From Silvibacterium dinghuense (GTDB lineage: Bacteria > Acidobacteriota > Terriglobia > Terriglobales > Acidobacteriaceae), in contig NZ_SDMK01000001.1 of the NCBI RefSeq assembly GCF_004123295.1, forward strand, positions 2,046,001-2,110,000: 64,000 bases of DNA, in the 5' to 3' direction. A program made the translations under genes and the position numbers. The notes below the pieces were generated by a model that was not told where the DNA came from, ran no database searches, and saw only the letters and a program-made list of their open reading frames with translations. Positions 1 to 64,000 of this stretch are shown piece after piece. The stretch's first letter is position 1. Each line of letters begins with the position of its first letter.

Positions 1-1
1 A

Positions 2-160
2 GAGATGAGCCCCGAGCAGATTGCCGCGGCGCTCCAGATGCCGGTCGCCACGGTAAAAAGCCATTTGCAGCGCAGCCTGCGACTGCTTCGCGAGAAAGCA
101 GCGCGGAGCGCCCCGCGGCAAAAACCATGGGTCGGGCCACTGGAAAGGCAGGCCCAATGA
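2..160 (+). CDS. RNA polymerase sigma factor, ECF-type, C-terminal end (partial)
   Basis: Only the last 52 residues are in the window; the gene begins before base 1. The reading frame carries a region-4 helix-turn-helix: SPEQIAAALQMPVATVKSHL fits the sigma-70 region 4 pattern that contacts the -35 element. The tail after it is short and basic. The TGA stop overlaps the ATG of the next gene (ATGA), which implies translational coupling to the TonB-like membrane protein downstream. Family-level assignment is firm from the HTH; the ECF subgroup cannot be judged because region 2 is missing. Confidence 0.82.
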   Translation, partial: EMSPEQIAAALQMPVATVKSHLQRSLRLLREKAARSAPRQKPWVGPLERQAQ

Positions 161-1158
161 CGAATCCGCACCATGCGAGGCCGAAGATGAACAAGCAGGA
201 CGTGACACCATGCGAGGCCGAACTGGAACGGATGCTGAGAACAGCACTGGTCCGGGAGGCCGCTCCGGCTGGGCTGATGGCGGACGTGGAACGCCGGCTA
301 TGGGAGAAGCAGGCAGCAAAGACAACCACCTCTGTACCGAGCTTTGAGTCGCTGGCTACCGGGGTTCGCAGCGGCTGGACGACATTCTGGTCGGCGGGAG
401 CGCATGCGGCAGCGATTGCCCTGGTGGCACTGGTGGTCTTTGCCGGAGGCAGAACGGTGGTGAAGCAGACAAAACTCGCCGTGACGCCGGTGGAGGTACG
501 GCCATTTCTCCCGCTCGTAGCACGGAACAGCGGCACGGCAGGCGGTGGTGGTGGAGGAGGCGCCCACGATGCCGTGGAAGCCTCACGCGGGCACCTGCCG
601 AAGTTCTCCGACACGCAGAAGGTGCCTCCGCAGATCATCCGCAACGAGACACCGAAATTGCCTGTAGAGGCAACCGTGGTGATGCCGCCCATCCAGCTGC
701 CCGATGCAAACCTGCCGAATGTGGGCATGCCGCAGTCGCCGCAGGTGGCGCTGGCCTCGCAGGGGCCGGGCAGCGGCTCGGGCTTCGGCTCAGGAAGCCA
801 TGGAGGCATGGGGCCGGGCTCCGGCCCAGGCGTGGGACCGGGCGAGAATGGCGGCTACGGAGGGGGTACGGTCATGGGACCGGGACCGGGCGTGATCGCA
901 CCGCAGCTGATCCATTCCGTCGATCCCGAATTCTCCGACGAGGCGCGGAAGGAAAAGTTCCCGGGCATCTGCATCGTGGATGTGATCGTCGACGCCAACG
1001 GCATGCCGACGCACATCACGGTGGAACAACACCTGGGCATGGGCCTCGAAGAGAAGGCGATCGAGGCCGTGGAGCAATATCGCTGGAAGCCTGCGCTGTA
1101 TCACGGGCACCCGGTGGCGGTCATGATGCGCGTGGTGGTGAACTTCCGGATTATGTAG
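157..1158 (+). CDS. TonB-family membrane protein with anti-sigma-like N-terminus
   Basis: 333 residues from the ATG that overlaps the sigma-factor stop; an in-frame ATG at 187 is an alternative. Residues 1-80 are soluble and charged (ELERMLRTALVREAAPAG is typical of the cytoplasmic part of acidobacterial sigma-linked membrane proteins). One transmembrane helix spans about 83-98. A proline-rich stretch and a Gly/Ser/Pro-rich linker (about 203-247) would cross the periplasm, and residues 250-333 are a TonB C-terminal domain with the YRWKPA and VNF core. TonB domains transmit inner-membrane energy to outer-membrane receptors. No ExbB or ExbD is in the window. Coupling to a sigma factor suggests the N-terminus acts as an anti-sigma module; this is inference. 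Confidence 0.82.
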   Translation: MTNPHHARPKMNKQDVTPCEAELERMLRTALVREAAPAGLMADVERRLWEKQAAKTTTSVPSFESLATGVRSGWTTFWSAGAHAAAIALVALVVFAGGRTVVKQTKLAVTPVEVRPFLPLVARNSGTAGGGGGGGAHDAVEASRGHLPKFSDTQKVPPQIIRNETPKLPVEATVVMPPIQLPDANLPNVGMPQSPQVALASQGPGSGSGFGSGSHGGMGPGSGPGVGPGENGGYGGGTVMGPGPGVIAPQLIHSVDPEFSDEARKEKFPGICIVDVIVDANGMPTHITVEQHLGMGLEEKAIEAVEQYRWKPALYHGHPVAVMMRVVVNFRIM

Positions 1159-1196
1159 CAGCGAGGTCGTATCCACCTGTAGCCATTACGCAAAGT

Positions 1197-1250
1197 GTCA
1201 TGTCGACCGGAGCAGGACGGTTTTGTCTCGCGCAGCGGAGGGACCTGCGG
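1197..1250 (+). repeat. Degenerate copy of a dispersed GGAGGGACCTGCGG repeat
   Basis: This intergenic stretch opens with GTCATGTCGACCGGAGCAGG and ends with GGAGGGACCTGCGG. It resembles the 30-bp repeats at 57979-58008 and 58692-58721 but has an insertion in the middle. It lies in the 178-bp gap between the TonB-like gene and the convergent kinase gene. Confidence 0.5.
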
Positions 1251-1270
1251 TTCTGTTTCGCCCCGCAACA

Positions 1271-1358
1271 CTCCAGCTCGTGACCAACGGGAGCGGAGGC
1301 CGAAGGCGTAAGGCCGGGACGGCCAGTCCCCGAAGGCTAACCGCCCTGCGCGTAGCAG
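1271..1358 (+). repeat. Dispersed repeat family, copy A
   Basis: The core GGCCGAAGGCG plus GACGGCCAGTCCC and an end of the form GCGYRNAGCAG recur at 31548-31624 (opposite orientation) and 31954-32010. This copy runs into the 3' end of the deoxynucleoside kinase gene and supplies its last codons and stop. Confidence 0.7.
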
Positions 1359-2026
1359 CTGACCGGATGGAAGTATTCGGTGCCCTGCACGGGCTCTTCG
1401 AGGCGCTTGCGCAGCAATGCAAAATCCTCGGGATTGCGGACGAAGTCGATTTCGGTGGTATCGACGACCAGCAGGTTGCTGGCGGTGTAGTGAAAAAAGA
1501 AATGCTCGTAGGCGGCGGCGATCTGCTCGATATAGGCATCGCTGATGTCGCGTTCACCAGGCAGACCCTTGCGCTTGAGACGCTGCTTGAGAACTTCGGG
1601 CGTGGCCTGGAGGTAGATGACGAGCTGCGGCGACGGGGCTTCGGCGCGCGCCTCCTGGTAGTAGCGGTTGTAGAGTTCCAGCTCGGCGTCGCCGAGGTTC
1701 ACATAGGCGAAGAGCTTGTCCTTCTCGAAGACGTAGTCGGCGATGACCCGATCCTCGCTGGTCAGAACGCTGCGCATCTGCTCCTGGCGAGCGCGGAGGA
1801 ACCACATCTGCGCAGCGAAGGCCGTACCCGGCTGGGCGCGATAGAAGCGGTCGAGAAAGGGATTGTTCTCCGGCTCGGCGACATGCCGGGCACCGAACAC
1901 TGCCGCGAGCATATGCGCCAGTGTTGACTTGCCAACCCGCAGCGGGCCTTCCACTGCGAGAAACCGCCAGTCCGTCCACAAACCCATGGAGGACGCCAAT
2001 GAGCCGTTACCCGTCATGTCGCCCAT
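1337..2026 (-). CDS. Deoxynucleoside kinase
   Basis: 229 residues. Belongs to the deoxynucleoside kinase (dGK/dCK-like) P-loop family, which phosphorylates deoxynucleosides for salvage using ATP. Walker A is GPLRVGKST (residues 27-35). Downstream lie the substrate-site segment EPENNPFLDRFY (about 51-62), the DRVIADYVFEKDKLFA stretch, and a lid region with ERDISDAYIEQI. The N-terminus before WRFLAVEG is weakly conserved, so ATG codons at 2017 or 1987 are possible starts. The C-terminus (YAQGG) is encoded by dispersed repeat copy A. The gene is divergent from the GNAT gene, with about 97 bp between starts. Substrate preference cannot be read from sequence. Confidence 0.88.
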   Translation of the reverse strand: MGDMTGNGSLASSMGLWTDWRFLAVEGPLRVGKSTLAHMLAAVFGARHVAEPENNPFLDRFYRAQPGTAFAAQMWFLRARQEQMRSVLTSEDRVIADYVFEKDKLFAYVNLGDAELELYNRYYQEARAEAPSPQLVIYLQATPEVLKQRLKRKGLPGERDISDAYIEQIAAAYEHFFFHYTASNLLVVDTTEIDFVRNPEDFALLRKRLEEPVQGTEYFHPVSCYAQGG

Positions 2027-2123
2027 GCTATCCCGGAGAGCAGGCTCTAGGGCGAATAAAAAACGAATAAAGGAACCACATCCGATACCCCGTACACTGC
2101 CAGATAGAAACCCCGATAAAACT

Positions 2124-2672
2124 ATGGACCTATCGATCCGGCCTGCTACTCCGAACGACAGCGATGCTGTATGGGCGATCCTTGAACCGATGCTGCGCGG
2201 AGGAGAAACCTATGCCCTGCCGCGCGATATGACCCGCGACGAAGCACTGGCATATTGGTTTTCCGCCTCGCACTCGGTCTTTGCGGCTGAAATCGATGGC
2301 CGTATTGCGGGAACGTTCTATCTCCGCCCGATTCAACCCGGGCCGGGTTCGCACATTGCAAATTGCGGATACGTGACGGCGCCATGGGCAGGCGGGCGCG
2401 GCGTGGCCCGTGCCATGTGCCGATACTCGCTTGGGCTGGCCCGGCAGCGCGGATACCGCGCAATGCAGTTCAACTTTGTGGTGAGCACGAACGAGGCCGC
2501 AGTGCATCTGTGGAGCAGCCTGGGGTTCTCCATGATCGCGCGACTGCCCGGAGCATTCCATCACCCCCGGCACGGTTACGTGGATGCGCTGGTGATGTAT
2601 CACACGCTGGAAGGCGTGGATCCGATCGAGGAGAGCAGCTACGGCGGCTCGCCCCATACACTGGAGCTATGA
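2124..2672 (+). CDS. GNAT-family N-acetyltransferase
   Basis: 182 residues starting MDLSIRPATPNDSDAVW, the classic opening of a GNAT fold. The acetyl-CoA loop is seen in GYVTAPWAGGRGVARAM (the Q/RxxGxG/A element), followed by the helix ALGLARQRGY-like segment and NEAAVHLWSSLGF, the usual C-terminal acceptor strand motif. Such enzymes transfer acetyl from acetyl-CoA to an amine; the substrate is unknown. The stop overlaps the start of the deacetylase gene (ATGA), so the two are probably co-translated. I chose ATG 2124 because it opens the conserved domain; in-frame codons further upstream encode non-conserved sequence. Confidence 0.88.
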   Translation: MDLSIRPATPNDSDAVWAILEPMLRGGETYALPRDMTRDEALAYWFSASHSVFAAEIDGRIAGTFYLRPIQPGPGSHIANCGYVTAPWAGGRGVARAMCRYSLGLARQRGYRAMQFNFVVSTNEAAVHLWSSLGFSMIARLPGAFHHPRHGYVDALVMYHTLEGVDPIEESSYGGSPHTLEL

Positions 2673-3394
2673 GTCTTCCCCTGATTGCGGGCTCTGCCCT
2701 GGCCGCCGCCGGCCTCGGCGTGGGCGGATATTTTTATGCCGGCATGTGGCCGACCTCGCAGCTCTTCGGGCGCGCGGTGCTGGCGGGCCGCGATCCGGCG
2801 GAGTATGCGCTGACCTACGACGACGGGCCGAACGATCGCTGCACCGAAGCGTTGCTGGAGATCCTGGCGCGGTATCAAACGCGGGCGACCTTCTTCATGA
2901 TCGGGCGTTTTGTGCGCGAGCGTGGGGCTCTGGTACGGCGAGTGCGAGAGGCCGGCCACCTGGTGGCAAACCACACCTTCACGCATCCGGTGCTGCTCTT
3001 TGAGAAGCCGGCGAAGGTGCGCGAAGAGCTCGCCCGGACGAATGCGGCGCTCGAGGATGCGCTGGGCGAGCGGGTAACGCACTTCCGTCCACCGCATGGG
3101 GCGCGACGGCCCGACGTGCTGCGCGCAGCGCGCGAGCTGGGACTGACGCCGGTGCTGTGGAATGCGATGGGCTACGACTGGAAGCCCACCACGGGCGAAA
3201 CGATCCTGGCGAATTTAGACCGCAGCATTGTGCGCAACCGGCGGCGTGGACGCGGATCGAACCTGCTGCTGCATGACGGCGGACAGGCTTCGATCGGGCA
3301 GGATCGCATGGCGACGGTGCGTGCGACCGAGATGCTGCTCGAGCGCGAGCGGGGACGGGTTCGCTTTGTGACCGTGGATGCCTGGCAGGCGTAG
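2669..3394 (+). CDS. Polysaccharide deacetylase (NodB homology domain)
   Basis: 241 residues. An N-terminal hydrophobic segment (about 3-25) suggests a membrane anchor or signal sequence. The NodB domain follows: motif 1 TYDDGPN (49-55, usually TFDDGP, with the catalytic and metal Asp residues), motif 2 HTFTH (102-106, two metal-binding His), motif 3 RPPHG (140-144), and LLLHDG (199-204) with the late catalytic His. The family removes acetyl groups from peptidoglycan, chitin-like or exopolysaccharide chains using a divalent metal. Coupling to a GNAT acetyltransferase by a 4-base overlap is notable, since one could add and the other remove acetyl groups, but a shared substrate is not shown. 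Confidence 0.9.
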   Translation: MSLPLIAGSALAAAGLGVGGYFYAGMWPTSQLFGRAVLAGRDPAEYALTYDDGPNDRCTEALLEILARYQTRATFFMIGRFVRERGALVRRVREAGHLVANHTFTHPVLLFEKPAKVREELARTNAALEDALGERVTHFRPPHGARRPDVLRAARELGLTPVLWNAMGYDWKPTTGETILANLDRSIVRNRRRGRGSNLLLHDGGQASIGQDRMATVRATEMLLERERGRVRFVTVDAWQA

Positions 3395-3476
3395 CCCTGC
3401 CATGGCTTAAGACCATCGTTTGTCTAGTGATTGCCTTCGCCGGTAGGATGATTGGCGGAGTTCTTGAAGGATCCCG

Positions 3477-5300
3477 ATGACGCACCGTTCCCGACTGCTT
3501 CTCTCCGCACTGCTTGCCTCCCTCTGCCCGTTGGGCGGCCTTGCCCAATCGCATAAACCGGCGCAGATTGCGAACCATGCCCCCGATCTGGGGCCGAATG
3601 TGAAGGTGTTTTCGCCCGCGATGCCCGCGGCGGAGATTCAGGCGCAGATCGACGCGATCTATCGCCAGCAGCAGCTGAGCGAGTTCGGTGAGGGCCGCTA
3701 TGCACTGCTCTTTCTGCCCGGCAACTATCACGTGGATGTGCCGGTGGGCTTCTACACCGAGGTCGAGGGGCTGGGCGGGTCGCCCGATGATGTTTCGATC
3801 ACGGGCAACGTGCACGCCGATGCGAGCGCGCCGAACAATAACGCAACGACGACCTTCTGGCGCGCGGCGGAAAACTTCTCGGTAACGCCGACGGGGGGCA
3901 CGATGCAGTGGGCAGTGTCGCAGGCCGTGCCCTTCCGGCGCATGCACGTGTGCGGCAACATGGTGCTGAACCAGCACAACGGCTGGGCCTCGGGCGGATG
4001 GATGTCAGACACGCTGGTGGACGGTACGGTGGCCTCGGGGACACAACAGCAGTGGATCGCGCGCAACAGCGAGTGGCACCAGTGGACGGGCTCGAACTGG
4101 AACATGGTGTTTGTAGGCGTGCCGCAGGCTCCGGCAGGCGAGTGGCCCGAGCCTCCTTATACGAAAGTCGCGACGACGCCGGTGGTGCGGGAGAAGCCTT
4201 ATCTCGAAGTGGAGCGCACGGGCGCATGGGCAGTGCGCGTGCCATCGCTGCGCCGGAACAGCACGGGCATCAGCTGGAAACACGCGGGTGAGGCGGGACG
4301 GCTGATTCCGCTGAGCCGCTTCTACATTGCGCATGCCGGCAAAGACAGTGCAGAGACGATCAACGCGGCGTTGAAAGCTGGCAAGAACCTGCTGCTGACG
4401 CCGGGAAGTTACGCACTGGATGCGCCGATCAACATCATGCGGCCGGACACCGTGGTTCTGGGGCTGGGCTTTGCCACGCTGCAGCCGGTGAAAGGTACCG
4501 CAGCGATGACTACGTCGGACGTGGACGGGATCAGCATTGCGGGGATTCTCTTCGACGCCGGGCCAGATAAGTCACCGGATCTGTTACAAATTGGCCCGGC
4601 ACCGGCTGGAGAGCATGCCAAACAGCCTCTGTTTGGACCGCTGAATACGCCACCTGCGCAGAAGAAGCCCGAGCCGAAGAGAATTCTGGCGCGCCATGTG
4701 CAGAATCCGATCGAAGTATCGGATGTCTTTTTCCGTGACGGCGGCGCGGGCGTGGGCCGCACGGACGGCAACCTGGAGATCAACAGCAACGACACGATCA
4801 TCGACCACACCTGGATCTGGCGCGCGGATCACGGCAAGAACGTAGGCTGGATGAGCAACGTGAGCGCGAACGGCCTGGTGGTGAATGGCGACGACGTAAC
4901 GGCCTACGGGCTGTTTGTCGAGCACCACCAGGAATACCAGGTGCTATGGAACGGGGATCGCGGACGCACTTACTTCTACCAGTCGGAGATTCCCTACGAT
5001 CCGCCACACCAGTACCTGTGGGAGAGCGCGGATGGCGTTGCGGGATGGGCTTCCTACAAAGTCGCGAGCGGCGTCACGACGCATGAGGCCTGGGGACTGG
5101 GTATCTATAGTGTCTTCCGCCGTCCAGACGTGAACCTGGCGCGCGCGATCGAGGTGCCGCAGAAGCCGGGTGTGCGGTTTCACCACATGATCACGGTGGC
5201 GCTTGGCGACCAGGGGAAGATCGAAGATGTGATCAACGACAAAGGCGGCGCGACGTCGATTCATCCGCGGGTGACGCCGAAGGTGACCGACTATCCATAG
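3477..5300 (+). CDS. Secreted right-handed beta-helix (pectate-lyase-like) protein
   Basis: 607 residues with a signal peptide (basic start, LLLSALLASLCPLGGLAQ, cleavage near residue 24). The body has the GH55/pectate-lyase-like pattern: an opening QAQIDAIYRQQQ and ALLFLPGNYHVDVPVGFYTEVEGLG, then repeated short strands with stacked Asn and Asp (LEINSNDTIIDHTWIWRADH, NGLVVNGDDVTAYGLFVEHH). Homologues are often annotated 'adenylyl cyclase' or 'coagulation factor 5/8 type', which this sequence does not support. A role in binding or degrading polysaccharide outside the cell is likely but unproven. A well-formed start lies 6 bp after AGGATCCCG. It stands alone, not in an evident operon. Confidence 0.75.
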   Translation: MTHRSRLLLSALLASLCPLGGLAQSHKPAQIANHAPDLGPNVKVFSPAMPAAEIQAQIDAIYRQQQLSEFGEGRYALLFLPGNYHVDVPVGFYTEVEGLGGSPDDVSITGNVHADASAPNNNATTTFWRAAENFSVTPTGGTMQWAVSQAVPFRRMHVCGNMVLNQHNGWASGGWMSDTLVDGTVASGTQQQWIARNSEWHQWTGSNWNMVFVGVPQAPAGEWPEPPYTKVATTPVVREKPYLEVERTGAWAVRVPSLRRNSTGISWKHAGEAGRLIPLSRFYIAHAGKDSAETINAALKAGKNLLLTPGSYALDAPINIMRPDTVVLGLGFATLQPVKGTAAMTTSDVDGISIAGILFDAGPDKSPDLLQIGPAPAGEHAKQPLFGPLNTPPAQKKPEPKRILARHVQNPIEVSDVFFRDGGAGVGRTDGNLEINSNDTIIDHTWIWRADHGKNVGWMSNVSANGLVVNGDDVTAYGLFVEHHQEYQVLWNGDRGRTYFYQSEIPYDPPHQYLWESADGVAGWASYKVASGVTTHEAWGLGIYSVFRRPDVNLARAIEVPQKPGVRFHHMITVALGDQGKIEDVINDKGGATSIHPRVTPKVTDYP

Positions 5301-5350
5301 CTGCTGCGCCTGCGGCGCTGCCTTGCTGCCAGCGAATTTTGCGATAACGC

Positions 5351-7039
5351 CTAAGAGCCGCTAAGGCGAAGGGAAACCATCCACTCAGGCTCTTCGTCCG
5401 TGAAGGCAAGCTCTTCCGCGGATGGGCGGACCAGAGCGGATATGCGGTTGATGACGATCCATGCGAGCGTGGCGAAGCCGACGGCCGCGAGGAAGCGCGG
5501 AATAGTCTGGAGCGCCTGCACTATCCACGTCGCCATCCACATGGCAAGAACCAAAGAAAACATGATGACGGCCCAGGCCGTGAAGGCGACCTGCGCCTTG
5601 CCCGGACGCCATGCACAGGTAAAGGGAATCTTGAGCCGTGCGGCGAGGCTCAACTCGACAACCAGCGCACCTTCGGCGGCGAGCAACAGTAGATAGCCCG
5701 CGGCCTTCCAGGATGGCGTGCGTGCAAGGAAGAGCGCAGCCAGCAGCAGCAAGGGTGGGAGCACTCCTACGAAGAGCATGGCTACGCGCAGAGCCCGGCG
5801 GTAGGCACCGTTGCGCTGTGTTTCCGCGACACGGAAGAGCCAGTTGGCGCGCAGGCTGATGGGCAGCGATGAGACGACGCGCACACCGACGGCAACGAGC
5901 GCAACAAACAGGATACCGACGGCAAGAATTGGCAGAGCCAGACTGGATGCGGCCTGGAGCAGCGAGAGTCCGTGAGGCGCAAAGGGATTGAAGACCATGC
6001 CTGCCATCGCAGCAAGGCCGATCCCGACGCAGGCGCTGAGTAGGATGCGACGCTGCCGGCTGCGTAACAAGCTGCGAAGGGTAAAGCGTGTGAGTGCAGC
6101 CGCAAGTCCACCGCGCAGCAAAGCACTGGCGACAGGGCGCGGACCTGCGTTGAACCACGCGATCCAGCGCAGCGGGAGCAGATCGGGCTGCTCGAGGGTG
6201 CGACGCGACGTTCGGAGATACGACATCACCAACGCCAGGACGGCGAGCAGAATAGCGAGGGCAAGCGCAAGAACAGCGCGAAGCGCCAATGCGCCTGACC
6301 AGGGCTGCGCGCTCCCGTTGAGCTCCTGATAGAAGCCGAGGAACCAGTAGGACGGAAGCCAGAGAAGCGAAGGCTGGTGTGCGGGGTCGGAGAGCGAAGG
6401 CTCAAAGAGGAATGAGCCAACCACGAGCATGAAAGCAGCGCTCTGCAACAGCGAAGAGGCACGCAGGAAGAGCTGCCACGGCAGCAGCAGTGAAGCGAGC
6501 CCTTGCACCGCGATGACCGCGCAGAGAGGAAAGAGCGCGACGGCAACCATGCTGATCCAATAGGCGGCGAAGGCGCGAGGAATATCGATAAGGCCAGACG
6601 GCGCGAAGAGAAAAGGCCAGCTGAGGCCGGTGAGCATGTTCAGCATGAAGCAGGCGACGCCGGCAATGGTGGCGAGCGAGGCCAGCCGCGCTTCGTAGAG
6701 GATGCGCATGGAAACAGGCAAAGGCATGAGGACAAGCAGGTCGCGGCGATCGGGCAGAGCCGCTTCCCACTGGAAGACAGCGAGCAGCCCGGCAACGAGA
6801 AGGTTGAGCGAGAGCAGCATGTGCTGGGTCTTCCAAAGAAAGAGTGGCGCCGGGGCGCGAGGCACGAACATGATCTCGACAGTGAGCAGCATGCTGAGCG
6901 TGAGCAGGATGCCGGCGAGCTGGCCCATTAGCCGCTGCGGATCGCCGGAGGCGGAGAGCGATTCGACGGCGATCGAGCGCTCATAGAAGACGCGGTAGAG
7001 CACGCGGAACGGTGATGCGTGGACCGGTTTATCGGGCAT
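5351..7039 (-). CDS. ABC transporter permease
   Basis: 562 residues from ATG 7039, overlapping the end of the ATPase gene by 11 bases. The protein has roughly a dozen hydrophobic segments distributed along its length (for example LLTLSMLLTVEIMF near the N-terminus and GYLLLLAAEGALVVELSLAA near the C-terminus) and no soluble domain. This is the size and topology of ABC-2-type exporter permeases. Together with the preceding ATPase it should form an export system in the inner membrane; the substrate is not indicated. Upstream in-frame codons encode the shadow of the ATPase gene and were excluded. Confidence 0.85.
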   Translation of the reverse strand: MPDKPVHASPFRVLYRVFYERSIAVESLSASGDPQRLMGQLAGILLTLSMLLTVEIMFVPRAPAPLFLWKTQHMLLSLNLLVAGLLAVFQWEAALPDRRDLLVLMPLPVSMRILYEARLASLATIAGVACFMLNMLTGLSWPFLFAPSGLIDIPRAFAAYWISMVAVALFPLCAVIAVQGLASLLLPWQLFLRASSLLQSAAFMLVVGSFLFEPSLSDPAHQPSLLWLPSYWFLGFYQELNGSAQPWSGALALRAVLALALAILLAVLALVMSYLRTSRRTLEQPDLLPLRWIAWFNAGPRPVASALLRGGLAAALTRFTLRSLLRSRQRRILLSACVGIGLAAMAGMVFNPFAPHGLSLLQAASSLALPILAVGILFVALVAVGVRVVSSLPISLRANWLFRVAETQRNGAYRRALRVAMLFVGVLPPLLLLAALFLARTPSWKAAGYLLLLAAEGALVVELSLAARLKIPFTCAWRPGKAQVAFTAWAVIMFSLVLAMWMATWIVQALQTIPRFLAAVGFATLAWIVINRISALVRPSAEELAFTDEEPEWMVSLRLSGS

Positions 7040-7796
7040 CGATGAGCTCCACGATCTGCCGCGCGACTGCGACGGTATCCTGCTCGACGGCAAGCTGGGA
7101 AAAGATCTCCTCCAACGACGAGCGCTGCATGAGCGAGCGCAGATTTGCGATGGAGTCGTCGGCAACGATACGTCCGCGGTGCAGGATGACGACCTGCGTA
7201 GCGAGGCGCTCGACGGTGTCGAGCTCATGCGAGCTGAAGAGCACAGTTTTGCCGCGCGCGGCGAGCTCGGCAATGAGATGCCGGAGGATCAATGCGGAGC
7301 CGATATCGAGGCCGGAAAATGGCTCATCGAGCAGAACCAACTCTGGGTTGTGCAGGAGCGCGGCGGCGAGCAGGATCTTCTGGCGCATGCCCTTCGAATA
7401 GGAAGAGAGGGTGACGTGGCGGTCGCCGTGCAGGTTGAGCAGATGCAGCAGGCCATCGATGCGCTTGGCTCCCGTGCGGCCAAAGAGACCGCGAAGCTGC
7501 GCCACCATCACCAGATATTCGAGCCCGCTCAGATGCGTGTAGAGGTGCGGCTCCTCCGGCACGTAGCCAAAGCGTGAGCGCCAGGCGCGGAAATCTTTAT
7601 CGACAGGCTCGCCGGCAAAGAGTACCTGGCCGCCACTCGCCGGCAACAGGCCGGTGATGATCTTCATGGTGGTCGACTTGCCGGAGCCATTGGCACCGAG
7701 GTAGCCGGTCACCTCCCCGGCACGAGCGCAGAAGGTCGCATCTTCGACCGCGGTGATCCCACCATAGCGCTTCGCGAGATGGCGCAATTCGAGCAT
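7029..7796 (-). CDS. ABC transporter ATP-binding protein
   Basis: 255 residues. Walker A GANGSGKST (34-42), Q-loop region GYVPEEPHLYTHLSG, signature YSKGMRQK (133-140), Walker B LVLLDEP (153-159), D-loop SGLD, and H-loop SSHELD. The C-terminal RSLEEIF-type tail is like that of CcmA/NatA exporters. It hydrolyses ATP to drive the permease encoded immediately downstream (11-base overlap). I chose ATG 7796 because it starts MLELRHLAKRYGG; upstream codons are not conserved. The 262-bp divergent region with the EAL-HDOD gene should hold its promoter. Confidence 0.93.
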   Translation of the reverse strand: MLELRHLAKRYGGITAVEDATFCARAGEVTGYLGANGSGKSTTMKIITGLLPASGGQVLFAGEPVDKDFRAWRSRFGYVPEEPHLYTHLSGLEYLVMVAQLRGLFGRTGAKRIDGLLHLLNLHGDRHVTLSSYSKGMRQKILLAAALLHNPELVLLDEPFSGLDIGSALILRHLIAELAARGKTVLFSSHELDTVERLATQVVILHRGRIVADDSIANLRSLMQRSSLEEIFSQLAVEQDTVAVARQIVELIDAR

Positions 7797-8058
7797 GGCT
7801 ACCCTATGTAGTTTACTGCTATCAGCATTGTCAAGTCCGATTTCTGTCTTGATTCCGCACACTCCCCGCTGCACTCCGCAGTTCTGCTGCCTTTATTCAC
7901 GACACCGGGAGTCATGGCGCACACGAAGACATTGTTTTCCTCTGCCGATACACCCACTGAGCAGTTCTGCTGCAGGAGTCGCAGGCTTGGAAACGCAGAG
8001 TGATATGCAACTAGGGATCCTCAGCTCGATCTGGCGCAGGCATCATGACCGGGAGGAA

Positions 8059-9336
8059 ATGGCGACAGAAGTATTGCCTGCGCGCTCCACACTTGCCCTG
8101 GCTGAGTCCGTCGCCCGACGCTTTGTAGCACGCCAGGCGATCTTCGACCGGCAGCGAAAAGTCTTTGGCTACGAGTTGCTATTCCGCTCCGGGTGGGAAA
8201 ACTCCTTCTCCGGCGACTTGAACGACGCGACACGAAAGATGATCGCCGATGGCGCACTCTATGGCTTCCACGACCTGACACATGGCGCGCCGGCGTTCGT
8301 GAACTGCACGCATGAGTCACTGGTGAATGGATTGGTGACACTGCTGCCCCGTTCGACCGTGCTCGAGATTCTCGAGACAGTAGAGGGCAACAGCGAGGTA
8401 CTCGAAGCCTGCATGCGCTATAAGGCGATGGGCTACAAGCTGGCCCTCGACGACTTCCGCATGCATGAGGGCACGCGCGACCTGATCCCGCTGGCGGACT
8501 ACATCAAAATCGACTTCACCCTCTCCGATGCGCGTGAGCGGCGGCAGATCCGCGATGCGTTGCGCGGACGCGACGTGATCCTGCTGGCGGAGAAGATCGA
8601 GACCGAAGCGGAGCTGGCGGCCGCAATCGACGAAGGCTTCACGCTCTTTCAGGGATATTTCTTCTGCCATCCAACGGTCTTTTCCAAGCGGCGGATGCCG
8701 GCGAACGGTGCGAACTATCTCTACCTGCTGTCCGCGCTGTGCCAGGGTGATTTTCACATTTCGCGCGTTGCATTACTGCTGCGTTCAGAGGCAGCACTGA
8801 GCTATCAATTGCTGCGGCTGGTGAACTCCGCAGGCTATGGAGTCAACCACGAGGTGCGCTCGCTCGAAGATGCGCTGATGCTGGCCGGCGAAGACCAGTT
8901 CCGCAAGCTGCTGATCAACGCCATTGCCACGGAGACCTGCCGCAACCGTTGTTCCGAGCTGCTGGTTCAGGTGCTGCACCGCGCCCGCTTCCTCGAGCTG
9001 ATGTCCGGATGGACGCACGAGGACGCCAGTGAGCAGTACCTGCTGGGCCTGCTCTCGCTGATGGATGTGCTGTTGGATCAACCCGTGGAAGACCTGCTGC
9101 TGGAGCTGCCGCTGCGGCGGGAGATTCGCACCGCGCTATGCGGCGACACCGGCAACGCGGGTACAGCGCTGAAGCTCTACGAGCACTATCGCGACGCCGA
9201 CTGGTTCTATTGCCTGCATGCATGCGCAAATCTGCACATCACGGAAGATAAGCTCTCCGACCTTTATCGCCAGTCGCTGCTGTGGGCGGAGAAGGCTGCT
9301 TCGCTTGAGCCTCCTCCGGCATACGCAGCGAGTTGA
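8059..9336 (+). CDS. EAL and HDOD domain signalling protein (YuxH-like)
   Basis: 425 residues. Residues about 20-235 form an EAL domain with VARQAIFDRQRKVFGYELLFR at its opening; the EAL tripeptide itself reads ELL, and FVNCTHESL, KLALDDF and IKIDF replace the catalytic metal-binding motifs only partly, so c-di-GMP hydrolysis is doubtful. The C-terminal half is an HDOD domain (ISRVALLLRSEAALSYQLLR, SAGYG, SLEDALMLAG), a non-catalytic HD relative used in signalling. This EAL-HDOD pairing is the YuxH/CdgJ type that links motility or adhesion to regulation. ATG 8059 sits two bases after GGGAGGAA; ATG 8005 is an alternative. No partner gene is adjacent. Confidence 0.87.
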   Translation: MATEVLPARSTLALAESVARRFVARQAIFDRQRKVFGYELLFRSGWENSFSGDLNDATRKMIADGALYGFHDLTHGAPAFVNCTHESLVNGLVTLLPRSTVLEILETVEGNSEVLEACMRYKAMGYKLALDDFRMHEGTRDLIPLADYIKIDFTLSDARERRQIRDALRGRDVILLAEKIETEAELAAAIDEGFTLFQGYFFCHPTVFSKRRMPANGANYLYLLSALCQGDFHISRVALLLRSEAALSYQLLRLVNSAGYGVNHEVRSLEDALMLAGEDQFRKLLINAIATETCRNRCSELLVQVLHRARFLELMSGWTHEDASEQYLLGLLSLMDVLLDQPVEDLLLELPLRREIRTALCGDTGNAGTALKLYEHYRDADWFYCLHACANLHITEDKLSDLYRQSLLWAEKAASLEPPPAYAAS

Positions 9337-9338
9337 GG

Positions 9339-9677
9339 TTACCCCGGAGGCCAGGCCATAGGCCGGCCGCCGAGCAGGTGCAGGTGCAGGTGCGAGACGG
9401 TCTGGCCACCGTCCGGGCCAGTATTGATGACGACGCGATAGCCATTGTCGAGGCCATGCTCACGGGCCAGCCCGGCAGCTGTGACGTGCATGTGCCCGAG
9501 GACAGCCTTGTGATGCCCGGCGGCCTCGGCCAACGAGCCGATGTGCTCACGCGGAATAATGAGCGCATGGAAGGGCGCCTTGGGGTCAATATCCGCGAAG
9601 GCGTACACCGTTTCATCGGAGTAGAGCTGCTTCGACGGAATCTCTCCCGCCGCAATTTTGCAGAAGATGCAGTCCAT
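9339..9677 (-). CDS. HIT-family nucleotide hydrolase
   Basis: 112 residues beginning MDCIFCKIAAGEIPS, the standard HIT/HINT opening with its CxxC pair. The catalytic histidine triad is TVSHLHLHLLGG near the C-terminus (HxHxHxx). Conserved middle elements are FADIDPKAPFHALIIPREHI. HIT proteins hydrolyse AMP-linked phosphoramidates or dinucleotides. It lies 53 bp after the M48 protease gene on the same strand and may be co-transcribed with it. ATG 9689 is an alternative start four codons upstream. The stop is two bases from the convergent EAL-HDOD stop. Confidence 0.93.
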   Translation of the reverse strand: MDCIFCKIAAGEIPSKQLYSDETVYAFADIDPKAPFHALIIPREHIGSLAEAAGHHKAVLGHMHVTAAGLAREHGLDNGYRVVINTGPDGGQTVSHLHLHLLGGRPMAWPPG

Positions 9678-9730
9678 GCCCTCCAGCATGCCACGGGGAT
9701 GCATTCCGAGGCGAACATGCGCCGGCAAAA

Positions 9731-10945
9731 TCAGGGCGCAGGCGGGAAGTAGCGCGGGCGCTTGCCTGGGCCCCAGGGATCGTACTGCGCGGCAAAGCGC
9801 ACCCGCTCAGCAATCGAAGGATGGCTACTGGTCCACCACTCGACCAAGGCATTGGGGGCAGGGTCTTCGAGCCACAGCTCGCCGAGATGCTGGAAGTTTC
9901 CGGCGCAAAGAGCCTGGGGATTGGCGACTATGCCATGCAGTGCTTCCTGGCCATAGACATCGGCCGCGTGCTCTTCCCAGCGGCTGAAGACATTTGCAAC
10001 CGGATCGGCTACAAATCCGAGCAGCGACATGGCGAGCAGCAGCAGACCGAGCGAAGACCAATCGTCGAGCGAAGGAATACGCCAGCGCTGGCCACGGCAG
10101 GCGACGGCCCAGACAAGGAGGCGTGCGGCGATCCAGAAGAAGACAAGCATGACAACAAAGGAGTAGAGCATGCCGAGATAGATATGGTGCAGCACGTAGT
10201 GGCCCTGCTCATGCGCGTACATGGCAAGAATTTCGTCGGAGGATTCCATGGTGAGCGAAGTATCCCAGACGACGATGCGCTTGGAGGCGCCGAAGCCGGT
10301 GACATAGGCGTTGGGAGCAGCCACCTTGCGACTCGCGTCCATGACGAACATGCGCGAGGGCGGGATGGCGAGGCCGCCACGCTGCACGACACGCTCGAGG
10401 GACTGGACGAGCGCGGGGTCACGCTGTGCGAGCGGGGAGAAATGATCGAAGAGCGGATCGATCACGATGGGAACGATGAAGACAGCAGCGACTTCGCAGG
10501 GAATGGCGAGGATCCAGAACCAGAGCCACCAGCGGCGCGGCGATTTGCGCAGCAGTGCATAGAGCACACCGAACGCGATAGAGCCGAAGAGAAGCGTCAG
10601 CACCACAGACTTGGCGAAGTCACTGAGCCAGAGCTGCCAGCTTTCCACCGAGATGCCATAGAGACGGTACTGATGATGGAGATAGAGCGAGGCAGGCAGA
10701 TCGATCGCAGTGAGCAGCAGCAGCCACGGCGGCGCAACGAGGAGGCCCTGAAGCCATTTGCGCGGGGTGCATCGCGCAGCCCAGCCGGCGATGCGGGCAC
10801 CGAGACCGGATTGCACGAGGAGCCAGAGAACAAGCAGCGTCCAGGCAGTACCGCCAAAATGCGCGAGGGTGCGGGCGTGGCTGAGTGCCTGCGCCTTGAG
10901 CAGCTTGTCCGGTGGCAGCGTGTAGACGGTGGGGAAGCTCGTCAT
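9731..10945 (-). CDS. M48-family Ste24-like membrane metalloprotease
   Basis: 404 residues with several transmembrane segments: about 33-48, 65-85, 112-132, 140-165, and two more between 257 and 315. The zinc motif is HEQGH (245-249), inside the expected AMYAHEQGHYVLHH. A second acidic ligand lies in SRWEEHAADVYG (about 321-332). The stretch APNAYVTGFGASKRIVVWDT is diagnostic of the Ste24/CAAX-protease branch of M48 rather than HtpX. The enzyme should cleave membrane or membrane-associated proteins. It is divergent from the exported TldD-like pair, whose start is about 130 bp away. Length matches Ste24-type proteins. Confidence 0.92.
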   Translation of the reverse strand: MTSFPTVYTLPPDKLLKAQALSHARTLAHFGGTAWTLLVLWLLVQSGLGARIAGWAARCTPRKWLQGLLVAPPWLLLLTAIDLPASLYLHHQYRLYGISVESWQLWLSDFAKSVVLTLLFGSIAFGVLYALLRKSPRRWWLWFWILAIPCEVAAVFIVPIVIDPLFDHFSPLAQRDPALVQSLERVVQRGGLAIPPSRMFVMDASRKVAAPNAYVTGFGASKRIVVWDTSLTMESSDEILAMYAHEQGHYVLHHIYLGMLYSFVVMLVFFWIAARLLVWAVACRGQRWRIPSLDDWSSLGLLLLAMSLLGFVADPVANVFSRWEEHAADVYGQEALHGIVANPQALCAGNFQHLGELWLEDPAPNALVEWWTSSHPSIAERVRFAAQYDPWGPGKRPRYFPPAP

Positions 10946-11074
10946 AGAGCCAGCATAGAGCCGGACGCGGATGTTTGGGCAGGCGCGATTCACATTGCCT
11001 CGTAACGGGCAGGCAAGTACACTGGCGACACTCAGGCCTACCTCTGACCCGGCCTGTACCGAGCGTCTTTCCGC

Positions 11075-12823
11075 ATGTTGCATCGTTCGCGCCGTCTTCT
11101 TTCCTCTGTCGTTCTCGCCTCCACGACTTTTTTTGCACTGCCGCTGCTGGCTGCGCCTGGCTCCCAGCCCGATTCGCCACTTCTCAACGCAATGAGCACA
11201 GAACTGCATCGTGCGGTAACGAGCCTGGGCGCGCCATCCGCAGGCAAAGCGGATGACGACTCGCAGCCGGCTCCCTACTTTGTGAGCTACGACGCGCACG
11301 ACCTCTCGACGGTGTCCATCACCGCGCAGCAGGGCGCGCTGCTGGGAGATGACGCGGCGAACAACCGCGTGGTGGATGTCGTGATCCGCGTAGGCAGCCC
11401 GGCGCTGGACAACACGCATGGGCAGCATCGCGCCTCCGCGATTACGACTGTGCCGCTGCCGCTGGCCGATGACCAGGAGGCGTTGGCGCGGTCGCTGTGG
11501 TATGCGACGAATGCGGGCTACGGCAAGGCGCTGCAAACCTATCTGCAGGTAAAGACCGAGACGGGCGTGCGCGCAGACGAGGAAGATAAATCGCCGGACT
11601 TCTCGAAAGACACGGCGCAGACGGCATTGCAGGCTCCAGCACCTTCCCTCTCCGTGAACCGCGCGGCATGGGGCGAGCGGCTGCGAGCGCTGTCGGCAGT
11701 CTTTCGTGAGTATCCGCACGTGTACACGAACTTCGTGATGATGACGGCACAGAGTGAGACCGGATACTTCGTCTCCTCTGAAGGCGCGAAGGTGGTGACG
11801 CCACACCAGCTGGCGCGCGTCGTGGTATTTGCGAGCACGCGCGCCGATGACGGGATGGACCTCTTCCGCGCGCAGACCTTCGAAGCCAGAACTGCGGCCG
11901 AGCTGCCTTCGCAAAAAGAGATGGAAGCAGCAATGCACAAGCTGGGCGCGAGCCTCGAGGACCTGCGCAAGGCGCCTGTGACACAGCCCTACGATGGACC
12001 GGCGCTGCTCTCGGGCCGCGCAGCAGCGGTGTTCTTCCACGAAGTGCTGGGACATCGGCTGGAAGGCCAGCGGCAGCGTGGCGACCAGGAAGGGCAGACC
12101 TTTACAAAGGACATCGGCAAGGCGATTCTGCCGCCGTTCCTCTCGGTGGCCGACGATCCGACGATGGCGACCTTCGACGGCACATACCTGAGCGGCTATT
12201 ACAGCTATGACGATGAAGGGCAGCGTGCGGAACGGGTGGCGCTGATCCAGGATGGCGTGCTGAAGACGTTTCTCATGTCGCGGCTGCCCATCGCGAGCTT
12301 CGCCAGCTCGAATGGGCATGGACGCGCGCAGATCGGGCTGATGCCGACGGGCCGGCAAGGGAACCTGATCGTGAGCTCAACGAAAACAGTGCCGGATAAG
12401 GAGCTGCGGCAGATGCTGATCGACGAGGCCAAGAAGCAGAACAAGCCCTACGGGCTCTACTTCGACGACATCTCGTCGGGCTTCGCGGTGACGAATCGCG
12501 CGGCACCGCAGGCTTTCCAGGTGATTCCTCTGGTGGTCTATCGCGTCTATACCGACGGCCGGCCGGATGAGCTGGTGCGCGGGGTGAGCATCGTAGGCAC
12601 GCCTCAGGCGGCGCTGACGCGCATCGTAGCGACGGGCAATCATCCGGAGATATTCAACGGAGAATGCGGGGCCGAGTCGGGGAGCATTCCAGTCTCGGCC
12701 ATTGCGCCGGCGATGCTGGTCAGCGAGATCGAGACGCAACGCCAGGAGCAGGGTACGGCGCGGCCGCCGATTCTGCCACCGCCGACGGCCGTCTCCACGG
12801 CAGCTCCGGAGGTGCATGAATGA
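11075..12823 (+). CDS. Exported TldD-family metalloprotease, catalytic type
   Basis: 582 residues. A signal peptide (LLSSVVLASTTFFALPLLAA, cleavage about residue 27) makes this an exported protein, unlike E. coli TldD. The family zinc motif HExxxH is intact as HEVLGH (322-327), preceded by SGRAAAVFF. The third ligand is a Cys in NGECGAESG (Cys 531), aligning with the Cys of CGKxGQ in TldD. Other family landmarks are ATFDGTYLSGYYSYDDEG and IPLVVYRVY. TldD hydrolyses peptides inside a TldD-TldE complex. The TGA stop overlaps the next start (ATGA). A TACACT -10-like element lies about 40 bp upstream. Substrate unknown. Confidence 0.92.
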   Translation: MLHRSRRLLSSVVLASTTFFALPLLAAPGSQPDSPLLNAMSTELHRAVTSLGAPSAGKADDDSQPAPYFVSYDAHDLSTVSITAQQGALLGDDAANNRVVDVVIRVGSPALDNTHGQHRASAITTVPLPLADDQEALARSLWYATNAGYGKALQTYLQVKTETGVRADEEDKSPDFSKDTAQTALQAPAPSLSVNRAAWGERLRALSAVFREYPHVYTNFVMMTAQSETGYFVSSEGAKVVTPHQLARVVVFASTRADDGMDLFRAQTFEARTAAELPSQKEMEAAMHKLGASLEDLRKAPVTQPYDGPALLSGRAAAVFFHEVLGHRLEGQRQRGDQEGQTFTKDIGKAILPPFLSVADDPTMATFDGTYLSGYYSYDDEGQRAERVALIQDGVLKTFLMSRLPIASFASSNGHGRAQIGLMPTGRQGNLIVSSTKTVPDKELRQMLIDEAKKQNKPYGLYFDDISSGFAVTNRAAPQAFQVIPLVVYRVYTDGRPDELVRGVSIVGTPQAALTRIVATGNHPEIFNGECGAESGSIPVSAIAPAMLVSEIETQRQEQGTARPPILPPPTAVSTAAPEVHE

Positions 12824-14484
12824 TCCGTACACTGACATACGGGCTGCTGGGCGCTGCGCTGGTACTGCCGATTTCCGCCGCAGCACAGACGCAAGCTTCT
12901 TCCAATACAGCAGACGCGGAGAAAGATCCGGTTCTGACGGCGATGTTGACGGAGCTGCATCGGAATCAGTCCCAGCTACAGTTACAAAATTTCGAGAAGC
13001 CATATTACATCGAGTACCGCATCGACGATGTGACGCAGTACGAAGCATCAGCAGGGTATGGCGCTCTGGTTGGCGAGCACGAGACGCATCGGCGCATTGC
13101 ACGCGTAGTGGTGCGGGTGGGAGATTACAAGCTCGACTCCTCGGGCGAGCGCGGCGATGCTTCGCTTGAAGTCACGTCCATCGACAATGACGCGATGGCG
13201 TTGCGCTACGCGCTGTGGGCGGCGACGGACGCAGCCTACAAGAATGCACTCAACAACCTGACGGCGAAGCAGGCAGCGCTCAAGTCGGTGCAGACTCCGC
13301 CACAGGCCGATGATTTTTCGCACGAGAAGGCGGTGGTGTCGATTGCGCCGGTGGCGCACCCCGATCTTGACCGCGCGGCGTGGATGCAACGCCTGGTAGA
13401 GGCGACGGGAACCTACCGCAGCGATGCGGCCACGAAAGACTTTGCCGCAGAGATTCAGACAAGCGAAGGCACGCTCGAGTCGCGGTTGCGCACCGAATAC
13501 CTGGTGAACACCGAGGGAACTATCGTGCGCAAGAGCGGTGTAACCTATCGCGCCGAGGTGCAGGCCGAAGCGCAGGCAGCAGACGGCATGCGCCTTGAAC
13601 GCTCCTACAGCGTGAGCGGCGTAACCAATGCAGACCTGGGCAGCGCAGAACACTTCCACAATGGCATTCTCCGGATGCTTACCGGGTTAAACAATCTGCG
13701 GCTGGCTCCTGTGATGGCCGACGAATATCACGGACCGGTATTGTTTTCGGGCGGCGCATCGGCACACGTCTTCGACGAGCTGTTCGCACGGGCGCTGGCG
13801 GCACACCGGCCGGAGCTGGGATCGTCGGCACGCACGGTTGGGCCGTTCGCTTCGAGCTATCACACGCGTGTGCTGCCGGACTTCATGAAAGTGATCGACG
13901 ATCCTTCGCTCACTACCTTCGACGGCAAGCCGGTGCTGGGCGCGTACACGATCGATGACGAAGGGGTGCCGGCGCAGGCGGTTACAGCGGTCGACAATGG
14001 GCGACTGCTGAGCTATCTCACCGGACGAGAACCGATCCGCGATTTTCCTGCATCGAACGGCCACGCGCGAGCGGCAACAGCTGGCGCGGCAACACCGCGC
14101 GTGGGCGTACTGCACATCGAGTCTTCGGAGACCATCTCGCCTGACGAGCTTGAGAAGAAACTGGTGGCCATGGGCAAGGACCAGGGCCTCGACTCGGTGT
14201 ACCTGGTGGATACGCTGAGCGGGACGGAGCGTCCACGCACGCTGTTCCGCATCAAGGTGTCGGATGGCTCGCGCGAGATGGTGCGCGGAGCACAGCTGGG
14301 CGATGTCGACCTTCGGCTGCTGCGCTCGGGAATCCTGGCGGTGGGCAACAATCCATATGTCGCCAATACCTTCGGCGACATTCCGAGCACCGTGATTGCG
14401 CCGCCGCTGCTCTTTGACGATGTGACGGTGAAGAAGGCAGAGCAGAGGAACGACAAGCTGCCCTACTATCCTCCGCCACAATAG
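12820..14484 (+). CDS. Exported TldD/TldE-like protein lacking zinc ligands
   Basis: 554 residues with a signal peptide (TYGLLGAALVLPISAAAQ, cleavage about residue 22). It aligns along its length with the preceding gene: DPSLTTFDGKPVLGAYTIDDEG matches ATFDGTYLSGYYSYDDEG, and ISPDELEKKL matches VPDKELRQML. The HExxxH site has become DELFAR (319-324), and the Cys-bearing loop reads NTFGDIPST with no Cys, so all three zinc ligands are absent. By analogy with TldE/PmbA, it is probably the non-catalytic partner of an exported heterodimer. It is translationally coupled to the catalytic gene, so equal amounts would be made. The pairing is inference; the loss of ligands is seen directly. Confidence 0.88.
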   Translation: MIRTLTYGLLGAALVLPISAAAQTQASSNTADAEKDPVLTAMLTELHRNQSQLQLQNFEKPYYIEYRIDDVTQYEASAGYGALVGEHETHRRIARVVVRVGDYKLDSSGERGDASLEVTSIDNDAMALRYALWAATDAAYKNALNNLTAKQAALKSVQTPPQADDFSHEKAVVSIAPVAHPDLDRAAWMQRLVEATGTYRSDAATKDFAAEIQTSEGTLESRLRTEYLVNTEGTIVRKSGVTYRAEVQAEAQAADGMRLERSYSVSGVTNADLGSAEHFHNGILRMLTGLNNLRLAPVMADEYHGPVLFSGGASAHVFDELFARALAAHRPELGSSARTVGPFASSYHTRVLPDFMKVIDDPSLTTFDGKPVLGAYTIDDEGVPAQAVTAVDNGRLLSYLTGREPIRDFPASNGHARAATAGAATPRVGVLHIESSETISPDELEKKLVAMGKDQGLDSVYLVDTLSGTERPRTLFRIKVSDGSREMVRGAQLGDVDLRLLRSGILAVGNNPYVANTFGDIPSTVIAPPLLFDDVTVKKAEQRNDKLPYYPPPQ

Positions 14485-14566
14485 CGGTGATTGCACCGTC
14501 GCAGTCATGCCTGCGGCGGCCCTGCTACACTGGCGGGACTTCCATACCAGAGCTTGAGGTTCGTCG

Positions 14567-15865
14567 ATGCACGTGCTTCGCTGTCTTGTGGTTCCCGCCG
14601 CTCTCACCGCCGCCCTTATTGCGCTGCCAGTCTTCGCGCAGACACCCGCACGCACACTGATCCGCGCCGGACACGTGCTGAACGTGCATGACGGCTCGGA
14701 GCCCTCCGACCAGACGATCATCGTAACCGGCGACCGCATCACGGCGATCGCGCCCACAGCCTCCACGCCGAAGCAGGCCGGAGACACGGAGATCGACCTG
14801 CGCGGAATGACCGTCATGCCGGGGCTGATCGACGTGCACACGCATCTCACAAGCGCCACCGACTTCGATCCCTACACAGAACTGGCAACCTCGGTCGCGA
14901 AGAGCGCGCTGATCGGCGCACGCAATGCGAAGGTAACGCTCGAAGCCGGATTCACGACGGTACGCAACGTAGGCGCCGAGGGTTATGCGGATGTGGATCT
15001 GCGGGATGCCATCAACGAAGGATTGGTGGAGGGGCCACACATGCAGGTGAGCGGGCCACCGCTGGGCATCACCGGCGGCCACTGCGATGAGAACCTGCTG
15101 CCGATCGGCTACCACGTGCAGGCAGGCGGTGTGGCCGACGGCGTGGAAGCGGTGCAGCACAAGGTTCGCGAGACGATCAAATACGGCGCGGATGTAATCA
15201 AGATCTGCGCGACGGGCGGCGTGCTCTCAAAGGGCGACGACCCGCAGGCATCGCAGTACACGCTCGAGGAGATGAAGGCCATCGTCGCCGATGCGCACCG
15301 GCTGGGGCGCAAGGTGGCAGCGCATGCGCATGGATCGCAGGGCATCCTGTGGGCGACAGAGGCCGGGGTTGACTCCATCGAGCACGGCTCATACATGAAC
15401 GACGAGGATATTGCGGCGATGAAGGCGCACGGTACCTACTTTGTGCCAACGGCGTACCTCATCGACTGGATGCAGCAGAGCGGAAAGCTTCCTCCGTTCT
15501 ATGCCCAAAAGATGAAGGATGTGAGCGCGGTGGAGAAAGCGAATGCCAAGCGAGCCATTGCCGCGGGGCTGAAGGTTGCGCTAGGCACGGATGCAGCAGT
15601 CTATCCGCATGGACTGAACGCGCATGAGCTGGATGTGTATGTGAATCAGTTCGGCATGACGCCGCTGGCCGCGATCCAGACGGGAACGCTCAACGCAGCG
15701 GACCTGATGGGATGGAGCGACAAGATCGGTTCCCTCGACGCGGGCAAATGGGCCGACATCATCGCGGTCGAGGGCGATCCGCTGAAGGATGTGCGCATTC
15801 TTCAGCATGTGCCGTTCGTGATGAAGTCTGGCACCGTCTATAAGAGCGAGATACCACACGCATGA
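14567..15865 (+). CDS. Exported amidohydrolase (prolidase/imidazolonepropionase-like)
   Basis: 432 residues with a signal peptide (LVVPAALTAALIALPVFAQ, cleavage about residue 24). The amidohydrolase-superfamily metal site is complete: HTH (91-93) after GLIDV, the carboxylatable Lys in DVIKICATGG (Lys 212), HAHG (253-256), SIEHG (270-274), and the catalytic Asp in LGTDAA (Asp 342). This subgroup includes exported Xaa-Pro dipeptidases and related peptide or lactam hydrolases, so it may trim short peptides. It follows the TldD-like pair by 82 bp, where a TACACT -10-like element (14524) suggests its own promoter. The stop overlaps the methyltransferase start. Confidence 0.92.
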   Translation: MHVLRCLVVPAALTAALIALPVFAQTPARTLIRAGHVLNVHDGSEPSDQTIIVTGDRITAIAPTASTPKQAGDTEIDLRGMTVMPGLIDVHTHLTSATDFDPYTELATSVAKSALIGARNAKVTLEAGFTTVRNVGAEGYADVDLRDAINEGLVEGPHMQVSGPPLGITGGHCDENLLPIGYHVQAGGVADGVEAVQHKVRETIKYGADVIKICATGGVLSKGDDPQASQYTLEEMKAIVADAHRLGRKVAAHAHGSQGILWATEAGVDSIEHGSYMNDEDIAAMKAHGTYFVPTAYLIDWMQQSGKLPPFYAQKMKDVSAVEKANAKRAIAAGLKVALGTDAAVYPHGLNAHELDVYVNQFGMTPLAAIQTGTLNAADLMGWSDKIGSLDAGKWADIIAVEGDPLKDVRILQHVPFVMKSGTVYKSEIPHA

Positions 15866-16581
15866 AGGCAACGGGCTTTGAGTTTCGCTTTCGCATCTGG
15901 ATCGGGTTCCTGATTTATGTGCTGGGCTTCTGGACGCCATGGCTACGCTATGGCGCTGGCGCGGCTCGGGTAACAACGACATGGCTCGAGCTTTCGGGCG
16001 AGCTGGGACGCGTCATGCCGCTCGAGACGGCTTCTCTCACGATCACGCTGGCAGCGCTGGCATGCATCGCAGCCGGCGCTGCATTTCGCGTGTGGGGCAC
16101 AGCCTATCTCGGCGGCTCGATCGTGCAGTCGGCGACGATGCATGCACAGGGAGTGGTCGCAGCCGGGCCGTATCGGCACGTACGCAACCCACTCTACTTC
16201 GGCGCATGGCTGTTCGGCGTGGGTATCTCGATCCTGATGCCGGTGACGGGAGCCCTGGTGTTCATCGTGCTGAGCTTTGTGCAGGTCCTGCGGCTGATCC
16301 TGCGAGAAGAGCCATATCTCACCGGGCAGCAAGGGCAGGCGTATCTCGACTACTGCGCGCGAGTACCGCGATTTGTGCCCAGCGCAAAACCGAAGCTGGC
16401 AGCATCCTCTCTGCATCCCGCGTGGGCACAGGCCATGGTGGCAGAGAGCTTCTACCTGACCATGCTGATCGCATTTGCCGTGCTGGCGTGGCGCTATAAC
16501 GCGCAGCTGCTGACGCAGGCACTGCTGGTGTGCTTCGGGCTGTCACTGGTGGTGCGAGCGCTGTTCGTGCGCAAGGCATGA
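15862..16581 (+). CDS. Isoprenylcysteine carboxyl methyltransferase-like membrane protein
   Basis: 239 residues with about five membrane segments (13-28, 60-76, 115-145, 190-215, 217-233). The ICMT/PEMT signature is clear: GPYRHVRNPLYFG (102-114) and EE (149-150), GQAYLDYCARVPRF (158-171), which bind S-adenosylmethionine. Eukaryotic ICMT methylates prenylated Cys; bacterial relatives are mostly uncharacterised and may methylate lipids or small molecules. It is coupled to the amidohydrolase by an ATGA overlap. The presence of a Ste24-like protease 5 kb away is suggestive, but no prenyltransferase is in the window. Confidence 0.86.
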   Translation: MKATGFEFRFRIWIGFLIYVLGFWTPWLRYGAGAARVTTTWLELSGELGRVMPLETASLTITLAALACIAAGAAFRVWGTAYLGGSIVQSATMHAQGVVAAGPYRHVRNPLYFGAWLFGVGISILMPVTGALVFIVLSFVQVLRLILREEPYLTGQQGQAYLDYCARVPRFVPSAKPKLAASSLHPAWAQAMVAESFYLTMLIAFAVLAWRYNAQLLTQALLVCFGLSLVVRALFVRKA

Positions 16582-16613
16582 AAAAAGGGAGACGGGCCTC
16601 AGATCCGTCTCCC
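16581..16613 (-). terminator. Rho-independent terminator of the HU gene
   Basis: GGGAGACGG (16587-16595) pairs perfectly with CCGTCTCCC (16605-16613). On the minus strand the hairpin is followed by six T (16586-16581), so it terminates the HU transcript. It may also stop the convergent methyltransferase transcript, although that side has no T run. Confidence 0.85.
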
Positions 16614-16678
16614 TCTCCCTAATAAGTGATTGCCGCGTTATGGTTCTTTTCAGGCGGCGGCTGCCTGCAATGCCATGA

Positions 16679-16975
<297 letters not shown>

Positions 16976-17332
16976 GTGTTTCCTCCTCAGATTTCGTTTG
17001 TTCGCGAATGGAGAAATTCTGCGCAACCTCTCCAACCGCCTTGCCAGTCTTCTTCGCCGCTCGCCGGAACTGCTTTCGTCCTTTGTTTATGCGGGTCTGA
17101 GAGACCTACCGCCGTTTACCTTGCGGCTTTTCCGGTGGCGTTGTCAACAGCAAAACCCCGGTTTCCACAGGTTTTTATCGGTATTTCTGTGTTTTTTGGC
17201 TGCTTTTGCCCGAAATCGGGCACTTTTTGTCCTCGTAATTGAGAAAAACAGCTTTCCATACGGACACGCGCCTCCCTGTGGAGGTTGCGGCGCATGCAGC
17301 GATTTCACGCCGCGCCACAGCGACGCGATCGC
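16976..17332. other. Intergenic region upstream of the HU gene
   Basis: 357 bp with no convincing gene. On the minus strand it holds the HU Shine-Dalgarno and a TTGACA -35 candidate at 17142-17147. The stretch 17142-17270 is AT-richer and has TTTCCACAG at 17162 and several T runs. I see no further conserved structure. Confidence 0.5.
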
Positions 17333-18121
17333 TTAAGAGAGCCCGAAAAGCGGCTTGCGTTTCGGCTGTGCAGCGGCGAGCAGCGGCTCATTCAGAAAGC
17401 CGACCAGCGGCGTGGACAGACGAAAATATTTCTCGATCGTGATAGAAAGATCGGGCCTGAGAGCGGTTGCGGCAGGCAGCTCAGCCAGCACTCCCCACTG
17501 TCGCCAGCGAACCCACTCCAGCGCCGGATGCTCGGCCGGAAAGCCCTTCGGCGGGCGCGTGAGCGCCATCGGCTCATGCAGATTCATGACCCGGCGAAGC
17601 TTCTTGTCCTCCACGAGCGCGCGGAAGCGTTCGTGATGCGCGAGCAGATGCGTGCGGATGGCGAAGAGCTGCTCCTTGGGCGGCATGTAGACGCCGGCAG
17701 CAATGAGCACGCCTTCGGGTGCGATCTGCAGATAGTAGCCGCTTCCCGAGGTCTTCTCCAGGCCGGCATGTGTCCACCATGCGGCGATATGCGTCTTATA
17801 CGGCGTCTTGTCGGCGGAGAAACGCGTGTCGCGATAGATGCGGAAGAGGCTCTTGTGCGCGGGACGAATGTGGCCGGGAGCGTAATCCATCATGCCGGCG
17901 GTCAGGCGTTCGATGAGGGCCAGCATGGGCTGCTTCAGCTCCTGCTCATAGACCTCGCGACGCGCTTCGAACCATTCGCGCCGGTTGTTGCGCTTGAGGT
18001 CGCGGAGAAACTTCAATCCTGCTTCGCGGAAGTAAGGGACTGCGGTCGGATGGCTCTTCGCAGTTGAAGTCTTCTTCTTCGCTACAGCTTTTTTTGCTGC
18101 TTTAGCCTGCATGCCGGTCAT
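17333..18121 (-). CDS. DUF2461 family protein
   Basis: 262 residues. After a Lys/Ala-rich tail of about 25 residues, the DUF2461 domain begins with YFREAGLKFLRDLKRNNRREWFEARREVY-type sequence (the NNRxWF core) and continues with RIYRDTRFSADKTPYKTHIAA and GYYLQIAPEGVLIAAGVYMP. The family is widespread and its biochemical role is not known. ATG 18121 is chosen because it precedes the basic extension; ATG 18112 is equally possible. It is divergent from the DUF3455 gene, with starts 78 bp apart. Confidence 0.9.
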   Translation of the reverse strand: MTGMQAKAAKKAVAKKKTSTAKSHPTAVPYFREAGLKFLRDLKRNNRREWFEARREVYEQELKQPMLALIERLTAGMMDYAPGHIRPAHKSLFRIYRDTRFSADKTPYKTHIAAWWTHAGLEKTSGSGYYLQIAPEGVLIAAGVYMPPKEQLFAIRTHLLAHHERFRALVEDKKLRRVMNLHEPMALTRPPKGFPAEHPALEWVRWRQWGVLAELPAATALRPDLSITIEKYFRLSTPLVGFLNEPLLAAAQPKRKPLFGLS

Positions 18122-18198
18122 TCTATGCTGAGAATGAGATGGGAATTTCCTCAGGCCTGCGGGCCTGTCTGCCGGCATTTCCATTCAGGAGCTCATCG

Positions 18199-18702
18199 AT
18201 GACCGCACCTCGTACTTTGCATTGGCTTTTGCTCGCATGCTCTTCGCTGTTATGCGCGAGCGCAGGCATGGCCCAGTCTTCCGGAGCTTCTCCGGTCGAC
18301 CCACCAGCAGGCGCGCATCTGCTGATGACCGCGCAGGGCCAGGGCTTGCAGATATACATCTGCACGGACCGGCAGTGGGTTCTGCAGGCTCCGGATGCCA
18401 AGCTGTTCAACGCGCAGGGGACACAGATCGGCACGCACTTTGCCGGGCCTACATGGCTCCTCAACGACGGCAGCCAGGTAAAAGGCAAGGTCCTGGCTAC
18501 GCAGGCTTCTCCGGATTCCAAAGCGGTGCCGTGGCTGCTGCTCGAAGCGGTGCCGAATTCGGGCAGCGGGCAGTTCGCCTCCGTGGCATGGATTACCCGC
18601 ACCAATACGCAGGGCGGCAAGGCTCCGGCCGTGGTCTGTCCCGGCCCCGGGGCGAAGCTGCCCGTTGCCTACACCGCCACGTACAGCTTCTACACGCGGT
18701 AG
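18199..18702 (+). CDS. DUF3455 exported protein
   Basis: 167 residues with a signal peptide (HWLLLACSSLLCASAGMAQ, cleavage about residue 26). The DUF3455 pattern is clear: QGLQIYICT, WVLQAPDAKLF, GTHFAGPTWLLNDGSQVKGK and a C-terminal TATYSFYTR. The family is secreted, found in bacteria and fungi, and has no established function. The start ATG 18199 has CAGGAG eight bases upstream. It is convergent with the RES toxin gene; the two stops are three bases apart. Confidence 0.9.
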   Translation: MTAPRTLHWLLLACSSLLCASAGMAQSSGASPVDPPAGAHLLMTAQGQGLQIYICTDRQWVLQAPDAKLFNAQGTQIGTHFAGPTWLLNDGSQVKGKVLATQASPDSKAVPWLLLEAVPNSGSGQFASVAWITRTNTQGGKAPAVVCPGPGAKLPVAYTATYSFYTR

Positions 18703-18705
18703 AGC

Positions 18706-19440
18706 TTACTCTTCGAGCTCGATCTCCCGCGCCTGCCGGAGTGAGAAGCGTTCTCCGGCCCGCAGGGTAAGCTCGAGACGCGCTCCGCGGCGCACGTGGT
18801 ACACCAGCGCCGGACGGAAGCAGACAAGGCATGTCCCGCGTGCGAGACGCGCACTGGGATAGAGGATGCCATTGCTGCCCTGCGCGAGCAGCGTGTCCGC
18901 CAGCCGCTGCGGCTCGCGATAGCACTCCGGGATCGGCTCCTTCTCGAGATACTTTTCCATCTCAGGCTCGCCGCCGGTGAGGTCATGCACGGGCATGGAG
19001 AAGTCTGCGAGATAGTCGTCGAAGGTGGAGACTTCAGGCTCGGGCCAGTTCACTTCTTCGAGCTGGCGGAGCTTATGGAAAGCGACTTCGGCAAGGGAGG
19101 TCTCGCGCGTCAGGCCGGCATACCAGGCGCCGCGATCCGGACCGTTGAAGCGGCCGCCATCGGGCGAAGCGTGGGTAAAGGCAGCGTTGACGATGTGCGC
19201 GTAATCGACGCCGTAGACCAGCTCGAGCACGCTGATGCCGGGCAGCAGGCCTTCCTCGCCGAGCAGGCGGTCATTGGTCGCGCTGTCGAGCTCGAGGAGA
19301 TCGGCGACCTCCGATTCGTTGTCGCTGAGGCGCGAGAGAACGGAACCGCTCTCGCTGAACTTCGCGGGGATGAGGCGATGGGCGTTGCGCAGTCGTACCG
19401 TGCTTACCGGAGGCAGAGGTGGGGGAAAGGGCTCTGCCAT
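18706..19440 (-). CDS. RES-domain toxin
   Basis: 244 residues. The RES fold is marked by GGRFNGPDRGAWYAG, ETSLAEVAFH and SNGILYPSAR, which carry the conserved Arg, Glu and Ser that give the domain its name. RES toxins such as MbcT and Res consume or modify NAD+, or ADP-ribosylate targets. The start ATG 19440 overlaps the stop of the antitoxin gene (TAATG), so the toxin is made only after the antitoxin is translated. An N-terminal extension of about 90 residues precedes the RES core. Function is assigned by family and by the paired antitoxin. Confidence 0.88.
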   Translation of the reverse strand: MAEPFPPPLPPVSTVRLRNAHRLIPAKFSESGSVLSRLSDNESEVADLLELDSATNDRLLGEEGLLPGISVLELVYGVDYAHIVNAAFTHASPDGGRFNGPDRGAWYAGLTRETSLAEVAFHKLRQLEEVNWPEPEVSTFDDYLADFSMPVHDLTGGEPEMEKYLEKEPIPECYREPQRLADTLLAQGSNGILYPSARLARGTCLVCFRPALVYHVRRGARLELTLRAGERFSLRQAREIELEE

Positions 19441-19895
19441 TATTGGCCGCCGCGCCGCGCATCGAGGAGCTGCCGCACGTGGAGCATGCCGGGCTGGCCG
19501 CGCTGGATGATGTAAGCCAGCGGCGGCGCGCCGCGGAACATGGGGTTCGTGTTCGGCAGCGTGATCCACGCATCGGCCAGCTTGCGGCTGTAGAGGATAT
19601 TGAGCGCCTTGAAGATACCGAGCAGAATCGAGATGCGCGTGAGCATGTCCTGATCGAGAGCGCGGTCGAGCGTGCGGCCCCGGGCGTCCTTCTTCCACGC
19701 ATAGTAAGAGCCCGACGAGATGCCGCCGAGCAGGGCGCGGGACTCGGGATCTTTAAGACCCCACTTGTCGACGATCGTCAGGAAGCCTTTTACAGCTGCA
19801 GGGCTGAGCCTGCGGCGCACGGCCGGATCGGACAAATCCGCCGCCACTTCACTGCGATAACCGGGAACATTCGGCAGAGCCAGGGATGCTGCCAT
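19440..19895 (-). CDS. Xre/MbcA/ParS-type antitoxin
   Basis: 151 residues. It has the antitoxin architecture seen with RES toxins: an HTH-like part (LSPAAVKGFLTIVDKWGL, GGISSGSYYAWK) and a C-terminal toxin-binding region (ILLGIFKALNILYS, WITLPNTNPMFRG, PLAYIIQRGQPGMLHVRQLL). ATG 19895 is preceded by GGAGAG at good spacing; a TTG at 19910 is a weaker alternative. It overlaps the toxin gene by one base. Such antitoxins usually repress their own promoter, and inverted repeats lie immediately upstream. Confidence 0.88.
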   Translation of the reverse strand: MAASLALPNVPGYRSEVAADLSDPAVRRRLSPAAVKGFLTIVDKWGLKDPESRALLGGISSGSYYAWKKDARGRTLDRALDQDMLTRISILLGIFKALNILYSRKLADAWITLPNTNPMFRGAPPLAYIIQRGQPGMLHVRQLLDARRGGQ

Positions 19896-19923
19896 ACCGT
19901 CACTCTCCAAAAATGAGTTACAT

Positions 19924-19956
19924 GTGCATCATATTTGATGAGTTCATACAATGCAC
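19924..19956 (-). promoter_or_regulatory. Candidate operator of the RES-Xre operon
   Basis: Nested inverted repeats lie 29-61 bp upstream of the antitoxin start: GTGCAT (19924-19929) with ATGCAC (19951-19956), CATCA (19927-19931) with TGATG (19936-19940), and ATGAGTTCAT (19938-19947). A TATGAT -10-like element on the minus strand sits inside. The position fits an autoregulatory operator; the boundaries are inferred. Confidence 0.45.
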
Positions 19957-20138
19957 GTTTTTTATGAACGCCGCCCGTTTTTGGTTCTTTTCCAGACACG
20001 GTGCTCACCGTCTCCAAGGTATCTCCGTCTGACGGAACGCGGGTGGCTCGCGCGGCGTATTCTTCTCTGGCGCATGGACAAAGGTCATCCTGCGACCCCG
20101 GCCAATCTGCTTGTATCGTCTTCGACGAGGTGAATCCT

Positions 20139-22598
<2,460 letters not shown>

Positions 22599-22621
22599 GA
22601 CGCAATGTCATGTGGCCGCGA

Positions 22622-22737
22622 TAGAGCATTTCCCCCGAAAGGGTAGAGTGAGGAGAGATCGCCAGAGCCGTTTTTTCTCAAGGAAAATGGCATGGCACGC
22701 CCCTTGGTGACCGCACCGTATCAGGGGAAATGCTCTA
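22622..22737. mobile_element. MITE-like element with 14-bp terminal inverted repeats
   Basis: TAGAGCATTTCCCC (22622-22635) is repeated as a perfect inverted copy (22724-22737) at the other end of a 116-bp non-coding unit between the ADOP gene and the SDR gene. The ends carry TA, which fits the TA target duplication of IS630/Tc1-type MITEs. No ORF lies inside. Internal sequence does not form a simple terminator, although the 14-bp arms would pair in RNA. Confidence 0.6.
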
Positions 22738-22747
22738 GCATCGTGGC

Positions 22748-23533
22748 ATGAGCGAACCTGTTGCTGTGATCACCGGGGCTGCGCAGGGCATTGGCCGCCG
22801 CACTGCCGACCTGCTGGCTTCCGAGGGCTATCGTATGGCGGTCATCGACCTGCATGAGCCCGCGCACGCCTTTGCCGACAACGTGTTTCTGCACCTCGGC
22901 GACATTACGCAGGAGACCTCGGTCGCAGAGTTTGCGGACGCGGTCTTCGCCCGCTATGGACAAGTCGACGTTCTGGTAAACAATGCCGGCATCAGCCACA
23001 TCGCGCCCGCGGAGACGATCTCTGCAGCAGACTATCGGCGTGTGCTCGAAGTGAACCTTGTAGCGCCGTTTCTGCTGGCGAAGGTATTCGGTCGGCAGAT
23101 GCTCGATGCGGGCAGCGGATCGATCGTGAACGTGGCCTCGATTGCCGGCACCGCCGGTGTGGGAGACCGCGCCGCCTATAACGCCTCGAAGCATGGACTG
23201 ATCGGGCTGACACGCACGCTCGCCGCCGAGTGGGGCGGGCGCGGGGTACGCGTAAACGCAGTGTGTCCTGGCTGGGTAAAGACAGAAATGGACGAGGCCG
23301 ATCAGGCCGGCGGCAGCTATGCGGACGAAGACATCACCCGGCGCGTGCCGATGGGCCGCTTCGCTATCCCCGAAGATATTGCGCAGGCGATTGCGTTCCT
23401 GGCCGATGGCCGCAGAAGCGGCTTCGTGAATGGGCACACGTTGGTGGTAGACGGCGGCTGGACAGCCGATGCGAGCTGGGAGCGTCTGCGGCTGAGCAAA
23501 CGCGGCGACACTGCTGCGGAAGGCTCGCGATGA
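22748..23533 (+). CDS. Short-chain dehydrogenase/reductase
   Basis: 261 residues. Classical SDR: nucleotide loop TGAAQGIG (9-16), NNAG in VLVNNAG, catalytic Ser in VNVASIAG, YxxxK as YNASK, and C-terminal GHTLVVDGGW. It uses NAD(P)H to oxidise or reduce an alcohol or carbonyl substrate, probably a sugar or related compound. The stop overlaps the aldo/keto reductase start (ATGA), so both enzymes likely act in one pathway, but the substrate is not evident. The MITE-like element ends 10 bp before the start. Confidence 0.92.
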   Translation: MSEPVAVITGAAQGIGRRTADLLASEGYRMAVIDLHEPAHAFADNVFLHLGDITQETSVAEFADAVFARYGQVDVLVNNAGISHIAPAETISAADYRRVLEVNLVAPFLLAKVFGRQMLDAGSGSIVNVASIAGTAGVGDRAAYNASKHGLIGLTRTLAAEWGGRGVRVNAVCPGWVKTEMDEADQAGGSYADEDITRRVPMGRFAIPEDIAQAIAFLADGRRSGFVNGHTLVVDGGWTADASWERLRLSKRGDTAAEGSR

Positions 23534-24531
23534 AGCTGCGCACACTGGGGCACACGGGCATGCGCATCTCTGAAATCGGGCTGGGCACGTGGGGCATGGG
23601 CGGCGCGGTGACTGGCTGGCATGGCACGGACGATGCAACGAGCACGGCGGCCATCCATCGTGCACTGGACCTGGGACTGAACTTCATCGACACGGCGCTC
23701 TCTTACGGTGAAGGGCATAGCGAGCGGCTGATCGGCGCGGCGCTGGCGGAGCGGCCGGATACCGAGGTGATGGTCGCCTCGAAGATTCCTCCGAAGAACG
23801 GCTTTCAGAATGCGCGCTCGCCGGAGACACCGCTGTCCGATGCCTTTCCACCGGAGCACGTGATTGCGATGACCGAGGAGAGCCTGCGCAATCTGCGCCG
23901 CGAGACATTGGAACTGCAACAGCTGCACCTGTGGCATGACAGCTGGCTTGCAAGCACAACAGAGCGCGATGCGCTCTTCGAGGCGATAGCGCGGCTGCGC
24001 AAGCAGGGAAAGGTCCGCGCCTTCGGTATCTCCATCCTGCGGAGCAATCCGGAGAATGGCGTAGCGCTGATCGAGAGCGGACTGGTGGACGCGGTGCAGG
24101 TGATCTATAACCTCTTCGACCAGCGGGCGGCGGCGCGACTCTTCCCGCTGTGCATCGAGCGCAACATCGGCGTGCTGGCGCGGGTGCCGCTCGATGAGGG
24201 CGGACTGACCGGAACGATTACGGCTGAGACCGTCTTTCCGGAAGGCGATTTCCGCGCGGGCTACTTCCAGGGCGAGCGCAAACGCGAGGTCGCCGAGCGA
24301 TGCGCGGCGGTCGTGGCCGATCTGCGCGAGACCGATGAAAGCATCACACTCGCCGATCTTCCGCGCATAGCGCTGCAGTATGTACTCGCGCATCCGGCAG
24401 TCACGGCAACAATTCCGGGCATGCGCTCGCCGCGCCATGCCGAGCGCAACTGCGCAATCGGCAGCCTGCCGCCACTGACGAAGGAGCAGCTGGCGATCCT
24501 CGAACGCCATAGCTGGGCTCGCAGCTGGTAA
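23530..24531 (+). CDS. Aldo/keto reductase
   Basis: 333 residues. AKR (beta/alpha)8 barrel: opening MKLRTLGHTGMRISEIGLGT, catalytic segment FIDTALSYGEGHSERLIG with Asp and Tyr, Lys in VMVASKIPP, and His in LQQLHLWHDSW; the C-terminal NADPH site includes TATIPGMRSPRHAERN. The substrate-loop insertion NGFQNARSPETPLSDAF is unusual in length. Translationally coupled to the SDR gene. This subgroup often reduces sugar aldehydes; the exact substrate is not known. Confidence 0.92.
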   Translation: MKLRTLGHTGMRISEIGLGTWGMGGAVTGWHGTDDATSTAAIHRALDLGLNFIDTALSYGEGHSERLIGAALAERPDTEVMVASKIPPKNGFQNARSPETPLSDAFPPEHVIAMTEESLRNLRRETLELQQLHLWHDSWLASTTERDALFEAIARLRKQGKVRAFGISILRSNPENGVALIESGLVDAVQVIYNLFDQRAAARLFPLCIERNIGVLARVPLDEGGLTGTITAETVFPEGDFRAGYFQGERKREVAERCAAVVADLRETDESITLADLPRIALQYVLAHPAVTATIPGMRSPRHAERNCAIGSLPPLTKEQLAILERHSWARSW

Positions 24532-24539
24532 AGACAAAA

Positions 24540-24560
24540 GGGCCGTCGCAAAGACGGCCC
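24540..24560. terminator. Bidirectional rho-independent terminator
   Basis: GGGCCGTC (24540-24547) and GACGGCCC (24553-24560) form a perfect 8-bp stem with a 5-base loop between the convergent reductase and M1 peptidase genes. On the minus strand the stem is followed by CTTTTGTCTTT, so it mainly serves the M1 peptidase transcript. Confidence 0.8.
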
Positions 24561-24575
24561 TTGGTGCGTATCGGC

Positions 24576-26300
24576 TTAATACTTGGCCACATTTACATAG
24601 AAGAGATCGGTTGCGACATCGAACTGATCCTTCGTCAGCGAGGTTTTCATCGTCTGCCACTGCTCGGTAGGCGTGATGCGCTGCCAGTGGTCCTTTTCAC
24701 CGACGAGGATAGGCATGGCGAAGTCGGGCTCATCGACACGCCACTTGTAGCTGACTGTGCCCTGCAACGGGTCAAAGAACAGCTCCAGCGTGGGAATGTC
24801 GGCGTGACGCAGATACTGGTTGAAGATAGGCGTGAGGTTCATGCCGGTCTCGTGATTGAAGTAGGTCATCACGTCTTCGGTCATGATGTTGTGGTACTTG
24901 AACTCCTGGAAGAAGTTGTAGAGCAGTGGCCACCACTTGTCGTCATTGTTGATGACGGAGCGCAGCGTGTTCAGCATGAGCGCGCCCTTGAAGTACTGGT
25001 CTTCGGTAGGATTGCCGTTGACGCCGCGCTCGGTGATGATGGGACGCTCGTTGAAAATCTTCGGCTTCATGCCGTTGATGTAGCGGATAGCATCGTCGTG
25101 GCCCCAGCGATACTCGACGTAGAGCGCTTCAAGATACGTCGTCCAGCCCTCGTGAATCCACATATCGGAGCGATCGGCTGCTGACACCGCGTTGCCGAAC
25201 CACTCGTGGCCGCTCTCGTGAATGATGATGAAGTCGAATTTCGGACTGATGCCAACACCGGTCCAGTCTTTCCCGAGATAACCGTTCTCGAAGTGATTGC
25301 CGTAGGCCACAGCACTCTGATGCTCCATGCCCGCGTAAGGCACCTCAATGAGCTTGTACCCATCTTCGATAAACGGATAGGGGCCGAAGTAGTGCTGAAA
25401 GGCGTTGATCATCTCACCCGCCTGCGCGAACTGCTTCTGCGCCTTGTCGACATCGCCCGTGAGCGCGTAGAAGTCGAGCGTGAGGCCGCCGATGCGCTCA
25501 CCGAAGTGCTGGTAGTTTCCGATGTTCAGGGCCACATCGTAGTTGTTGATCGGATAGTGGACGAGCCAGTCCCAGCGGGTATAGCCATCGCCGAGATCCT
25601 TGTGGCCGAGCAGGCGTCCGTTTGAGATATCGACGAGGTTATTGGGGATCGCGACGCTGATCTCCATGTTCTCGACTTCATCACGCCACTGGTCCTTATT
25701 TGGCCACCAAAGGCTGGCGCCTTCGTCTTCACAGGAGGTATAGATCCACGGCTTGCCGGTAGGGTCCTTGTCGAAGACGAAGCCGCCGAAGCGGCCGGTC
25801 TTGAGCGGATGGCCCGAGTAGTAGAAATCGATGGAGTAGGTTGCGCCCTGATGAAGCGTCTCGGGGAAATCGATGAAGACGGCACCGGAGTCGCGCTCGT
25901 ATTTGAGCTCGGTGGTGCCGAGCAGGATCTTGTCGATGTTCAGCGCCTGGTGCAGATCGAGCTGGATGCGGTTGCCATCCGAAAGCATGCGGAAGGTGAT
26001 GGTGTTCTTGCCGCTGATGGTCTCCTTGTCCGGATCGACGCGGATATCGAGGTGATAGCCGATCAGATCGTTGTTTGCGCGGTAAGGACCATACATGCCC
26101 CGCAGAATGTCGGCGCGGGTCACCGGAGCTGCCGGGCCTTCGCTCTTGCGGGGCTTTGCCGGCGGCATGGGAGCCGGCGCGGCAGCGCCCGTCGGCGGAG
26201 CGGCGTTCTGGCCCAGTGGTTGAACCGCAGCGAAAGCGGGCATTCCAAACGCAAGGAGTGAGGCAAGCAGGACACGCGAAGGCAGGACAGACGAGAACAT
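24576..26300 (-). CDS. Exported M1-family aminopeptidase
   Basis: 574 residues with a signal peptide (VLLASLLAFGMPAFA, cleavage about residue 24) and a Pro/Ala-rich spacer. Gluzincin motif HESGHEWFGN (361-370; zinc His 361 and 365, catalytic Glu 362) with the third ligand in WIHEGWTTYLE (Glu 384), and the exopeptidase substrate motif as GMEH (324-327; GAMEN in the type enzyme). It would cleave N-terminal residues from peptides in the periplasm. Shorter than full-length PepN, lacking the C-terminal helical domain, as usual for this exported group. It is divergent from the PadR-ADOP unit. Confidence 0.93.
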   Translation of the reverse strand: MFSSVLPSRVLLASLLAFGMPAFAAVQPLGQNAAPPTGAAAPAPMPPAKPRKSEGPAAPVTRADILRGMYGPYRANNDLIGYHLDIRVDPDKETISGKNTITFRMLSDGNRIQLDLHQALNIDKILLGTTELKYERDSGAVFIDFPETLHQGATYSIDFYYSGHPLKTGRFGGFVFDKDPTGKPWIYTSCEDEGASLWWPNKDQWRDEVENMEISVAIPNNLVDISNGRLLGHKDLGDGYTRWDWLVHYPINNYDVALNIGNYQHFGERIGGLTLDFYALTGDVDKAQKQFAQAGEMINAFQHYFGPYPFIEDGYKLIEVPYAGMEHQSAVAYGNHFENGYLGKDWTGVGISPKFDFIIIHESGHEWFGNAVSAADRSDMWIHEGWTTYLEALYVEYRWGHDDAIRYINGMKPKIFNERPIITERGVNGNPTEDQYFKGALMLNTLRSVINNDDKWWPLLYNFFQEFKYHNIMTEDVMTYFNHETGMNLTPIFNQYLRHADIPTLELFFDPLQGTVSYKWRVDEPDFAMPILVGEKDHWQRITPTEQWQTMKTSLTKDQFDVATDLFYVNVAKY

Positions 26301-26370
26301 GCCATTAAGCGTAAACGAGCCTGGCTGCAACCGTCCTGCAAGCCCATGCTGACGGCTCTCCGGAAGTGTA

Positions 26371-26399
26371 TTGACAAGGAGCGATTTCCGCCCTACTCT
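26371..26399 (+). promoter_or_regulatory. Sigma-70-type promoter of the first padR-ADOP unit
   Basis: TTGACA (26371-26376), 17-base spacer, TACTCT (26394-26399). The same two hexamers with the same spacing precede the second padR gene (39225-39253). The start codon lies 10 bases after the -10 box, so the mRNA would be almost leaderless. A dyad CCCTAA/TTAGGG (26403-26419) straddles the start codon and could be an operator. Confidence 0.65.
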
Positions 26400-26409
26400 C
26401 ACCCCTAAT

Positions 26410-26754
26410 ATGTTTAGGGAAAAAGACGCCGACGCAGGCCAACTCATCCAGGGAACGCTCGAGATGCTGATTTTGCGAGCGCTGACACGCGGTCCGCAGC
26501 ATGGCTATGCCGTTGCGGAGTGGATTCATAACACTTCCCAGCAGGTGCTGCGGGTGGAAGAAGGCGCGCTGTATCCGGCCTTGCATCGGCTGGAGCTGCG
26601 TGGGCTGCTCGCGGCGAAATGGGGTATGTCCGAGAACAACCGGCGGGCCAAGTTCTACCAGCTGACTGCCGAGGGGAAAAAGCGGCTGGAAGCGGAATCG
26701 CAGCGCTGGGCAAGGCTTTCCGCAGCTGTCGCATTTGTGATGCAGGCTTCTTAA
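26410..26754 (+). CDS. PadR-family transcriptional regulator
   Basis: 114 residues. Winged-helix PadR core: GQLIQGTLEMLILRAL, GPQHGYAVAEWI, EEGALYPALHRLELRGLL, and NNRRAKFYQLTAEGKK in the wing, followed by a short C-terminal helix. It should bind DNA as a dimer and repress the adjacent ADOP permease gene, whose start is 12 bp downstream of its stop. Almost leaderless mRNA is predicted from the TTGACA-N17-TACTCT promoter. The inducing signal is unknown. Confidence 0.93.
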   Translation: MFREKDADAGQLIQGTLEMLILRALTRGPQHGYAVAEWIHNTSQQVLRVEEGALYPALHRLELRGLLAAKWGMSENNRRAKFYQLTAEGKKRLEAESQRWARLSAAVAFVMQAS

Positions 26755-26766
26755 GGAGATCTCTCC

Positions 26767-29487
26767 ATGTCTTACGGCACACACGGATTCCGGCTACGGA
26801 TCAAGGCACTCTTCCATAAACGGCGTATGGATCGGGATATGGCTGAAGAGCTGGCCTTTCACCAGGCGATGATGCGCGAGAAAATGCTGCGCGAGGGCGC
26901 ATCCCCGGGCGAGGCTGAAACCGCGATGCGGCGTGACTTCGGCAGCGAGGCGCGCTGGCATGAGCGGCTCCGCGAGCTGTGGCAGTTCCGGAGCCTCGAG
27001 CAGCTCAAGCGCGATGTGGTCTTCTCGATGCGACTGCTGAAGAAGTCGCCTGTCTTTACCTCCGTGGCCGTTCTGACACTGGCACTCGGCATCGGCGCGA
27101 ACATGGCCATCTTCTCCATGATCAACGCGCTGCTCCTGCGTCCGCTGCCGGTACCGCACAGCGATGAGCTGGCGGTGATCCGCATCAATTACGGTCCGCA
27201 GATCCAATACAGCATGGCATCGCCATTCTTCCGCAGCCTAGAGCGGCGGCATGACGTCTTCTCGCAGGTCTTTGCCTTCAGTCGCTACCCGTTCAACGTG
27301 CGCATGCGTGGCGGCATCGAAGCGATGCCGGGCGAGATGGTGAGTGGGGATTATTTTTCCGGACTCCAAATCTGGCCGATCCTGGGCCGCACACTCACGC
27401 CGCAGGATGACCGGCCGGGCGCACCGGTACAGTCGCTGGTGCTGAGCTACGACACATGGAAGCATCGTTTCGACAGCAATCCCGCCGTACTGGGCCAGAC
27501 ACTCGAAGTCAGCAAGGTGATGTTCACCATTGTGGGCGTAATGCCGAAGGGTTTTTACGGCGCTGACCCGACAGAACGTCCGGACTTTTTCATTCCGCTG
27601 GCGACCGAGCCGCTGATCAATCCGGAAAACAGCATCACCAAGGCGGGCTACCACGGCTGGTGGCTTTCCGTGATGGGTCGCCGCCAGGCGGGTGTGACCC
27701 TGCCGCAGGCCAGCGCCGCACTGGCAACGGCAACCGAACCGATTCTGCGCGAGGGTGTACCGGACGCGAATTGGATCGCGCATTCGCTAAAGGATCATTT
27801 CCGCTTCGACGCGGAGGCGGGCGGACGCGGCTTTACGTATATGCGGCTGACATTCTCGAAGCCGCTTTACGTGGTCTTTGCGATGTGCGGCGGCATCCTG
27901 CTGCTGGCCTGTCTGAACCTGACCAGTCTGCTGCTGGCGCGGGGAGCTTCCCGGGAGCGGGAACTGGCGACGCGGCTGGCTCTGGGCGCAGCGCGGGCCA
28001 GGCTGGTGCAGCAGATGCTGCTCGAGAGTTTCATGTTGGGTGCGGCGGGCGCGGCAATCGGCCTTGTCTTTGCGCCACTGGTCAGTCAGTCGCTGTCTGC
28101 CGTTCTGTTAGCAAACAACTCCATCGCCGCCCCGCACCTCGATACGTCGCTCGATGTGCGGGTCTTCGGCTTCGCCGTGCTGTTAGTGGCGGTGTTAACC
28201 CTGCTAATCGGGTTACTGCCCGCACTAATGGCTACCGGCGGAAGCGTGAGCGAGCACCTGAAGGAAGGCCAGCATGCTTCGCGCAGCTATACGCGGCGCG
28301 CTTTGCTGCCGCGGCTGCTGATGGCCTCAGAAGTAGGACTTGCGCTCACCTTGCTGATCGGCGCAGGACTACTGGCGGCGAGCCTGACGCGCCTCTATCA
28401 CTCCGGGATCGGCTATGACCCGAAGGGACTGGAGCTGCTGAGCTTCTCCATGGAGACAGAAAAACTGCATGGCGACGCGCTGGCCGAGCGCTATCGCGAA
28501 ATCGGCGAAGGACTGGTACGGCAGCCGGGCGTGCGCAGTGTGAGCTTTGTGCTGATTACGCCATTCATGGGCATGAGCTGGGACGAGGGATTCACACCCG
28601 AAGGAGAGAAAACAGAGAAGGACATGTGGATGAACGTGGTATCGCCGGGGTATTTCTCGACCTCGGGCATCGCGATGCTGGCCGGGCATGATTTTTCGGC
28701 TGCGGATACGGCGTCATCCAGCCTGAAGATCGTGATCAACCATGCGGCGGCGAAGCTGCTTTTCCCGGATCGCAACCCGATCGGGCAGCACATGACCCGC
28801 AAAGACGCCCGCAGCAATAAGACGCTTTCGTATGAAGTCATCGCCGTGGTGGGAGATGCGAAGTACAGCGATGTGCACGTGCCCGCTCCGGCAACGGTGT
28901 ACCTGACGATTGCTCAGAACATCGATCCCTTCGTCTCCTATAACGCGGTGGTGCGAATGGCCGATGCGAAGGCGCAGGCGGGATCGTTGCTGGCCGCGGC
29001 CCGCGATGTGACACACCGTGTGGCCCCGGATATTCCTGCGCCTACATTGACCTCGCTGTACCAGGTGGTGGACAACGCACTGGCTACCGAACGGGTGATG
29101 GTGCTGCTGGCACTGTACTTTGCTGCAGTGGCACTGATGGTCACCGGCATCGGTCTCTATGGAACTCTGGCTTATGCCACGGCGCGGCGCACAAGCGAGA
29201 TCGGCATACGGATCGCGCTGGGCGCGCAACGGGAGCGGGTCGTGGCACTGGTCTTCCGCGAGAACGCAATCCTGGCGCTGAGTGGAGTCGTCGCAGGACT
29301 GGTGCTGGCGCTGTTCGCAGCACGAACGCTGACGCACCTGAATTTTCTCTTCGCAACCACCGCGCATGATCCGCTGGTACTCGCGCTGGCCGTGCTGGCG
29401 CTGGCGATCGTGGCCACAGCGGCATCCCTGGTGCCGGCCATGCGTGCCTCGCGGATCGATCCGATACGGGCGATTCGGTGTGAGTAG
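26767..29487 (+). CDS. ADOP-type ABC transporter permease (PadR-linked)
   Basis: 906 residues; RBS AAGGAGAT eight bases before ATG. An N-terminal cytoplasmic prefix domain (about 1-85: RRMDRDMAEELAFHQAMM, DFGSEARWHERLRE) precedes two MacB-PCD plus FtsX halves. First TM at about 100-120 ([18 protein letters not shown]), a mid cluster at about 360-520, and a final cluster at about 775-900 ending RASRIDPIRAIRCE. It has no ATPase partner. Its neighbour is a PadR regulator in the same operon, so its level is probably signal-responsive. Substrate unknown. Confidence 0.92.
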   Translation: MSYGTHGFRLRIKALFHKRRMDRDMAEELAFHQAMMREKMLREGASPGEAETAMRRDFGSEARWHERLRELWQFRSLEQLKRDVVFSMRLLKKSPVFTSVAVLTLALGIGANMAIFSMINALLLRPLPVPHSDELAVIRINYGPQIQYSMASPFFRSLERRHDVFSQVFAFSRYPFNVRMRGGIEAMPGEMVSGDYFSGLQIWPILGRTLTPQDDRPGAPVQSLVLSYDTWKHRFDSNPAVLGQTLEVSKVMFTIVGVMPKGFYGADPTERPDFFIPLATEPLINPENSITKAGYHGWWLSVMGRRQAGVTLPQASAALATATEPILREGVPDANWIAHSLKDHFRFDAEAGGRGFTYMRLTFSKPLYVVFAMCGGILLLACLNLTSLLLARGASRERELATRLALGAARARLVQQMLLESFMLGAAGAAIGLVFAPLVSQSLSAVLLANNSIAAPHLDTSLDVRVFGFAVLLVAVLTLLIGLLPALMATGGSVSEHLKEGQHASRSYTRRALLPRLLMASEVGLALTLLIGAGLLAASLTRLYHSGIGYDPKGLELLSFSMETEKLHGDALAERYREIGEGLVRQPGVRSVSFVLITPFMGMSWDEGFTPEGEKTEKDMWMNVVSPGYFSTSGIAMLAGHDFSAADTASSSLKIVINHAAAKLLFPDRNPIGQHMTRKDARSNKTLSYEVIAVVGDAKYSDVHVPAPATVYLTIAQNIDPFVSYNAVVRMADAKAQAGSLLAAARDVTHRVAPDIPAPTLTSLYQVVDNALATERVMVLLALYFAAVALMVTGIGLYGTLAYATARRTSEIGIRIALGAQRERVVALVFRENAILALSGVVAGLVLALFAARTLTHLNFLFATTAHDPLVLALAVLALAIVATAASLVPAMRASRIDPIRAIRCE

Positions 29488-29542
29488 GAAGCCGAAGCTT
29501 CGTCTCATCCATACAGCGATGCCGCCACATTTGAATCAGGCT

Positions 29543-29573
29543 GCTTGTATCAGGGCACGGCTTCAGCCGTGCC
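29543..29573 (+). repeat. Left REP arm
   Basis: 31-bp arm containing the hairpin GGCACGGCT/AGCCGTGCC. The transposase stop codon (29563-29565) lies inside it. Confidence 0.85.
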
Positions 29574-30069
29574 TTTCTGGCGTATGAAGAGCGGGCTTTA
29601 GCCCCTGCTTCTTGCGCGTCAGCGAGGTAAGAGTAAAGGGGAACATATCGGGCGAAGCAACAAGGCCTGCATGTACAGGGTTATAAGCGATGTAATCTCG
29701 ATGTTTCTCGAAACTTGTATTGTCATAGATTCGAACTTCTGAGAACCCGCGCTGCCAAACCTCTCCGGGATAACCGTGTTCTTTTCTGAGGCGATAGGAG
29801 AAGCCGCCTTTCACAAGCTGCATGGCGCGTTCGACACTCGAGGTCTCGTCCACGGTGAGCAGCAGGTGCACGTGATTGGGCATGACGACAAAGTCGTGGA
29901 GCACGAAATCTCTTCGTGTAACGCAGCGGCGAAGCACCTCCACGAAGAGCATCGCGTTGCGCTCCGCTTGAAGAAGCGCCTGTCCTCGATGTGTTTTTGT
30001 CGTGACGAAAAAGGTGCGACAGCTACAGGCCCTGTCTTGCGGATTCGCATTGTGGCCAGGCTTTGCCAT
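29563..30069 (-). CDS. REP-associated tyrosine transposase (RAYT, Y1/HUH family)
   Basis: 168 residues from ATG 30069. HUH motif is MPNHVHLLL; the catalytic Tyr is in DYIAYNPVHAGLV; ERAMQLVKGGFSYRLRKE and GEVWQRGFSE are typical of the family. RAYTs are single-copy, IS200/IS605-related nucleases that nick at REP hairpins and are thought to be domesticated. The last residues (LKPALHTPERHG) are translated from the left REP. The frame stays open upstream through the right REP (SGHGFSRAV), a translation often mis-annotated as protein in acidobacteria, so I set the start after it. Confidence 0.92.
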   Translation of the reverse strand: MAKPGHNANPQDRACSCRTFFVTTKTHRGQALLQAERNAMLFVEVLRRCVTRRDFVLHDFVVMPNHVHLLLTVDETSSVERAMQLVKGGFSYRLRKEHGYPGEVWQRGFSEVRIYDNTSFEKHRDYIAYNPVHAGLVASPDMFPFTLTSLTRKKQGLKPALHTPERHG

Positions 30070-30108
30070 GACAGGGGCTGAAGCCCCATCCTTCCGGAAG
30101 CGCGTAAC

Positions 30109-30139
30109 GGCACGGCTGAAGCCGTGCCCTGATACAAGC
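30109..30139 (-). repeat. Right REP arm
   Basis: Exact reverse complement of the left arm at 29543-29573, located upstream of the transposase start. Confidence 0.85.
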
Positions 30140-30194
30140 GCCCTGTTCTCCGGATTGCAAGGAAAAGTTCGATGCAGAGAAAACTTTGGTGACG

Positions 30195-30227
30195 AAAACG
30201 GCGGAGCCAGTGAGGCTCCGCCGTTTT
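30195..30227 (-). terminator. Rho-independent terminator of hisS
   Basis: AAAACGGCGGAGCC (30195-30208) and GGCTCCGCCGTTTT (30214-30227) make a perfect 14-bp stem with loop AGTGA, ending in a T run in either direction. It lies 24 bp past the hisS stop. Confidence 0.9.
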
Positions 30228-30250
30228 GCTTGTACGCGCTGTTCGCAGTC

Positions 30251-31516
30251 TTACCCAATCTCCGCGCGCGGCACCTTCGTCTGCTCTGCGGTGGCGAAAT
30301 CCTTCACCGTGAGAATGCCGGTGCTGGCTTCGTCTTCACCGAGGAGAATGATCTTCTTTGCCAGCTTGTTTGCCAGCTCGAAGGACTTCTTCAGGCGGAA
30401 GCTGCCATCGCCCAGCTCCACGCGCAGTCCCTTGCGGCGCAGCTCTTTTGCGAGCTCGAGCGCGGCAGGGTTCTGCGTGATCGACAGCGGAGCGATGTAA
30501 TAGTCGGCCAGCGTTGCAGTCTGTTCCTGCGCGGCCTGGAGCGTGAGGATCAGCCGATCTTCTCCGATGGCAAAGCCGATGCCCGGTGCCTTGGGGCCGC
30601 CGATATTTTCCGACAAGCCGTCATAGCGTCCGCCGCCGAGCAGGGCATTCTGCGCACCGAGACCGCCGTGCGTGAACTCAAACGTCGTGCGCGTGTAGTA
30701 GTCGAGGCCGCGGACCAGGCGCGGGTTCACGCGATAGGGCACGCCGCAGGCATCGAGCGCAGCGAGCACCTGCGCGAAGTGCGCCTTCGAATCCTCGTCG
30801 AGGTAGTCGGCGATCTTGGGCAGATTGTTGATGATCTCCTGGTCGTTGGGGTCCTTCGAGTCGAGCACGCGCAGGGGATTGGTCTCGGCGCGGCGCTGGT
30901 TGTCCTCGCACATCAGGTGCTTCACCGGCGCAAGCGCCTCGCGCAGCGCGGCGACATAGCGCGGGCGATCGGTGGCCGAGCCGACGGAGTTGATCTCGAG
31001 CGTCCAGCCCTCGATGCCGAGCTCGGTCAGGAAGGTCGCGAGCATCTCGAGGATTTCGGCGTCGCGCAGCGGCGACTCAGAGCCGGCGCTGACCGGGCCG
31101 ATGACCTCGGCGCCGATCTGCCAGAACTGGCGGTAGCGGCCCTTCTGCGGGCGCTCGCGGCGAAACTGCGGACCGATGTAGAAGAGCTTCTGCAGCAGGC
31201 CCGTGTCGCCGAGCTTGTGCTCGATGTAGGCACGGACTACGCCGGCGGTGTTCTCGGGCCGCAGGGTGAGCGACTGCTGCTTCTCGGACTGCGCGCGCGC
31301 ACGGTCCTCCCAGGTGTACATCTCCTTCGAGACGATGTCGGTCTCTTCGCCGACGCCGCGGGCGAAGAGGTTGGTGTCCTCAAAGACAGGCGTACGGATT
31401 TCGCCAAAGTTGTAGCGCGAGAAGACGCGGCGGGCGGTGGCTTCGACGTGGTTCCAGAGTTCGGTTTCGGGCGGCAGGAGATCGCGTGTGCCGCGCACGG
31501 CTTTCAATGTGCTCAT
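30251..31516 (-). CDS. hisS: Histidyl-tRNA synthetase
   Basis: 421 residues. Class II synthetase: motif 2 with the FYIGPQFRRERPQKGRYRQF-type segment (histidine and ATP site), the histidine-binding LVRGLDYYTRTTFEF segment (HisA motifs) and motif 3 GIGFAIGEDRLIL. The C-terminal anticodon-binding domain covers about residues 330-421. The opening LKAVRGTRDLLPPE is typical. It charges tRNA-His with histidine. Stands alone between its terminator and a dispersed repeat copy upstream. Confidence 0.97.
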   Translation of the reverse strand: MSTLKAVRGTRDLLPPETELWNHVEATARRVFSRYNFGEIRTPVFEDTNLFARGVGEETDIVSKEMYTWEDRARAQSEKQQSLTLRPENTAGVVRAYIEHKLGDTGLLQKLFYIGPQFRRERPQKGRYRQFWQIGAEVIGPVSAGSESPLRDAEILEMLATFLTELGIEGWTLEINSVGSATDRPRYVAALREALAPVKHLMCEDNQRRAETNPLRVLDSKDPNDQEIINNLPKIADYLDEDSKAHFAQVLAALDACGVPYRVNPRLVRGLDYYTRTTFEFTHGGLGAQNALLGGGRYDGLSENIGGPKAPGIGFAIGEDRLILTLQAAQEQTATLADYYIAPLSITQNPAALELAKELRRKGLRVELGDGSFRLKKSFELANKLAKKIILLGEDEASTGILTVKDFATAEQTKVPRAEIG

Positions 31517-31547
31517 CGATATAAGGCCTTATTTCCAGCCTACTACG

Positions 31548-31624
31548 CTGCTGCGCGTAAGGCGGGACTGGCCGTCCAGGCCTTTCGCCTTCGGCCTCTG
31601 CTTCCGTCGGTCGCGATCCTGGAC
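31548..31624 (-). repeat. Dispersed repeat family, copy B
   Basis: Reverse-orientation copy of the repeat at 1271-1358, with GGCCGAAGGCG and GACGGCCAGTCCC intact on the minus strand. It lies 50 bp before the small membrane-protein gene and faces copy C. Confidence 0.7.
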
Positions 31625-31673
31625 AACGCCGATCAGAGAGGAGCTGCGGTACTCTTACCGACAGGAGATTGCC

Positions 31674-31940
31674 ATGAACCAGATTCCGCCATATACGCCG
31701 ATCGTCGTGGCGCGCACCAAGAGCGTGGCGCTAAGCCTGGTGCTGACGTTCTTCCTGGGGCCGCTGGGCATGCTCTACAGCACCATCTTCGGCGCGATCG
31801 TGATGATCGTGCTGTCGATTCCCCTGTTCATCCTTACGCTCGGTCACGCCGGCTTTCTCATCTGGCCGGTGTCGATGATCTGGGGCGCATGGGCGACGCA
31901 TCGCTACAACCAGCGGCTGCTGAGCCGGGCTGGGTTCTAA
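31674..31940 (+). CDS. Small conserved membrane protein, two transmembrane segments
   Basis: 88 residues; AGGAG sits seven bases before ATG. Two hydrophobic hairpins: SVALSLVLTFFLGPLGMLYS with a following GAIVMIVLSIPLFILTLG, then HAGFLIWPVSMIWGAWAT, ending in a basic tail. Similar to a group of small bacterial membrane proteins that start with KSVA(L)xxLxxFFxGPLGMLYS and are of unknown function. It is the only gene between inverted repeat copies B and C, which may point to movement or past duplication of this unit. Confidence 0.75.
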   Translation: MNQIPPYTPIVVARTKSVALSLVLTFFLGPLGMLYSTIFGAIVMIVLSIPLFILTLGHAGFLIWPVSMIWGAWATHRYNQRLLSRAGF

Positions 31941-31953
31941 GACAGCGCGGAAC

Positions 31954-32010
31954 CCGGGATCGCGACCAACGGAAGCAGAGGCCGAAGGCGAATCGCCCTG
32001 CGCGCAGCAG
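31954..32010 (+). repeat. Dispersed repeat family, copy C
   Basis: Shorter copy of the repeat at 1271-1358 (the middle GACGGCCAGTCC segment is missing). It starts 13 bp after the small membrane gene and is inverted relative to copy B. Confidence 0.7.
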
Positions 32011-32058
32011 AAACTTCGTTTGGAATTCCGTCTGCATGTGTTCTGATGGGCCTCATCG

Positions 32059-33384
32059 ATGCCCATGCGCTCTGCCCCAATCCAATTTCTGGAACGCTAC
32101 TTTGAGTTTTCCCGCCTGGAGACGAACTGGCGGACAGAGTTCTTTGCCGGCCTGACGACCTTCGTCACCATGGCCTACATCATCCTGGTGAATCCGGCGA
32201 TTCTCGCCCAGGCGGGCATTCCACTGCCTGCAGTCACGGCGGCCACGTGCCTCTCTGCGGCCTTCGGATGCCTTCTGATGGGGATTGTGGCGCGGTATCC
32301 GATTGCGCTGGCACCGGGAATGGGGCTGAATGCCTACTTCACCTACACCGTGGTGATGAAGATGGGCGTGCCGTGGCAGACAGCGCTGGGCGCGGTGTTT
32401 CTTTCGGGCGTGGCCTTCCTGCTGCTGACAGCGGTCGGCATCCGGCAACTGATCCTGCGCAGTATTCCGAAAGAACTGTACGCAGCGGTCGCGGGCGGCA
32501 TCGGGCTGTTCATCGCCTTTATCGGGCTGCACAACTCGGGGATTATCACGGCGGCTCCGGCCACGCTGGTGACGCTGGGCAACGTGCGCGATCCGCAGAC
32601 GGCGCTGGCGCTGGCCGGCGTTCTCCTGATCGGAGTGCTGCAGGTATGGCGGGTGCGCGGAGCCATTTTGATCGGCGTGCTGGCGATCACGCTGGCGGCA
32701 ATACCCTTCCACCTGGTGCATTGGAAGGTCTCGTCGTACAAGTTTTCAGCGCTGACTTTGACGGCCTTTCGGCTGGATATCCACGCGGCGCTGCATGTGG
32801 GACTGCTGGAGATCATTTTCGTCTTCTTCTTCGTCGACCTCTTCGACAACCTCGGCACGCTGGTGGCGGTCGCGAAGAAGGCGGAGCTGATCGAACCCGA
32901 CGGCTCGATTCCGCGGCTGAACCGCATCCTCTTTGCCGACGCAACGGCGACCATCCTGGGGTCGCTGACCGGGACCTCCACCGTGACCAGCTACGTGGAG
33001 TCGAGCGCGGGCGTAGCAGCGGGTGGACGCAGCGGCATAACGGCCATCGTAACCGGGCTGCTTTTCCTGCTGGCGCTGGGAGCGGCTCCGCTGGTGGGCA
33101 TCGTACCGACGGCGGCAACGGCCCCGGCGCTGATCATCGTGGGCAGCCTGATGCTGACGACGGTGACCGAGATCGAGTGGACCAACCCGCTGTCATCGAT
33201 CCCGGCCTTCCTGACTCTGGTCATGATCCCGCTCAGCGCTTCGATCGCCAATGGGCTGGGCTTCGGAGTCATTGCCTACGCCTGCGTCCACCTGCTGAGC
33301 GGACGCTTCCGCAAGGAGGACTGGCTGCTGTACGTGCTGGCGGTGCTGTTCCTGGTGCGGTTTCTCTACGTGGCGAATGTATAG
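32059..33384 (+). CDS. NCS2 (AzgA-type) purine permease
   Basis: 441 residues with about 12-14 membrane segments. AzgA/PbuG-family signatures: EFFAGLTTFVTMAYIILVNP near the N-terminus, APGMGLNAYFTY, and the late TATILGSLTGTSTVTSYVES loop. These are proton symporters for guanine, hypoxanthine or adenine. No purine riboswitch was recognised upstream. The second Met (32065) is an alternative start. Purine-biosynthesis genes purEK are 27 kb away, so no operon link is seen. Confidence 0.92.
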   Translation: MPMRSAPIQFLERYFEFSRLETNWRTEFFAGLTTFVTMAYIILVNPAILAQAGIPLPAVTAATCLSAAFGCLLMGIVARYPIALAPGMGLNAYFTYTVVMKMGVPWQTALGAVFLSGVAFLLLTAVGIRQLILRSIPKELYAAVAGGIGLFIAFIGLHNSGIITAAPATLVTLGNVRDPQTALALAGVLLIGVLQVWRVRGAILIGVLAITLAAIPFHLVHWKVSSYKFSALTLTAFRLDIHAALHVGLLEIIFVFFFVDLFDNLGTLVAVAKKAELIEPDGSIPRLNRILFADATATILGSLTGTSTVTSYVESSAGVAAGGRSGITAIVTGLLFLLALGAAPLVGIVPTAATAPALIIVGSLMLTTVTEIEWTNPLSSIPAFLTLVMIPLSASIANGLGFGVIAYACVHLLSGRFRKEDWLLYVLAVLFLVRFLYVANV

Positions 33385-33635
33385 AGACTTCTCTACGCGG
33401 CAAGCGCAGAATTTTGGTTACTTCTGTGCAGAATCCAATGCTCGCTCACCCGCCATAGCTGGAGCGTGTCTCTCTGATATCAAATGGCTTCTTCCCTTTT
33501 TCGTATCGCTTCCCGGCATGCCACGAGAGAGGAATATCTCTATCCATGAAACTTAGGTAACATAAGCGCGTAAACCCGGGCAGGATTCTTACTACGACCG
33601 CGGGGAGCAGGTTCTTGGAGAGGAGCACCCTCACG

Positions 33636-34427
33636 GTGCGAATGAGAGGCAAGGCGAGGCAGGCCGCAAAGGGATTGGATTGGACAGCTGCAGGCTGGGT
33701 AATTCTGGCTGCATCCGGAGCACTCACGCTCACCGGATGTGAATCAGTCGCCTCCACCCAGCAGTCGACGCTGGTGCGGCTCATCGACGCCAGCTCGAAT
33801 GCGCTGGGCGTCGACCTGTACGCAAACGGCACCAAGATCGTGGCCAACCAGGGGTTTCCCACCTTCTCGAACTACGCGGATGTCTCCTCGGGAACCATCA
33901 GTCTGAAGGTCTATCCCACGGGCAAGACCACGCCGGTCGATGCCCAGGCGAGCGGGACACTGACTGCAGGCGGCCAGTACTCGCTGCTGCTCACGGATAG
34001 CGGCACGGGTGAAGCTACGACCCTGCTCACCGACCAGGCGACAGCTGCGCCCTCCGGCGACTTTGCACTGAGAATTGTGCAGGAAGCCAGTACCGTGGGC
34101 GCGGTGGATGTGTACCTGACCACGGCCAGCTCCATCACGGCCACCAGTTCTACTTCGACCAGTACCTCGACCACGAGCAGCCTCAGCGGACTGACGCCGA
34201 TTGTGAGCGACCTGGCAGCGGGCTCGACCATGTCCTACACCGACATTGCCGATGGCACCTACGAGATTGTGATTGTGCCCACCGGCACGACCGACGTGAC
34301 GACTACGACGGCTTATATCGACAGCTCGGTGACGTTCTCGAGCGGCTCGGTGCGGACGTTGCTCATTGCCAATTCTTCGACCAGCGCCTCGAATATGACG
34401 GCTGTGATGGGCGACGATTTGGACTGA
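33636..34427 (+). CDS. DUF4397 lipoprotein
   Basis: 263 residues from GTG 33636, with AGGAG ten bases upstream; a TTG at 33615 and an ATG at 33642 are alternatives. A lipobox LTGC in the N-terminal hydrophobic stretch (ILAASGALTLTGCESV) predicts a lipid-anchored protein. The DUF4397 beta-sandwich opens with TLVRLIDASSNALGVDLY and recurs in the second half (GAVDVYLTTASS). A long Ser/Thr-rich low-complexity stretch sits in between. The family resembles bacterial surface Ig-like domains; function is unknown. It has a terminator at 34572 after a 144-bp 3' stretch. Confidence 0.82.
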   Translation: MRMRGKARQAAKGLDWTAAGWVILAASGALTLTGCESVASTQQSTLVRLIDASSNALGVDLYANGTKIVANQGFPTFSNYADVSSGTISLKVYPTGKTTPVDAQASGTLTAGGQYSLLLTDSGTGEATTLLTDQATAAPSGDFALRIVQEASTVGAVDVYLTTASSITATSSTSTSTSTTSSLSGLTPIVSDLAAGSTMSYTDIADGTYEIVIVPTGTTDVTTTTAYIDSSVTFSSGSVRTLLIANSSTSASNMTAVMGDDLD

Positions 34428-34472
34428 TTTCTGCGTTGAACTGAGGCTGCTTCAATCCGCTTTCTGAAAAGC

Positions 34473-34517
34473 TGCACCAAAACTGGTGTAGCGTTTGTGT
34501 GCACTGAAAATGGTGCA
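34473..34517 (+). promoter_or_regulatory. Pair of NtrC-like dyads
   Basis: TGCACCAAAACTGGTGTA (34473-34490) and TGCACTGAAAATGGTGCA (34500-34517) share GCAC-N7-GGTG and an A-rich centre. They resemble NtrC sites (GCAC-N6-GGTGC) but the gap is one base longer. No sigma-54 promoter or gene is evident between here and the terminator at 34572. Confidence 0.3.
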
Positions 34518-34571
34518 ATCGGAAAGAAGCAGGTCCTTATCGCGGGGCAAATACAAAAATTTGGACTGTCA

Positions 34572-34605
34572 CACGGCCTCTTTTGGGAGGCCGTGCGATT
34601 TTTTT
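34572..34605 (+). terminator. Strong rho-independent terminator
   Basis: CACGGCCTC (34572-34580) pairs perfectly with GAGGCCGTG (34587-34595), followed by CGA and a seven-T run (34599-34605). It lies 145 bp after the DUF4397 gene on the same strand. Confidence 0.88.
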
Positions 34606-35211
34606 GGGGATTTTCGCCGCCTCCCTTACCCGCGAAGCGGGAAAGTTTTCCGCAGATTCCACTGGTACCTGTGAAAATGTTGGAAAAGCGGGTTTTTGTG
34701 GAAAGCGTGGATAGATGGAACGCGCATGGATTCTGGCGAAATGGGAGTTTTCCACGGAACCCACAGTTTTTTCCACGTATTTTTCAAAGCAGCCTGTGTG
34801 GAAGAAGGAAAACCGGGGAGGGGTGAGAGGGGATTTCGACCAGTCTTCCCGATTTTGCGAATTTTCCAGACGTGTTTTGGAAAACCGGTACAAAACGCAT
34901 CTGCTGGAAAAATTGCGCTTTAGGCTTTATTTCCACTTTTCCTCGCCAAACGGTTACTACGGCGGGAGAGATATCCCTAAAAACTCGTAATACCCGTAGC
35001 CGTTCGCAGCTTCCCGGCCAGGGAGCGAAAACCGGCGTTCAGGCAGTGCGAAAAAGCGCCCGTATTTCCTGAATAGAACGGAGTTTTCCAGAGGGTGATA
35101 CAAAGAGGTTTGTTACTAGAATGAAGCCGTGACCAGAGCCAACGGTAGAAGCCGCTTCGGAGGCGAACCCCGGGTGGTGTAGAGTGGGCGCAATCGCAGA
35201 GGGGGTTTCGT
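34606..35211. other. Long non-coding region before dnaN; candidate replication origin
   Basis: About 600 bp without a convincing gene, visibly AT-richer than its surroundings. It contains two TTTTCCACG (34748-34756, 34769-34777), CTTTCCACA (34697-34705, minus strand), CTATCCACG (34706-34714, minus strand) and further TTTTCC-type motifs (34863, 34929, 35083). These resemble DnaA boxes (TTATCCACA) with one or two mismatches. Adjacent dnaN supports an origin. No dnaA is in the window. Confidence 0.35.
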
Positions 35212-36405
35212 ATGTCAGGCGCAGCGACAGGACTGGGTATCGAGAGCGAGAATTCAGTGCCGGTGACCGGCCAGGGTGCCAACATGGAGATCAGCATCAG
35301 CCGCCAGGATTTATTGCGGGAGCTCACGGCGACGCAGAGCGTGGTCGAGCGCAAGACGACGATTCCGATTCTTTCGAATTTTCTGATCGAGGCTGACGAA
35401 GAGCAGATCACGATCACAGCGACGGATCTTGACCAGAGCATGAAGACCTCATGCAAGGCCAAGGTGAAGAAGCCGGGCTCGTGCACCATTCCGGCGCGCA
35501 AGCTGTATGACTACATCAAGCTGCTGGGTGATGGCGACATCTCCATCAAGCTGATGGACAACCACTGGGTGCAGATCCGCTCCGGCCGGTCGAACACCAA
35601 GATGGTGGGTATGGCGCGGGCCAACTTTCCGCAGGTGCCGGAGTTTCCGCAGACTGCGGTAACCAGCATTCCGGCCGCCTCGCTGAAGAACTGCATCGCC
35701 AAGACGATCTTTGCGATTTCGAACGAGGAATCGCGTTACACGCTGAACGGCGCGCTGCTTATCCTGAAAGCAGAGTCGCTGGCCATGGTGGCGACCGATG
35801 GTCATCGCCTTTCCTTTATTGAAAAAGGCGGCGAAACGCTCTCGAATGTTTCGGGCGAGCGCAAGACGCTGATTCCGCGCAAGGCGTTGGCCGAGCTGCA
35901 GTCGCTGCTCTCGAACACCGAGGCGGAGACGATTGAATTTGCCGAGGATGACCACACGCTCTTCTTCCGCGTGGGACACCGCGTGCTGACCAGCCGCAAG
36001 CTGACAGGGCAGTTCCCGAACTACGAAGCGGTGATGCCGCGCGAGAACACGAAGTTCGTGATTGTGCGCAGCGAAGACCTGATGGGCTCGATCCAGCGCG
36101 TGGCACAGTTTGCCGATGAGCGCTCGGGTGCGGTGAAGATGCGGCTCGAGCAGAACGAGCTGAAGCTTTCGTCCTCGTCAACGGATTCGGGCGAATCGGA
36201 AGATGTCATCGAGTCGCCCTATGCCTTCGATCCGCTGGTGGTTGGTTTCAACTCGGCTTATCTGATCGACTTCCTGCGGGCGATCGGCAACACGGGCGAG
36301 GTACGTCTGGAGTTCAAGGACGCCCAGTCTGCCGGCCAGCTGCGGCCGGAAGATGCCGAAAATGAATATAAGTATCGCTATATCATCATGCCGATGCGGA
36401 TCTGA
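35212..36405 (+). CDS. dnaN: DNA polymerase III beta sliding clamp
   Basis: 397 residues. Three clamp domains: the core begins MEISISRQDLLRELTATQSVVERKTTIPILSNFLI and ends YRYIIMPMRI; typical middle sequence is ATDGHRLSF and FPNYEAVMPRENT. It clamps the replicative polymerase onto DNA as a dimer. ATG 35212 is preceded by AGAGGGGG at good spacing and adds 24 residues; ATG 35284 opens the conserved domain and remains possible. No dnaA or recF is next to it. A strong terminator follows. Confidence 0.97.
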   Translation: MSGAATGLGIESENSVPVTGQGANMEISISRQDLLRELTATQSVVERKTTIPILSNFLIEADEEQITITATDLDQSMKTSCKAKVKKPGSCTIPARKLYDYIKLLGDGDISIKLMDNHWVQIRSGRSNTKMVGMARANFPQVPEFPQTAVTSIPAASLKNCIAKTIFAISNEESRYTLNGALLILKAESLAMVATDGHRLSFIEKGGETLSNVSGERKTLIPRKALAELQSLLSNTEAETIEFAEDDHTLFFRVGHRVLTSRKLTGQFPNYEAVMPRENTKFVIVRSEDLMGSIQRVAQFADERSGAVKMRLEQNELKLSSSSTDSGESEDVIESPYAFDPLVVGFNSAYLIDFLRAIGNTGEVRLEFKDAQSAGQLRPEDAENEYKYRYIIMPMRI

Positions 36406-36435
36406 TTCTCCGCATACGCAAGTTAGGTAAGTGCA

Positions 36436-36470
36436 GAACAAGGCCCTCGAACGCGAGGGCCTTGTTCTTT
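36436..36470 (+). terminator. Rho-independent terminator of dnaN
   Basis: GAACAAGGCCCTCG (36436-36449) and CGAGGGCCTTGTTC (36454-36467) form a perfect 14-bp stem with a 4-base loop, then TTT. It lies 31 bp beyond the dnaN stop. Confidence 0.85.
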
Positions 36471-36495
36471 GGAATGCGCCTATCTTAAGGCCCAA

Positions 36496-37743
36496 TCATA
36501 TCCGCAAAAATACCTTGTTCCGGTACATCCAATACAGCACATACCAGTAAATCAGCATGACAGCGATGCCCATGATCAGAGGTTCTGAAGCCATGCCGAA
36601 AACCTGGAATAACTTGTGTCCGAGGTTGGTGTATAAGTTGCGGATAAGAAACCCTTCCCACAGGTGGGCGATCAGATAAGCGGCAATCGAATTCATGCCG
36701 ACGACCACGAACGGAAACACCACCTTGCGGTGATCTTTGATATCGACAACCCACGAGAAGGCTGCGAGAAAAAGAAAACAGAGGCCACCGCTGAAGAGTG
36801 TCCAGGCCGGGGTCCAGATACGCTTCACGATCGGACAGATGCCGAGGAAGTGGAAGAAGGTGCCGAGCGCTACCAATACTATCCCTATGAGGATCAGCTT
36901 CTTCAGAGGGATTTTCGGTGCCGCGGCACGCAGCCACTGTCCGGCGAAAAGGCCCAGCAACATGGTTCCGAGCGTAGGAATGAAGCTCAACGTGAGATAG
37001 CCTCCCTCGTTGAACAGAAAGCGCGAGGGACGCGGAAACAGGTTGAGAAACCAGACATCGAAGGCTTGTCCCAGATTGCTGTTCTTGTTCCAGTGCGAGG
37101 CAAATCCGGTGAAGTTATGGTGCCAGTCTGCCGGAACACCCACCGCTGCATAATCGAATGCCTGTCCTGGTGCGGGATAGAGCGCCCAGGCCAGCCAATA
37201 ACCGAAGAGAATCATGGCAAAGGCGGTCCATTGCCACTTGGGTCTGCAGAAGCTGAGCAGAAACGCAAAGGTATAACCCATGCCGATCTGCGATAACGTG
37301 TCTTCAAAGGTGAAGTTCGTCATCGAACTGTCCGTGGAGCGCAGCAGTACGCCCAGTGCAGTGAGGATCAAAGCGCGCACGATTGTGTGCAGGAGCATTC
37401 TGCCGAAGGTCTGCTCTTTGCGGATGCGGCTGGCAATGGAATAGGGCATCGCGACGCCCACCAGGAAGGTGAACGAAGGCTGGATCATGTCGTGCAGGCC
37501 CAGCCCGGCCCACTCCACGTGCGTCTGGTTGTAACCGAGGATGCGCCAGAACAGGCTGTCCGGGAAGGCCTGATGCATATGAGCAAACTGCATGACCTCG
37601 CCCATCATGAGCAGCATGACGAGACCGCGATAGGCATCCACGGCGACATTGCGCTTTGGAGATTGCACCGCGTTCGTTTCTGACGCGGCGGGCGCGCCTG
37701 GGATGGGAGGAAGCTGGGTTTCGATTGTGGTGGCAGCCGCCAT
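36496..37743 (-). CDS. DUF5009 / HGSNAT-like membrane acyltransferase
   Basis: 415 residues, about 10-11 membrane segments. Signature near the N-terminus RNVAVDAYRGLVMLLMM, then HVEWAGLGLHDMIQPSFTFLVGVAMPYS with the conserved Asp-His, and a C-terminal VGMNSIAAYLIAHL. Related to heparan-alpha-glucosaminide N-acetyltransferase and bacterial DUF5009 proteins, which acylate sugars across the membrane. The bacterial substrate is not established. It is convergent with dnaN. Confidence 0.88.
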   Translation of the reverse strand: MAAATTIETQLPPIPGAPAASETNAVQSPKRNVAVDAYRGLVMLLMMGEVMQFAHMHQAFPDSLFWRILGYNQTHVEWAGLGLHDMIQPSFTFLVGVAMPYSIASRIRKEQTFGRMLLHTIVRALILTALGVLLRSTDSSMTNFTFEDTLSQIGMGYTFAFLLSFCRPKWQWTAFAMILFGYWLAWALYPAPGQAFDYAAVGVPADWHHNFTGFASHWNKNSNLGQAFDVWFLNLFPRPSRFLFNEGGYLTLSFIPTLGTMLLGLFAGQWLRAAAPKIPLKKLILIGIVLVALGTFFHFLGICPIVKRIWTPAWTLFSGGLCFLFLAAFSWVVDIKDHRKVVFPFVVVGMNSIAAYLIAHLWEGFLIRNLYTNLGHKLFQVFGMASEPLIMGIAVMLIYWYVLYWMYRNKVFLRI

Positions 37744-37925
37744 GCGAATCGCTCCTATTCGGAACTAATACAAACATCTCGGCTGATACCTGTAAAGTCG
37801 CAATCATCACAGCAATGGACGTGGAGACTGCCAGAGCGGGCACTCTTTCTGCCAGGATGTCCCCTCACAACAGATATTGGATCGGGGGGTGAATCTGCAT
37901 AAAAAGCAGCGAGAGTTTCCGAAAC

Positions 37926-37964
37926 GACAAACGCCCCGGCTGTGTGCCAGGGCGTCTGTTTGTC
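37926..37964 (-). terminator. Possible terminator of the YXWXGXW gene
   Basis: GACAAACGCCC (37926 onward) pairs with GGGCGTCTGTTTGTC (to 37964), with a small bulge. No T run follows on the minus strand, so this is a hairpin of likely but unproven terminator function. Confidence 0.45.
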
Positions 37965-37980
37965 TGCAATGACGTCAGGG

Positions 37981-39054
37981 TTATTCGGGCTTCTTCTCTT
38001 CCTGTGGCCGTTGCTGCTGCGGGCGCGCCTGTTGCTGTGGCCGGGTTGCGGGCCTCGCCTGTGCCTGCGGACGAGCCTGGGTTTGCGGGCGCGTCTGCTG
38101 CTCGGGTCTGGACTGTTGCGCAGGGCGGGTCTCAGGCCGCGCAGTCTGCTCTGCTGGGCGAGTCTGCGGTCTGGCCTGCTGTGCTGGCCTGGTTTGCGCC
38201 TGCGGCCGTTCGGTGGTTCCAGGACGATTGCCGGTGGCAGGACGTGTGGTGTTTCCAGGACGACTGTTGTTCCCAGCCTCGGGCCGCGTATTGCCAGGTC
38301 TGTTTGCAGGCTGGTTGTTGGTTACTGGCCGTGCGCGATTGAATTCCGCTGCTGAGTTTGCCGGCCGCTGCAGAGCGGCAACGGCTGGCCGCCCGTGATT
38401 CTGTGAAGCCCAGTTGGCCTTGTTCTGCTGGGCGAATCGTTCCTGGTTGCTTTGCGCACCGGTAGGACCGAAGCGGCGCTGCTGCTGGGCCTGCATCTGC
38501 TGCTGCGTGGGTCGAGCCTGGATGCCGCCCTGTCCGCCGTTGAAGCTGACACGGTTGACGTTGTTGTTCACGATGACCGTGTTGTCAATGTAGGTGTTGC
38601 GAATCACGGTCCGGTTTACGTTGACCACCGCAGTGTTGTAGCTGAAATTGCCACCCACCCAGCGTCCGCCGTAGAAGCCGTTGCCGCCGTAGCCGAAGCC
38701 GTAATTCACGCCGCCGTAGAAACCAACCGTTGGTCCCCAGTAGCCGGCATGCCAGGCGTAGATACCGTTACCCCAGCCCCAGTAACCGGGCGTCCAGAGC
38801 ATGCCGGGGGCGGGTGCTACCACCCAGGTGCCAGGCACCCAATAGTAGCCGCCAGGTCCCCAGGCCCAGTAACCGGGCGTCCAGATGTAGTTCGGCGCCG
38901 GGCAGACGGGCTGCACATAAACGGGCAGCACGGGGGGAGCGATGGTAATAGAAATGCCGATCTGCGCCTGGGCAGGCGTGCCAGGAGCTGCGGCCAGGCC
39001 AGCAGCGGCTAGCGCGAGAGTAGCGATGCGGAAGAGACGGCGGAACGGGCTCAT
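37981..39054 (-). CDS. Exported YXWXGXW-repeat protein with Gln/Arg/Pro-rich tail
   Basis: 357 residues. A signal peptide (LFRIATLALAAAGLAAAPGTPAQA, cleavage near residue 30) precedes a Pro-Val-Tyr stretch and repeats of the PGYWGWG/PGYWAWG/PGTWV type (YXWXGXW) over residues about 55-110, then Gly/Tyr/Asn-rich sequence. From about residue 180 the protein is low-complexity: Gln, Arg, Pro, Thr and Ala in repeats such as ARPQTRPAEQ. Such proteins sit in the outer envelope; the role is unknown. ATG 39054 has AAGGAT eight bases before it. It is divergent from padR2. Confidence 0.85.
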   Translation of the reverse strand: MSPFRRLFRIATLALAAAGLAAAPGTPAQAQIGISITIAPPVLPVYVQPVCPAPNYIWTPGYWAWGPGGYYWVPGTWVVAPAPGMLWTPGYWGWGNGIYAWHAGYWGPTVGFYGGVNYGFGYGGNGFYGGRWVGGNFSYNTAVVNVNRTVIRNTYIDNTVIVNNNVNRVSFNGGQGGIQARPTQQQMQAQQQRRFGPTGAQSNQERFAQQNKANWASQNHGRPAVAALQRPANSAAEFNRARPVTNNQPANRPGNTRPEAGNNSRPGNTTRPATGNRPGTTERPQAQTRPAQQARPQTRPAEQTARPETRPAQQSRPEQQTRPQTQARPQAQARPATRPQQQARPQQQRPQEEKKPE

Positions 39055-39224
39055 GTGGGTATCCTTTTCAGCTGCATTGCGTTGGAAGGGCATTGGGCCT
39101 CGTAGTGCGCATCCTAAACGCCTGCCGATGCGGAGCGAAAGAAAACAGCGGCAGAGAGCAGCGATTAACTCGGAGGTAAGACAGGGCTTATCGGTTGCCT
39201 GGCATGACAGGGAATTCATTTTGA

Positions 39225-39253
39225 TTGACAGAATTTACACCCTTTTTTACTCT
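39225..39253 (+). promoter_or_regulatory. Sigma-70-type promoter of the second padR-ADOP unit
   Basis: TTGACA (39225-39230), 17-base spacer, TACTCT (39248-39253). Identical hexamers and spacing to the first padR promoter (26371-26399), although the spacers differ. The start codon is 21 bases beyond the -10 box. Confidence 0.65.
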
Positions 39254-39274
39254 ATGCCTTCTAGTGAAAAGCCT

Positions 39275-39628
39275 ATGTTTCTGAAGCGAACTTCACGCGA
39301 TCTCTTTCCAGGCGCGCTCGAGATGATGATTCTCGAGTCGCTGCGGCGGCAGCCGGCGCATGGCTATGCGCTGGTGCAGCATATCCAGCAACGCTCGAAC
39401 CAGCTGCTGCAGGTGGAAGAGGGATCGCTCTATCCGGCGCTCCAGCGCCTGCTCAAGGAAAAGCTGGTCAAGGCGGAGTGGGGGATCTCCTCGACCAACC
39501 GCCGGGTACGAACCTACACCATCACCGCCGCGGGGCTGAAGCACCTGGAGCGCGAGCGTTCGAGCTTCGAGAGGATGTTTGAAGGCATCGCGCTGGTGCT
39601 GGGCACGCGTGGCGAAGCAAATACGTAA
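39275..39628 (+). CDS. PadR-family transcriptional regulator
   Basis: 117 residues from ATG 39275. PadR winged helix: LFPGALEMMILESL, QPAHGYALVQHI, EEGSLYPALQRLLKEKLV, TNRRVRTYTITAAGLK. An upstream ATG at 39254 was rejected because it starts on the base after the -10 box. The pattern of residues matches the other PadR here, so they are paralogues. It should regulate the two ADOP genes downstream, the first starting 52 bp later. Ligand unknown. Confidence 0.93.
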   Translation: MFLKRTSRDLFPGALEMMILESLRRQPAHGYALVQHIQQRSNQLLQVEEGSLYPALQRLLKEKLVKAEWGISSTNRRVRTYTITAAGLKHLERERSSFERMFEGIALVLGTRGEANT

Positions 39629-39679
39629 CTGTAATGGTGGCAGTTTTATTTGCAGTAATGATAGATCCGAGGTGAGGGC

Positions 39680-42349
39680 ATGAGCTGGTTCTCGCGCATC
39701 TTCCGCCGCCGTGGCATTTATGCCGATTACTCCGAGGAGCTGCGCCTGCACCTGGAAGAGCGCGCCGAACAGCTGATGCGCGACGAAGGCCTTCCGCGCG
39801 AAGAGGCAGAGCTGCGTGCCCGGCGGATGTTCGGGAATACGACGCTGCTCGAGGAACGCGGACGCGAGGCCTGGCAATGGCCGGTATGCGAAGAGCTTTA
39901 TTCGGATGCGAAGTATGCGCTGCGGCAGATGCGTTCTTCTCCGGGCTTCGCGGTGACGGTGATCCTGCTGCTGGGGTTGGGTATCGGGGCGACAACAGCA
40001 GTCTTCAGCCTGGTGCATGCGGTTCTGCTGAAGCCGTTGCTGTATCCAGACAGCGCATCGCTGGTGATTCCGTGGGCTGTGGCTCCGGCAGGCGTGGATA
40101 CCGGTGGCCTGAGTTTGCTTCCATGGAATCCGATTCAGTTTCATGCGCTCGAGAAGGAGCGGGGAACGTATCGATACATCGGAGCTTTTGAGGGAGCCCG
40201 CTTCAACCTCACCGGGCAGGGCGATCCGGAGACGCTTGAGGGAGCATTGGTATCGTGGGTATTCTTTCCTGCGCTTGGCGTTACGCCGGAGCTGGGGCGG
40301 ATCTTTACGCAGCAGGAAGACACGCCGGGAAATGCGCATGTGGTGATGATGAGCGATGCGGTATGGCGCAGCCGCTTCCATGCCGACAGATCCATTGTGG
40401 GCAAAGCCCTTTCCCTCGACGGCGCGCCGTACACCGTGGTGGGCGTCATGCCGCCGGGTTTCGGCTTTCCGCGAGCCAGCGAGATGCCTGCGGAGTTTGA
40501 TTTCGGAATCGAGAGCGAGCTCTGGGTGCCGATAGCTCTACCCGCTGTGACGCCGCGCTTCACGCCGTCCGAGTTGGCTTTTGTGGGGCGGTTGCTGCCT
40601 GGGCTGTCGCTGGAGCAGGCACAGGCGGGGATGGACCTCTTTGCACAACGCATGGATCGTGAAATGCCTGTGGCGAAGGGATGGTCGCAGTCGCGAGTGG
40701 TTTCACTGCAACAGCAGATCGCAGGGGATTCGCGGCGTCCGCTGTTTCTGATCCTGGGCGCAGTGGGTGTCGTGCTGCTGGTGGTTTGTTTCAACATCGC
40801 CGGGCTGCTGCTGGCGCGGGGCATTGCGCGGAGCCGCGAGTTTACGCTGCGGACGGCGCTGGGGGCTGGGCGTTCGCGCCTGCTGAAACAGATGCTGGTG
40901 GAAAGCCTGCTGCTGGCCTTTGCAGGCGGAGGGTTTGGCGTCATCATGGCGGCTGCAGGCATCGAGGCCATCAGGATTCTTGGCCCGCAACAGTTGCCAC
41001 GTCTGCATGAGGTATCGCTCGATCTTCCTGTGCTTGCTTTCGCGATCGGATTGACACTGATGACCGGGCTGATCTTCGGATTTGCGCCTGCGCTGGGAGC
41101 TGCACGTGTCGATCTGGCGGGTGGATTGAAAGAGAGTGGGCAACGGCAGGGCGGCGGCGTGAAGCAGTCACGTCTGCGTGCTGTGCTGGTGAGCTCGCAG
41201 ATGGCCCTGGCCCTGGTGCTGGTCTTTTCGGCCGGGTTGCTGGTGCGGAGCTTCACGCGCCTTCTTGCCGCAGACCCGGGATTCAGTCCGGAGCATGTGC
41301 TGACCTTCTCGCTCTCGCTGCCGACGGCCACCTATCCCGACCGCGATGCCATTGCGCACTTCTACCAGCAGGCGCTGCCTGAGCTGAGAGCGGTGCCGGG
41401 TGTGCATGCTGTGGGCGTCACGGAGTCGGTACCGATGGAGGGAGCTACGGAGTCGACGGCGATTGTGGTGAATGAAAGGCCTCCGGCTAAAGGGGATCGG
41501 CCTCCGATTGTGAACTATACGATCGGTTCTCCGGGGTTGTTTGCGGCCATGGGCACGCCGCTGCTTGCGGGGAGGGAGTTCCTGGACTCCGACACGCTGA
41601 CAGCGCCGCAGGTGACGATCGTGAACCGCGCCATGGCAGAGCGCTTCTGGCCTCATCAGAGCGCGCTGGGCAAGCAGGTGCGCGTGCCGTTTCAGAGGGT
41701 GCCGGCGACGATTGTGGGTGTGGTGGCGGATGTGAAGCGCACTTCGTTACGCGAGACACCGGAGCCGGAGATGTTCGAGCCCTATACGCAGAATGTGTGG
41801 CCTTCGATGGCCATGATGCACGTGGTCATTCGCACCAAGGCCGATCCGGCGTTGGTCATCCGTGAGACGCGCTCCGCATTGCGTTCGCTCGATGCGGGGT
41901 TGCCGATGGCGAAGGTGACGACGCTCTCCACGCTTGAGAGCAGCGCCACAGCAAGCGAGCGGTTTTCGATGCTGACGCTGGGCTTCTTCGGCGTTTTTGC
42001 GCTGCTGCTGGCTGCGGTCGGCATCTTCGGACTGGTCTCTTATTCTGTGACGCAGCAGACGCGGGAGATCGGCATCCGCATGGCGCTCGGATCATCGCGC
42101 TCGAGTGTATTCCAGATCATTCTCAGGAGAAGTCTGCGCCTTGCCGCCGTGGGAGCTGTGCTGGGCACGGTGGCCGCGCTGGGCGTTGGACGGGCGCTGA
42201 GCAGCTATCTCTATGGTGTGAAGGGATACGATCCGGTGACACTGGGCGCGGTGGTGGTGTTGCTGATGGGAGCAGCGATGCTCGCTGGATTTCTGCCCGC
42301 GCGGCGTGCGGCCTCGATTGATCCGATGACCGCGCTGCGGGCGGAGTGA
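39680..42349 (+). CDS. ADOP-type ABC transporter permease (first of a tandem)
   Basis: 889 residues; start ATG 39680 after GAGGTGAGGGC. Prefix domain (about 1-75: YSEELRLHLEERAEQLMRDEG, RARRMFGNTTLLEERGRE), then two MacB-PCD/FtsX halves with membrane clusters at about 95-115, 355-470 and 760-880, ending RRAASIDPMTALRAE. No ATPase nearby. It is followed three bases later by a paralogue, so the two may form a heterodimeric membrane complex. Function unknown. Confidence 0.92.
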   Translation: MSWFSRIFRRRGIYADYSEELRLHLEERAEQLMRDEGLPREEAELRARRMFGNTTLLEERGREAWQWPVCEELYSDAKYALRQMRSSPGFAVTVILLLGLGIGATTAVFSLVHAVLLKPLLYPDSASLVIPWAVAPAGVDTGGLSLLPWNPIQFHALEKERGTYRYIGAFEGARFNLTGQGDPETLEGALVSWVFFPALGVTPELGRIFTQQEDTPGNAHVVMMSDAVWRSRFHADRSIVGKALSLDGAPYTVVGVMPPGFGFPRASEMPAEFDFGIESELWVPIALPAVTPRFTPSELAFVGRLLPGLSLEQAQAGMDLFAQRMDREMPVAKGWSQSRVVSLQQQIAGDSRRPLFLILGAVGVVLLVVCFNIAGLLLARGIARSREFTLRTALGAGRSRLLKQMLVESLLLAFAGGGFGVIMAAAGIEAIRILGPQQLPRLHEVSLDLPVLAFAIGLTLMTGLIFGFAPALGAARVDLAGGLKESGQRQGGGVKQSRLRAVLVSSQMALALVLVFSAGLLVRSFTRLLAADPGFSPEHVLTFSLSLPTATYPDRDAIAHFYQQALPELRAVPGVHAVGVTESVPMEGATESTAIVVNERPPAKGDRPPIVNYTIGSPGLFAAMGTPLLAGREFLDSDTLTAPQVTIVNRAMAERFWPHQSALGKQVRVPFQRVPATIVGVVADVKRTSLRETPEPEMFEPYTQNVWPSMAMMHVVIRTKADPALVIRETRSALRSLDAGLPMAKVTTLSTLESSATASERFSMLTLGFFGVFALLLAAVGIFGLVSYSVTQQTREIGIRMALGSSRSSVFQIILRRSLRLAAVGAVLGTVAALGVGRALSSYLYGVKGYDPVTLGAVVVLLMGAAMLAGFLPARRAASIDPMTALRAE

Positions 42350-42352
42350 GCG

Positions 42353-45025
42353 ATGAATCTCTGGGCACGAAGCTTCGGGCGAGAACGTATGAAGCGTGAG
42401 CTGTCGGAAGAGGTACGTCTCCACATGGAAGAGCGGGCGGAGCAGTGGATGCGGGAGGAAGGCATCTCCCGCGAGCAGGCAGATCTGCGCGCGCGAAAGG
42501 CCTTCGGCAATGCTGCGTTAATCGAGGAGCGGAGCCGCGAGCACTGGCAGTGGCCGCGCATCGAGCAGCTTTGGGCTGACATGAAGTATGGCCTGCGCCA
42601 GTTGATGAAGTCGCCGGGCATTACACTGATCGCGGTGCTGACGCTGGCCCTCGGCATCGGCGCAAATACGGCCATCTTTACGTTGACGTGGAACATCGTG
42701 CTGCGCGGCCTCCCGGTACATGATCCAGGACGTTTGGTCGTCTACGAGATGCGCAATGGCGATACGCTGCATGGGTTGAGCGGACCGCTCTATACACTGC
42801 TGCGTGCGCGGCAGCAGACCAGCACGGATATGCTGGTCTGGGCCAACGATGAAAAGGTGCCGGTAGTTGCTGACGGCCGCACGACCGCTGAGACGGCGCA
42901 GGTGCTTACCGTGAACAGCTTCTCCCTGCTGGGCCTCGCACCTGAGCTTAGGCGTCCCTTCTATGCACAGGATGCTCACCAACCGGTTGCGTTGTTAAGT
43001 GATGCCTACTGGCGCAGCCACTTTGGCGCGAGCGCCGATGTGCTCGGCAAGCCGATCGCCGTGGATGGCCATGCGGTGACGGTGATTGGCGTGATGCCTG
43101 GGGCCTTTACCGGCCTAACGGCGAACCTGCAGCCTGCTGTCTATCTGCCATTCGAGTTTGCCAACGTACTGTGGGCGAAGGATGACACGACAGTCGCGTG
43201 GCCTGCGCATTATGGCTTCTACGTAATGGGAAGGCTCAAACCCGGTTCTTCACTGCGGCAGGCGAAGGCCGAACTGGCGGCGCTCGAATCACAATTGCGC
43301 AAGGACGCAGACCCTTCCGGTATTTATCTTGCTCAGTATTTCAAAATGCTGCGGCTCAACGTAGCCGATGGAAGTAGTGGCTACTCCTGGCTGAAGACGA
43401 CGTATCAGAGTCCGTTGTTTGTTTTGGAACTGCTGGTCGGGCTGCTGCTACTCCTGTGCTCGGTAAACACGGCGCTGGTCATGCTGGCACGCGTGAGCGG
43501 CCGTCGCCAGGAATATGCGCTGCGCATCATGCTTGGCGCGCGTCGCTGGCGAGTGATCCAGCAGGTGCTGGTAGAGACACTGTTGCTGGTTGTACCAGGA
43601 CTGCTGGGTGGTGTGCTGCTGGGCTGGCTGGGAGCGCACGCTCTTAGCGGCATGCTGGCGAGCGACCGCACGCCGCAGGATCTGGTGCTGCGGCCGAACG
43701 GCGTGATCCTTGCGGTGAACATAGGCGCCGCGCTGATGGTGGCCCTTGCTGCCGGACTCGTTCCTGCGCTGCGTGCCTCGGGAATACGGCCGGCGACAGG
43801 GGCACAGCTTGTGAGCCGGACCGTGTCGGCAAAGCAGACGAGTGGCTGGGCGATTGCGCTGCAGGTGGCGGTGAGTCTTTGCCTGCTGAGTACATCGCTC
43901 CTGCTGGGGCGCACGCTGCTGCAGCTAACGATGGGGCATACGGGATTCAACTTTAATCACACTGCGGCTGCGACAGTTGATCTCTCGCCGCTCAAATTGA
44001 GTAGCGTGCAGGGAAACCAGCTCTACCAGCGCTTTACCGCAGCATTGCAGGCGGAGCCGGGCGTGCAGGCTGTGGGCTATACCGGCCTGTTGCCGCTCTC
44101 CAACCACTACATGGTCAGCCGCAGCTTCTCGGTCGATAGCCATGGAACGATCCATAGCGATGGCAATCTCTCTATCACGACGGTCTCAACAGGATACTTT
44201 CCTGCCGCGGGGACGCGCTTGCTGGAAGGTGGTACGGCGAATCGCGAAAGAGACTGCGTGTTGAGCCAATCTCTGGCGAGGTTTTTCTTTCCCGATGAAG
44301 ATGCCATGGGCAGAATGGTGTATTTCAGTACGGCCGGCAAGCCCGATGGCACAGTGCGCGATCCGAAGTTCGCATGCATGGTGACGGGCATTGCTGAAGA
44401 TGTGAAGTATATCTCGCTGCGCAAACCGGTTACGCCTATACTCTACGAGGTCTTCCGTGTGGACCAGCCTGAAGACAATGATGCTCCGGTGAGCGATACT
44501 GCCTTGCTGGTGCGCGGTGCGTCGACGCAACTTGCCATGGAGGCGGTCTATCGCGCCGCCGCCGTTTTCCCTGCAGCCGCAGTCGTGAAAGTACGGACCT
44601 TTCGTTCGCGCGCGGATGATGATCTGAGCCGTGAACGCATGCTGGTATGGCTCTCTGGAGGCTTCTCCGTACTGGCATTGTTGCTCACCGCGCTCGGGCT
44701 CTATGGGATGGTGATGCGCACGGTGACGCTGCGTACGCGCGAGATCGGCATCCGCATGGCACTGGGCGCGCAGAGGGGATCGATCCTTGTCGCGCTCGGT
44801 CGCCGTACGCTGCTGGAGGTCGTCGCGGGCCTGCTGGCGGGCATTGCAGGAGCGATGCTCATGGGAGGAGCAATAGCGAAACTGCTGGCCACGGAGGCAT
44901 CCCTGGGAGCTGGCCGTTCGCTGTTCGCCGCAGGGATGATCTTGCTGGTAGCAGCCCTGGCATTGATCGCACCCGTGCTGCGTGCGATGAGGGTGGATCC
45001 CATGCAGGCGTTGCGCGCGGAATAG
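42353..45025 (+). CDS. ADOP-type ABC transporter permease (second of a tandem)
   Basis: 890 residues from ATG 42353, three bases after the previous stop. The prefix domain closely repeats that of its neighbour (LSEEVRLHMEERAEQWMREEG, RARKAFGNAALIEERSRE), then MacB-PCD/FtsX halves with the first TM at [20 protein letters not shown] and the last cluster ending RAMRVDPMQALRAE. The tandem order with the same prefix suggests duplication; the periplasmic domains have diverged strongly. No ATPase nearby. Confidence 0.92.
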   Translation: MNLWARSFGRERMKRELSEEVRLHMEERAEQWMREEGISREQADLRARKAFGNAALIEERSREHWQWPRIEQLWADMKYGLRQLMKSPGITLIAVLTLALGIGANTAIFTLTWNIVLRGLPVHDPGRLVVYEMRNGDTLHGLSGPLYTLLRARQQTSTDMLVWANDEKVPVVADGRTTAETAQVLTVNSFSLLGLAPELRRPFYAQDAHQPVALLSDAYWRSHFGASADVLGKPIAVDGHAVTVIGVMPGAFTGLTANLQPAVYLPFEFANVLWAKDDTTVAWPAHYGFYVMGRLKPGSSLRQAKAELAALESQLRKDADPSGIYLAQYFKMLRLNVADGSSGYSWLKTTYQSPLFVLELLVGLLLLLCSVNTALVMLARVSGRRQEYALRIMLGARRWRVIQQVLVETLLLVVPGLLGGVLLGWLGAHALSGMLASDRTPQDLVLRPNGVILAVNIGAALMVALAAGLVPALRASGIRPATGAQLVSRTVSAKQTSGWAIALQVAVSLCLLSTSLLLGRTLLQLTMGHTGFNFNHTAAATVDLSPLKLSSVQGNQLYQRFTAALQAEPGVQAVGYTGLLPLSNHYMVSRSFSVDSHGTIHSDGNLSITTVSTGYFPAAGTRLLEGGTANRERDCVLSQSLARFFFPDEDAMGRMVYFSTAGKPDGTVRDPKFACMVTGIAEDVKYISLRKPVTPILYEVFRVDQPEDNDAPVSDTALLVRGASTQLAMEAVYRAAAVFPAAAVVKVRTFRSRADDDLSRERMLVWLSGGFSVLALLLTALGLYGMVMRTVTLRTREIGIRMALGAQRGSILVALGRRTLLEVVAGLLAGIAGAMLMGGAIAKLLATEASLGAGRSLFAAGMILLVAALALIAPVLRAMRVDPMQALRAE

Positions 45026-45026
45026 A

Positions 45027-45764
45027 TTAATGTGTTAATGATGTGGCGAGCAGCTCTTCGACAGACTCGAGCCACAGCACCTGGTGCTCGAAGATGCGGC
45101 CGAAGTGGCGCGCGATGGAGTTCACGGCGTTCTCCATGGTTGGCGCGGGGCGATGATCGGCATCGGCTTCGAGCTCGAGACTGGTCACATCGCGGTCCGT
45201 GATGCCGCAGGGCACGATGAGCTCGAAGTCGCGCAGGTCGGTGGTGATGTTCCAGGCAAAGCCGTGCGAGGTGATGCCGCGCGAGATATGCACGCCGATG
45301 GCGGCGATCTTCTTCTCGGGGATGGAGCCGCCGGCGAGCGTCCATACGCCGGTGCGTCCCGCCACGCGCTCGGTGCGGACGGCGTAATCGGCGCAGGCAC
45401 GAATCAGCGCTTCTTCGAGCAGGCGGACGTAATCGACTGCGCCGAGGCGCTTGTCTGAGCCATTCACCGTGAAGCTGCGCAGATCCATGATGGGATATCC
45501 GACGAGCTGTCCCGGGCCATGGTACGTAACATCGCCGCCACGGTTGATCTCGTGCAATTCCACACCGCGATAGGCGAGGAACTCATCGGACGCGATCACA
45601 TTCGAGCGGTGCGCATTGCGGCCCAGCGTGAGCACAGGCGGATGCTCGAGCAGCAGCAGCGTGTTGCCGATGCGCTGCTGGTGGCGCGCCTCGACGAGCT
45701 GCTGCTGGATGCTGAGTGCGGAGGCGTAATCGATGCGGCCGAGATGGACGAGGTTGAGGATCAT
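45027..45764 (-). CDS. lipB: Octanoyl-[acyl-carrier] protein:protein N-octanoyltransferase
   Basis: 245 residues. LipB signature RGGDVTYHGPGQ (75-86), catalytic Lys (KK at 151-152 in EKKIAAIGVHIS), and catalytic Cys in PCGITDRDVTSLE (Cys 186). It transfers octanoate from ACP to lipoyl domains, the first step of lipoate assembly. lpdA and a lipoyl-bearing E2 gene are also in this window. Its start is six bases after the end of the HicA gene, so it may share that transcript. It is convergent with the ADOP tandem. Confidence 0.96.
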   Translation of the reverse strand: MILNLVHLGRIDYASALSIQQQLVEARHQQRIGNTLLLLEHPPVLTLGRNAHRSNVIASDEFLAYRGVELHEINRGGDVTYHGPGQLVGYPIMDLRSFTVNGSDKRLGAVDYVRLLEEALIRACADYAVRTERVAGRTGVWTLAGGSIPEKKIAAIGVHISRGITSHGFAWNITTDLRDFELIVPCGITDRDVTSLELEADADHRPAPTMENAVNSIARHFGRIFEHQVLWLESVEELLATSLTH

Positions 45765-45770
45765 GGCTTG

Positions 45771-45983
45771 CTAGAGAAGGTCTCGAAACTGTTCGATGGT
45801 GAGTCCGGCGTCACGGACGATGGCAAACATGGTGAAGGCATTGACCGGATTGTGGCGTGGGATGGTGATGATCCTGCGGCCGTCCGACATGACGATATGG
45901 CCGCTCTGCCGGATGATCTCAAAGCCTGCCCGTTCCAGAGCTTTTACGGCATGCAGGTGGTGTATCCCGGGCAGCTTGCCCAT
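45771..45983 (-). CDS. HicA-like toxin
   Basis: 70 residues. HicA double-stranded-RBD fold: VKALERAGFEIIRQSGHIVM with the catalytic His in QSGH, DGRRIITIPRHNPV, and AGLTIEQF at the end. HicA cleaves mRNA. ATG 45983 overlaps the HicB stop by one base (TGATG). The order is antitoxin gene first, then toxin, opposite to the classical hicAB order. Its stop is six bases before lipB. Confidence 0.85.
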   Translation of the reverse strand: MGKLPGIHHLHAVKALERAGFEIIRQSGHIVMSDGRRIITIPRHNPVNAFTMFAIVRDAGLTIEQFRDLL

Positions 45984-46183
45984 CAGCAGGCCATGACTTC
46001 CACGTATCGCGTCTGCTTCCGGTTGTTGAGCTCGTCTTTCGCTGCGAGGTACTCGGAGATAGCCTGCTTGATGTTCTCGAGAGCTTCCTCTTCGGTCGCT
46101 CCCTGAGACCAGCATCCGGGGAGTTCAGGGCAACCGACGGCGAATCCTTCTTCCGACTCGATGAGTTCCACCTTGTACTTCAT
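45983..46183 (-). CDS. HicB-like antitoxin
   Basis: 66 residues. HicB partial RNase H-like fold: YKVELIESEEGFAVGCPELPGCWSQGATEEEALENIKQAI. No C-terminal DNA-binding domain, so it is of the short type, and repression would need another route. Strong RBS: GGAGGGA three bases before ATG 46183. It pairs with the downstream HicA-like toxin. Confidence 0.88.
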   Translation of the reverse strand: MKYKVELIESEEGFAVGCPELPGCWSQGATEEEALENIKQAISEYLAAKDELNNRKQTRYVEVMAC

Positions 46184-46221
46184 GGCTCCCTCCAGAAGGG
46201 AATCATAGCCCAGATTGAGAT

Positions 46222-46254
46222 GCGCCCCACTGACAGTTATCGTCGGTGGGGCGC
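46222..46254 (-). terminator. Hairpin after lpdA, terminator-like
   Basis: GCGCCCCAC (46222-46230) pairs with GTGGGGCGC (46246-46254), seven bases beyond the lpdA stop. No T run follows on the minus strand, so termination efficiency is unclear. Confidence 0.55.
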
Positions 46255-46261
46255 TTGTTCA

Positions 46262-47692
46262 TTACACGTTGATCGCTTTGCCTTCCACGCTGGCGAAGCC
46301 GTCGAACATGGCCTCGGCGAGGGTGGGATGGGCGTGGATGATCCACATCATGTCGTCGACGGTGGCCTCGAGCTCGATCGCGGTGACCGCTTCGGCGATG
46401 ATCTCCGTCGCCTGCGGGCCGATGATGTGCACGCCGAGAATCTCGCCGTACTGCTCATCCGAGACGACCTTGATGAAGCCGTCGTGCGCGTCGAGAATCG
46501 TCGCCTTGGAGTTGCCGACGAACGGGAACTTGCCGACCTTCACCTTGTGGCCGAGTTCCTTGGCCTTCGCCTCAGTGAGACCAACCGACCCGATCTGTGG
46601 CTCGGTGTAGGTGCAGCCGGGGATACGGTTGCGGCGGATGGGGCGCGCGTACTTGCCGGCGATCTTCGCGGTCGCGACCAGGCCTGCCATCGAACCCGAG
46701 TGCGCGAGCTGCGGCATGCCGGCGACGATGTCACCGATGGCGTAAACGCCGGGCTCATCGGTCTGCATGTACTCGTTGACCTTGATGAAGCCGCGGTCCG
46801 GGGTGATCTTGGTCTTCTCAAGACCGATGCCCTCGGTGCGCGGCGCGCGGCCCACGGCGACCAGGACACGCTCGGCTTCCTTGACAACAGTTTTGCCATT
46901 CGCGTCGGTGAAGGTGACCTTCACGCCGTCCTTGGTGGTCTCGACCTTCTCCACCTTGGCGCCGGTGTTGATGTCGATACCGCGCTTCTTGAAGGAGCGG
47001 GTCAGCTCCTTGCTGACTTCTTCGTCCTCGACCGGGACCAGGCGCGGCAGGTACTCGATGATCGAGACGTCGGTGCCGAAGCTCTTGAAGATGGAGGCGA
47101 ACTCGACGCCCACGGCGCCTGCGCCGATGACCAGCAGCGACTTGGGAATGCTCTCCATCGAAAGAATCTCAATGTTGGTCATCACGCGGTCGCTGGGGGT
47201 AAGGCCGGGCAGCATGCGCGCGGTCGAGCCGGTCGCCAGGATGATGTTCTTCGCCTTGACGGTGGTCGGCGCGGTCTTTTCGCCTTCGCGCGGAGCCACT
47301 TCCACGGTATGGATGCCGTCCTTGGCCGGGCCGGTGAGCTTGCCCCAGCCGGGGACCACGGTCACCTTGTTCTTGCGCATCAGGAAGTCGAGGCCCTTGG
47401 TGTGACGCGTCACGACGCCGTTCTTGCGCTCGAGGATGGCCTTCCAGTTCAGCTTGCCCGCGCCCAGGTCGTCGATGCCGTACTCTTTGGCGTGCTTGAG
47501 GTGGTCATAGATCTCGGCATTGAAGAGCAGCGCTTTGGTCGGGATGCAGCCGACCAGCAGACAGGTGCCGCCCAGGGCCTTGTCCTTCTCGATAAGCGCG
47601 ACCTTGAGGCCGTACTGGCCGGCGCGGATGGCTGCGGTGTATCCGGCGGGTCCTCCGCCGATAACAGCTACGTCGTAAATGGTCTCTGCCAA
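46262..47692 (-). CDS. lpdA: Dihydrolipoyl dehydrogenase
   Basis: 476 residues from TTG 47692, chosen because CGGAG lies five to nine bases before it and it opens MAETIYDVAVIGGG. FAD-binding GGGPAGYTA, redox-active disulphide CLLVGC (Cys 44, 49; usually CxNVGC), NAD-binding GAGAVGVEFAS, and the catalytic His-Glu in HAHPTLAEA near residue 450. It reoxidises dihydrolipoamide on E2 subunits of 2-oxoacid dehydrogenases and passes electrons to NAD+. A GTG at 47731 would add 13 residues. It is not in an operon with E1 or E2 here. Confidence 0.95.
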   Translation of the reverse strand: MAETIYDVAVIGGGPAGYTAAIRAGQYGLKVALIEKDKALGGTCLLVGCIPTKALLFNAEIYDHLKHAKEYGIDDLGAGKLNWKAILERKNGVVTRHTKGLDFLMRKNKVTVVPGWGKLTGPAKDGIHTVEVAPREGEKTAPTTVKAKNIILATGSTARMLPGLTPSDRVMTNIEILSMESIPKSLLVIGAGAVGVEFASIFKSFGTDVSIIEYLPRLVPVEDEEVSKELTRSFKKRGIDINTGAKVEKVETTKDGVKVTFTDANGKTVVKEAERVLVAVGRAPRTEGIGLEKTKITPDRGFIKVNEYMQTDEPGVYAIGDIVAGMPQLAHSGSMAGLVATAKIAGKYARPIRRNRIPGCTYTEPQIGSVGLTEAKAKELGHKVKVGKFPFVGNSKATILDAHDGFIKVVSDEQYGEILGVHIIGPQATEIIAEAVTAIELEATVDDMMWIIHAHPTLAEAMFDGFASVEGKAINV

Positions 47693-47792
47693 AGCTAGCT
47701 CCGTTCTGAGGGTGACGTATGGACACGGCACCGGCCGAGCCCGAACACTCCATTGTACGCAAGGGGGCGCGGTGGCCGGGAATGGGCTTGGA

Positions 47793-48353
47793 ATGCGGGA
47801 GGATTGGGCGGATACTGGAGGCGTGAGCGCGATTCCTCAGCCCGTGAAGGTTCCGGTGGCCGAATACCTGGCCTCCTCCTACCGGCCCGACTGCGATTAC
47901 GTGGATGGGGTGATCGAGGAGCGCAACTTGGGCGAGAAAGAACACTCCATTCTTCAGGGCGCGTTTTACTTTCTGTTCCATTCGAACAGGAAGCAATGGC
48001 AGACAGAGGTCTACCCTGAGCTGCGTGTGCAGGTCAGCGCAACGCGCTTCCGCATCCCGGACATCACGGTGACCCGTTCAGGATTGAAATGGGAGCGGAT
48101 TCTGCGCGAGGCTCCACTGCTTTGCATTGAGATTCTCTCGCCGGAAGACACCATGGCTCGCATCCGCCAGCGCGTGGACGATTATCTCGCCATGGGCACC
48201 GAACACGTCTGGGTCGTCGATCCGGAGCTGCGTAAGGGTTACGTCTGCTCGTCGCGCGGCTTTGAAGAGCCGGAGAACGGCGTGCTGGCCATTCCCGGCT
48301 CGGAGATTCAGGTTGTGCTCAGCGAACTGTTTGCGGAGCTGGACCGGGCTTAG
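47793..48353 (+). CDS. Uma2-family endonuclease
   Basis: 186 residues. Uma2/DUF820 fold: PVAEYLASSYRPDCDYVDGVIEERN, RIPDITVTRSG with the Asp of the PD-(D/E)xK site, LLCIEILSPED with the Glu, and MGTEHVWVVDPE. It is a restriction-like nuclease fold of uncertain role, mostly found as dispersed, mobile-like genes. ATG 47793 is selected; a GTG at 47823 fits the domain equally well. It is divergent from lpdA, with starts about 100 bp apart. Confidence 0.87.
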   Translation: MREDWADTGGVSAIPQPVKVPVAEYLASSYRPDCDYVDGVIEERNLGEKEHSILQGAFYFLFHSNRKQWQTEVYPELRVQVSATRFRIPDITVTRSGLKWERILREAPLLCIEILSPEDTMARIRQRVDDYLAMGTEHVWVVDPELRKGYVCSSRGFEEPENGVLAIPGSEIQVVLSELFAELDRA

Positions 48354-48397
48354 CTCCCTCAAAGGCTTCCCGCGCGACGAATGCTGGAGAATCCAGC

Positions 48398-48700
48398 CTA
48401 TTGCAGGCTGAATTTATGCAAACCGCAATGCTGGCACTTTCGCGCAAGGAGTCCGAGGTGGTACCACCACCTGCCGGCAAAGCATTCACCACATCTAGGG
48501 CAAGAAAAGCGGCTGACGCGGGCTCCAGAGATTGCCCATAGAAGCATGTAGGCGAGAGCTGCGACAAAGGCAGGTTTGAAGGAATGAAATAGCCATGCGG
48601 AAAGCATGGCTATGACAGACATGACGGGGATATAGCCGAGGTAAACAAGCCAGAAGTTCCGGCAATATTTCCGATATTCCTTCCAGTCTTCCTCGTACAT
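48398..48700 (-). CDS. Small membrane protein with zinc-ribbon cysteines
   Basis: 100 residues. Two hydrophobic segments (about 16-37 and 44-59), then CPRCGECF and CQHCGLHKF, two CxxC knuckles that could bind one zinc ion. I do not recognise the family. It begins eight bases after the hemB stop on the same strand, so it is probably co-transcribed with hemB. It may not be functionally related. Confidence 0.6.
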   Translation of the reverse strand: MYEEDWKEYRKYCRNFWLVYLGYIPVMSVIAMLSAWLFHSFKPAFVAALAYMLLWAISGARVSRFSCPRCGECFAGRWWYHLGLLARKCQHCGLHKFSLQ

Positions 48701-48708
48701 GGTTAGTC

Positions 48709-49698
48709 CTACGCCAGCACCTTCGCCGCTTCCTTGGCAAAATACGTCACGATGAACCCAGCACCGGCGCGACGGATCGACAGCAGCGACTCCATCATGG
48801 CGCGCTCGGGCTCGAGCCAGCCCTTGGCGAAGGCCGCGTGGAGCATCGAATATTCTCCCGACACCTGGTAGGCGCCGATGGGCACATCGAAGCGCTCGCG
48901 CGCGGCGCGGATCACGTCGAGATACGGCATGGCGGGCTTCATCAGGATCATGTCCGCGCCTTCGCCCAGGTCCTGTTCGATCTCGCGCATGGCCTCGCGC
49001 AGGTTTGCGCCATCCATCTGGTAGCTGCGGCGGTCGCCGAACTGCGGCGCCGAGTCGGCTGCCTCGCGGAAGGGTCCGTAGAAAGCCGAGGCGAACTTGG
49101 CGGCGTAGGAGAGAATCGGCGTCTGCTCGAGGCCCGCGGCATCGAGTTCGTCACGAATGGCCTCGACGCGGCCGTCCATCATGTCACTGGGCGCAACAAT
49201 GTCGGCTCCGGCCTCGGCCAGCGAGGCGGCGGTTTTCGCGATCAGGTTTACGCTCGCGTCGTTCTCGATCTCATAGTCGTCGCCGTTCTTGTGCACGATG
49301 CCGCAGTGGCCGTGCGAGGTGTACTCGCAGAGGCAGACGTCGGCGATGAGCAGCAGATCCTTGGCCGAGCGGCTCTGTTTGAGCGCGCGCAGGCCCTGCT
49401 GCACGATGCCGTTGTGGTCCCACGCGCCGGTGGCCTGCTCGTCCTTGGATTCGGGCAGACCAAAGAGCAGCAGGCCGCCGATACCGAGCGATGCGGCCTC
49501 TTCGGCTTCCTTCACCGCTTCATCGATGGAGAGATTGAAGACGCCGGGCATGGAGGAGATTTCGCGGCGGACGCCCTCACCGGGGCAGAGAAACAGCGGG
49601 TACACCAGCGCGCTGGGCTCGAGGGAGGTTTCGCGGACGAAGCGGCGCATCGCTTCCGTGCGGCGGAGACGGCGCAGGCGGGTGATGGGGAAGTCCAT
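48709..49698 (-). CDS. hemB: Delta-aminolevulinic acid dehydratase (porphobilinogen synthase)
   Basis: 329 residues. Condenses two 5-aminolevulinate to porphobilinogen in haem synthesis. Features: [18 protein letters not shown], zinc-type cysteines in [14 protein letters not shown], the first Schiff-base Lys in [15 protein letters not shown], and the second in [14 protein letters not shown]. The Cys-rich triad indicates the zinc-dependent form. Start ATG 49698. It is followed directly by the small zinc-ribbon membrane gene. Confidence 0.97.
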
Positions 49699-49820
49699 GA
49701 CTCTAGTGTAGCGGGCGGTCAGTAGGCACCGGCGCTTCGCGCCGATGCCAAGCAGTGAGTCAAAGACGATCAGGGATAAAGCGGTCAGCAGTTCTCTGCT
49801 GCCCGCTGCTGACCGCGTAG

Positions 49821-49860
49821 CGGCCCACTGGCCGTTTTTATGGCTAACGGCTAACCGCTT
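49821..49860 (-). repeat. TTAGC heptad/CGGCCAGTGGG repeat with hairpin
   Basis: Minus strand: GCGGTTAGCCGTTAGCC followed by AAAAACGGCCAGTGGGCCG. The CGGCC/GGCCG stem (49821-49834) is followed by TTTTT on the plus strand. The same combination of heptads and CGGCCAGTGGG occurs at 57885-57960 and 58745-58822. Confidence 0.55.
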
Positions 49861-49873
49861 TACCGCCGCTGAC

Positions 49874-50428
49874 TCACAACAACGGTTGGTTCGACTCCAT
49901 CTGCCGGTACTCTTCGCCGGAGGCTGCGGGCATGAGTGCCCAGAGTGTATAGATGGCCAGCGCGGTGCCGAGGAAGAGCTTGATGAGGGTGAGGAAGGCG
50001 GTGACGATGGCCAGCACGCGTGCCCAGGGTGCCCGGCGCGAGAGTCCGATGCCGGTGATCACGTAGAGAATGGCGCGCCCGATGAGGGTGATGGTGATGA
50101 CCGGGCCAATCCAGGGCATGTGGGTAAAGGGGAAATCGCTGAAGGGGCCATGGTGCCAGTGGCCGAAGTAGTTGCCGAAGGCCCCTGAAAAGAAGGACAT
50201 GGCAATGGCCCACTGGAAAACGGACCAGACGGCATAGGCGATCCAGAGCACGGAGAGCGACTGGATGTGGCGATGAACGCGGGAGTAGACGTAGCCCATT
50301 CCGGGTACCCCGGCATAGGGTACCTGCGGTCCGACGCCGGGCATGGCTGCTACAGGCACGGGACGACCGCATCGGGTGCAGAGTTCCTGGCCGGGATTGA
50401 GGGGCTGACCACATCCGCTGCAGAACAT
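49874..50428 (-). CDS. Zinc-ribbon membrane protein
   Basis: 184 residues. An N-terminal zinc ribbon [21 protein letters not shown] is followed by four likely membrane segments (about 60-80, 103-125, 133-155, 155-170). Proteins with this layout are common in acidobacteria and have no assigned role. The start ATG 50428 follows an AAGGAGGA site on the minus strand at 50430-50437. It stands alone upstream of the repeat at 49821. Confidence 0.75.
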
Positions 50429-50569
50429 TGGATCTCCTCCTTAGAGCCTGAGGGCAAAGTAAGTACTTAACGTATTCAAGATACGCCGGTCGGCGTGGAT
50501 CGGTTCCATCGCGGCTCATCCGGCGATGGGAAGGCAGGCCGGATGAGGCCGAAGCAGTAGGATGAAGCT

Positions 50570-53065
50570 GTGTCTGCGAGTGTTTGGAACCCAACATCTA
50601 CCGTGCCTTCTGCCGTGAGCGATTGCAGCCCGTCGGCTCTCGAATGGGATCGTTTTCTCGGCCTGCTCTCCGCCTATGCGCAGTCGGCGATGGGCCGCGG
50701 CTGGCTGGAGCGGCTGGCGCCGTCGACCGATCGTGCATGGATTGACGCACAGCTGGCACTGGTCGTCGAGATGGAGCTGCTGCTGGGTGAGGGGGCGCGG
50801 CCGACCATCAGTTCACTCTTCGATGCCTCGACGCTGCTGGCCAAGTCGCGTATCGAGGGTGCTGCGCTCGAGGCGGACGAGATTCGCCGCGTAGTGAATC
50901 TGGCCGAGGATGTGGCGGCGTGGAGCACGCTGCTGAACGATCCTCCGCAGGCGCTGGCCGACGGCCTCGACGGGTTGCGGGCCATGGCGGGAGAACTGCT
51001 GACGGTCTCGCTGGTGCCGCTGGTCGAATCCATGCGGGCGCGCCTGCTGCCCGACGGTTCGCTCACCGACGACGCTTCGCCCGAGCTGCGCCGCATCCGC
51101 CGCGAGATGGAGCGCCAGCAGCGCGCCATCGAAGACAGCCTGCGCTCGGCCCTGCGCCGCTTCTCCGAGGGCGGATCGACGCAGGAAGATGTGGTGACGA
51201 TCCGCGGCGAACGCTTCGTGATTCCGGTCAAGGCGGAGTGGAAGCGACGCGTGCCCGGCGTGGTGCACGGGTCGAGCTCGAGCGGGCAGACGGTCTACGT
51301 GGAGCCGCTCGAAACCATCGAGTTGAACAACGACCTGGTCCGGCTTTTCGAAGAGGAAACCGCCGAGATCCATCGTATTTTCATGCAGATGACGCGGCAG
51401 ATCGGGCAGTTTGCGGGCGTCATACAAAAAGGCTCCGAGGTGCTGGCCGAGGTGGACACGCTGCAGGCGCGGGCACGCTTTGCGCGCGAATATAACTGCG
51501 CCGCGCCGCGCTTTGCCGAGGCCGGAAAACCGGAGCTGCTGCTGCGCAATGCGCGCCATCCATTGCTCGAAAAGCGGCTGCGCGGCGAGGGCGGCCGCGT
51601 GGTGCCGGTGAGCATTGCGCTCAGCGATGCCGAGCGGCAGCTGATCATCAGCGGCCCGAACACCGGTGGCAAGACAGTGGGCCTGAAGACTACCGGCCTT
51701 CTGGCGATGATGGCGCAGAGCGGCGTGCCGGTGCCGGCGGACGAGGCCGTTTTCCCCATCTTCGACGCGTTTCTTGCGGACATCGGCGACGCGCAGTCGA
51801 TCGAGCAGAACCTCTCGACCTTTTCGGCGCATATTGTCAACCTGAACCGCATCGCAGCCCGGGCGGACGCTTCCTCGCTCGTATTGTTGGACGAGCTGGG
51901 CTCGGCGACCGATCCCGAAGAGGGCGCGGCGCTGGCGGTGGCGATTGCCGAGCACTTCCTGCAGGCGCGGGCATGGTCGATCATCTCGACCCATCACACC
52001 TCGCTCAAGGTCTATGCCGAGACGACGGACGGCGTGATCAACGCGGCGGTGGGCTTCAACGAGCAGACGCTTGCGCCTACCTATGAGCTGCGGCAGGGCG
52101 TCCCGGGCGCCTCGGCAGGCATCAACATCGCCTCGCGGCTGGGGCTGCTGCCGGAGATTGTCGCCTCGGCGCGCGGGCGGCTGAGCTCGCAGACGCTCGA
52201 CATCGGGTGTTTCCTCGACCGGCTGCATGAGCAGATTCGCGAAGTGAGCACGGAGCGGATGAAGATCATGCAGCTCGAAGCCGATCTGCGGCGCGAGCGG
52301 CATCGGCTCGAGACCGAGGGCATGAAGGAGTGGCGGGCGAAGGTGCGCGAAATGGAGCAGCAGCTCACCTCGCTGATGAAGGACTTCGAGTACCAGGCGC
52401 GCGAGACGGTCAAGGCCATCGATGACAAGGCCGCGAAGGAAAAGCTCACGAAGGAGGCCGAGCGGAGGATTGCACGGCTCCGGCGTGAGTTCCAGGAGAG
52501 TTTCAATGCGCAGGTGGTGGCGCGGCATACGGGCGCGGACAAGGACGATGCCAACGCGCAGCCGCATGTGGCGAAGCATGTCTCGGCCGGGGACACGGTG
52601 AAGCTGAGGACGCTGGGCAAAACGGCCATCGTGCAGCGGCAGGTGGATGAGCGCACATTTGAAGTCGCCATCGGGCCGATGAAGATGCGTGTCTCGCGCG
52701 ACGAGATCGCCGAGGTGATCCACGCGCCGGGAAATACGGCCGGAGGCAGGACGTCGCCGCTGATGGCGGTGCGGAAGCAGAGCGGTGTGCGCGTGGCGAT
52801 GGCCGAGCCGGATGCGGCGATCAGCTGGGAGATCAACGTGATCGGGCGGACGGCGGACGAGGCGCAGGACGAGGTGGAGAAGTTCATCGACCGGGCGTTC
52901 CTGAATGGGCTGCCGCGCATCCGGATCGTGCACGGGACCGGCATGGGCGTGCTGCGGCGGACACTGCGGGCGTGGCTCCAGCGGCATCCGCAGGTGGCGA
53001 GCGTGACTGAGCCGGGGCAGAACGAAGGCGGCGCGGGAGCGACGGTGGTGGAGTTTAAACAGTAA
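50570..53065 (+). CDS. mutS2: MutS2-family DNA/ribosome-associated ATPase
   Basis: 831 residues from GTG 50570 (AGGA about eight bases upstream). Core and clamp region (about 1-320) lead to Walker A GPNTGGKT (about 363-370), Walker B LVLLDELGS (near 437), and THHTSLK. A coiled coil of about 540-640 follows. The Smr domain (about 755-831) retains HGTGMGVLR, but its LDLRG motif reads INVIG. MutS2 suppresses recombination and rescues collided ribosomes in other bacteria. The loss of LDLR may weaken nuclease activity; that is inference. Confidence 0.94.
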   Translation: MSASVWNPTSTVPSAVSDCSPSALEWDRFLGLLSAYAQSAMGRGWLERLAPSTDRAWIDAQLALVVEMELLLGEGARPTISSLFDASTLLAKSRIEGAALEADEIRRVVNLAEDVAAWSTLLNDPPQALADGLDGLRAMAGELLTVSLVPLVESMRARLLPDGSLTDDASPELRRIRREMERQQRAIEDSLRSALRRFSEGGSTQEDVVTIRGERFVIPVKAEWKRRVPGVVHGSSSSGQTVYVEPLETIELNNDLVRLFEEETAEIHRIFMQMTRQIGQFAGVIQKGSEVLAEVDTLQARARFAREYNCAAPRFAEAGKPELLLRNARHPLLEKRLRGEGGRVVPVSIALSDAERQLIISGPNTGGKTVGLKTTGLLAMMAQSGVPVPADEAVFPIFDAFLADIGDAQSIEQNLSTFSAHIVNLNRIAARADASSLVLLDELGSATDPEEGAALAVAIAEHFLQARAWSIISTHHTSLKVYAETTDGVINAAVGFNEQTLAPTYELRQGVPGASAGINIASRLGLLPEIVASARGRLSSQTLDIGCFLDRLHEQIREVSTERMKIMQLEADLRRERHRLETEGMKEWRAKVREMEQQLTSLMKDFEYQARETVKAIDDKAAKEKLTKEAERRIARLRREFQESFNAQVVARHTGADKDDANAQPHVAKHVSAGDTVKLRTLGKTAIVQRQVDERTFEVAIGPMKMRVSRDEIAEVIHAPGNTAGGRTSPLMAVRKQSGVRVAMAEPDAAISWEINVIGRTADEAQDEVEKFIDRAFLNGLPRIRIVHGTGMGVLRRTLRAWLQRHPQVASVTEPGQNEGGAGATVVEFKQ

Positions 53066-53286
53066 ATACAGGCAAAAAAGAGGATGCCGGTGATCGGTTT
53101 TGGGTCACTTGTGTACTGTTACGCGCCACGATTACCAAGTTGTTGGGGTGAGGGTACTTTGATGTCATTGCCAGAAGCGATATGGAAGGTGCAGGATTCA
53201 CGAGGTTGAGAATCCTGTAAGACGCCGTTCGCGGGTTTGGCCCCCATTACGCACGGAGAGCGTACACAGGTTGAAAGGATGTTCTG

Positions 53287-53595
53287 ATGCACTCTTCTGT
53301 CTGGTCGGTCAATCCCTCAGGTCATGCTGTTGCGCCCCCTCCGAAGCGGACTCTTAAGTCTGATTTGGTCCAGCTTCATCGAGAGACGATACTCTCCCGT
53401 GTGCTTTCCCGTTCGCTGTGCGTGATGACTGCGCTGCTGGCGATTCCAGGGATGGTCATCGGCCTGATCTTCATGCTCTGTTGGGCGGTGCGAACAGGAG
53501 TCGTTCGGACGTTGGCTCACATGCGTGGAGAATCGCTGCCGGTCCGCAGGGAAATGGCGGACGAGCTTGAGTTTCCGGCGCTCTGGCGCGAATAG
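53287..53595 (+). CDS. Hypothetical protein with one transmembrane segment
   Basis: 102 residues. GAAAGGA lies eight bases before ATG. One strong hydrophobic segment, about 44-68 (LCVMTALLAIPGMVIGLIFMLC), with basic residues on both sides (RTLKSDLVQLHRETILSR before; RTGVVRT after). I do not recognise the family. It lies 77 bp before the cytidylate-kinase-like gene on the same strand. Confidence 0.55.
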   Translation: MHSSVWSVNPSGHAVAPPPKRTLKSDLVQLHRETILSRVLSRSLCVMTALLAIPGMVIGLIFMLCWAVRTGVVRTLAHMRGESLPVRREMADELEFPALWRE

Positions 53596-53671
53596 TCCTG
53601 GCAGGGTGATTGCACCTGGTTCTGCTCCATGCTAGGATTCCGCACGTTTTCCCCCGAGGGGAGGAGCGGCC

Positions 53672-54307
53672 ATGATCCGAGTGATCACGGTAGAGCGGGA
53701 GTACGGTAGCCGGGGAGCGGAGTTCGCGCATCACCTGGCAGAGCATCTGGGCTGGAAGCTGGTGGACGAGTGTCTGGCTGCAGAGGTGGCACGCGAAGCC
53801 GGCGTGACGGCCAGACTGGCTGAGCGTTGCGATGAGCGGTTGGACCCCTGGTACTACCGCTTCGGCAAAGCCTTCTGGCATGGGTCCATCGAGCGCCTTC
53901 CGGCGCCACCGATCAACGAAATCTTCGACAGTGAGCGGATGGTCGGCCTGATGCGCAAGCACCTCGAGGAGGTAGCGCGCAACGGGCAGGCGGTCATTGT
54001 GGGCCGCGGCGCAGCCTGTATCCTGGCGCGAACTCCGCATGTCTTCCACGTCTTCGCCTATGCCTCGCAATGGCGCAAGGAAAAGTGGTTCGCCGAACAA
54101 TTTCCGGAGCGCGCCGACCAGGCGGAACACGGACTGGCCGAGGTGGACAAGCAGCGGGCAGCCTATATCCGCCGCTATTACGACCAGGACTGGACCGATC
54201 GCCGGCTGTACCACATGATGATCAACTCCTGCATGGGTTTTGACGCCATGGTGCGTGCGGTGACGGATGGCGCAGGGCTGACAGTGGCCGAGCCGGTATC
54301 GCGCTGA
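53672..54307 (+). CDS. Cytidylate-kinase-like protein
   Basis: 211 residues with a GAGGGGAGGAG RBS. The opening VITVEREYGSRGAEFAHHLAEHLGW is the P-loop region of the cytidylate-kinase-like family (normally a GSGG-type loop), and VIVGRGAACILA with DQAEHGLAEVDKQRAAYIRRYYDQDW matches its later part. Genuine Cmk is shorter in this region and carries different substrate residues, so function as a CMP kinase is uncertain. It does not share an operon with rpsA or other usual cmk neighbours. Confidence 0.85.
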   Translation: MIRVITVEREYGSRGAEFAHHLAEHLGWKLVDECLAAEVAREAGVTARLAERCDERLDPWYYRFGKAFWHGSIERLPAPPINEIFDSERMVGLMRKHLEEVARNGQAVIVGRGAACILARTPHVFHVFAYASQWRKEKWFAEQFPERADQAEHGLAEVDKQRAAYIRRYYDQDWTDRRLYHMMINSCMGFDAMVRAVTDGAGLTVAEPVSR

Positions 54308-54310
54308 GCG

Positions 54311-55930
54311 TTATTTTTCCCAGCGCAGGTCGAGCAGGTCGAGCTCACGCTCGAGATCGCGCAGGGTGGACTCGCGGAAGGTGCCCTGTTCTCTCATTCT
54401 GAGGATCTGGGCCCGTTCGACGCGCCGCAGCGTTGCCGCCACTTCCTGGTACTTGCGCTGCTGATTCAGGGCAGGCTCACCGTCTTCCGGCTTGAGCGCC
54501 TCCAGGCGCTGACGGTAGTAGCGGGTGAGGATGGCATGGACGCTGTTCTCGCCTTCATCTTCATTCGACGGCATTTCACGCAGCGCCTTGAGCGCGGCCT
54601 TGAGCAGAACGCCGCGGGCCCGGCGCTCATGGTCCAGAATCTCCTCGGATTCGACCACACGCAGCTTGCGGATCATGGCGGGCAGGCTAAGGCCCTGGCC
54701 GACGAGGGTTACGAGGATGACGGCAAAGGCGTAAAAGATGATGCGTCCGCGCTGGGGAAAGAGCTCGCCGGTGGAGATGTATTCCGGCAGCGAGAGGGCC
54801 GCGGCCAGGGTGAGCACGCCGCGCATGCCGCTCCAGCCCATGACCAGCAGCTCATTGCGGCCGGGCTTGACGATGGGCTGCTTGAGCACACGGGTACGCA
54901 GGAACCAGGAGATGCGGGCGCCGGGGAAGATGAAGATCATGCGCACGGCGATGACCACGGCTGAGACCAGCGCCGCGCCGGCGAGCATGTGGGGCCAGTT
55001 GAGCTGGCCGTGGATCTCGCGCATGCCGTTCAGAACGGTAGGCAGCTGCAGGCCGATGACGATGAAGACCAGGCCATTGAGGACGAAGTCGATGGTGCTC
55101 CAGACGGTGCGGCTGTCGAGCCGGGCCTGGATGGAGAAGCTTTCCGAGGTGGCGCGGCCCAGATAGAGTCCGCAGACGACGGTCGCCAGCACGCCTGATG
55201 CGTGGATCGATTCGCCGAGCAGGTAGGCGAAGTAGGGCGTGGCGATGTTGACCAGCAGCGGTACCTCGCTCGAGCGCGGGAAGTGGCGGAGGATGAAGCG
55301 CTCGAAGCGCAGGATGAAGAAGCCGACGAGCAGACCGGCGCCAATGCCGCCGAGCATCAGCCAGAAAAATTCGGTGACGCCGCTGGTGAGAGTCGGGATT
55401 TCGTTGTCGGTGACCAGGGCGATGGTGAACTGCAGGGCGAGCAGGCCGCTGGCATCGTTGATCAGACTTTCGCCTTCGATGATCTCAAGCACCTCGGCGG
55501 GCAGGCCGACGCGCGAGGCGATGGCTCCGACGGCGATGGCGTCGGTCGTAGAGACGACGGCGCCGAGCAGGGCTCCGGTGCGCCAGTCGAACTCCGGCAT
55601 GAAGAGGTGGGCAATGAGCGAGACGCCGGCGACGGTGAATCCGACCAGGCCCAGGCCAAGCATGGCAATGGTGACGAGATTGAAGCGGAATTCGCGCCAC
55701 GCGGTATTGAGCGTGCTGGCAAAGAGCAGCGGCGGCAGAACGACGAGGAAGACGAAGGTCGGGTTGATGGAGACGTGGGGGATGAGCGGGAAAAAGCTGA
55801 GCACCAGCCCACTGAGCACAAGAACGATGGGATAGGGGGTCCGCAGGCGCTGGGCAAGGGCCGCGAGCGCCGCCACCAGGACGACCAGGACGAGCAGGGT
55901 GAGTTCGGTGCTATGGATCCGTGAGCCCAA
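54311..55930 (-). CDS. CPA1-type Na+/H+ antiporter
   Basis: 539 residues, about 12 membrane segments over residues 8-410, then a cytoplasmic C-terminal region of about 120 residues with heavily charged helices. Ion-binding signature GESLINDASGLLALQF (ND motif) and TTDAIAVGAIASRVGLP. It exchanges Na+ (or K+) for protons across the inner membrane. The acidic, Arg-rich tail may be regulatory. Convergent with the cytidylate-kinase-like gene. Confidence 0.92.
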   Translation of the reverse strand: MGSRIHSTELTLLVLVVLVAALAALAQRLRTPYPIVLVLSGLVLSFFPLIPHVSINPTFVFLVVLPPLLFASTLNTAWREFRFNLVTIAMLGLGLVGFTVAGVSLIAHLFMPEFDWRTGALLGAVVSTTDAIAVGAIASRVGLPAEVLEIIEGESLINDASGLLALQFTIALVTDNEIPTLTSGVTEFFWLMLGGIGAGLLVGFFILRFERFILRHFPRSSEVPLLVNIATPYFAYLLGESIHASGVLATVVCGLYLGRATSESFSIQARLDSRTVWSTIDFVLNGLVFIVIGLQLPTVLNGMREIHGQLNWPHMLAGAALVSAVVIAVRMIFIFPGARISWFLRTRVLKQPIVKPGRNELLVMGWSGMRGVLTLAAALSLPEYISTGELFPQRGRIIFYAFAVILVTLVGQGLSLPAMIRKLRVVESEEILDHERRARGVLLKAALKALREMPSNEDEGENSVHAILTRYYRQRLEALKPEDGEPALNQQRKYQEVAATLRRVERAQILRMREQGTFRESTLRDLERELDLLDLRWEK

Positions 55931-56255
55931 CGTTTCTCCTCAAGAGTCAGGGGATAGTGATGAGATGGCAGCCCCCGGCGATTCGATGAATGATGCCGGA
56001 TCTTTCGCTTGCCGGGTGGGAGCGCGGTGCCAACTGTGCCCGGTGTGAATTAGACTAATGTGTTTGACTGCCTCGGCGGCGGTGGCCCGCGTGAAAGTGG
56101 ATCGGCCGGTGACGAGGGATGGACAGGTGCTGTTTCCATCTTGGCCTGCGCCGCGGGATGCCCGGGCTGGGCTGTAGCGTTTTCAGCTTCAGAACCAGAA
56201 AGCTCATTTCAGCTTCGCGACCGAAACCATAAGCTTCGCAATCGAAAGGAAATCC
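55931..56255. other. Divergent intergenic region before the E2 gene
   Basis: 325 bp between the antiporter and E2 start codons; should hold both promoters. AAAGGAAA is positioned as the ribosome-binding site for the E2 start at 56256. I found no clear dyad, riboswitch or -35/-10 pair strong enough to annotate. Confidence 0.45.
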
Positions 56256-57884
56256 ATGCCGACCGATGTACTGATGCCCCAGATGGGCGAGTCGATTTTC
56301 GAGGGAACGATTACCAAGTGGCTCAAGAAGCCCGGTGACAAGGTGGAGCGGGATGAGCCGCTGTTCGAGATTTCGACCGACAAGGTGGATGCGGAGATTC
56401 CTTCGCCCGCCGCTGGCGTGCTGAAGGAGATCAAGGTCGAAGGCGGAGCGACCGTCCAGATCAACACCGTGGTGGCGGTGATCGAGGAAGCGGGCGGTGC
56501 GTCGGCTCCTGCTGCCCCTGCTGCTCCCGCGGTTGCGACCCCTGCCGCGGCTCCCGCAGCAGCGCCTGCTGCCCCGGCTGCCGGTCCGGCGACCGACGTG
56601 GTGATGCCGCAGATGGGCGAGTCCATCTTCGAGGGCACCATCACCAAGTGGCTCAAGCAGGTGGGCGACAAGGTAGAGCGCGACGAGCCGCTCTTTGAGA
56701 TTTCGACCGACAAGGTAGATGCGGAGATTCCTTCGCCCGCGGCCGGTACACTGACCGCGATCAAGGTCGAGGCGGGCTCGACGGTCCAGATCAACACCGT
56801 GGTGGCCACCATCGGCGGCGCAGCCGGTGCTTCGGCTCCTGCGGCAGCTCCCGCACCTTCCACCGCTGCTCCTGCGGCTCCTGGCGCGCCGGTTCCGGCT
56901 GCTGCCTCGACCGCTGCCGCCGAGGAAGACGAGACCTCCGGCTCGGCCGAGCATGGCCGCACCTCGCCGCTGGTGCGCAAGATCGCCAAGGACAAGAATG
57001 TCGACCTGAACAAGGTGACGGGCACCGGTGCAGGTGGACGAATCACGAAGGAAGATTTGGAAGCCTATCTGGCGAAGCCGGCTGCCGCCGCTGCTGCTCC
57101 GGTTGCCGCTCCTGCGGCCCCGGCTGCTGCGCCAGCCGCACCCAAGGCTGCCCCGGCTCCGGCCTCTGCCGCTCCCACGCCGGGCGAACTGGTGCCGCTC
57201 TCGAAGATGCGCTCCATCATCGCGCAGCGCATGGTCGAGTCCAAGCGCACCAGCCCGCACGTCCACACCGTCTTCAAGATCGACTTCACCAAGATCGTGA
57301 AGCTCCGCGAGAAGGAAAAGAACAAGTACGAGCAGCGCAACGGCGTGAAGCTGACCTATATGCCGTTCATCACCCGCGCCGTGGTCGCCAACCTGAAGAA
57401 GCTGCCGATCATCAACGCGCAGATGGAAGGCGATGCGATCCGCTACCCCGCGAACATCAACATCGGCATCGCGGTCGCGCTCGAGTGGGGCCTGATCGTG
57501 CCGGTCATCAAGCAGGCTGAGGAGAAGAGCTTCCTGGGCATTGCCCGCTCCATCGCCGACCTGGCGGAGCGCGCGCGCGGCAAGAAGCTGAAGCCGGATG
57601 AGGTGAGCGGCGGCACCTTCACCATCACCAACCCGGGCATCTTCGGCGAGCAGTTCGGCACCCCGATCATCAACCAGCCGGAGTCTGCGATTCTCGGCGT
57701 CGGCGGCCTCTTCAAGGAGCCCGCGGTCGTCACCGCTCCGGACGGCACCGAGTCGATCGCCATCCGCCACTTCCTGCACCTGACCCTCGGCTTCGATCAC
57801 CGCACCATCGACGGCGCCGACGCAGGCAAGTTCATGTCGGAAGTCAAGAAGACGCTCGAAAACTGGTCGGAAGATATCGGCTAG
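56256..57884 (+). CDS. 2-oxoacid dehydrogenase E2 (dihydrolipoyl acyltransferase), two lipoyl domains
   Basis: 542 residues. Two nearly identical lipoyl domains (about 1-77 and 113-187) with the lipoyl-Lys in TDKVDAEIP (Lys 43 and Lys 153, exactly 110 apart), Ala/Pro-rich linkers, a peripheral-subunit-binding domain (236-271: TSPLVRKIAKDKNVD), and the catalytic domain (about 312-542) with the DHRTIDG active site near 513. Closest to the sucB/odhB branch, but acyl specificity (succinyl, acetyl or branched) cannot be fixed from sequence. No E1 gene is adjacent; lipB and lpdA are 10 kb away. Confidence 0.93.
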   Translation: MPTDVLMPQMGESIFEGTITKWLKKPGDKVERDEPLFEISTDKVDAEIPSPAAGVLKEIKVEGGATVQINTVVAVIEEAGGASAPAAPAAPAVATPAAAPAAAPAAPAAGPATDVVMPQMGESIFEGTITKWLKQVGDKVERDEPLFEISTDKVDAEIPSPAAGTLTAIKVEAGSTVQINTVVATIGGAAGASAPAAAPAPSTAAPAAPGAPVPAAASTAAAEEDETSGSAEHGRTSPLVRKIAKDKNVDLNKVTGTGAGGRITKEDLEAYLAKPAAAAAAPVAAPAAPAAAPAAPKAAPAPASAAPTPGELVPLSKMRSIIAQRMVESKRTSPHVHTVFKIDFTKIVKLREKEKNKYEQRNGVKLTYMPFITRAVVANLKKLPIINAQMEGDAIRYPANINIGIAVALEWGLIVPVIKQAEEKSFLGIARSIADLAERARGKKLKPDEVSGGTFTITNPGIFGEQFGTPIINQPESAILGVGGLFKEPAVVTAPDGTESIAIRHFLHLTLGFDHRTIDGADAGKFMSEVKKTLENWSEDIG

Positions 57885-57960
57885 TTAGCAGCATTTAGCG
57901 GTTAGCAGTGAGTCACAAAGACGGCCAGTGGGAGCCTTGCTCCTGCTGGCCGTTGTGTTT
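57885..57960 (+). terminator. Terminator of the E2 gene preceded by TTAGC heptads
   Basis: Heptads TTAGCAG, TTAGCGG, TTAGCAG follow the stop codon, then a stem ACGGCCAG (57921-57928)/CTGGCCGT (57946-57953) with inner GGAGC/GCTCC, then TGTGTTTTT. Shares its motifs with 49821-49860 and 58745-58822. Confidence 0.75.
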
Positions 57961-57978
57961 TTACCAACCAAAAGATTT

Positions 57979-58008
57979 GTCATCCCGACCGAAGTGGAGG
58001 GACCTGCG
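57979..58008 (+). repeat. 30-bp dispersed repeat, left copy
   Basis: GTCATCCCGACCGAAG plus TGGAGGGACCTGCG. It matches, with a single mismatch in 30 bases, the reverse complement of 58692-58721, so the two copies face each other around the 58086 gene. Confidence 0.8.
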
Positions 58009-58085
58009 GTTGTCTTCAGACAGGAGACAAGCTGGAACTTAGATAGGTTCGTGGTGTCTAAGCTCTTAGTCCTTGCGGAGGAAGA

Positions 58086-58673
58086 ATGAAAAGGCTTGTG
58101 CTGATCGTGGTGCTTATGAGTTCCAGTTGTTTCGCACAGACACGCATGTTTCCCGCGGGCGCTCTCGATACAAGAAACGATCTCGATGTGTTTAGGAACC
58201 AGTGGTATTCGCGTGCTCTGCAGGCATTACACGAGCCGTCGCTTTCCTCCGAAGCAAAAGATCAGAGAGTGGAAAGCTATCGATTTCTGTGGTTGCGTTC
58301 GTTCAACCATCCTGTCTCTGTTCGTATCTATAGAAACGACAAGAAGCAGTGGATGCTTACTCTGAAGATTGCAAGTGGTGCGGGAGGTTACCCTCCAGGT
58401 GTTCTTATCGATGAGGAAACCTGCGGAGTAAAGGATGTAGATATGCAAGCGTTCCTAACGCGCGTCAATAAGACAGGCTTTTGGACCGCCCCTAATCCGG
58501 TGAATGATCAAAAAGGGACGGATGGTTCGCAATGGATCATCGAAGGTGTGAAAGACGGGAAGTATCACGTTGTCGATCGCTGGTATCCGAAGGATGGAGT
58601 TGCCAGAGAGCTTGGCTGGGAGATGGTGTTTAATCTGGCCGGTCTTGAAGTCCCAAAGCAAAGCATCTATTGA
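58086..58673 (+). CDS. Exported protein of unknown function
   Basis: 195 residues. GGAGGAAGA lies directly before ATG. Signal peptide MKRLVLIVVLMSSSCFA, cleavage about residue 17 after FA. Later sequence includes SYRFLWLRSFNHPVSVRIYR and GSQWIIEGVKDGKYHVVDRW, which resembles a family of uncharacterised bacterial secreted proteins. Composition is visibly AT-richer than neighbours, and the gene is framed by inverted 30-bp repeats and terminator-like heptad elements, which suggests horizontal arrival. Confidence 0.72.
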   Translation: MKRLVLIVVLMSSSCFAQTRMFPAGALDTRNDLDVFRNQWYSRALQALHEPSLSSEAKDQRVESYRFLWLRSFNHPVSVRIYRNDKKQWMLTLKIASGAGGYPPGVLIDEETCGVKDVDMQAFLTRVNKTGFWTAPNPVNDQKGTDGSQWIIEGVKDGKYHVVDRWYPKDGVARELGWEMVFNLAGLEVPKQSIY

Positions 58674-58691
58674 ATGCATCGTTGTTGATGT

Positions 58692-58721
58692 CGCAGGTCC
58701 CTCCGCTTCGGTCGGGATGAC
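58692..58721 (-). repeat. 30-bp dispersed repeat, right copy
   Basis: Reverse orientation relative to the copy at 57979-58008 (29 of 30 bases match). Lies 18 bp after the stop codon of the 58086 gene. Confidence 0.8.
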
Positions 58722-58744
58722 AGTCAATTATTGATATGGGAAGC

Positions 58745-58822
58745 AAAACGGCCAGCAGGGCAACAACCCCACTGGCCGCTTTTTCACTAACCGTATTTGT
58801 AACTGACCGCTAACTGCTAGAC
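58745..58822. terminator. Bidirectional terminator with heptad repeats, end of purK
   Basis: CGGCCAG (58750-58756) pairs with CTGGCCG (58773-58779), followed by CTTTTT on the plus strand and preceded by AAAA (TTTT on the minus strand). TTAGCGG/TTAGCAG-type heptads (minus strand) lie between the hairpin and the purK stop. Serves convergent genes. Confidence 0.7.
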
Positions 58823-60001
58823 TTACAGCTTCCCCTGCGCCTCGAGCACCCGCTCCACAGCTTCTTCCGGCGTAGCACCCACAGCCGATAAGTGCCCCAT
58901 CTTTCTTCCTGGTCTTGCGCTATGTTTCTCGTATAAGTGCAGTCTTACTCCGGGTACGGCCAGTGCGGCATCCCAGCGAGGCTCGCGGCAGTTGCCTTCC
59001 TTGTCGAACCACAGGTCGCCGAGCAGGTTGGAGATGGCTGCGGGCTGTACCACCGACACATCGCCGAGCGGCAGGTCACACGCCGCGCGGATGGCCTGTT
59101 CGAACTGGCTGGTGACGCAGGCGCGTTCGCTGGCGTGGTAGCTGTTGTGCGGACGCGGCGCGAGCTCGTTGACCAGCAGGTTGCCGGATTTCGTTACGAA
59201 CATCTCGACTGCTATCAGCCCCTCGAGCTCGAACTCCTGTGCGATCCGTGCAGCGATACCCTGAGCCTGGTTCTCCATTTCAGCTCGAATCGAAGACGGG
59301 ATCACGCTCCAGGCCAGGATCTGCTTCTCGTGGTGGTTCATGGCCGAGGAGAAGCTTTTCGTCTCGCCGTTGGGAGCGCGGGCCACCATTACGGAGATTT
59401 CGCGATCGAGCTCGACGGCCTGTTCCGCCACGCAAGGTTTCTCGCCCAGCAGCTTCCATGCCTCGGCCGGTGTGGTGGCGTCGCCGAAGCCGAGCTTCAC
59501 CTGGCTTCGGCCGTCGTAACCGCCGCGCGCGCTCTTCACGAAGAGCCTGGGGCCAATCTCTGCGGCAGCCTTTACGAGGTCTTCTTCCGACTCGATCGCA
59601 CGCCAGGGTCCGAGCGGGAAGCCGTGCTCGGCGAGCCACGTCTTCTGCAGGATGCGGTCCTGGATGATGCGCATCAGTTCACGGCCTGGGCGGACGGGCG
59701 CAAACTTCTGCGCGGCGTCGAGGCAGGCGAGCGAGACCTGCTCGATCTCGAGGGTGATGACGTCGGAGCCGCGGGCGAGGTCGGCGGCGGCGCGGGCGTC
59801 GTTCCAATTGCCCTCAAAACAGGCGTCGACGACGAAGCGGGCCGGGCATGAAGGATCGGGGTCCATGACCTGCACGCGGTAGCCGAGCGAGCGGGCGGCC
59901 ATGGCCATCATGCGGCCGAGCTGGCCTCCGCCGAGGATGCCGATGGTTGCGCCGGGCAGAATGGGGTTGGCGGTCTTTGCGGTTGTCTTGCTGTCGGTCA
60001 C
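58823..60001 (-). CDS. purK: N5-carboxyaminoimidazole ribonucleotide synthase
   Basis: 392 residues from GTG 60001, sharing four bases with the purE stop (GTGA). ATP-grasp enzyme that makes N5-CAIR from AIR, ATP and bicarbonate. It opens [17 protein letters not shown]; other landmarks are [38 protein letters not shown] and GWNDARAA-type sequence. It continues directly into the purE product, so the CAIR step is complete here. Confidence 0.96.
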
Positions 60002-60576
60002 TGGGGCAGCTCCTGCGCGAGCACTTCGTCGCGGCGGCTCTCGCGCCAGGCTTTGAGACGGGCGCGGAGGTCGGCGTCCGTGGTGGCGAGGATCTGTGCG
60101 GCGAAAAGTGCGGCGTTCGCCGCTCCCGGCTTGCCAATGGCGAGCGTTCCAACCGGGATGCCCTTGGGCATCTGCACGATGGAAAGCAGCGAATCGAGAC
60201 CATTGAGCAGGGTGGCGGGCACGGGCACGCCGAGGACCGGCACCGTCGTCTTGGCGGCGAGCATGCCCGGCAGGTGCGCGGCGCCGCCGGCTCCGGCAAT
60301 GATGGCGCGGAGACCGCGTGCTTCGGCCTGTTCGGCGTACGCGAAGAGCCAGTCTGGGGTGCGATGGGCGGAGACGACACGGGCTTCGTGAGGGATGCCG
60401 AACTCCTTGAGGATCTCGACGGCCGGAGCCATGACTTCGTAGTCGCTCTTCGAGCCCATGACGATGCCTACAAGGACTTCTCCCGCAGGCTGCGGGACTG
60501 GCTTTCCGGGCGACTGTGCCTTCGGCGCGCTGGTGGATTTCTTCAGATTGGCTTGTTTCTTCAAGGCAGACGGCAC
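59998..60576 (-). CDS. purE: N5-carboxyaminoimidazole ribonucleotide mutase, class I
   Basis: 192 residues, with a Lys/Ala/Pro-rich N-terminal extension of about 30 residues. Class I Pur[42 protein letters not shown], and [15 protein letters not shown]. Works with PurK to give 4-carboxy-AIR in purine biosynthesis. It overlaps purK by four bases. A 39-bp near-perfect palindrome lies about 115 bp upstream. Confidence 0.96.
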
Positions 60577-60692
60577 TCCGTAGCGTTTGACAACTCTTCA
60601 GGGTAATTGAAGCGGTGCTCTTTAGGGAAAAGATGCGGAAGGCAGCGTTTCTAAAGGCTGATGTATCAATCCATCGGTATTTGTAGGTGTTT

Positions 60693-60731
60693 CTGTTACG
60701 TATTCGCCTTGAAAAGGCTAATACGTAACAG
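60693..60731. repeat. Long near-perfect palindrome upstream of purE
   Basis: CTGTTACGTATT (60693-60704) and AATACGTAACAG (60720-60731) are exact reverse complements; inside them GCCTT and AAGGC extend the stem with one mismatch. Either a hairpin in the 3' region of murQ or an operator for purE. No T run follows in either direction, which speaks against a simple terminator. Confidence 0.7.
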
Positions 60732-60787
60732 TGAAAGTGATAAATAGGGGAAGTGCTGGAAGGAAGCCGCTTCGCGCGAGGGTCGCA

Positions 60788-61684
60788 TTATTGCCTGAGT
60801 GCCCGGCGGAGGCTTCCACCCACTTCCCGGAGGCGATCTTCGGCTGCCGCGCGGTCGAGCTGGAGCTGGTGCATGACGATGGCCGTTTTCACCGACCCGG
60901 CCTGCTCGATCAGGGTGGAGGCCGCAGCTGTCTCAAGGCCGGTGACCGTCGAGACAATGCGGGCTGCACGGTCGCGCAGCTTGGCGTTGGTTGGCTGCAC
61001 GTTGACCATCAGATTGCCGTAGACGTAACCGAGCCGGACCAGCGCCCCTGTCGAGAGCATGTTGAGGACAAGTTTGGTGGCGGTGCCGGCCTTCATGCGC
61101 GTGGAGCCGGTGACAGCTTCCGGGCCGGTGACGGGAGTGATTTCGAGCTCAGCCGCCTGAGCAAGCCGTGAGCCGGCGACGCAGCTGAGACCGATGGTCA
61201 GGGCACCGAGTGCACGGGCATAGGCGATACCGCCGAGGACATAAGGCGTGCGGCCGCTGGCTGCGATGCCAACCAGCACATCGTTTGCGGAGAAGCCGTG
61301 GGTCTCAAGGTCGCGCCTGCCCTGCGTTTCGTCGTCTTCGGCGCCTTCCACGGGGTGGCGGAGTGCGTGATCGCCGCCGGCGATGAGGCCCTGCACCATC
61401 TCGGGAGGCGTGTTGTAGGTGGGCGGACACTCGGAGGCATCGAGGACGCCGAGACGGCCGGAGGTGCCTGCGCCGGAGTAAAAAAGGCGTCCGCCGCGCT
61501 CCAAGCGCAGGGCGATGGCATCGATGGCGGCGGCAATGCGCTCCGACTCGCGTCCCACGGCATCGACGGCTTCCTGGTCACAGGCATGCAGCGCACGGAC
61601 AAGATCCGCAGTGGACCGGCTGTCGAGGTCGGCAGTGGCAGGGTTGCGGGCCTCGGTGGTGAGCGCGGCTAGGTTCTCGATCAT
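60788..61684 (-). CDS. murQ: N-acetylmuramic acid 6-phosphate etherase
   Basis: 298 residues. SIS-fold enzyme that removes lactate from MurNAc-6-P during peptidoglycan recycling. Signature FYSGAGTSGRLGVLDASECPPT, catalytic Glu in PVEGAEDDE, VTGSTRMKAGTATKLVLNM. Start ATG 61684 overlaps the stop of the upstream TonB-like gene (ATGA), so the two are co-translated. No murP or anmK is near. Confidence 0.96.
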   Translation of the reverse strand: MIENLAALTTEARNPATADLDSRSTADLVRALHACDQEAVDAVGRESERIAAAIDAIALRLERGGRLFYSGAGTSGRLGVLDASECPPTYNTPPEMVQGLIAGGDHALRHPVEGAEDDETQGRRDLETHGFSANDVLVGIAASGRTPYVLGGIAYARALGALTIGLSCVAGSRLAQAAELEITPVTGPEAVTGSTRMKAGTATKLVLNMLSTGALVRLGYVYGNLMVNVQPTNAKLRDRAARIVSTVTGLETAAASTLIEQAGSVKTAIVMHQLQLDRAAAEDRLREVGGSLRRALRQ

Positions 61685-62775
61685 CCTCCTAGCCTATAGG
61701 TCACATTGATCTGTGTCTGCACGCTGACCGGCTTGCCACGTAGGAGAAAAGGCTGGAATCTCCATGTGTGGACCGCGAGCATGGCAGCAGCGGCCAGTCT
61801 ATAGTCTGGCGCGGAGATGACCATGAGCTGCTGGATAGTGCCGTCTTCGGCGATGATTGCGGAGATGTCCACCTCTCCTTCCCAGTGTTGCTGTTTGGAC
61901 TCGACGGGATAGATCGGCGGATCGCCTGCGATTCTGTGGCCTTTGATAAGCCCATCCACCTTTTCTGAGAGCACGTTGTTTGGACCTGTTTCCACTGCGT
62001 CGGGCGGCGGTTGAAAGGCTGCCTCGTTCACGGTGCCAATCAGGTTTCCTTCTTCAAGATGTGCGCTGGCGTAGCTCTTTTCCCCGTCCACAATCTGCAG
62101 CTGGATGGGGACGGAGTGACCTGCAAGACTCCCTACCTGTTGATAGAGCGTGGTGTGGGTTCCGAAGGAGCCCACGGTGCGCAAGATCGGCTTGTTCTGC
62201 TCGAAGCAGTAGACGGGGAAAAGGCCGAACGGAGGCCCTGCGAGAATGTGATCGAGATGGCCGGCCGTCTCGATGCAGACGAAGTGCTCGTGCGAGTACG
62301 GGTTGTCCCTGTGTTGGATCGTGTATCCGGCGAGCTTGTCGGGCGGAGGTATCGGCTCGGTAATTCTACTCAGGAGCGTGAGTTCTGCAGCTGGTGGCAG
62401 GGTCGGATCGCCGGAGCGGAAGTGCCCGCGCTCATTCTGATACTCCGTCTGGTTGAAGTGATCGCTGACCCATTCGCGCTTATACTTGTTCGGCGCGGCC
62501 CACCACTCCTCGACCGTTCCCTGGTTTGCGGGCTTTCCGTCGCGGTCGAAGGTCTGGTAGCTGTATTTCGCATGCCAGGGCTTCATCTCGGCTGAGGTCA
62601 GACCGCTGACTTCGCGCGCAAGGTCAAGGAGCGCCTTCGGATTATTCGGCATCGAAATATTAGATGTCGAAGCCCTGGGAGTGGAATTCTGTGCGAAGAG
62701 AGCCGGAGCAGAGAGCAGGGCAACGCCCAGGAGCGCGGTGAGGGAGCGTATCCGTATGAGCATGGGTAGGCCCAT
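61681..62775 (-). CDS. Exported protein with TonB-like C-terminal domain
   Basis: 364 residues. A signal-peptide-like N-terminus (IRSLTALLGVALLSAPALFAQ, cleavage about residue 29) replaces the usual TonB transmembrane anchor. Residues about 45-270 are an uncharacterised domain (WHAKYSYQTFDRDGKP, GTVEEWWAAPNKYKREW), and residues about 285-364 are a TonB C-terminal domain (YPVESKQQHWEGEVDISAIIAEDG, WRFQPFLLRGKPV). Without a membrane anchor, energy transduction is unlikely. Overlaps murQ. ATG 62763 is an alternative start. Confidence 0.75.
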   Translation of the reverse strand: MGLPMLIRIRSLTALLGVALLSAPALFAQNSTPRASTSNISMPNNPKALLDLAREVSGLTSAEMKPWHAKYSYQTFDRDGKPANQGTVEEWWAAPNKYKREWVSDHFNQTEYQNERGHFRSGDPTLPPAAELTLLSRITEPIPPPDKLAGYTIQHRDNPYSHEHFVCIETAGHLDHILAGPPFGLFPVYCFEQNKPILRTVGSFGTHTTLYQQVGSLAGHSVPIQLQIVDGEKSYASAHLEEGNLIGTVNEAAFQPPPDAVETGPNNVLSEKVDGLIKGHRIAGDPPIYPVESKQQHWEGEVDISAIIAEDGTIQQLMVISAPDYRLAAAAMLAVHTWRFQPFLLRGKPVSVQTQINVTYRLGG

Positions 62776-62810
62776 GCTAGTGGAGGCGGCGCTCCCTTGC
62801 CAGTGAAAAT

Positions 62811-63743
62811 CTAGCTGTCAAAGTGATCGAGAAGAGCGTCGAAATCTTCGAGGCGGGCGTATTCGATGATGACGCGGCCCCGGCCTTTCTTGTCTTCGAT
62901 ACGCACTTTGAGCCCGAGAGCGCGCTGGATGCGGAGCTCGGCCTCGCGGACATTGGGATCGCCTGCCTGGCGATCCTCCTTTTCCTTGCCCTTTTCCTTC
63001 TTTTCCGGGTTCAGAATGCCCTGCACGTAGCTTTCGGTCTGTCGTACAGACATCGAAAGCGCGAGGACTTTCTGTGCCGCGGAGAGAATCGTTTCAGGAT
63101 TTTCCAGTGCCAGCAGGGCGCGGGCATGACCGAAGCTAAGTTCAGCGGCTTCCACCTTGGCCTGAATTGCTTCTGGAAGGCGGAGCAGCCGAAGGAAGTT
63201 CGAGACCGAGGCGCGATCCTTGCCCGTGCGCTTGGCCATCTGCTCCTGCGTCATCTTGAACTCGCCGGCAAGGCGGTTATAAGCGCGCGCCTGCTCCATC
63301 GGGTTCAGGTCTGTGCGCTGCAGGTTTTCGACGATGGTCATCTCCATCGCCAGCTCATCTGATACGGTCTTCAGGATGGCGGGGATGGTTTCCTTGCCTG
63401 CGCGCTGCGAGGCAAGCCAGCGGCGCTCGCCGGCAATCAGCTGAAAGCGTCCATTGGCCAGGGGGCGGACGAGAATCGGCTGCACCACTCCGGTGGCGGC
63501 GATCGAGGCTGCCAGCTCGTTGAGCTGCGTTTCGTCAAAGCGGGTACGAGTCTGATAAGGGTTCTTGTCGATCTCGCCAACCGGGATCTCGCGTGGGGTG
63601 CCTTCCAGGACCTGCGGCTTGGGTTCCGGCTCCGGCGCGGGCTTTGCCGGTGCGGGAGCTGCGGCGCGGGGCAGCAGCGTATCGAGTCCACGGCCGAGAG
63701 CGCGGCGCTTGGGTGCTTCTTTTGGGGAGGTGGCTGGCGGCAT
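62811..63743 (-). CDS. parB: Chromosome-partitioning protein ParB
   Basis: 310 residues. N-terminal KRRALGRGLDTLLPR, a Pro/Ala/Glu linker, ParB/Srx CTPase core with NPYQTRTRFDE, VQPILVRPL, and GERRW (usual GERRxRA), then HTH EQMAKRTGKDRASVSNFLRL and a C-terminal dimerisation domain. Loads at parS and slides as a clamp to segregate the chromosome. Its gene starts 68 bp downstream of the parA stop. No parS site of consensus type was noticed in the window. Confidence 0.96.
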   Translation of the reverse strand: MPPATSPKEAPKRRALGRGLDTLLPRAAAPAPAKPAPEPEPKPQVLEGTPREIPVGEIDKNPYQTRTRFDETQLNELAASIAATGVVQPILVRPLANGRFQLIAGERRWLASQRAGKETIPAILKTVSDELAMEMTIVENLQRTDLNPMEQARAYNRLAGEFKMTQEQMAKRTGKDRASVSNFLRLLRLPEAIQAKVEAAELSFGHARALLALENPETILSAAQKVLALSMSVRQTESYVQGILNPEKKEKGKEKEDRQAGDPNVREAELRIQRALGLKVRIEDKKGRGRVIIEYARLEDFDALLDHFDS

Positions 63744-63811
63744 GGGCGAATCCTTCGAGCGGGAGAGTGATGTCAGGGTACAGGCGGAACAAGTGAGGCG
63801 AATCGGATGCC

Positions 63812-64000
63812 TCAGCCGTAAGGCCAGAAGCGAACCTTGGCTGCCGGTTTCGATGCCGCTGCAGCCTTGCGTTCCTTGGCTTTGGGGCTGACGCGCTTGT
63901 GGCGGCTGAGGAGCTCCTCAGCCAGCTCGGCATAGCTTTCCGCGCCACGCGAGCGCGGGTCATATAAAAGGACAGGCTTGCCATAGCTTGGCGCTTCGGC
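63812..64000 (-). CDS. parA: ParA-family ATPase, C-terminal end (partial)
   Basis: 62 residues remain; the gene continues past base 64000. The end SYGKPVLLYDPRSRGAESYA is the typical C-terminal sequence of ParA/Soj, followed by ELAEELLSRHK and a short Ala/Lys tail ending RFWPYG. ParA uses ATP to move ParB-parS complexes. Order parA-parB fits the usual operon. The P-loop is outside the window. Confidence 0.88.
   Translation of the reverse strand, partial: AEAPSYGKPVLLYDPRSRGAESYAELAEELLSRHKRVSPKAKERKAAAASKPAAKVRFWPYG

Follow-up and report, generated by a model that had tools for sequence, protein, structure and literature searches.

In a 64,000-nucleotide stretch of the Silvibacterium dinghuense genome (hereafter the window), two adjacent genes on the + strand encode what, judged from their sequences, is a pair of exported proteins related to the protease TldD: one subunit (P0001, 582 aa, positions 11075-12823) with a zinc site, and a partner (P0002, 554 aa, positions 12820-14484) without one. 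The two open reading frames are joined by an ATGA, inside which the second one starts, and both products combine a Sec-like N-terminus with the TldD/PmbA fold. We think it likely that the pair forms a zinc peptidase outside the cytoplasm, similar in build to TldD/TldE, with an asymmetry that evolved independently of TldE; what is new here is that the comparisons indicate that the ‘live/dead’ split of the exported pair arose separately from that of TldD/TldE. The coordinates, the ATGA overlap, and the placement of HEVLGH and the NGECGAESG cysteine in the first gene, with DELFAR and NTFGDIPST in the second, are all as the initial annotation had described them.

Profile searches place both proteins inside the PmbA/TldD family, with PF19289, the Pfam model for the C-terminal domain, matching P0001 at 99 bits and P0002 at 66 bits (curated cut-off 22). 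The Pfam models for the first and second TldD domains gave no match to either protein up to E 1, and P0001 falls below the cut-offs of the NCBIfam TldD equivalog models (41.6 bits vs 513, and 69.5 vs 635). P0001 also matches 5nj5_A (E 5.3e-13), and its AF2 model (mean pLDDT 65.7) matches the TldD structure 5njf_A (E 1.7e-21, TM 0.54 by query length); the AF2 model of P0002 (mean pLDDT 78.5) matches 3qtd_A (E 5.4e-26, TM 0.60) and 5njf_A (E 6.4e-26, TM 0.62), again by query length. For each model, all 16 Foldseek hits with E <= 0.001 were TldD/PmbA structures, with TM by query length of 0.45-0.64. These profile and fold matches, together with the phmmer alignments, bear out the reading of a TldD-family pair in which one subunit carries a full zinc site and the other does not. 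Between themselves, P0001 and P0002 share 31% identity over 572 columns (E 1e-59), such that the blocks they have in common reflect homology rather than chance.

The metal site of P0001 is assigned by homology. HEVLGH (12038-12055, + strand) aligns by phmmer with H262, E263 and H267 of E. coli TldD, making His322 and His327 the predicted metal ligands and Glu323 the predicted general base; Cys531 of NGECGAESG (12665-12667, + strand), which aligns with TldD Cys454, also by phmmer, and sits within a ‘clamp’ segment (about residues 527-540), would provide the third ligand. The metal-ligand role of HExxxH plus Cys is established for E. coli TldD, as reported in PMC5810440. Across the catalytic rows these residues are invariant (H, E and H in 20/20, Cys in 20/20), and in the AF2 model of P0001 the region is modest in confidence, with mean pLDDT of 69 and 55 for 10-residue blocks around the motif and below 50 for the Cys531 segment. 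As to the residues that tether the clamp in TldD, the equivalent of Glu270 is Glu in 20/20 catalytic rows, Lys456 has become Ala in 20/20, and Asp272 is kept in 1/20; the absence of the Lys456/Asp272 tether suggests that details of the cleft differ.

None of His322, Glu323, His327 or Cys531 has a counterpart in P0002, where the degenerate HExxxH position reads DELFAR (13774-13791, + strand) and the aligned clamp segment, NTFGDIPST (14365-14391, + strand), is partly kept, without the Cys. Among 20 non-catalytic rows, His occupies the first HExxxH histidine column in none and the second in one, and the clamp columns are filled in 55-95% of rows, against 0/9 for PmbA (values that depend on the alignment). 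Computation shows both genes to be under constraint; the dead subunit is constrained too, with dN of 0.20-0.22 vs dS of 1.4-2.4 among three close genomes (dS being near saturation).

We infer from the N-termini and composition of the two proteins that the pair is located in the periplasm. Putative Sec-like signal peptides span about residues 1-26 of P0001 (11075-11152, + strand), with similar N-termini in its orthologues, and about residues 1-20 of P0002 (12820-12879, + strand), both called by a simple rule on hydropathy, charge and A-x-A, with start codons chosen by script and 2/60 loci (L010 and L070) excluded. P0001 and P0002 pass this rule, along with 52/54 catalytic, 47/54 non-catalytic and 2/3 single-gene members of the exported family; the signal peptides proposed in the initial annotation hold up under this rule, their signature being conserved in orthologues. 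Amongst controls, the rule is passed by 1/22 PmbA and 3/19 TldD proteins, the latter comprising two with Tat-like signals and one of the five fragments in that set. Cys531 is the sole cysteine of P0001, and P0002 has none at all, a near-absence that we take as an independent sign of export (the broken or truncated L010, L070 and L084 were omitted from the count of cysteines across the family).

The two genes travel together. Amongst 199 Acidobacteriota genomes the catalytic gene was found in 30, accompanied by its partner in 29 and side by side with it in 28; amongst 149 Elusimicrobiota genomes the family was found in 64, with both genes in 62 and side by side in 59. The genome searches for the family covered these two phyla, and in none of their 348 genomes was the dead gene found without the catalytic one, a co-occurrence in keeping with the pair originally proposed. 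A 4-nt overlap is possible in 18 of 55 inspected pairs and a 1-nt overlap in 10, with 20 others overlapping or within 60 nt. Identity matrices for the two subunits correlate with an r of 0.958 over 51 pairs, a value that also reflects shared species history (the broken or truncated L010, L070, L084 and L060 and the single-gene loci L085, L152 and L153 were omitted), and the G121/G073 pair groups with the pairs of other families in both halves of the tree.

This strong pairing, with its many overlapping or near starts and its parallel trees, speaks against a model of separate homodimers, in which P0001 would be a self-sufficient peptidase and P0002 a binding protein, chaperone or regulator. In its favour, the catalytic gene stands without a partner in three genomes (G033, G254 and G301), which implies that a partner can be dispensable, and a Sulfolobus TldD has been reported to be active as a homodimer (Hu et al. 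2012, via PMC5810440); E. coli TldD and TldE can likewise each homodimerise, but activity was seen only with both (PMC5810440). We consider separate homodimers unlikely, and favour two subunits acting as one enzyme.

The exported family extends beyond the Terriglobia and is common in Elusimicrobiota. Closer to the window, the cultured species Silvibacterium bohemicum has the pair as well, at locus L005. Six short peptide patterns, run against one genome for each of 84,980 species, returned 11 relatives, nine of them from the exported family (seven Acidobacteria and two Elusimicrobia) and two TldD from archaea. Of 34 matches in plasmid records, none spanned 80% of the query.

With regard to the origin of the dead subunit, exported subunits, catalytic and dead alike, form one clade apart from TldD and PmbA (support 100/100, in a tree from which 25/83 rows were omitted as long branches or near-copies), and trees that unite the zinc-bearing proteins fail AU tests, both overall (p 2.6e-60) and on the C-terminal domain without its motif columns (p 5e-9). 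The catalytic profile scores the window's dead partner at 284 bits and the TldD of the same genome at 38 bits. Because of the 100/100 split, the AU tests and a clamp partly kept where PmbA has none, a separate origin is indicated: P0002 does not appear to be an exported PmbA/TldE, and most plausibly arose by duplication inside the exported lineage, losing its zinc separately. The results support the duplication that the initial annotation had suggested; its phrase ‘TldD/TldE counterpart’ is apt for the architecture and mistaken if taken as descent, since P0002 branches apart from TldE/PmbA.

We regard it as very improbable that ordinary TldD and PmbA/TldE each gained a signal peptide, with P0002 a PmbA orthologue. 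Such a history would give identical architecture and equal ligand loss, and the best fold match for P0002 is a PmbA structure (3qtd_A), narrowly ahead of TldD, but the genome retains ordinary TldD and PmbA genes elsewhere, and the split between exported and canonical proteins, the AU tests (under the models used) and the remnant of the clamp all run counter to it. Conversion between neighbouring genes derived from TldD and PmbA, tried as a source of the joint clade, is also unlikely, because a genome's catalytic subunit does not group with its own dead one, an Elusimicrobiota side branch (L154/L155/L160/L161 type) excepted.

Returning to duplication within the exported lineage, zinc has probably been lost at least twice in the TldD fold, with loss of ligands, rather than gain, being the direction we infer. 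For a third loss the AU p was 0.022 with 20 non-catalytic rows and 0.0815 with 24, both optimistic as the group was named post hoc; in the tree with 24 such rows the dead subunits are split by weak branches (87/59). One tree held 31/60 loci and 26/41 of the canonical proteins found. It is conceivable, though doubtful, that the TldD fold has repeatedly made live/dead pairs from a catalytic homodimer, namely TldE, the exported pair found in Acidobacteriota and Elusimicrobiota, and the Elusimicrobiota side branch, and that the exported pair represents a class of ‘chambered’ periplasmic peptidase not described before; if so, exported single-gene members in that side branch would reveal what the dead subunit contributes. 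A separately evolved dead subunit would provide a natural replicate for the question of why a single dead subunit is favoured in this fold; the role of that subunit is directly testable through exported single-gene relatives.

We envisage an exported TldD-like ancestor that duplicated, after which one copy lost its ligands. Sec would carry both subunits across the inner membrane, and in the periplasm they would associate, presumably as a heterodimer, to form a hollow shell; subunit 1 would hold one metal through His322, His327 and Cys531, use Glu323 as general base and cleave extended peptides, with subunit 2, its own metal site lost, completing the shell and the substrate chamber. Our guess is that substrates are likely to be unfolded periplasmic peptides, destined for trimming, clearance or maturation. 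The zinc site might instead hydrolyse amides in an envelope compound that is modified or not a peptide, like the N-deacetylase branch of the family, which is reviewed as peptidases and N-deacetylases in the title of reference 135 of PMC10885120; five loci have LptF/LptG-type genes immediately downstream and another has an LpxB gene upstream, contexts that are lineage-bound. However, no partner gene recurs across lineages and the overall architecture is that of a peptidase; we think this quite unlikely and retain peptide cleavage as the probable activity.

Gene neighbourhood was rejected as a guide to substrate, contexts being bound to lineage with no consistent pathway. Neighbours were clustered in 40 loci and in 22 Elusimicrobia loci (with a crude choice of ORFs; Pfam was run on 20 chosen proteins; for each cluster named here one member was tested in this way, the rest being assigned by clustering), and no cluster besides the pair exceeded 13/40 loci or 5/22 Elusimicrobia loci. 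In Acidobacteriaceae, 12 loci have a HIT gene nearby, and 13 loci as well as the window have a divergent protease of the M48 CAAX type; in Elusimicrobia, five loci have molybdenum-hydroxylase genes; others are Omp85 and hexapeptide-transferase genes (three loci) and O-antigen-ligase-like genes (four).

E. coli TldD/TldE is cytoplasmic, and has been studied as an intracellular peptidase for the processing of RiPPs and antitoxins, with angiotensin II among the peptides used to assay it; with the exported pair, two phyla would have a chambered zinc peptidase beyond the cytoplasm. No paper on exported TldD pairs was found among the matches listed from the open-licence literature, judged by titles and abstract openings. 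TldD/TldE (PmbA), which is MEROPS M103 (PMC10885120), and the exported pair are alike in fold, in carrying HExxxH and a remote Cys in one subunit only, and in having a non-catalytic partner. They differ in that the exported pair has signal-peptide-like N-termini on both subunits, a dead subunit separate in origin with part of the clamp kept, a replaced Lys456/Asp272 tether, and N-terminal regions unrecognised by the Pfam models for the first and second domains. PmbA/TldE proteins are themselves non-catalytic and share the fold of the dead subunit, but form their own clade and lack the clamp in 9/9 rows. The Tat-signal TldD of G034 and G005 (L095 and L097) are exported-looking relatives like the window pair; unlike it, they fall inside canonical TldD, carry a signal that is twin-arginine-like by eye, and adjoin a PmbA that fails the signal rule. 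Lastly, the Sulfolobus TldD homodimer, active without a dead partner according to PMC5810440, resembles the catalytic-only genomes found here but, unlike them, is archaeal.

The two genes are encoded on the forward strand and overlap through an ATGA, with the ORF for the 582-residue catalytic (‘live’) subunit running from 11075 to 12823 and that for the 554-residue non-catalytic (‘dead’) subunit from 12820 to 14484. Their products are 31% identical over 572 columns of a pairwise comparison (E 1e-59) and both match the TldD/PmbA C-terminal domain, Pfam PF19289, with 99 and 66 bits, respectively, against a cut-off of 22; both also score far under the NCBIfam equivalog cut-offs for TldD, and are therefore distant members of the family. 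In a PDB sequence search the catalytic subunit matched the E. coli TldD structure 5nj5_A (E 5.3e-13), with HEVLGH aligning on the TldD HExxxH and Cys531 on the TldD cysteine; the same search with the dead subunit gave no match at E 1. AlphaFold models of the catalytic subunit (9 sequences, mean pLDDT 65.7) and the dead subunit (10 sequences, mean pLDDT 78.5) align with TldD/PmbA structures over 472 and 523 columns, with best E-values of 1.7e-21 and 5.4e-26 and TM-scores by query length of 0.54 and 0.60; in each search, every one of the 16 hits at E ≤ 0.001 is a TldD/PmbA structure. As the segment around Cys531 is modelled with pLDDT < 50, the zinc site of the catalytic subunit rests on sequence and not on the model.

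The metal ligands of E. coli TldD are His262, His267 and Cys454, with Glu263 the proposed acid-base catalyst, and TldE is described as conserving none of these ligands (PMC5810440). In a 58-row alignment, H322, E323, H327 and C531 are present in 20/20 exported catalytic, 8/8 TldD and 1/1 single-gene rows; of the 20 non-catalytic rows, none retains the first His or the Cys, and 1 retains the second His. In a broader survey across 60 loci, 59 of 116 proteins or fragments contain HExxxH; 51 of the 59 match the Cys pattern, 7 more carry CGAES in the tail, and the last, from locus L084, is frameshifted. The Cys pattern occurs in 0 of the 57 entries without HExxxH, one being a fragment of a broken gene, L010:5976-7635; here, in a metagenome-assembled genome, a single in-frame stop, which could be an assembly error, interrupts the catalytic gene and the dead partner is intact.

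Genome searches sampled two phyla, comprising 199 Acidobacteriota and 149 Elusimicrobiota genomes. PF19289 matches four genes in the genome containing the window, namely the two of the pair plus one ordinary gene each for PmbA and TldD. (Two other Acidobacteriota, G022 and G035, have 8 and 9 matches, an unusual count among 40 genomes, with one of the 9 falling under the cut-off.) The catalytic profile is strongly matched (at least 397 bits) in 30 of the 199 Acidobacteriota; among the matches listed, other than these genes, their partners and fragments, none exceeds 72 bits. A partner is present in 29 of the 30 and adjacent in 28; the two genes of G051 sit on separate contigs and not close to the ends of these, and the catalytic gene of G033 stands without a partner. 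In Elusimicrobiota the family is found in 64 genomes, with both genes in 62 and adjacent in 59; 2.2-2.3 kb separates them in G272 and G293, they lie on two contigs in G329, and G254 and G301 have only the catalytic gene. A non-catalytic gene without a catalytic one was not found among the 348 genomes, where HExxxH was read directly for all 30 Acidobacteriota and 22 Elusimicrobia loci, and live/dead assignment elsewhere was by profile score and position.

The catalytic-only genes of G254 and G301 (loci L152 and L153) look exported, and no dead partner was found for either at the thresholds used; the L152 gene is flanked by an MTHFR-type and a FolD-type folate gene, and the neighbours of L153 fall into the same clusters. 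The relative in G033 (L085:7768-9420) fails our signal-peptide rule, has 8 Cys past residue 35, and is perhaps cytoplasmic.

Across 55 pairs, with start codons picked by script, an overlap of 4 nt is allowed by 18 and one of 1 nt by 10; a further 20 either overlap or are separated by ≤ 60 nt, and the spacing is 61-150 nt in 4 and wider in 3. Over 51 pairs, the identity matrix of the live subunit correlates with that of the dead one at 0.958, which is partly shared species history. In both halves of the tree, the pairs of G121 and G073, from the family of the window's genome, group with those of other families, suggesting either that both genes were transferred together or that pairs were duplicated long ago and some then lost. 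Constraint acts on the dead subunit too, with a dN of 0.20-0.22 versus a nearly saturated dS of 1.4-2.4 (the window, the Silvibacterium bohemicum pair L005, and L006).

Neighbouring genes pointed to no common substrate across the loci compared; envelope genes recur near the pair, as raw counts, but differ between lineages and are given no weight here. Divergent from the pair is a CAAX-type M48 membrane protease (9731-10945, reverse strand), which has relatives close to the pair at 13 further loci, with a HIT gene beyond it (9339-9728, reverse strand) and a probably spurious 394-residue ORF opposite (9821-11005, forward strand). On the downstream side, an amidohydrolase (14567-15865) with an N-terminus that resembles a signal peptide by eye is followed by a membrane methyltransferase of the PEMT/ICMT type (15862-16581). 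In five Elusimicrobia loci (L012, L013, L159, L163 and L167), neighbour clustering, with Pfam on L013 only, places the pair amid molybdenum-hydroxylase (xanthine-dehydrogenase-like) genes and a CsgG/FlgO-like gene.

Signal peptides were called by a simple home-made rule (hydrophobic core, charge and an A-x-A-like site), which is passed by both window proteins and, counting without L010 and L070, by 52/54 catalytic, 47/54 non-catalytic and 2/3 single-gene members, some failures resembling wrongly chosen start codons (e.g. L007, L058); among controls, 3/19 TldD (5 of the 19 being fragments) and 1/22 PmbA pass. Cys531 is the sole Cys of the catalytic subunit and the dead subunit has none. Past residue 35, exactly one Cys is present in 42/53 catalytic orthologues, whereas 14 canonical TldD average 4.7; dead subunits stand less far apart from PmbA, at a mean of 1.1 versus 1.9 in 21 PmbA. 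Such Cys-poor proteins with a signal peptide would fit a periplasmic location. Two canonical-type TldD (L095:1489-3012 in G034 and L097:1489-3057 in G005) carry, as judged by eye, twin-arginine (Tat-like) signals, SRRSFLK and SRRDFI, and the adjoining PmbA fails the rule; these are possibly a second kind of exported TldD, with the PmbA perhaps hitchhiking.

As to where the dead subunit came from, in a quick tree with 83 proteins a branch with full support separates the exported family from the rest, with long-branch warnings (e.g. L106). A more careful tree leaves out most of the long rows and contains 58 proteins (20 catalytic, 20 dead, 1 single, 8 TldD and 9 PmbA); it splits exported from canonical proteins at 100/100, and constraining TldD with the exported catalytic subunits, such that zinc-bearing proteins stand together, is 153.7 log units worse (AU p 2.6e-60). 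For the C-terminal domain with motif columns removed, the split remains 100/100 and the same constraint is rejected (AU p 5e-9), TldD in this tree not being one clade. By the catalytic profile, the window's dead partner scores 284 bits versus 38 for the same genome's TldD. The TldD clamp, residues 450-463 (PMC5810440), falls at approximately 527-540 of the catalytic subunit when C454 is set to C531; columns 529-540 are empty in 9/9 PmbA rows and filled in 55-95% of non-catalytic exported rows, a discrete character that agrees with the split. Taken together, the trees, clamp and profile scores make it most likely that the dead subunit derived from an exported TldD-like gene, and that the live/dead split of the fold arose at least twice, on an unrooted tree and assuming that ligands were lost and not regained. 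The live and dead subunits of an Elusimicrobiota side branch (L154, L155, L160 and L161 type) group with exported single genes which, if true, would be a third zinc loss; keeping all dead subunits together was rejected only at p 0.022 in one test and not in another (p 0.08).

The pair is homologous to TldD/TldE, an enzyme reportedly limited by its narrow channel to unfolded peptides (PMC5810440, PMC10885120), and on this basis we suggest that it most likely works in the periplasm as a chambered zinc peptidase on such peptides. We consider this overall explanation of the exported pair likely, with confidence trimmed slightly because the signal peptides were called by a home-made rule. Within the predicted enzyme, the clamp of the catalytic subunit is probably held differently than in TldD, where Lys456 tethers it to Glu270 and Asp272 (PMC5810440). 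Arginines follow the motif in the exported catalytic rows (R328 in 18/20, R333 in 20/20); compared with the E. coli tether, the Glu270 equivalent is kept in 20/20, but the Lys456 position is Ala in 20/20 and the Asp272 position is Asp in just 1/20, being His or Gln in 17.
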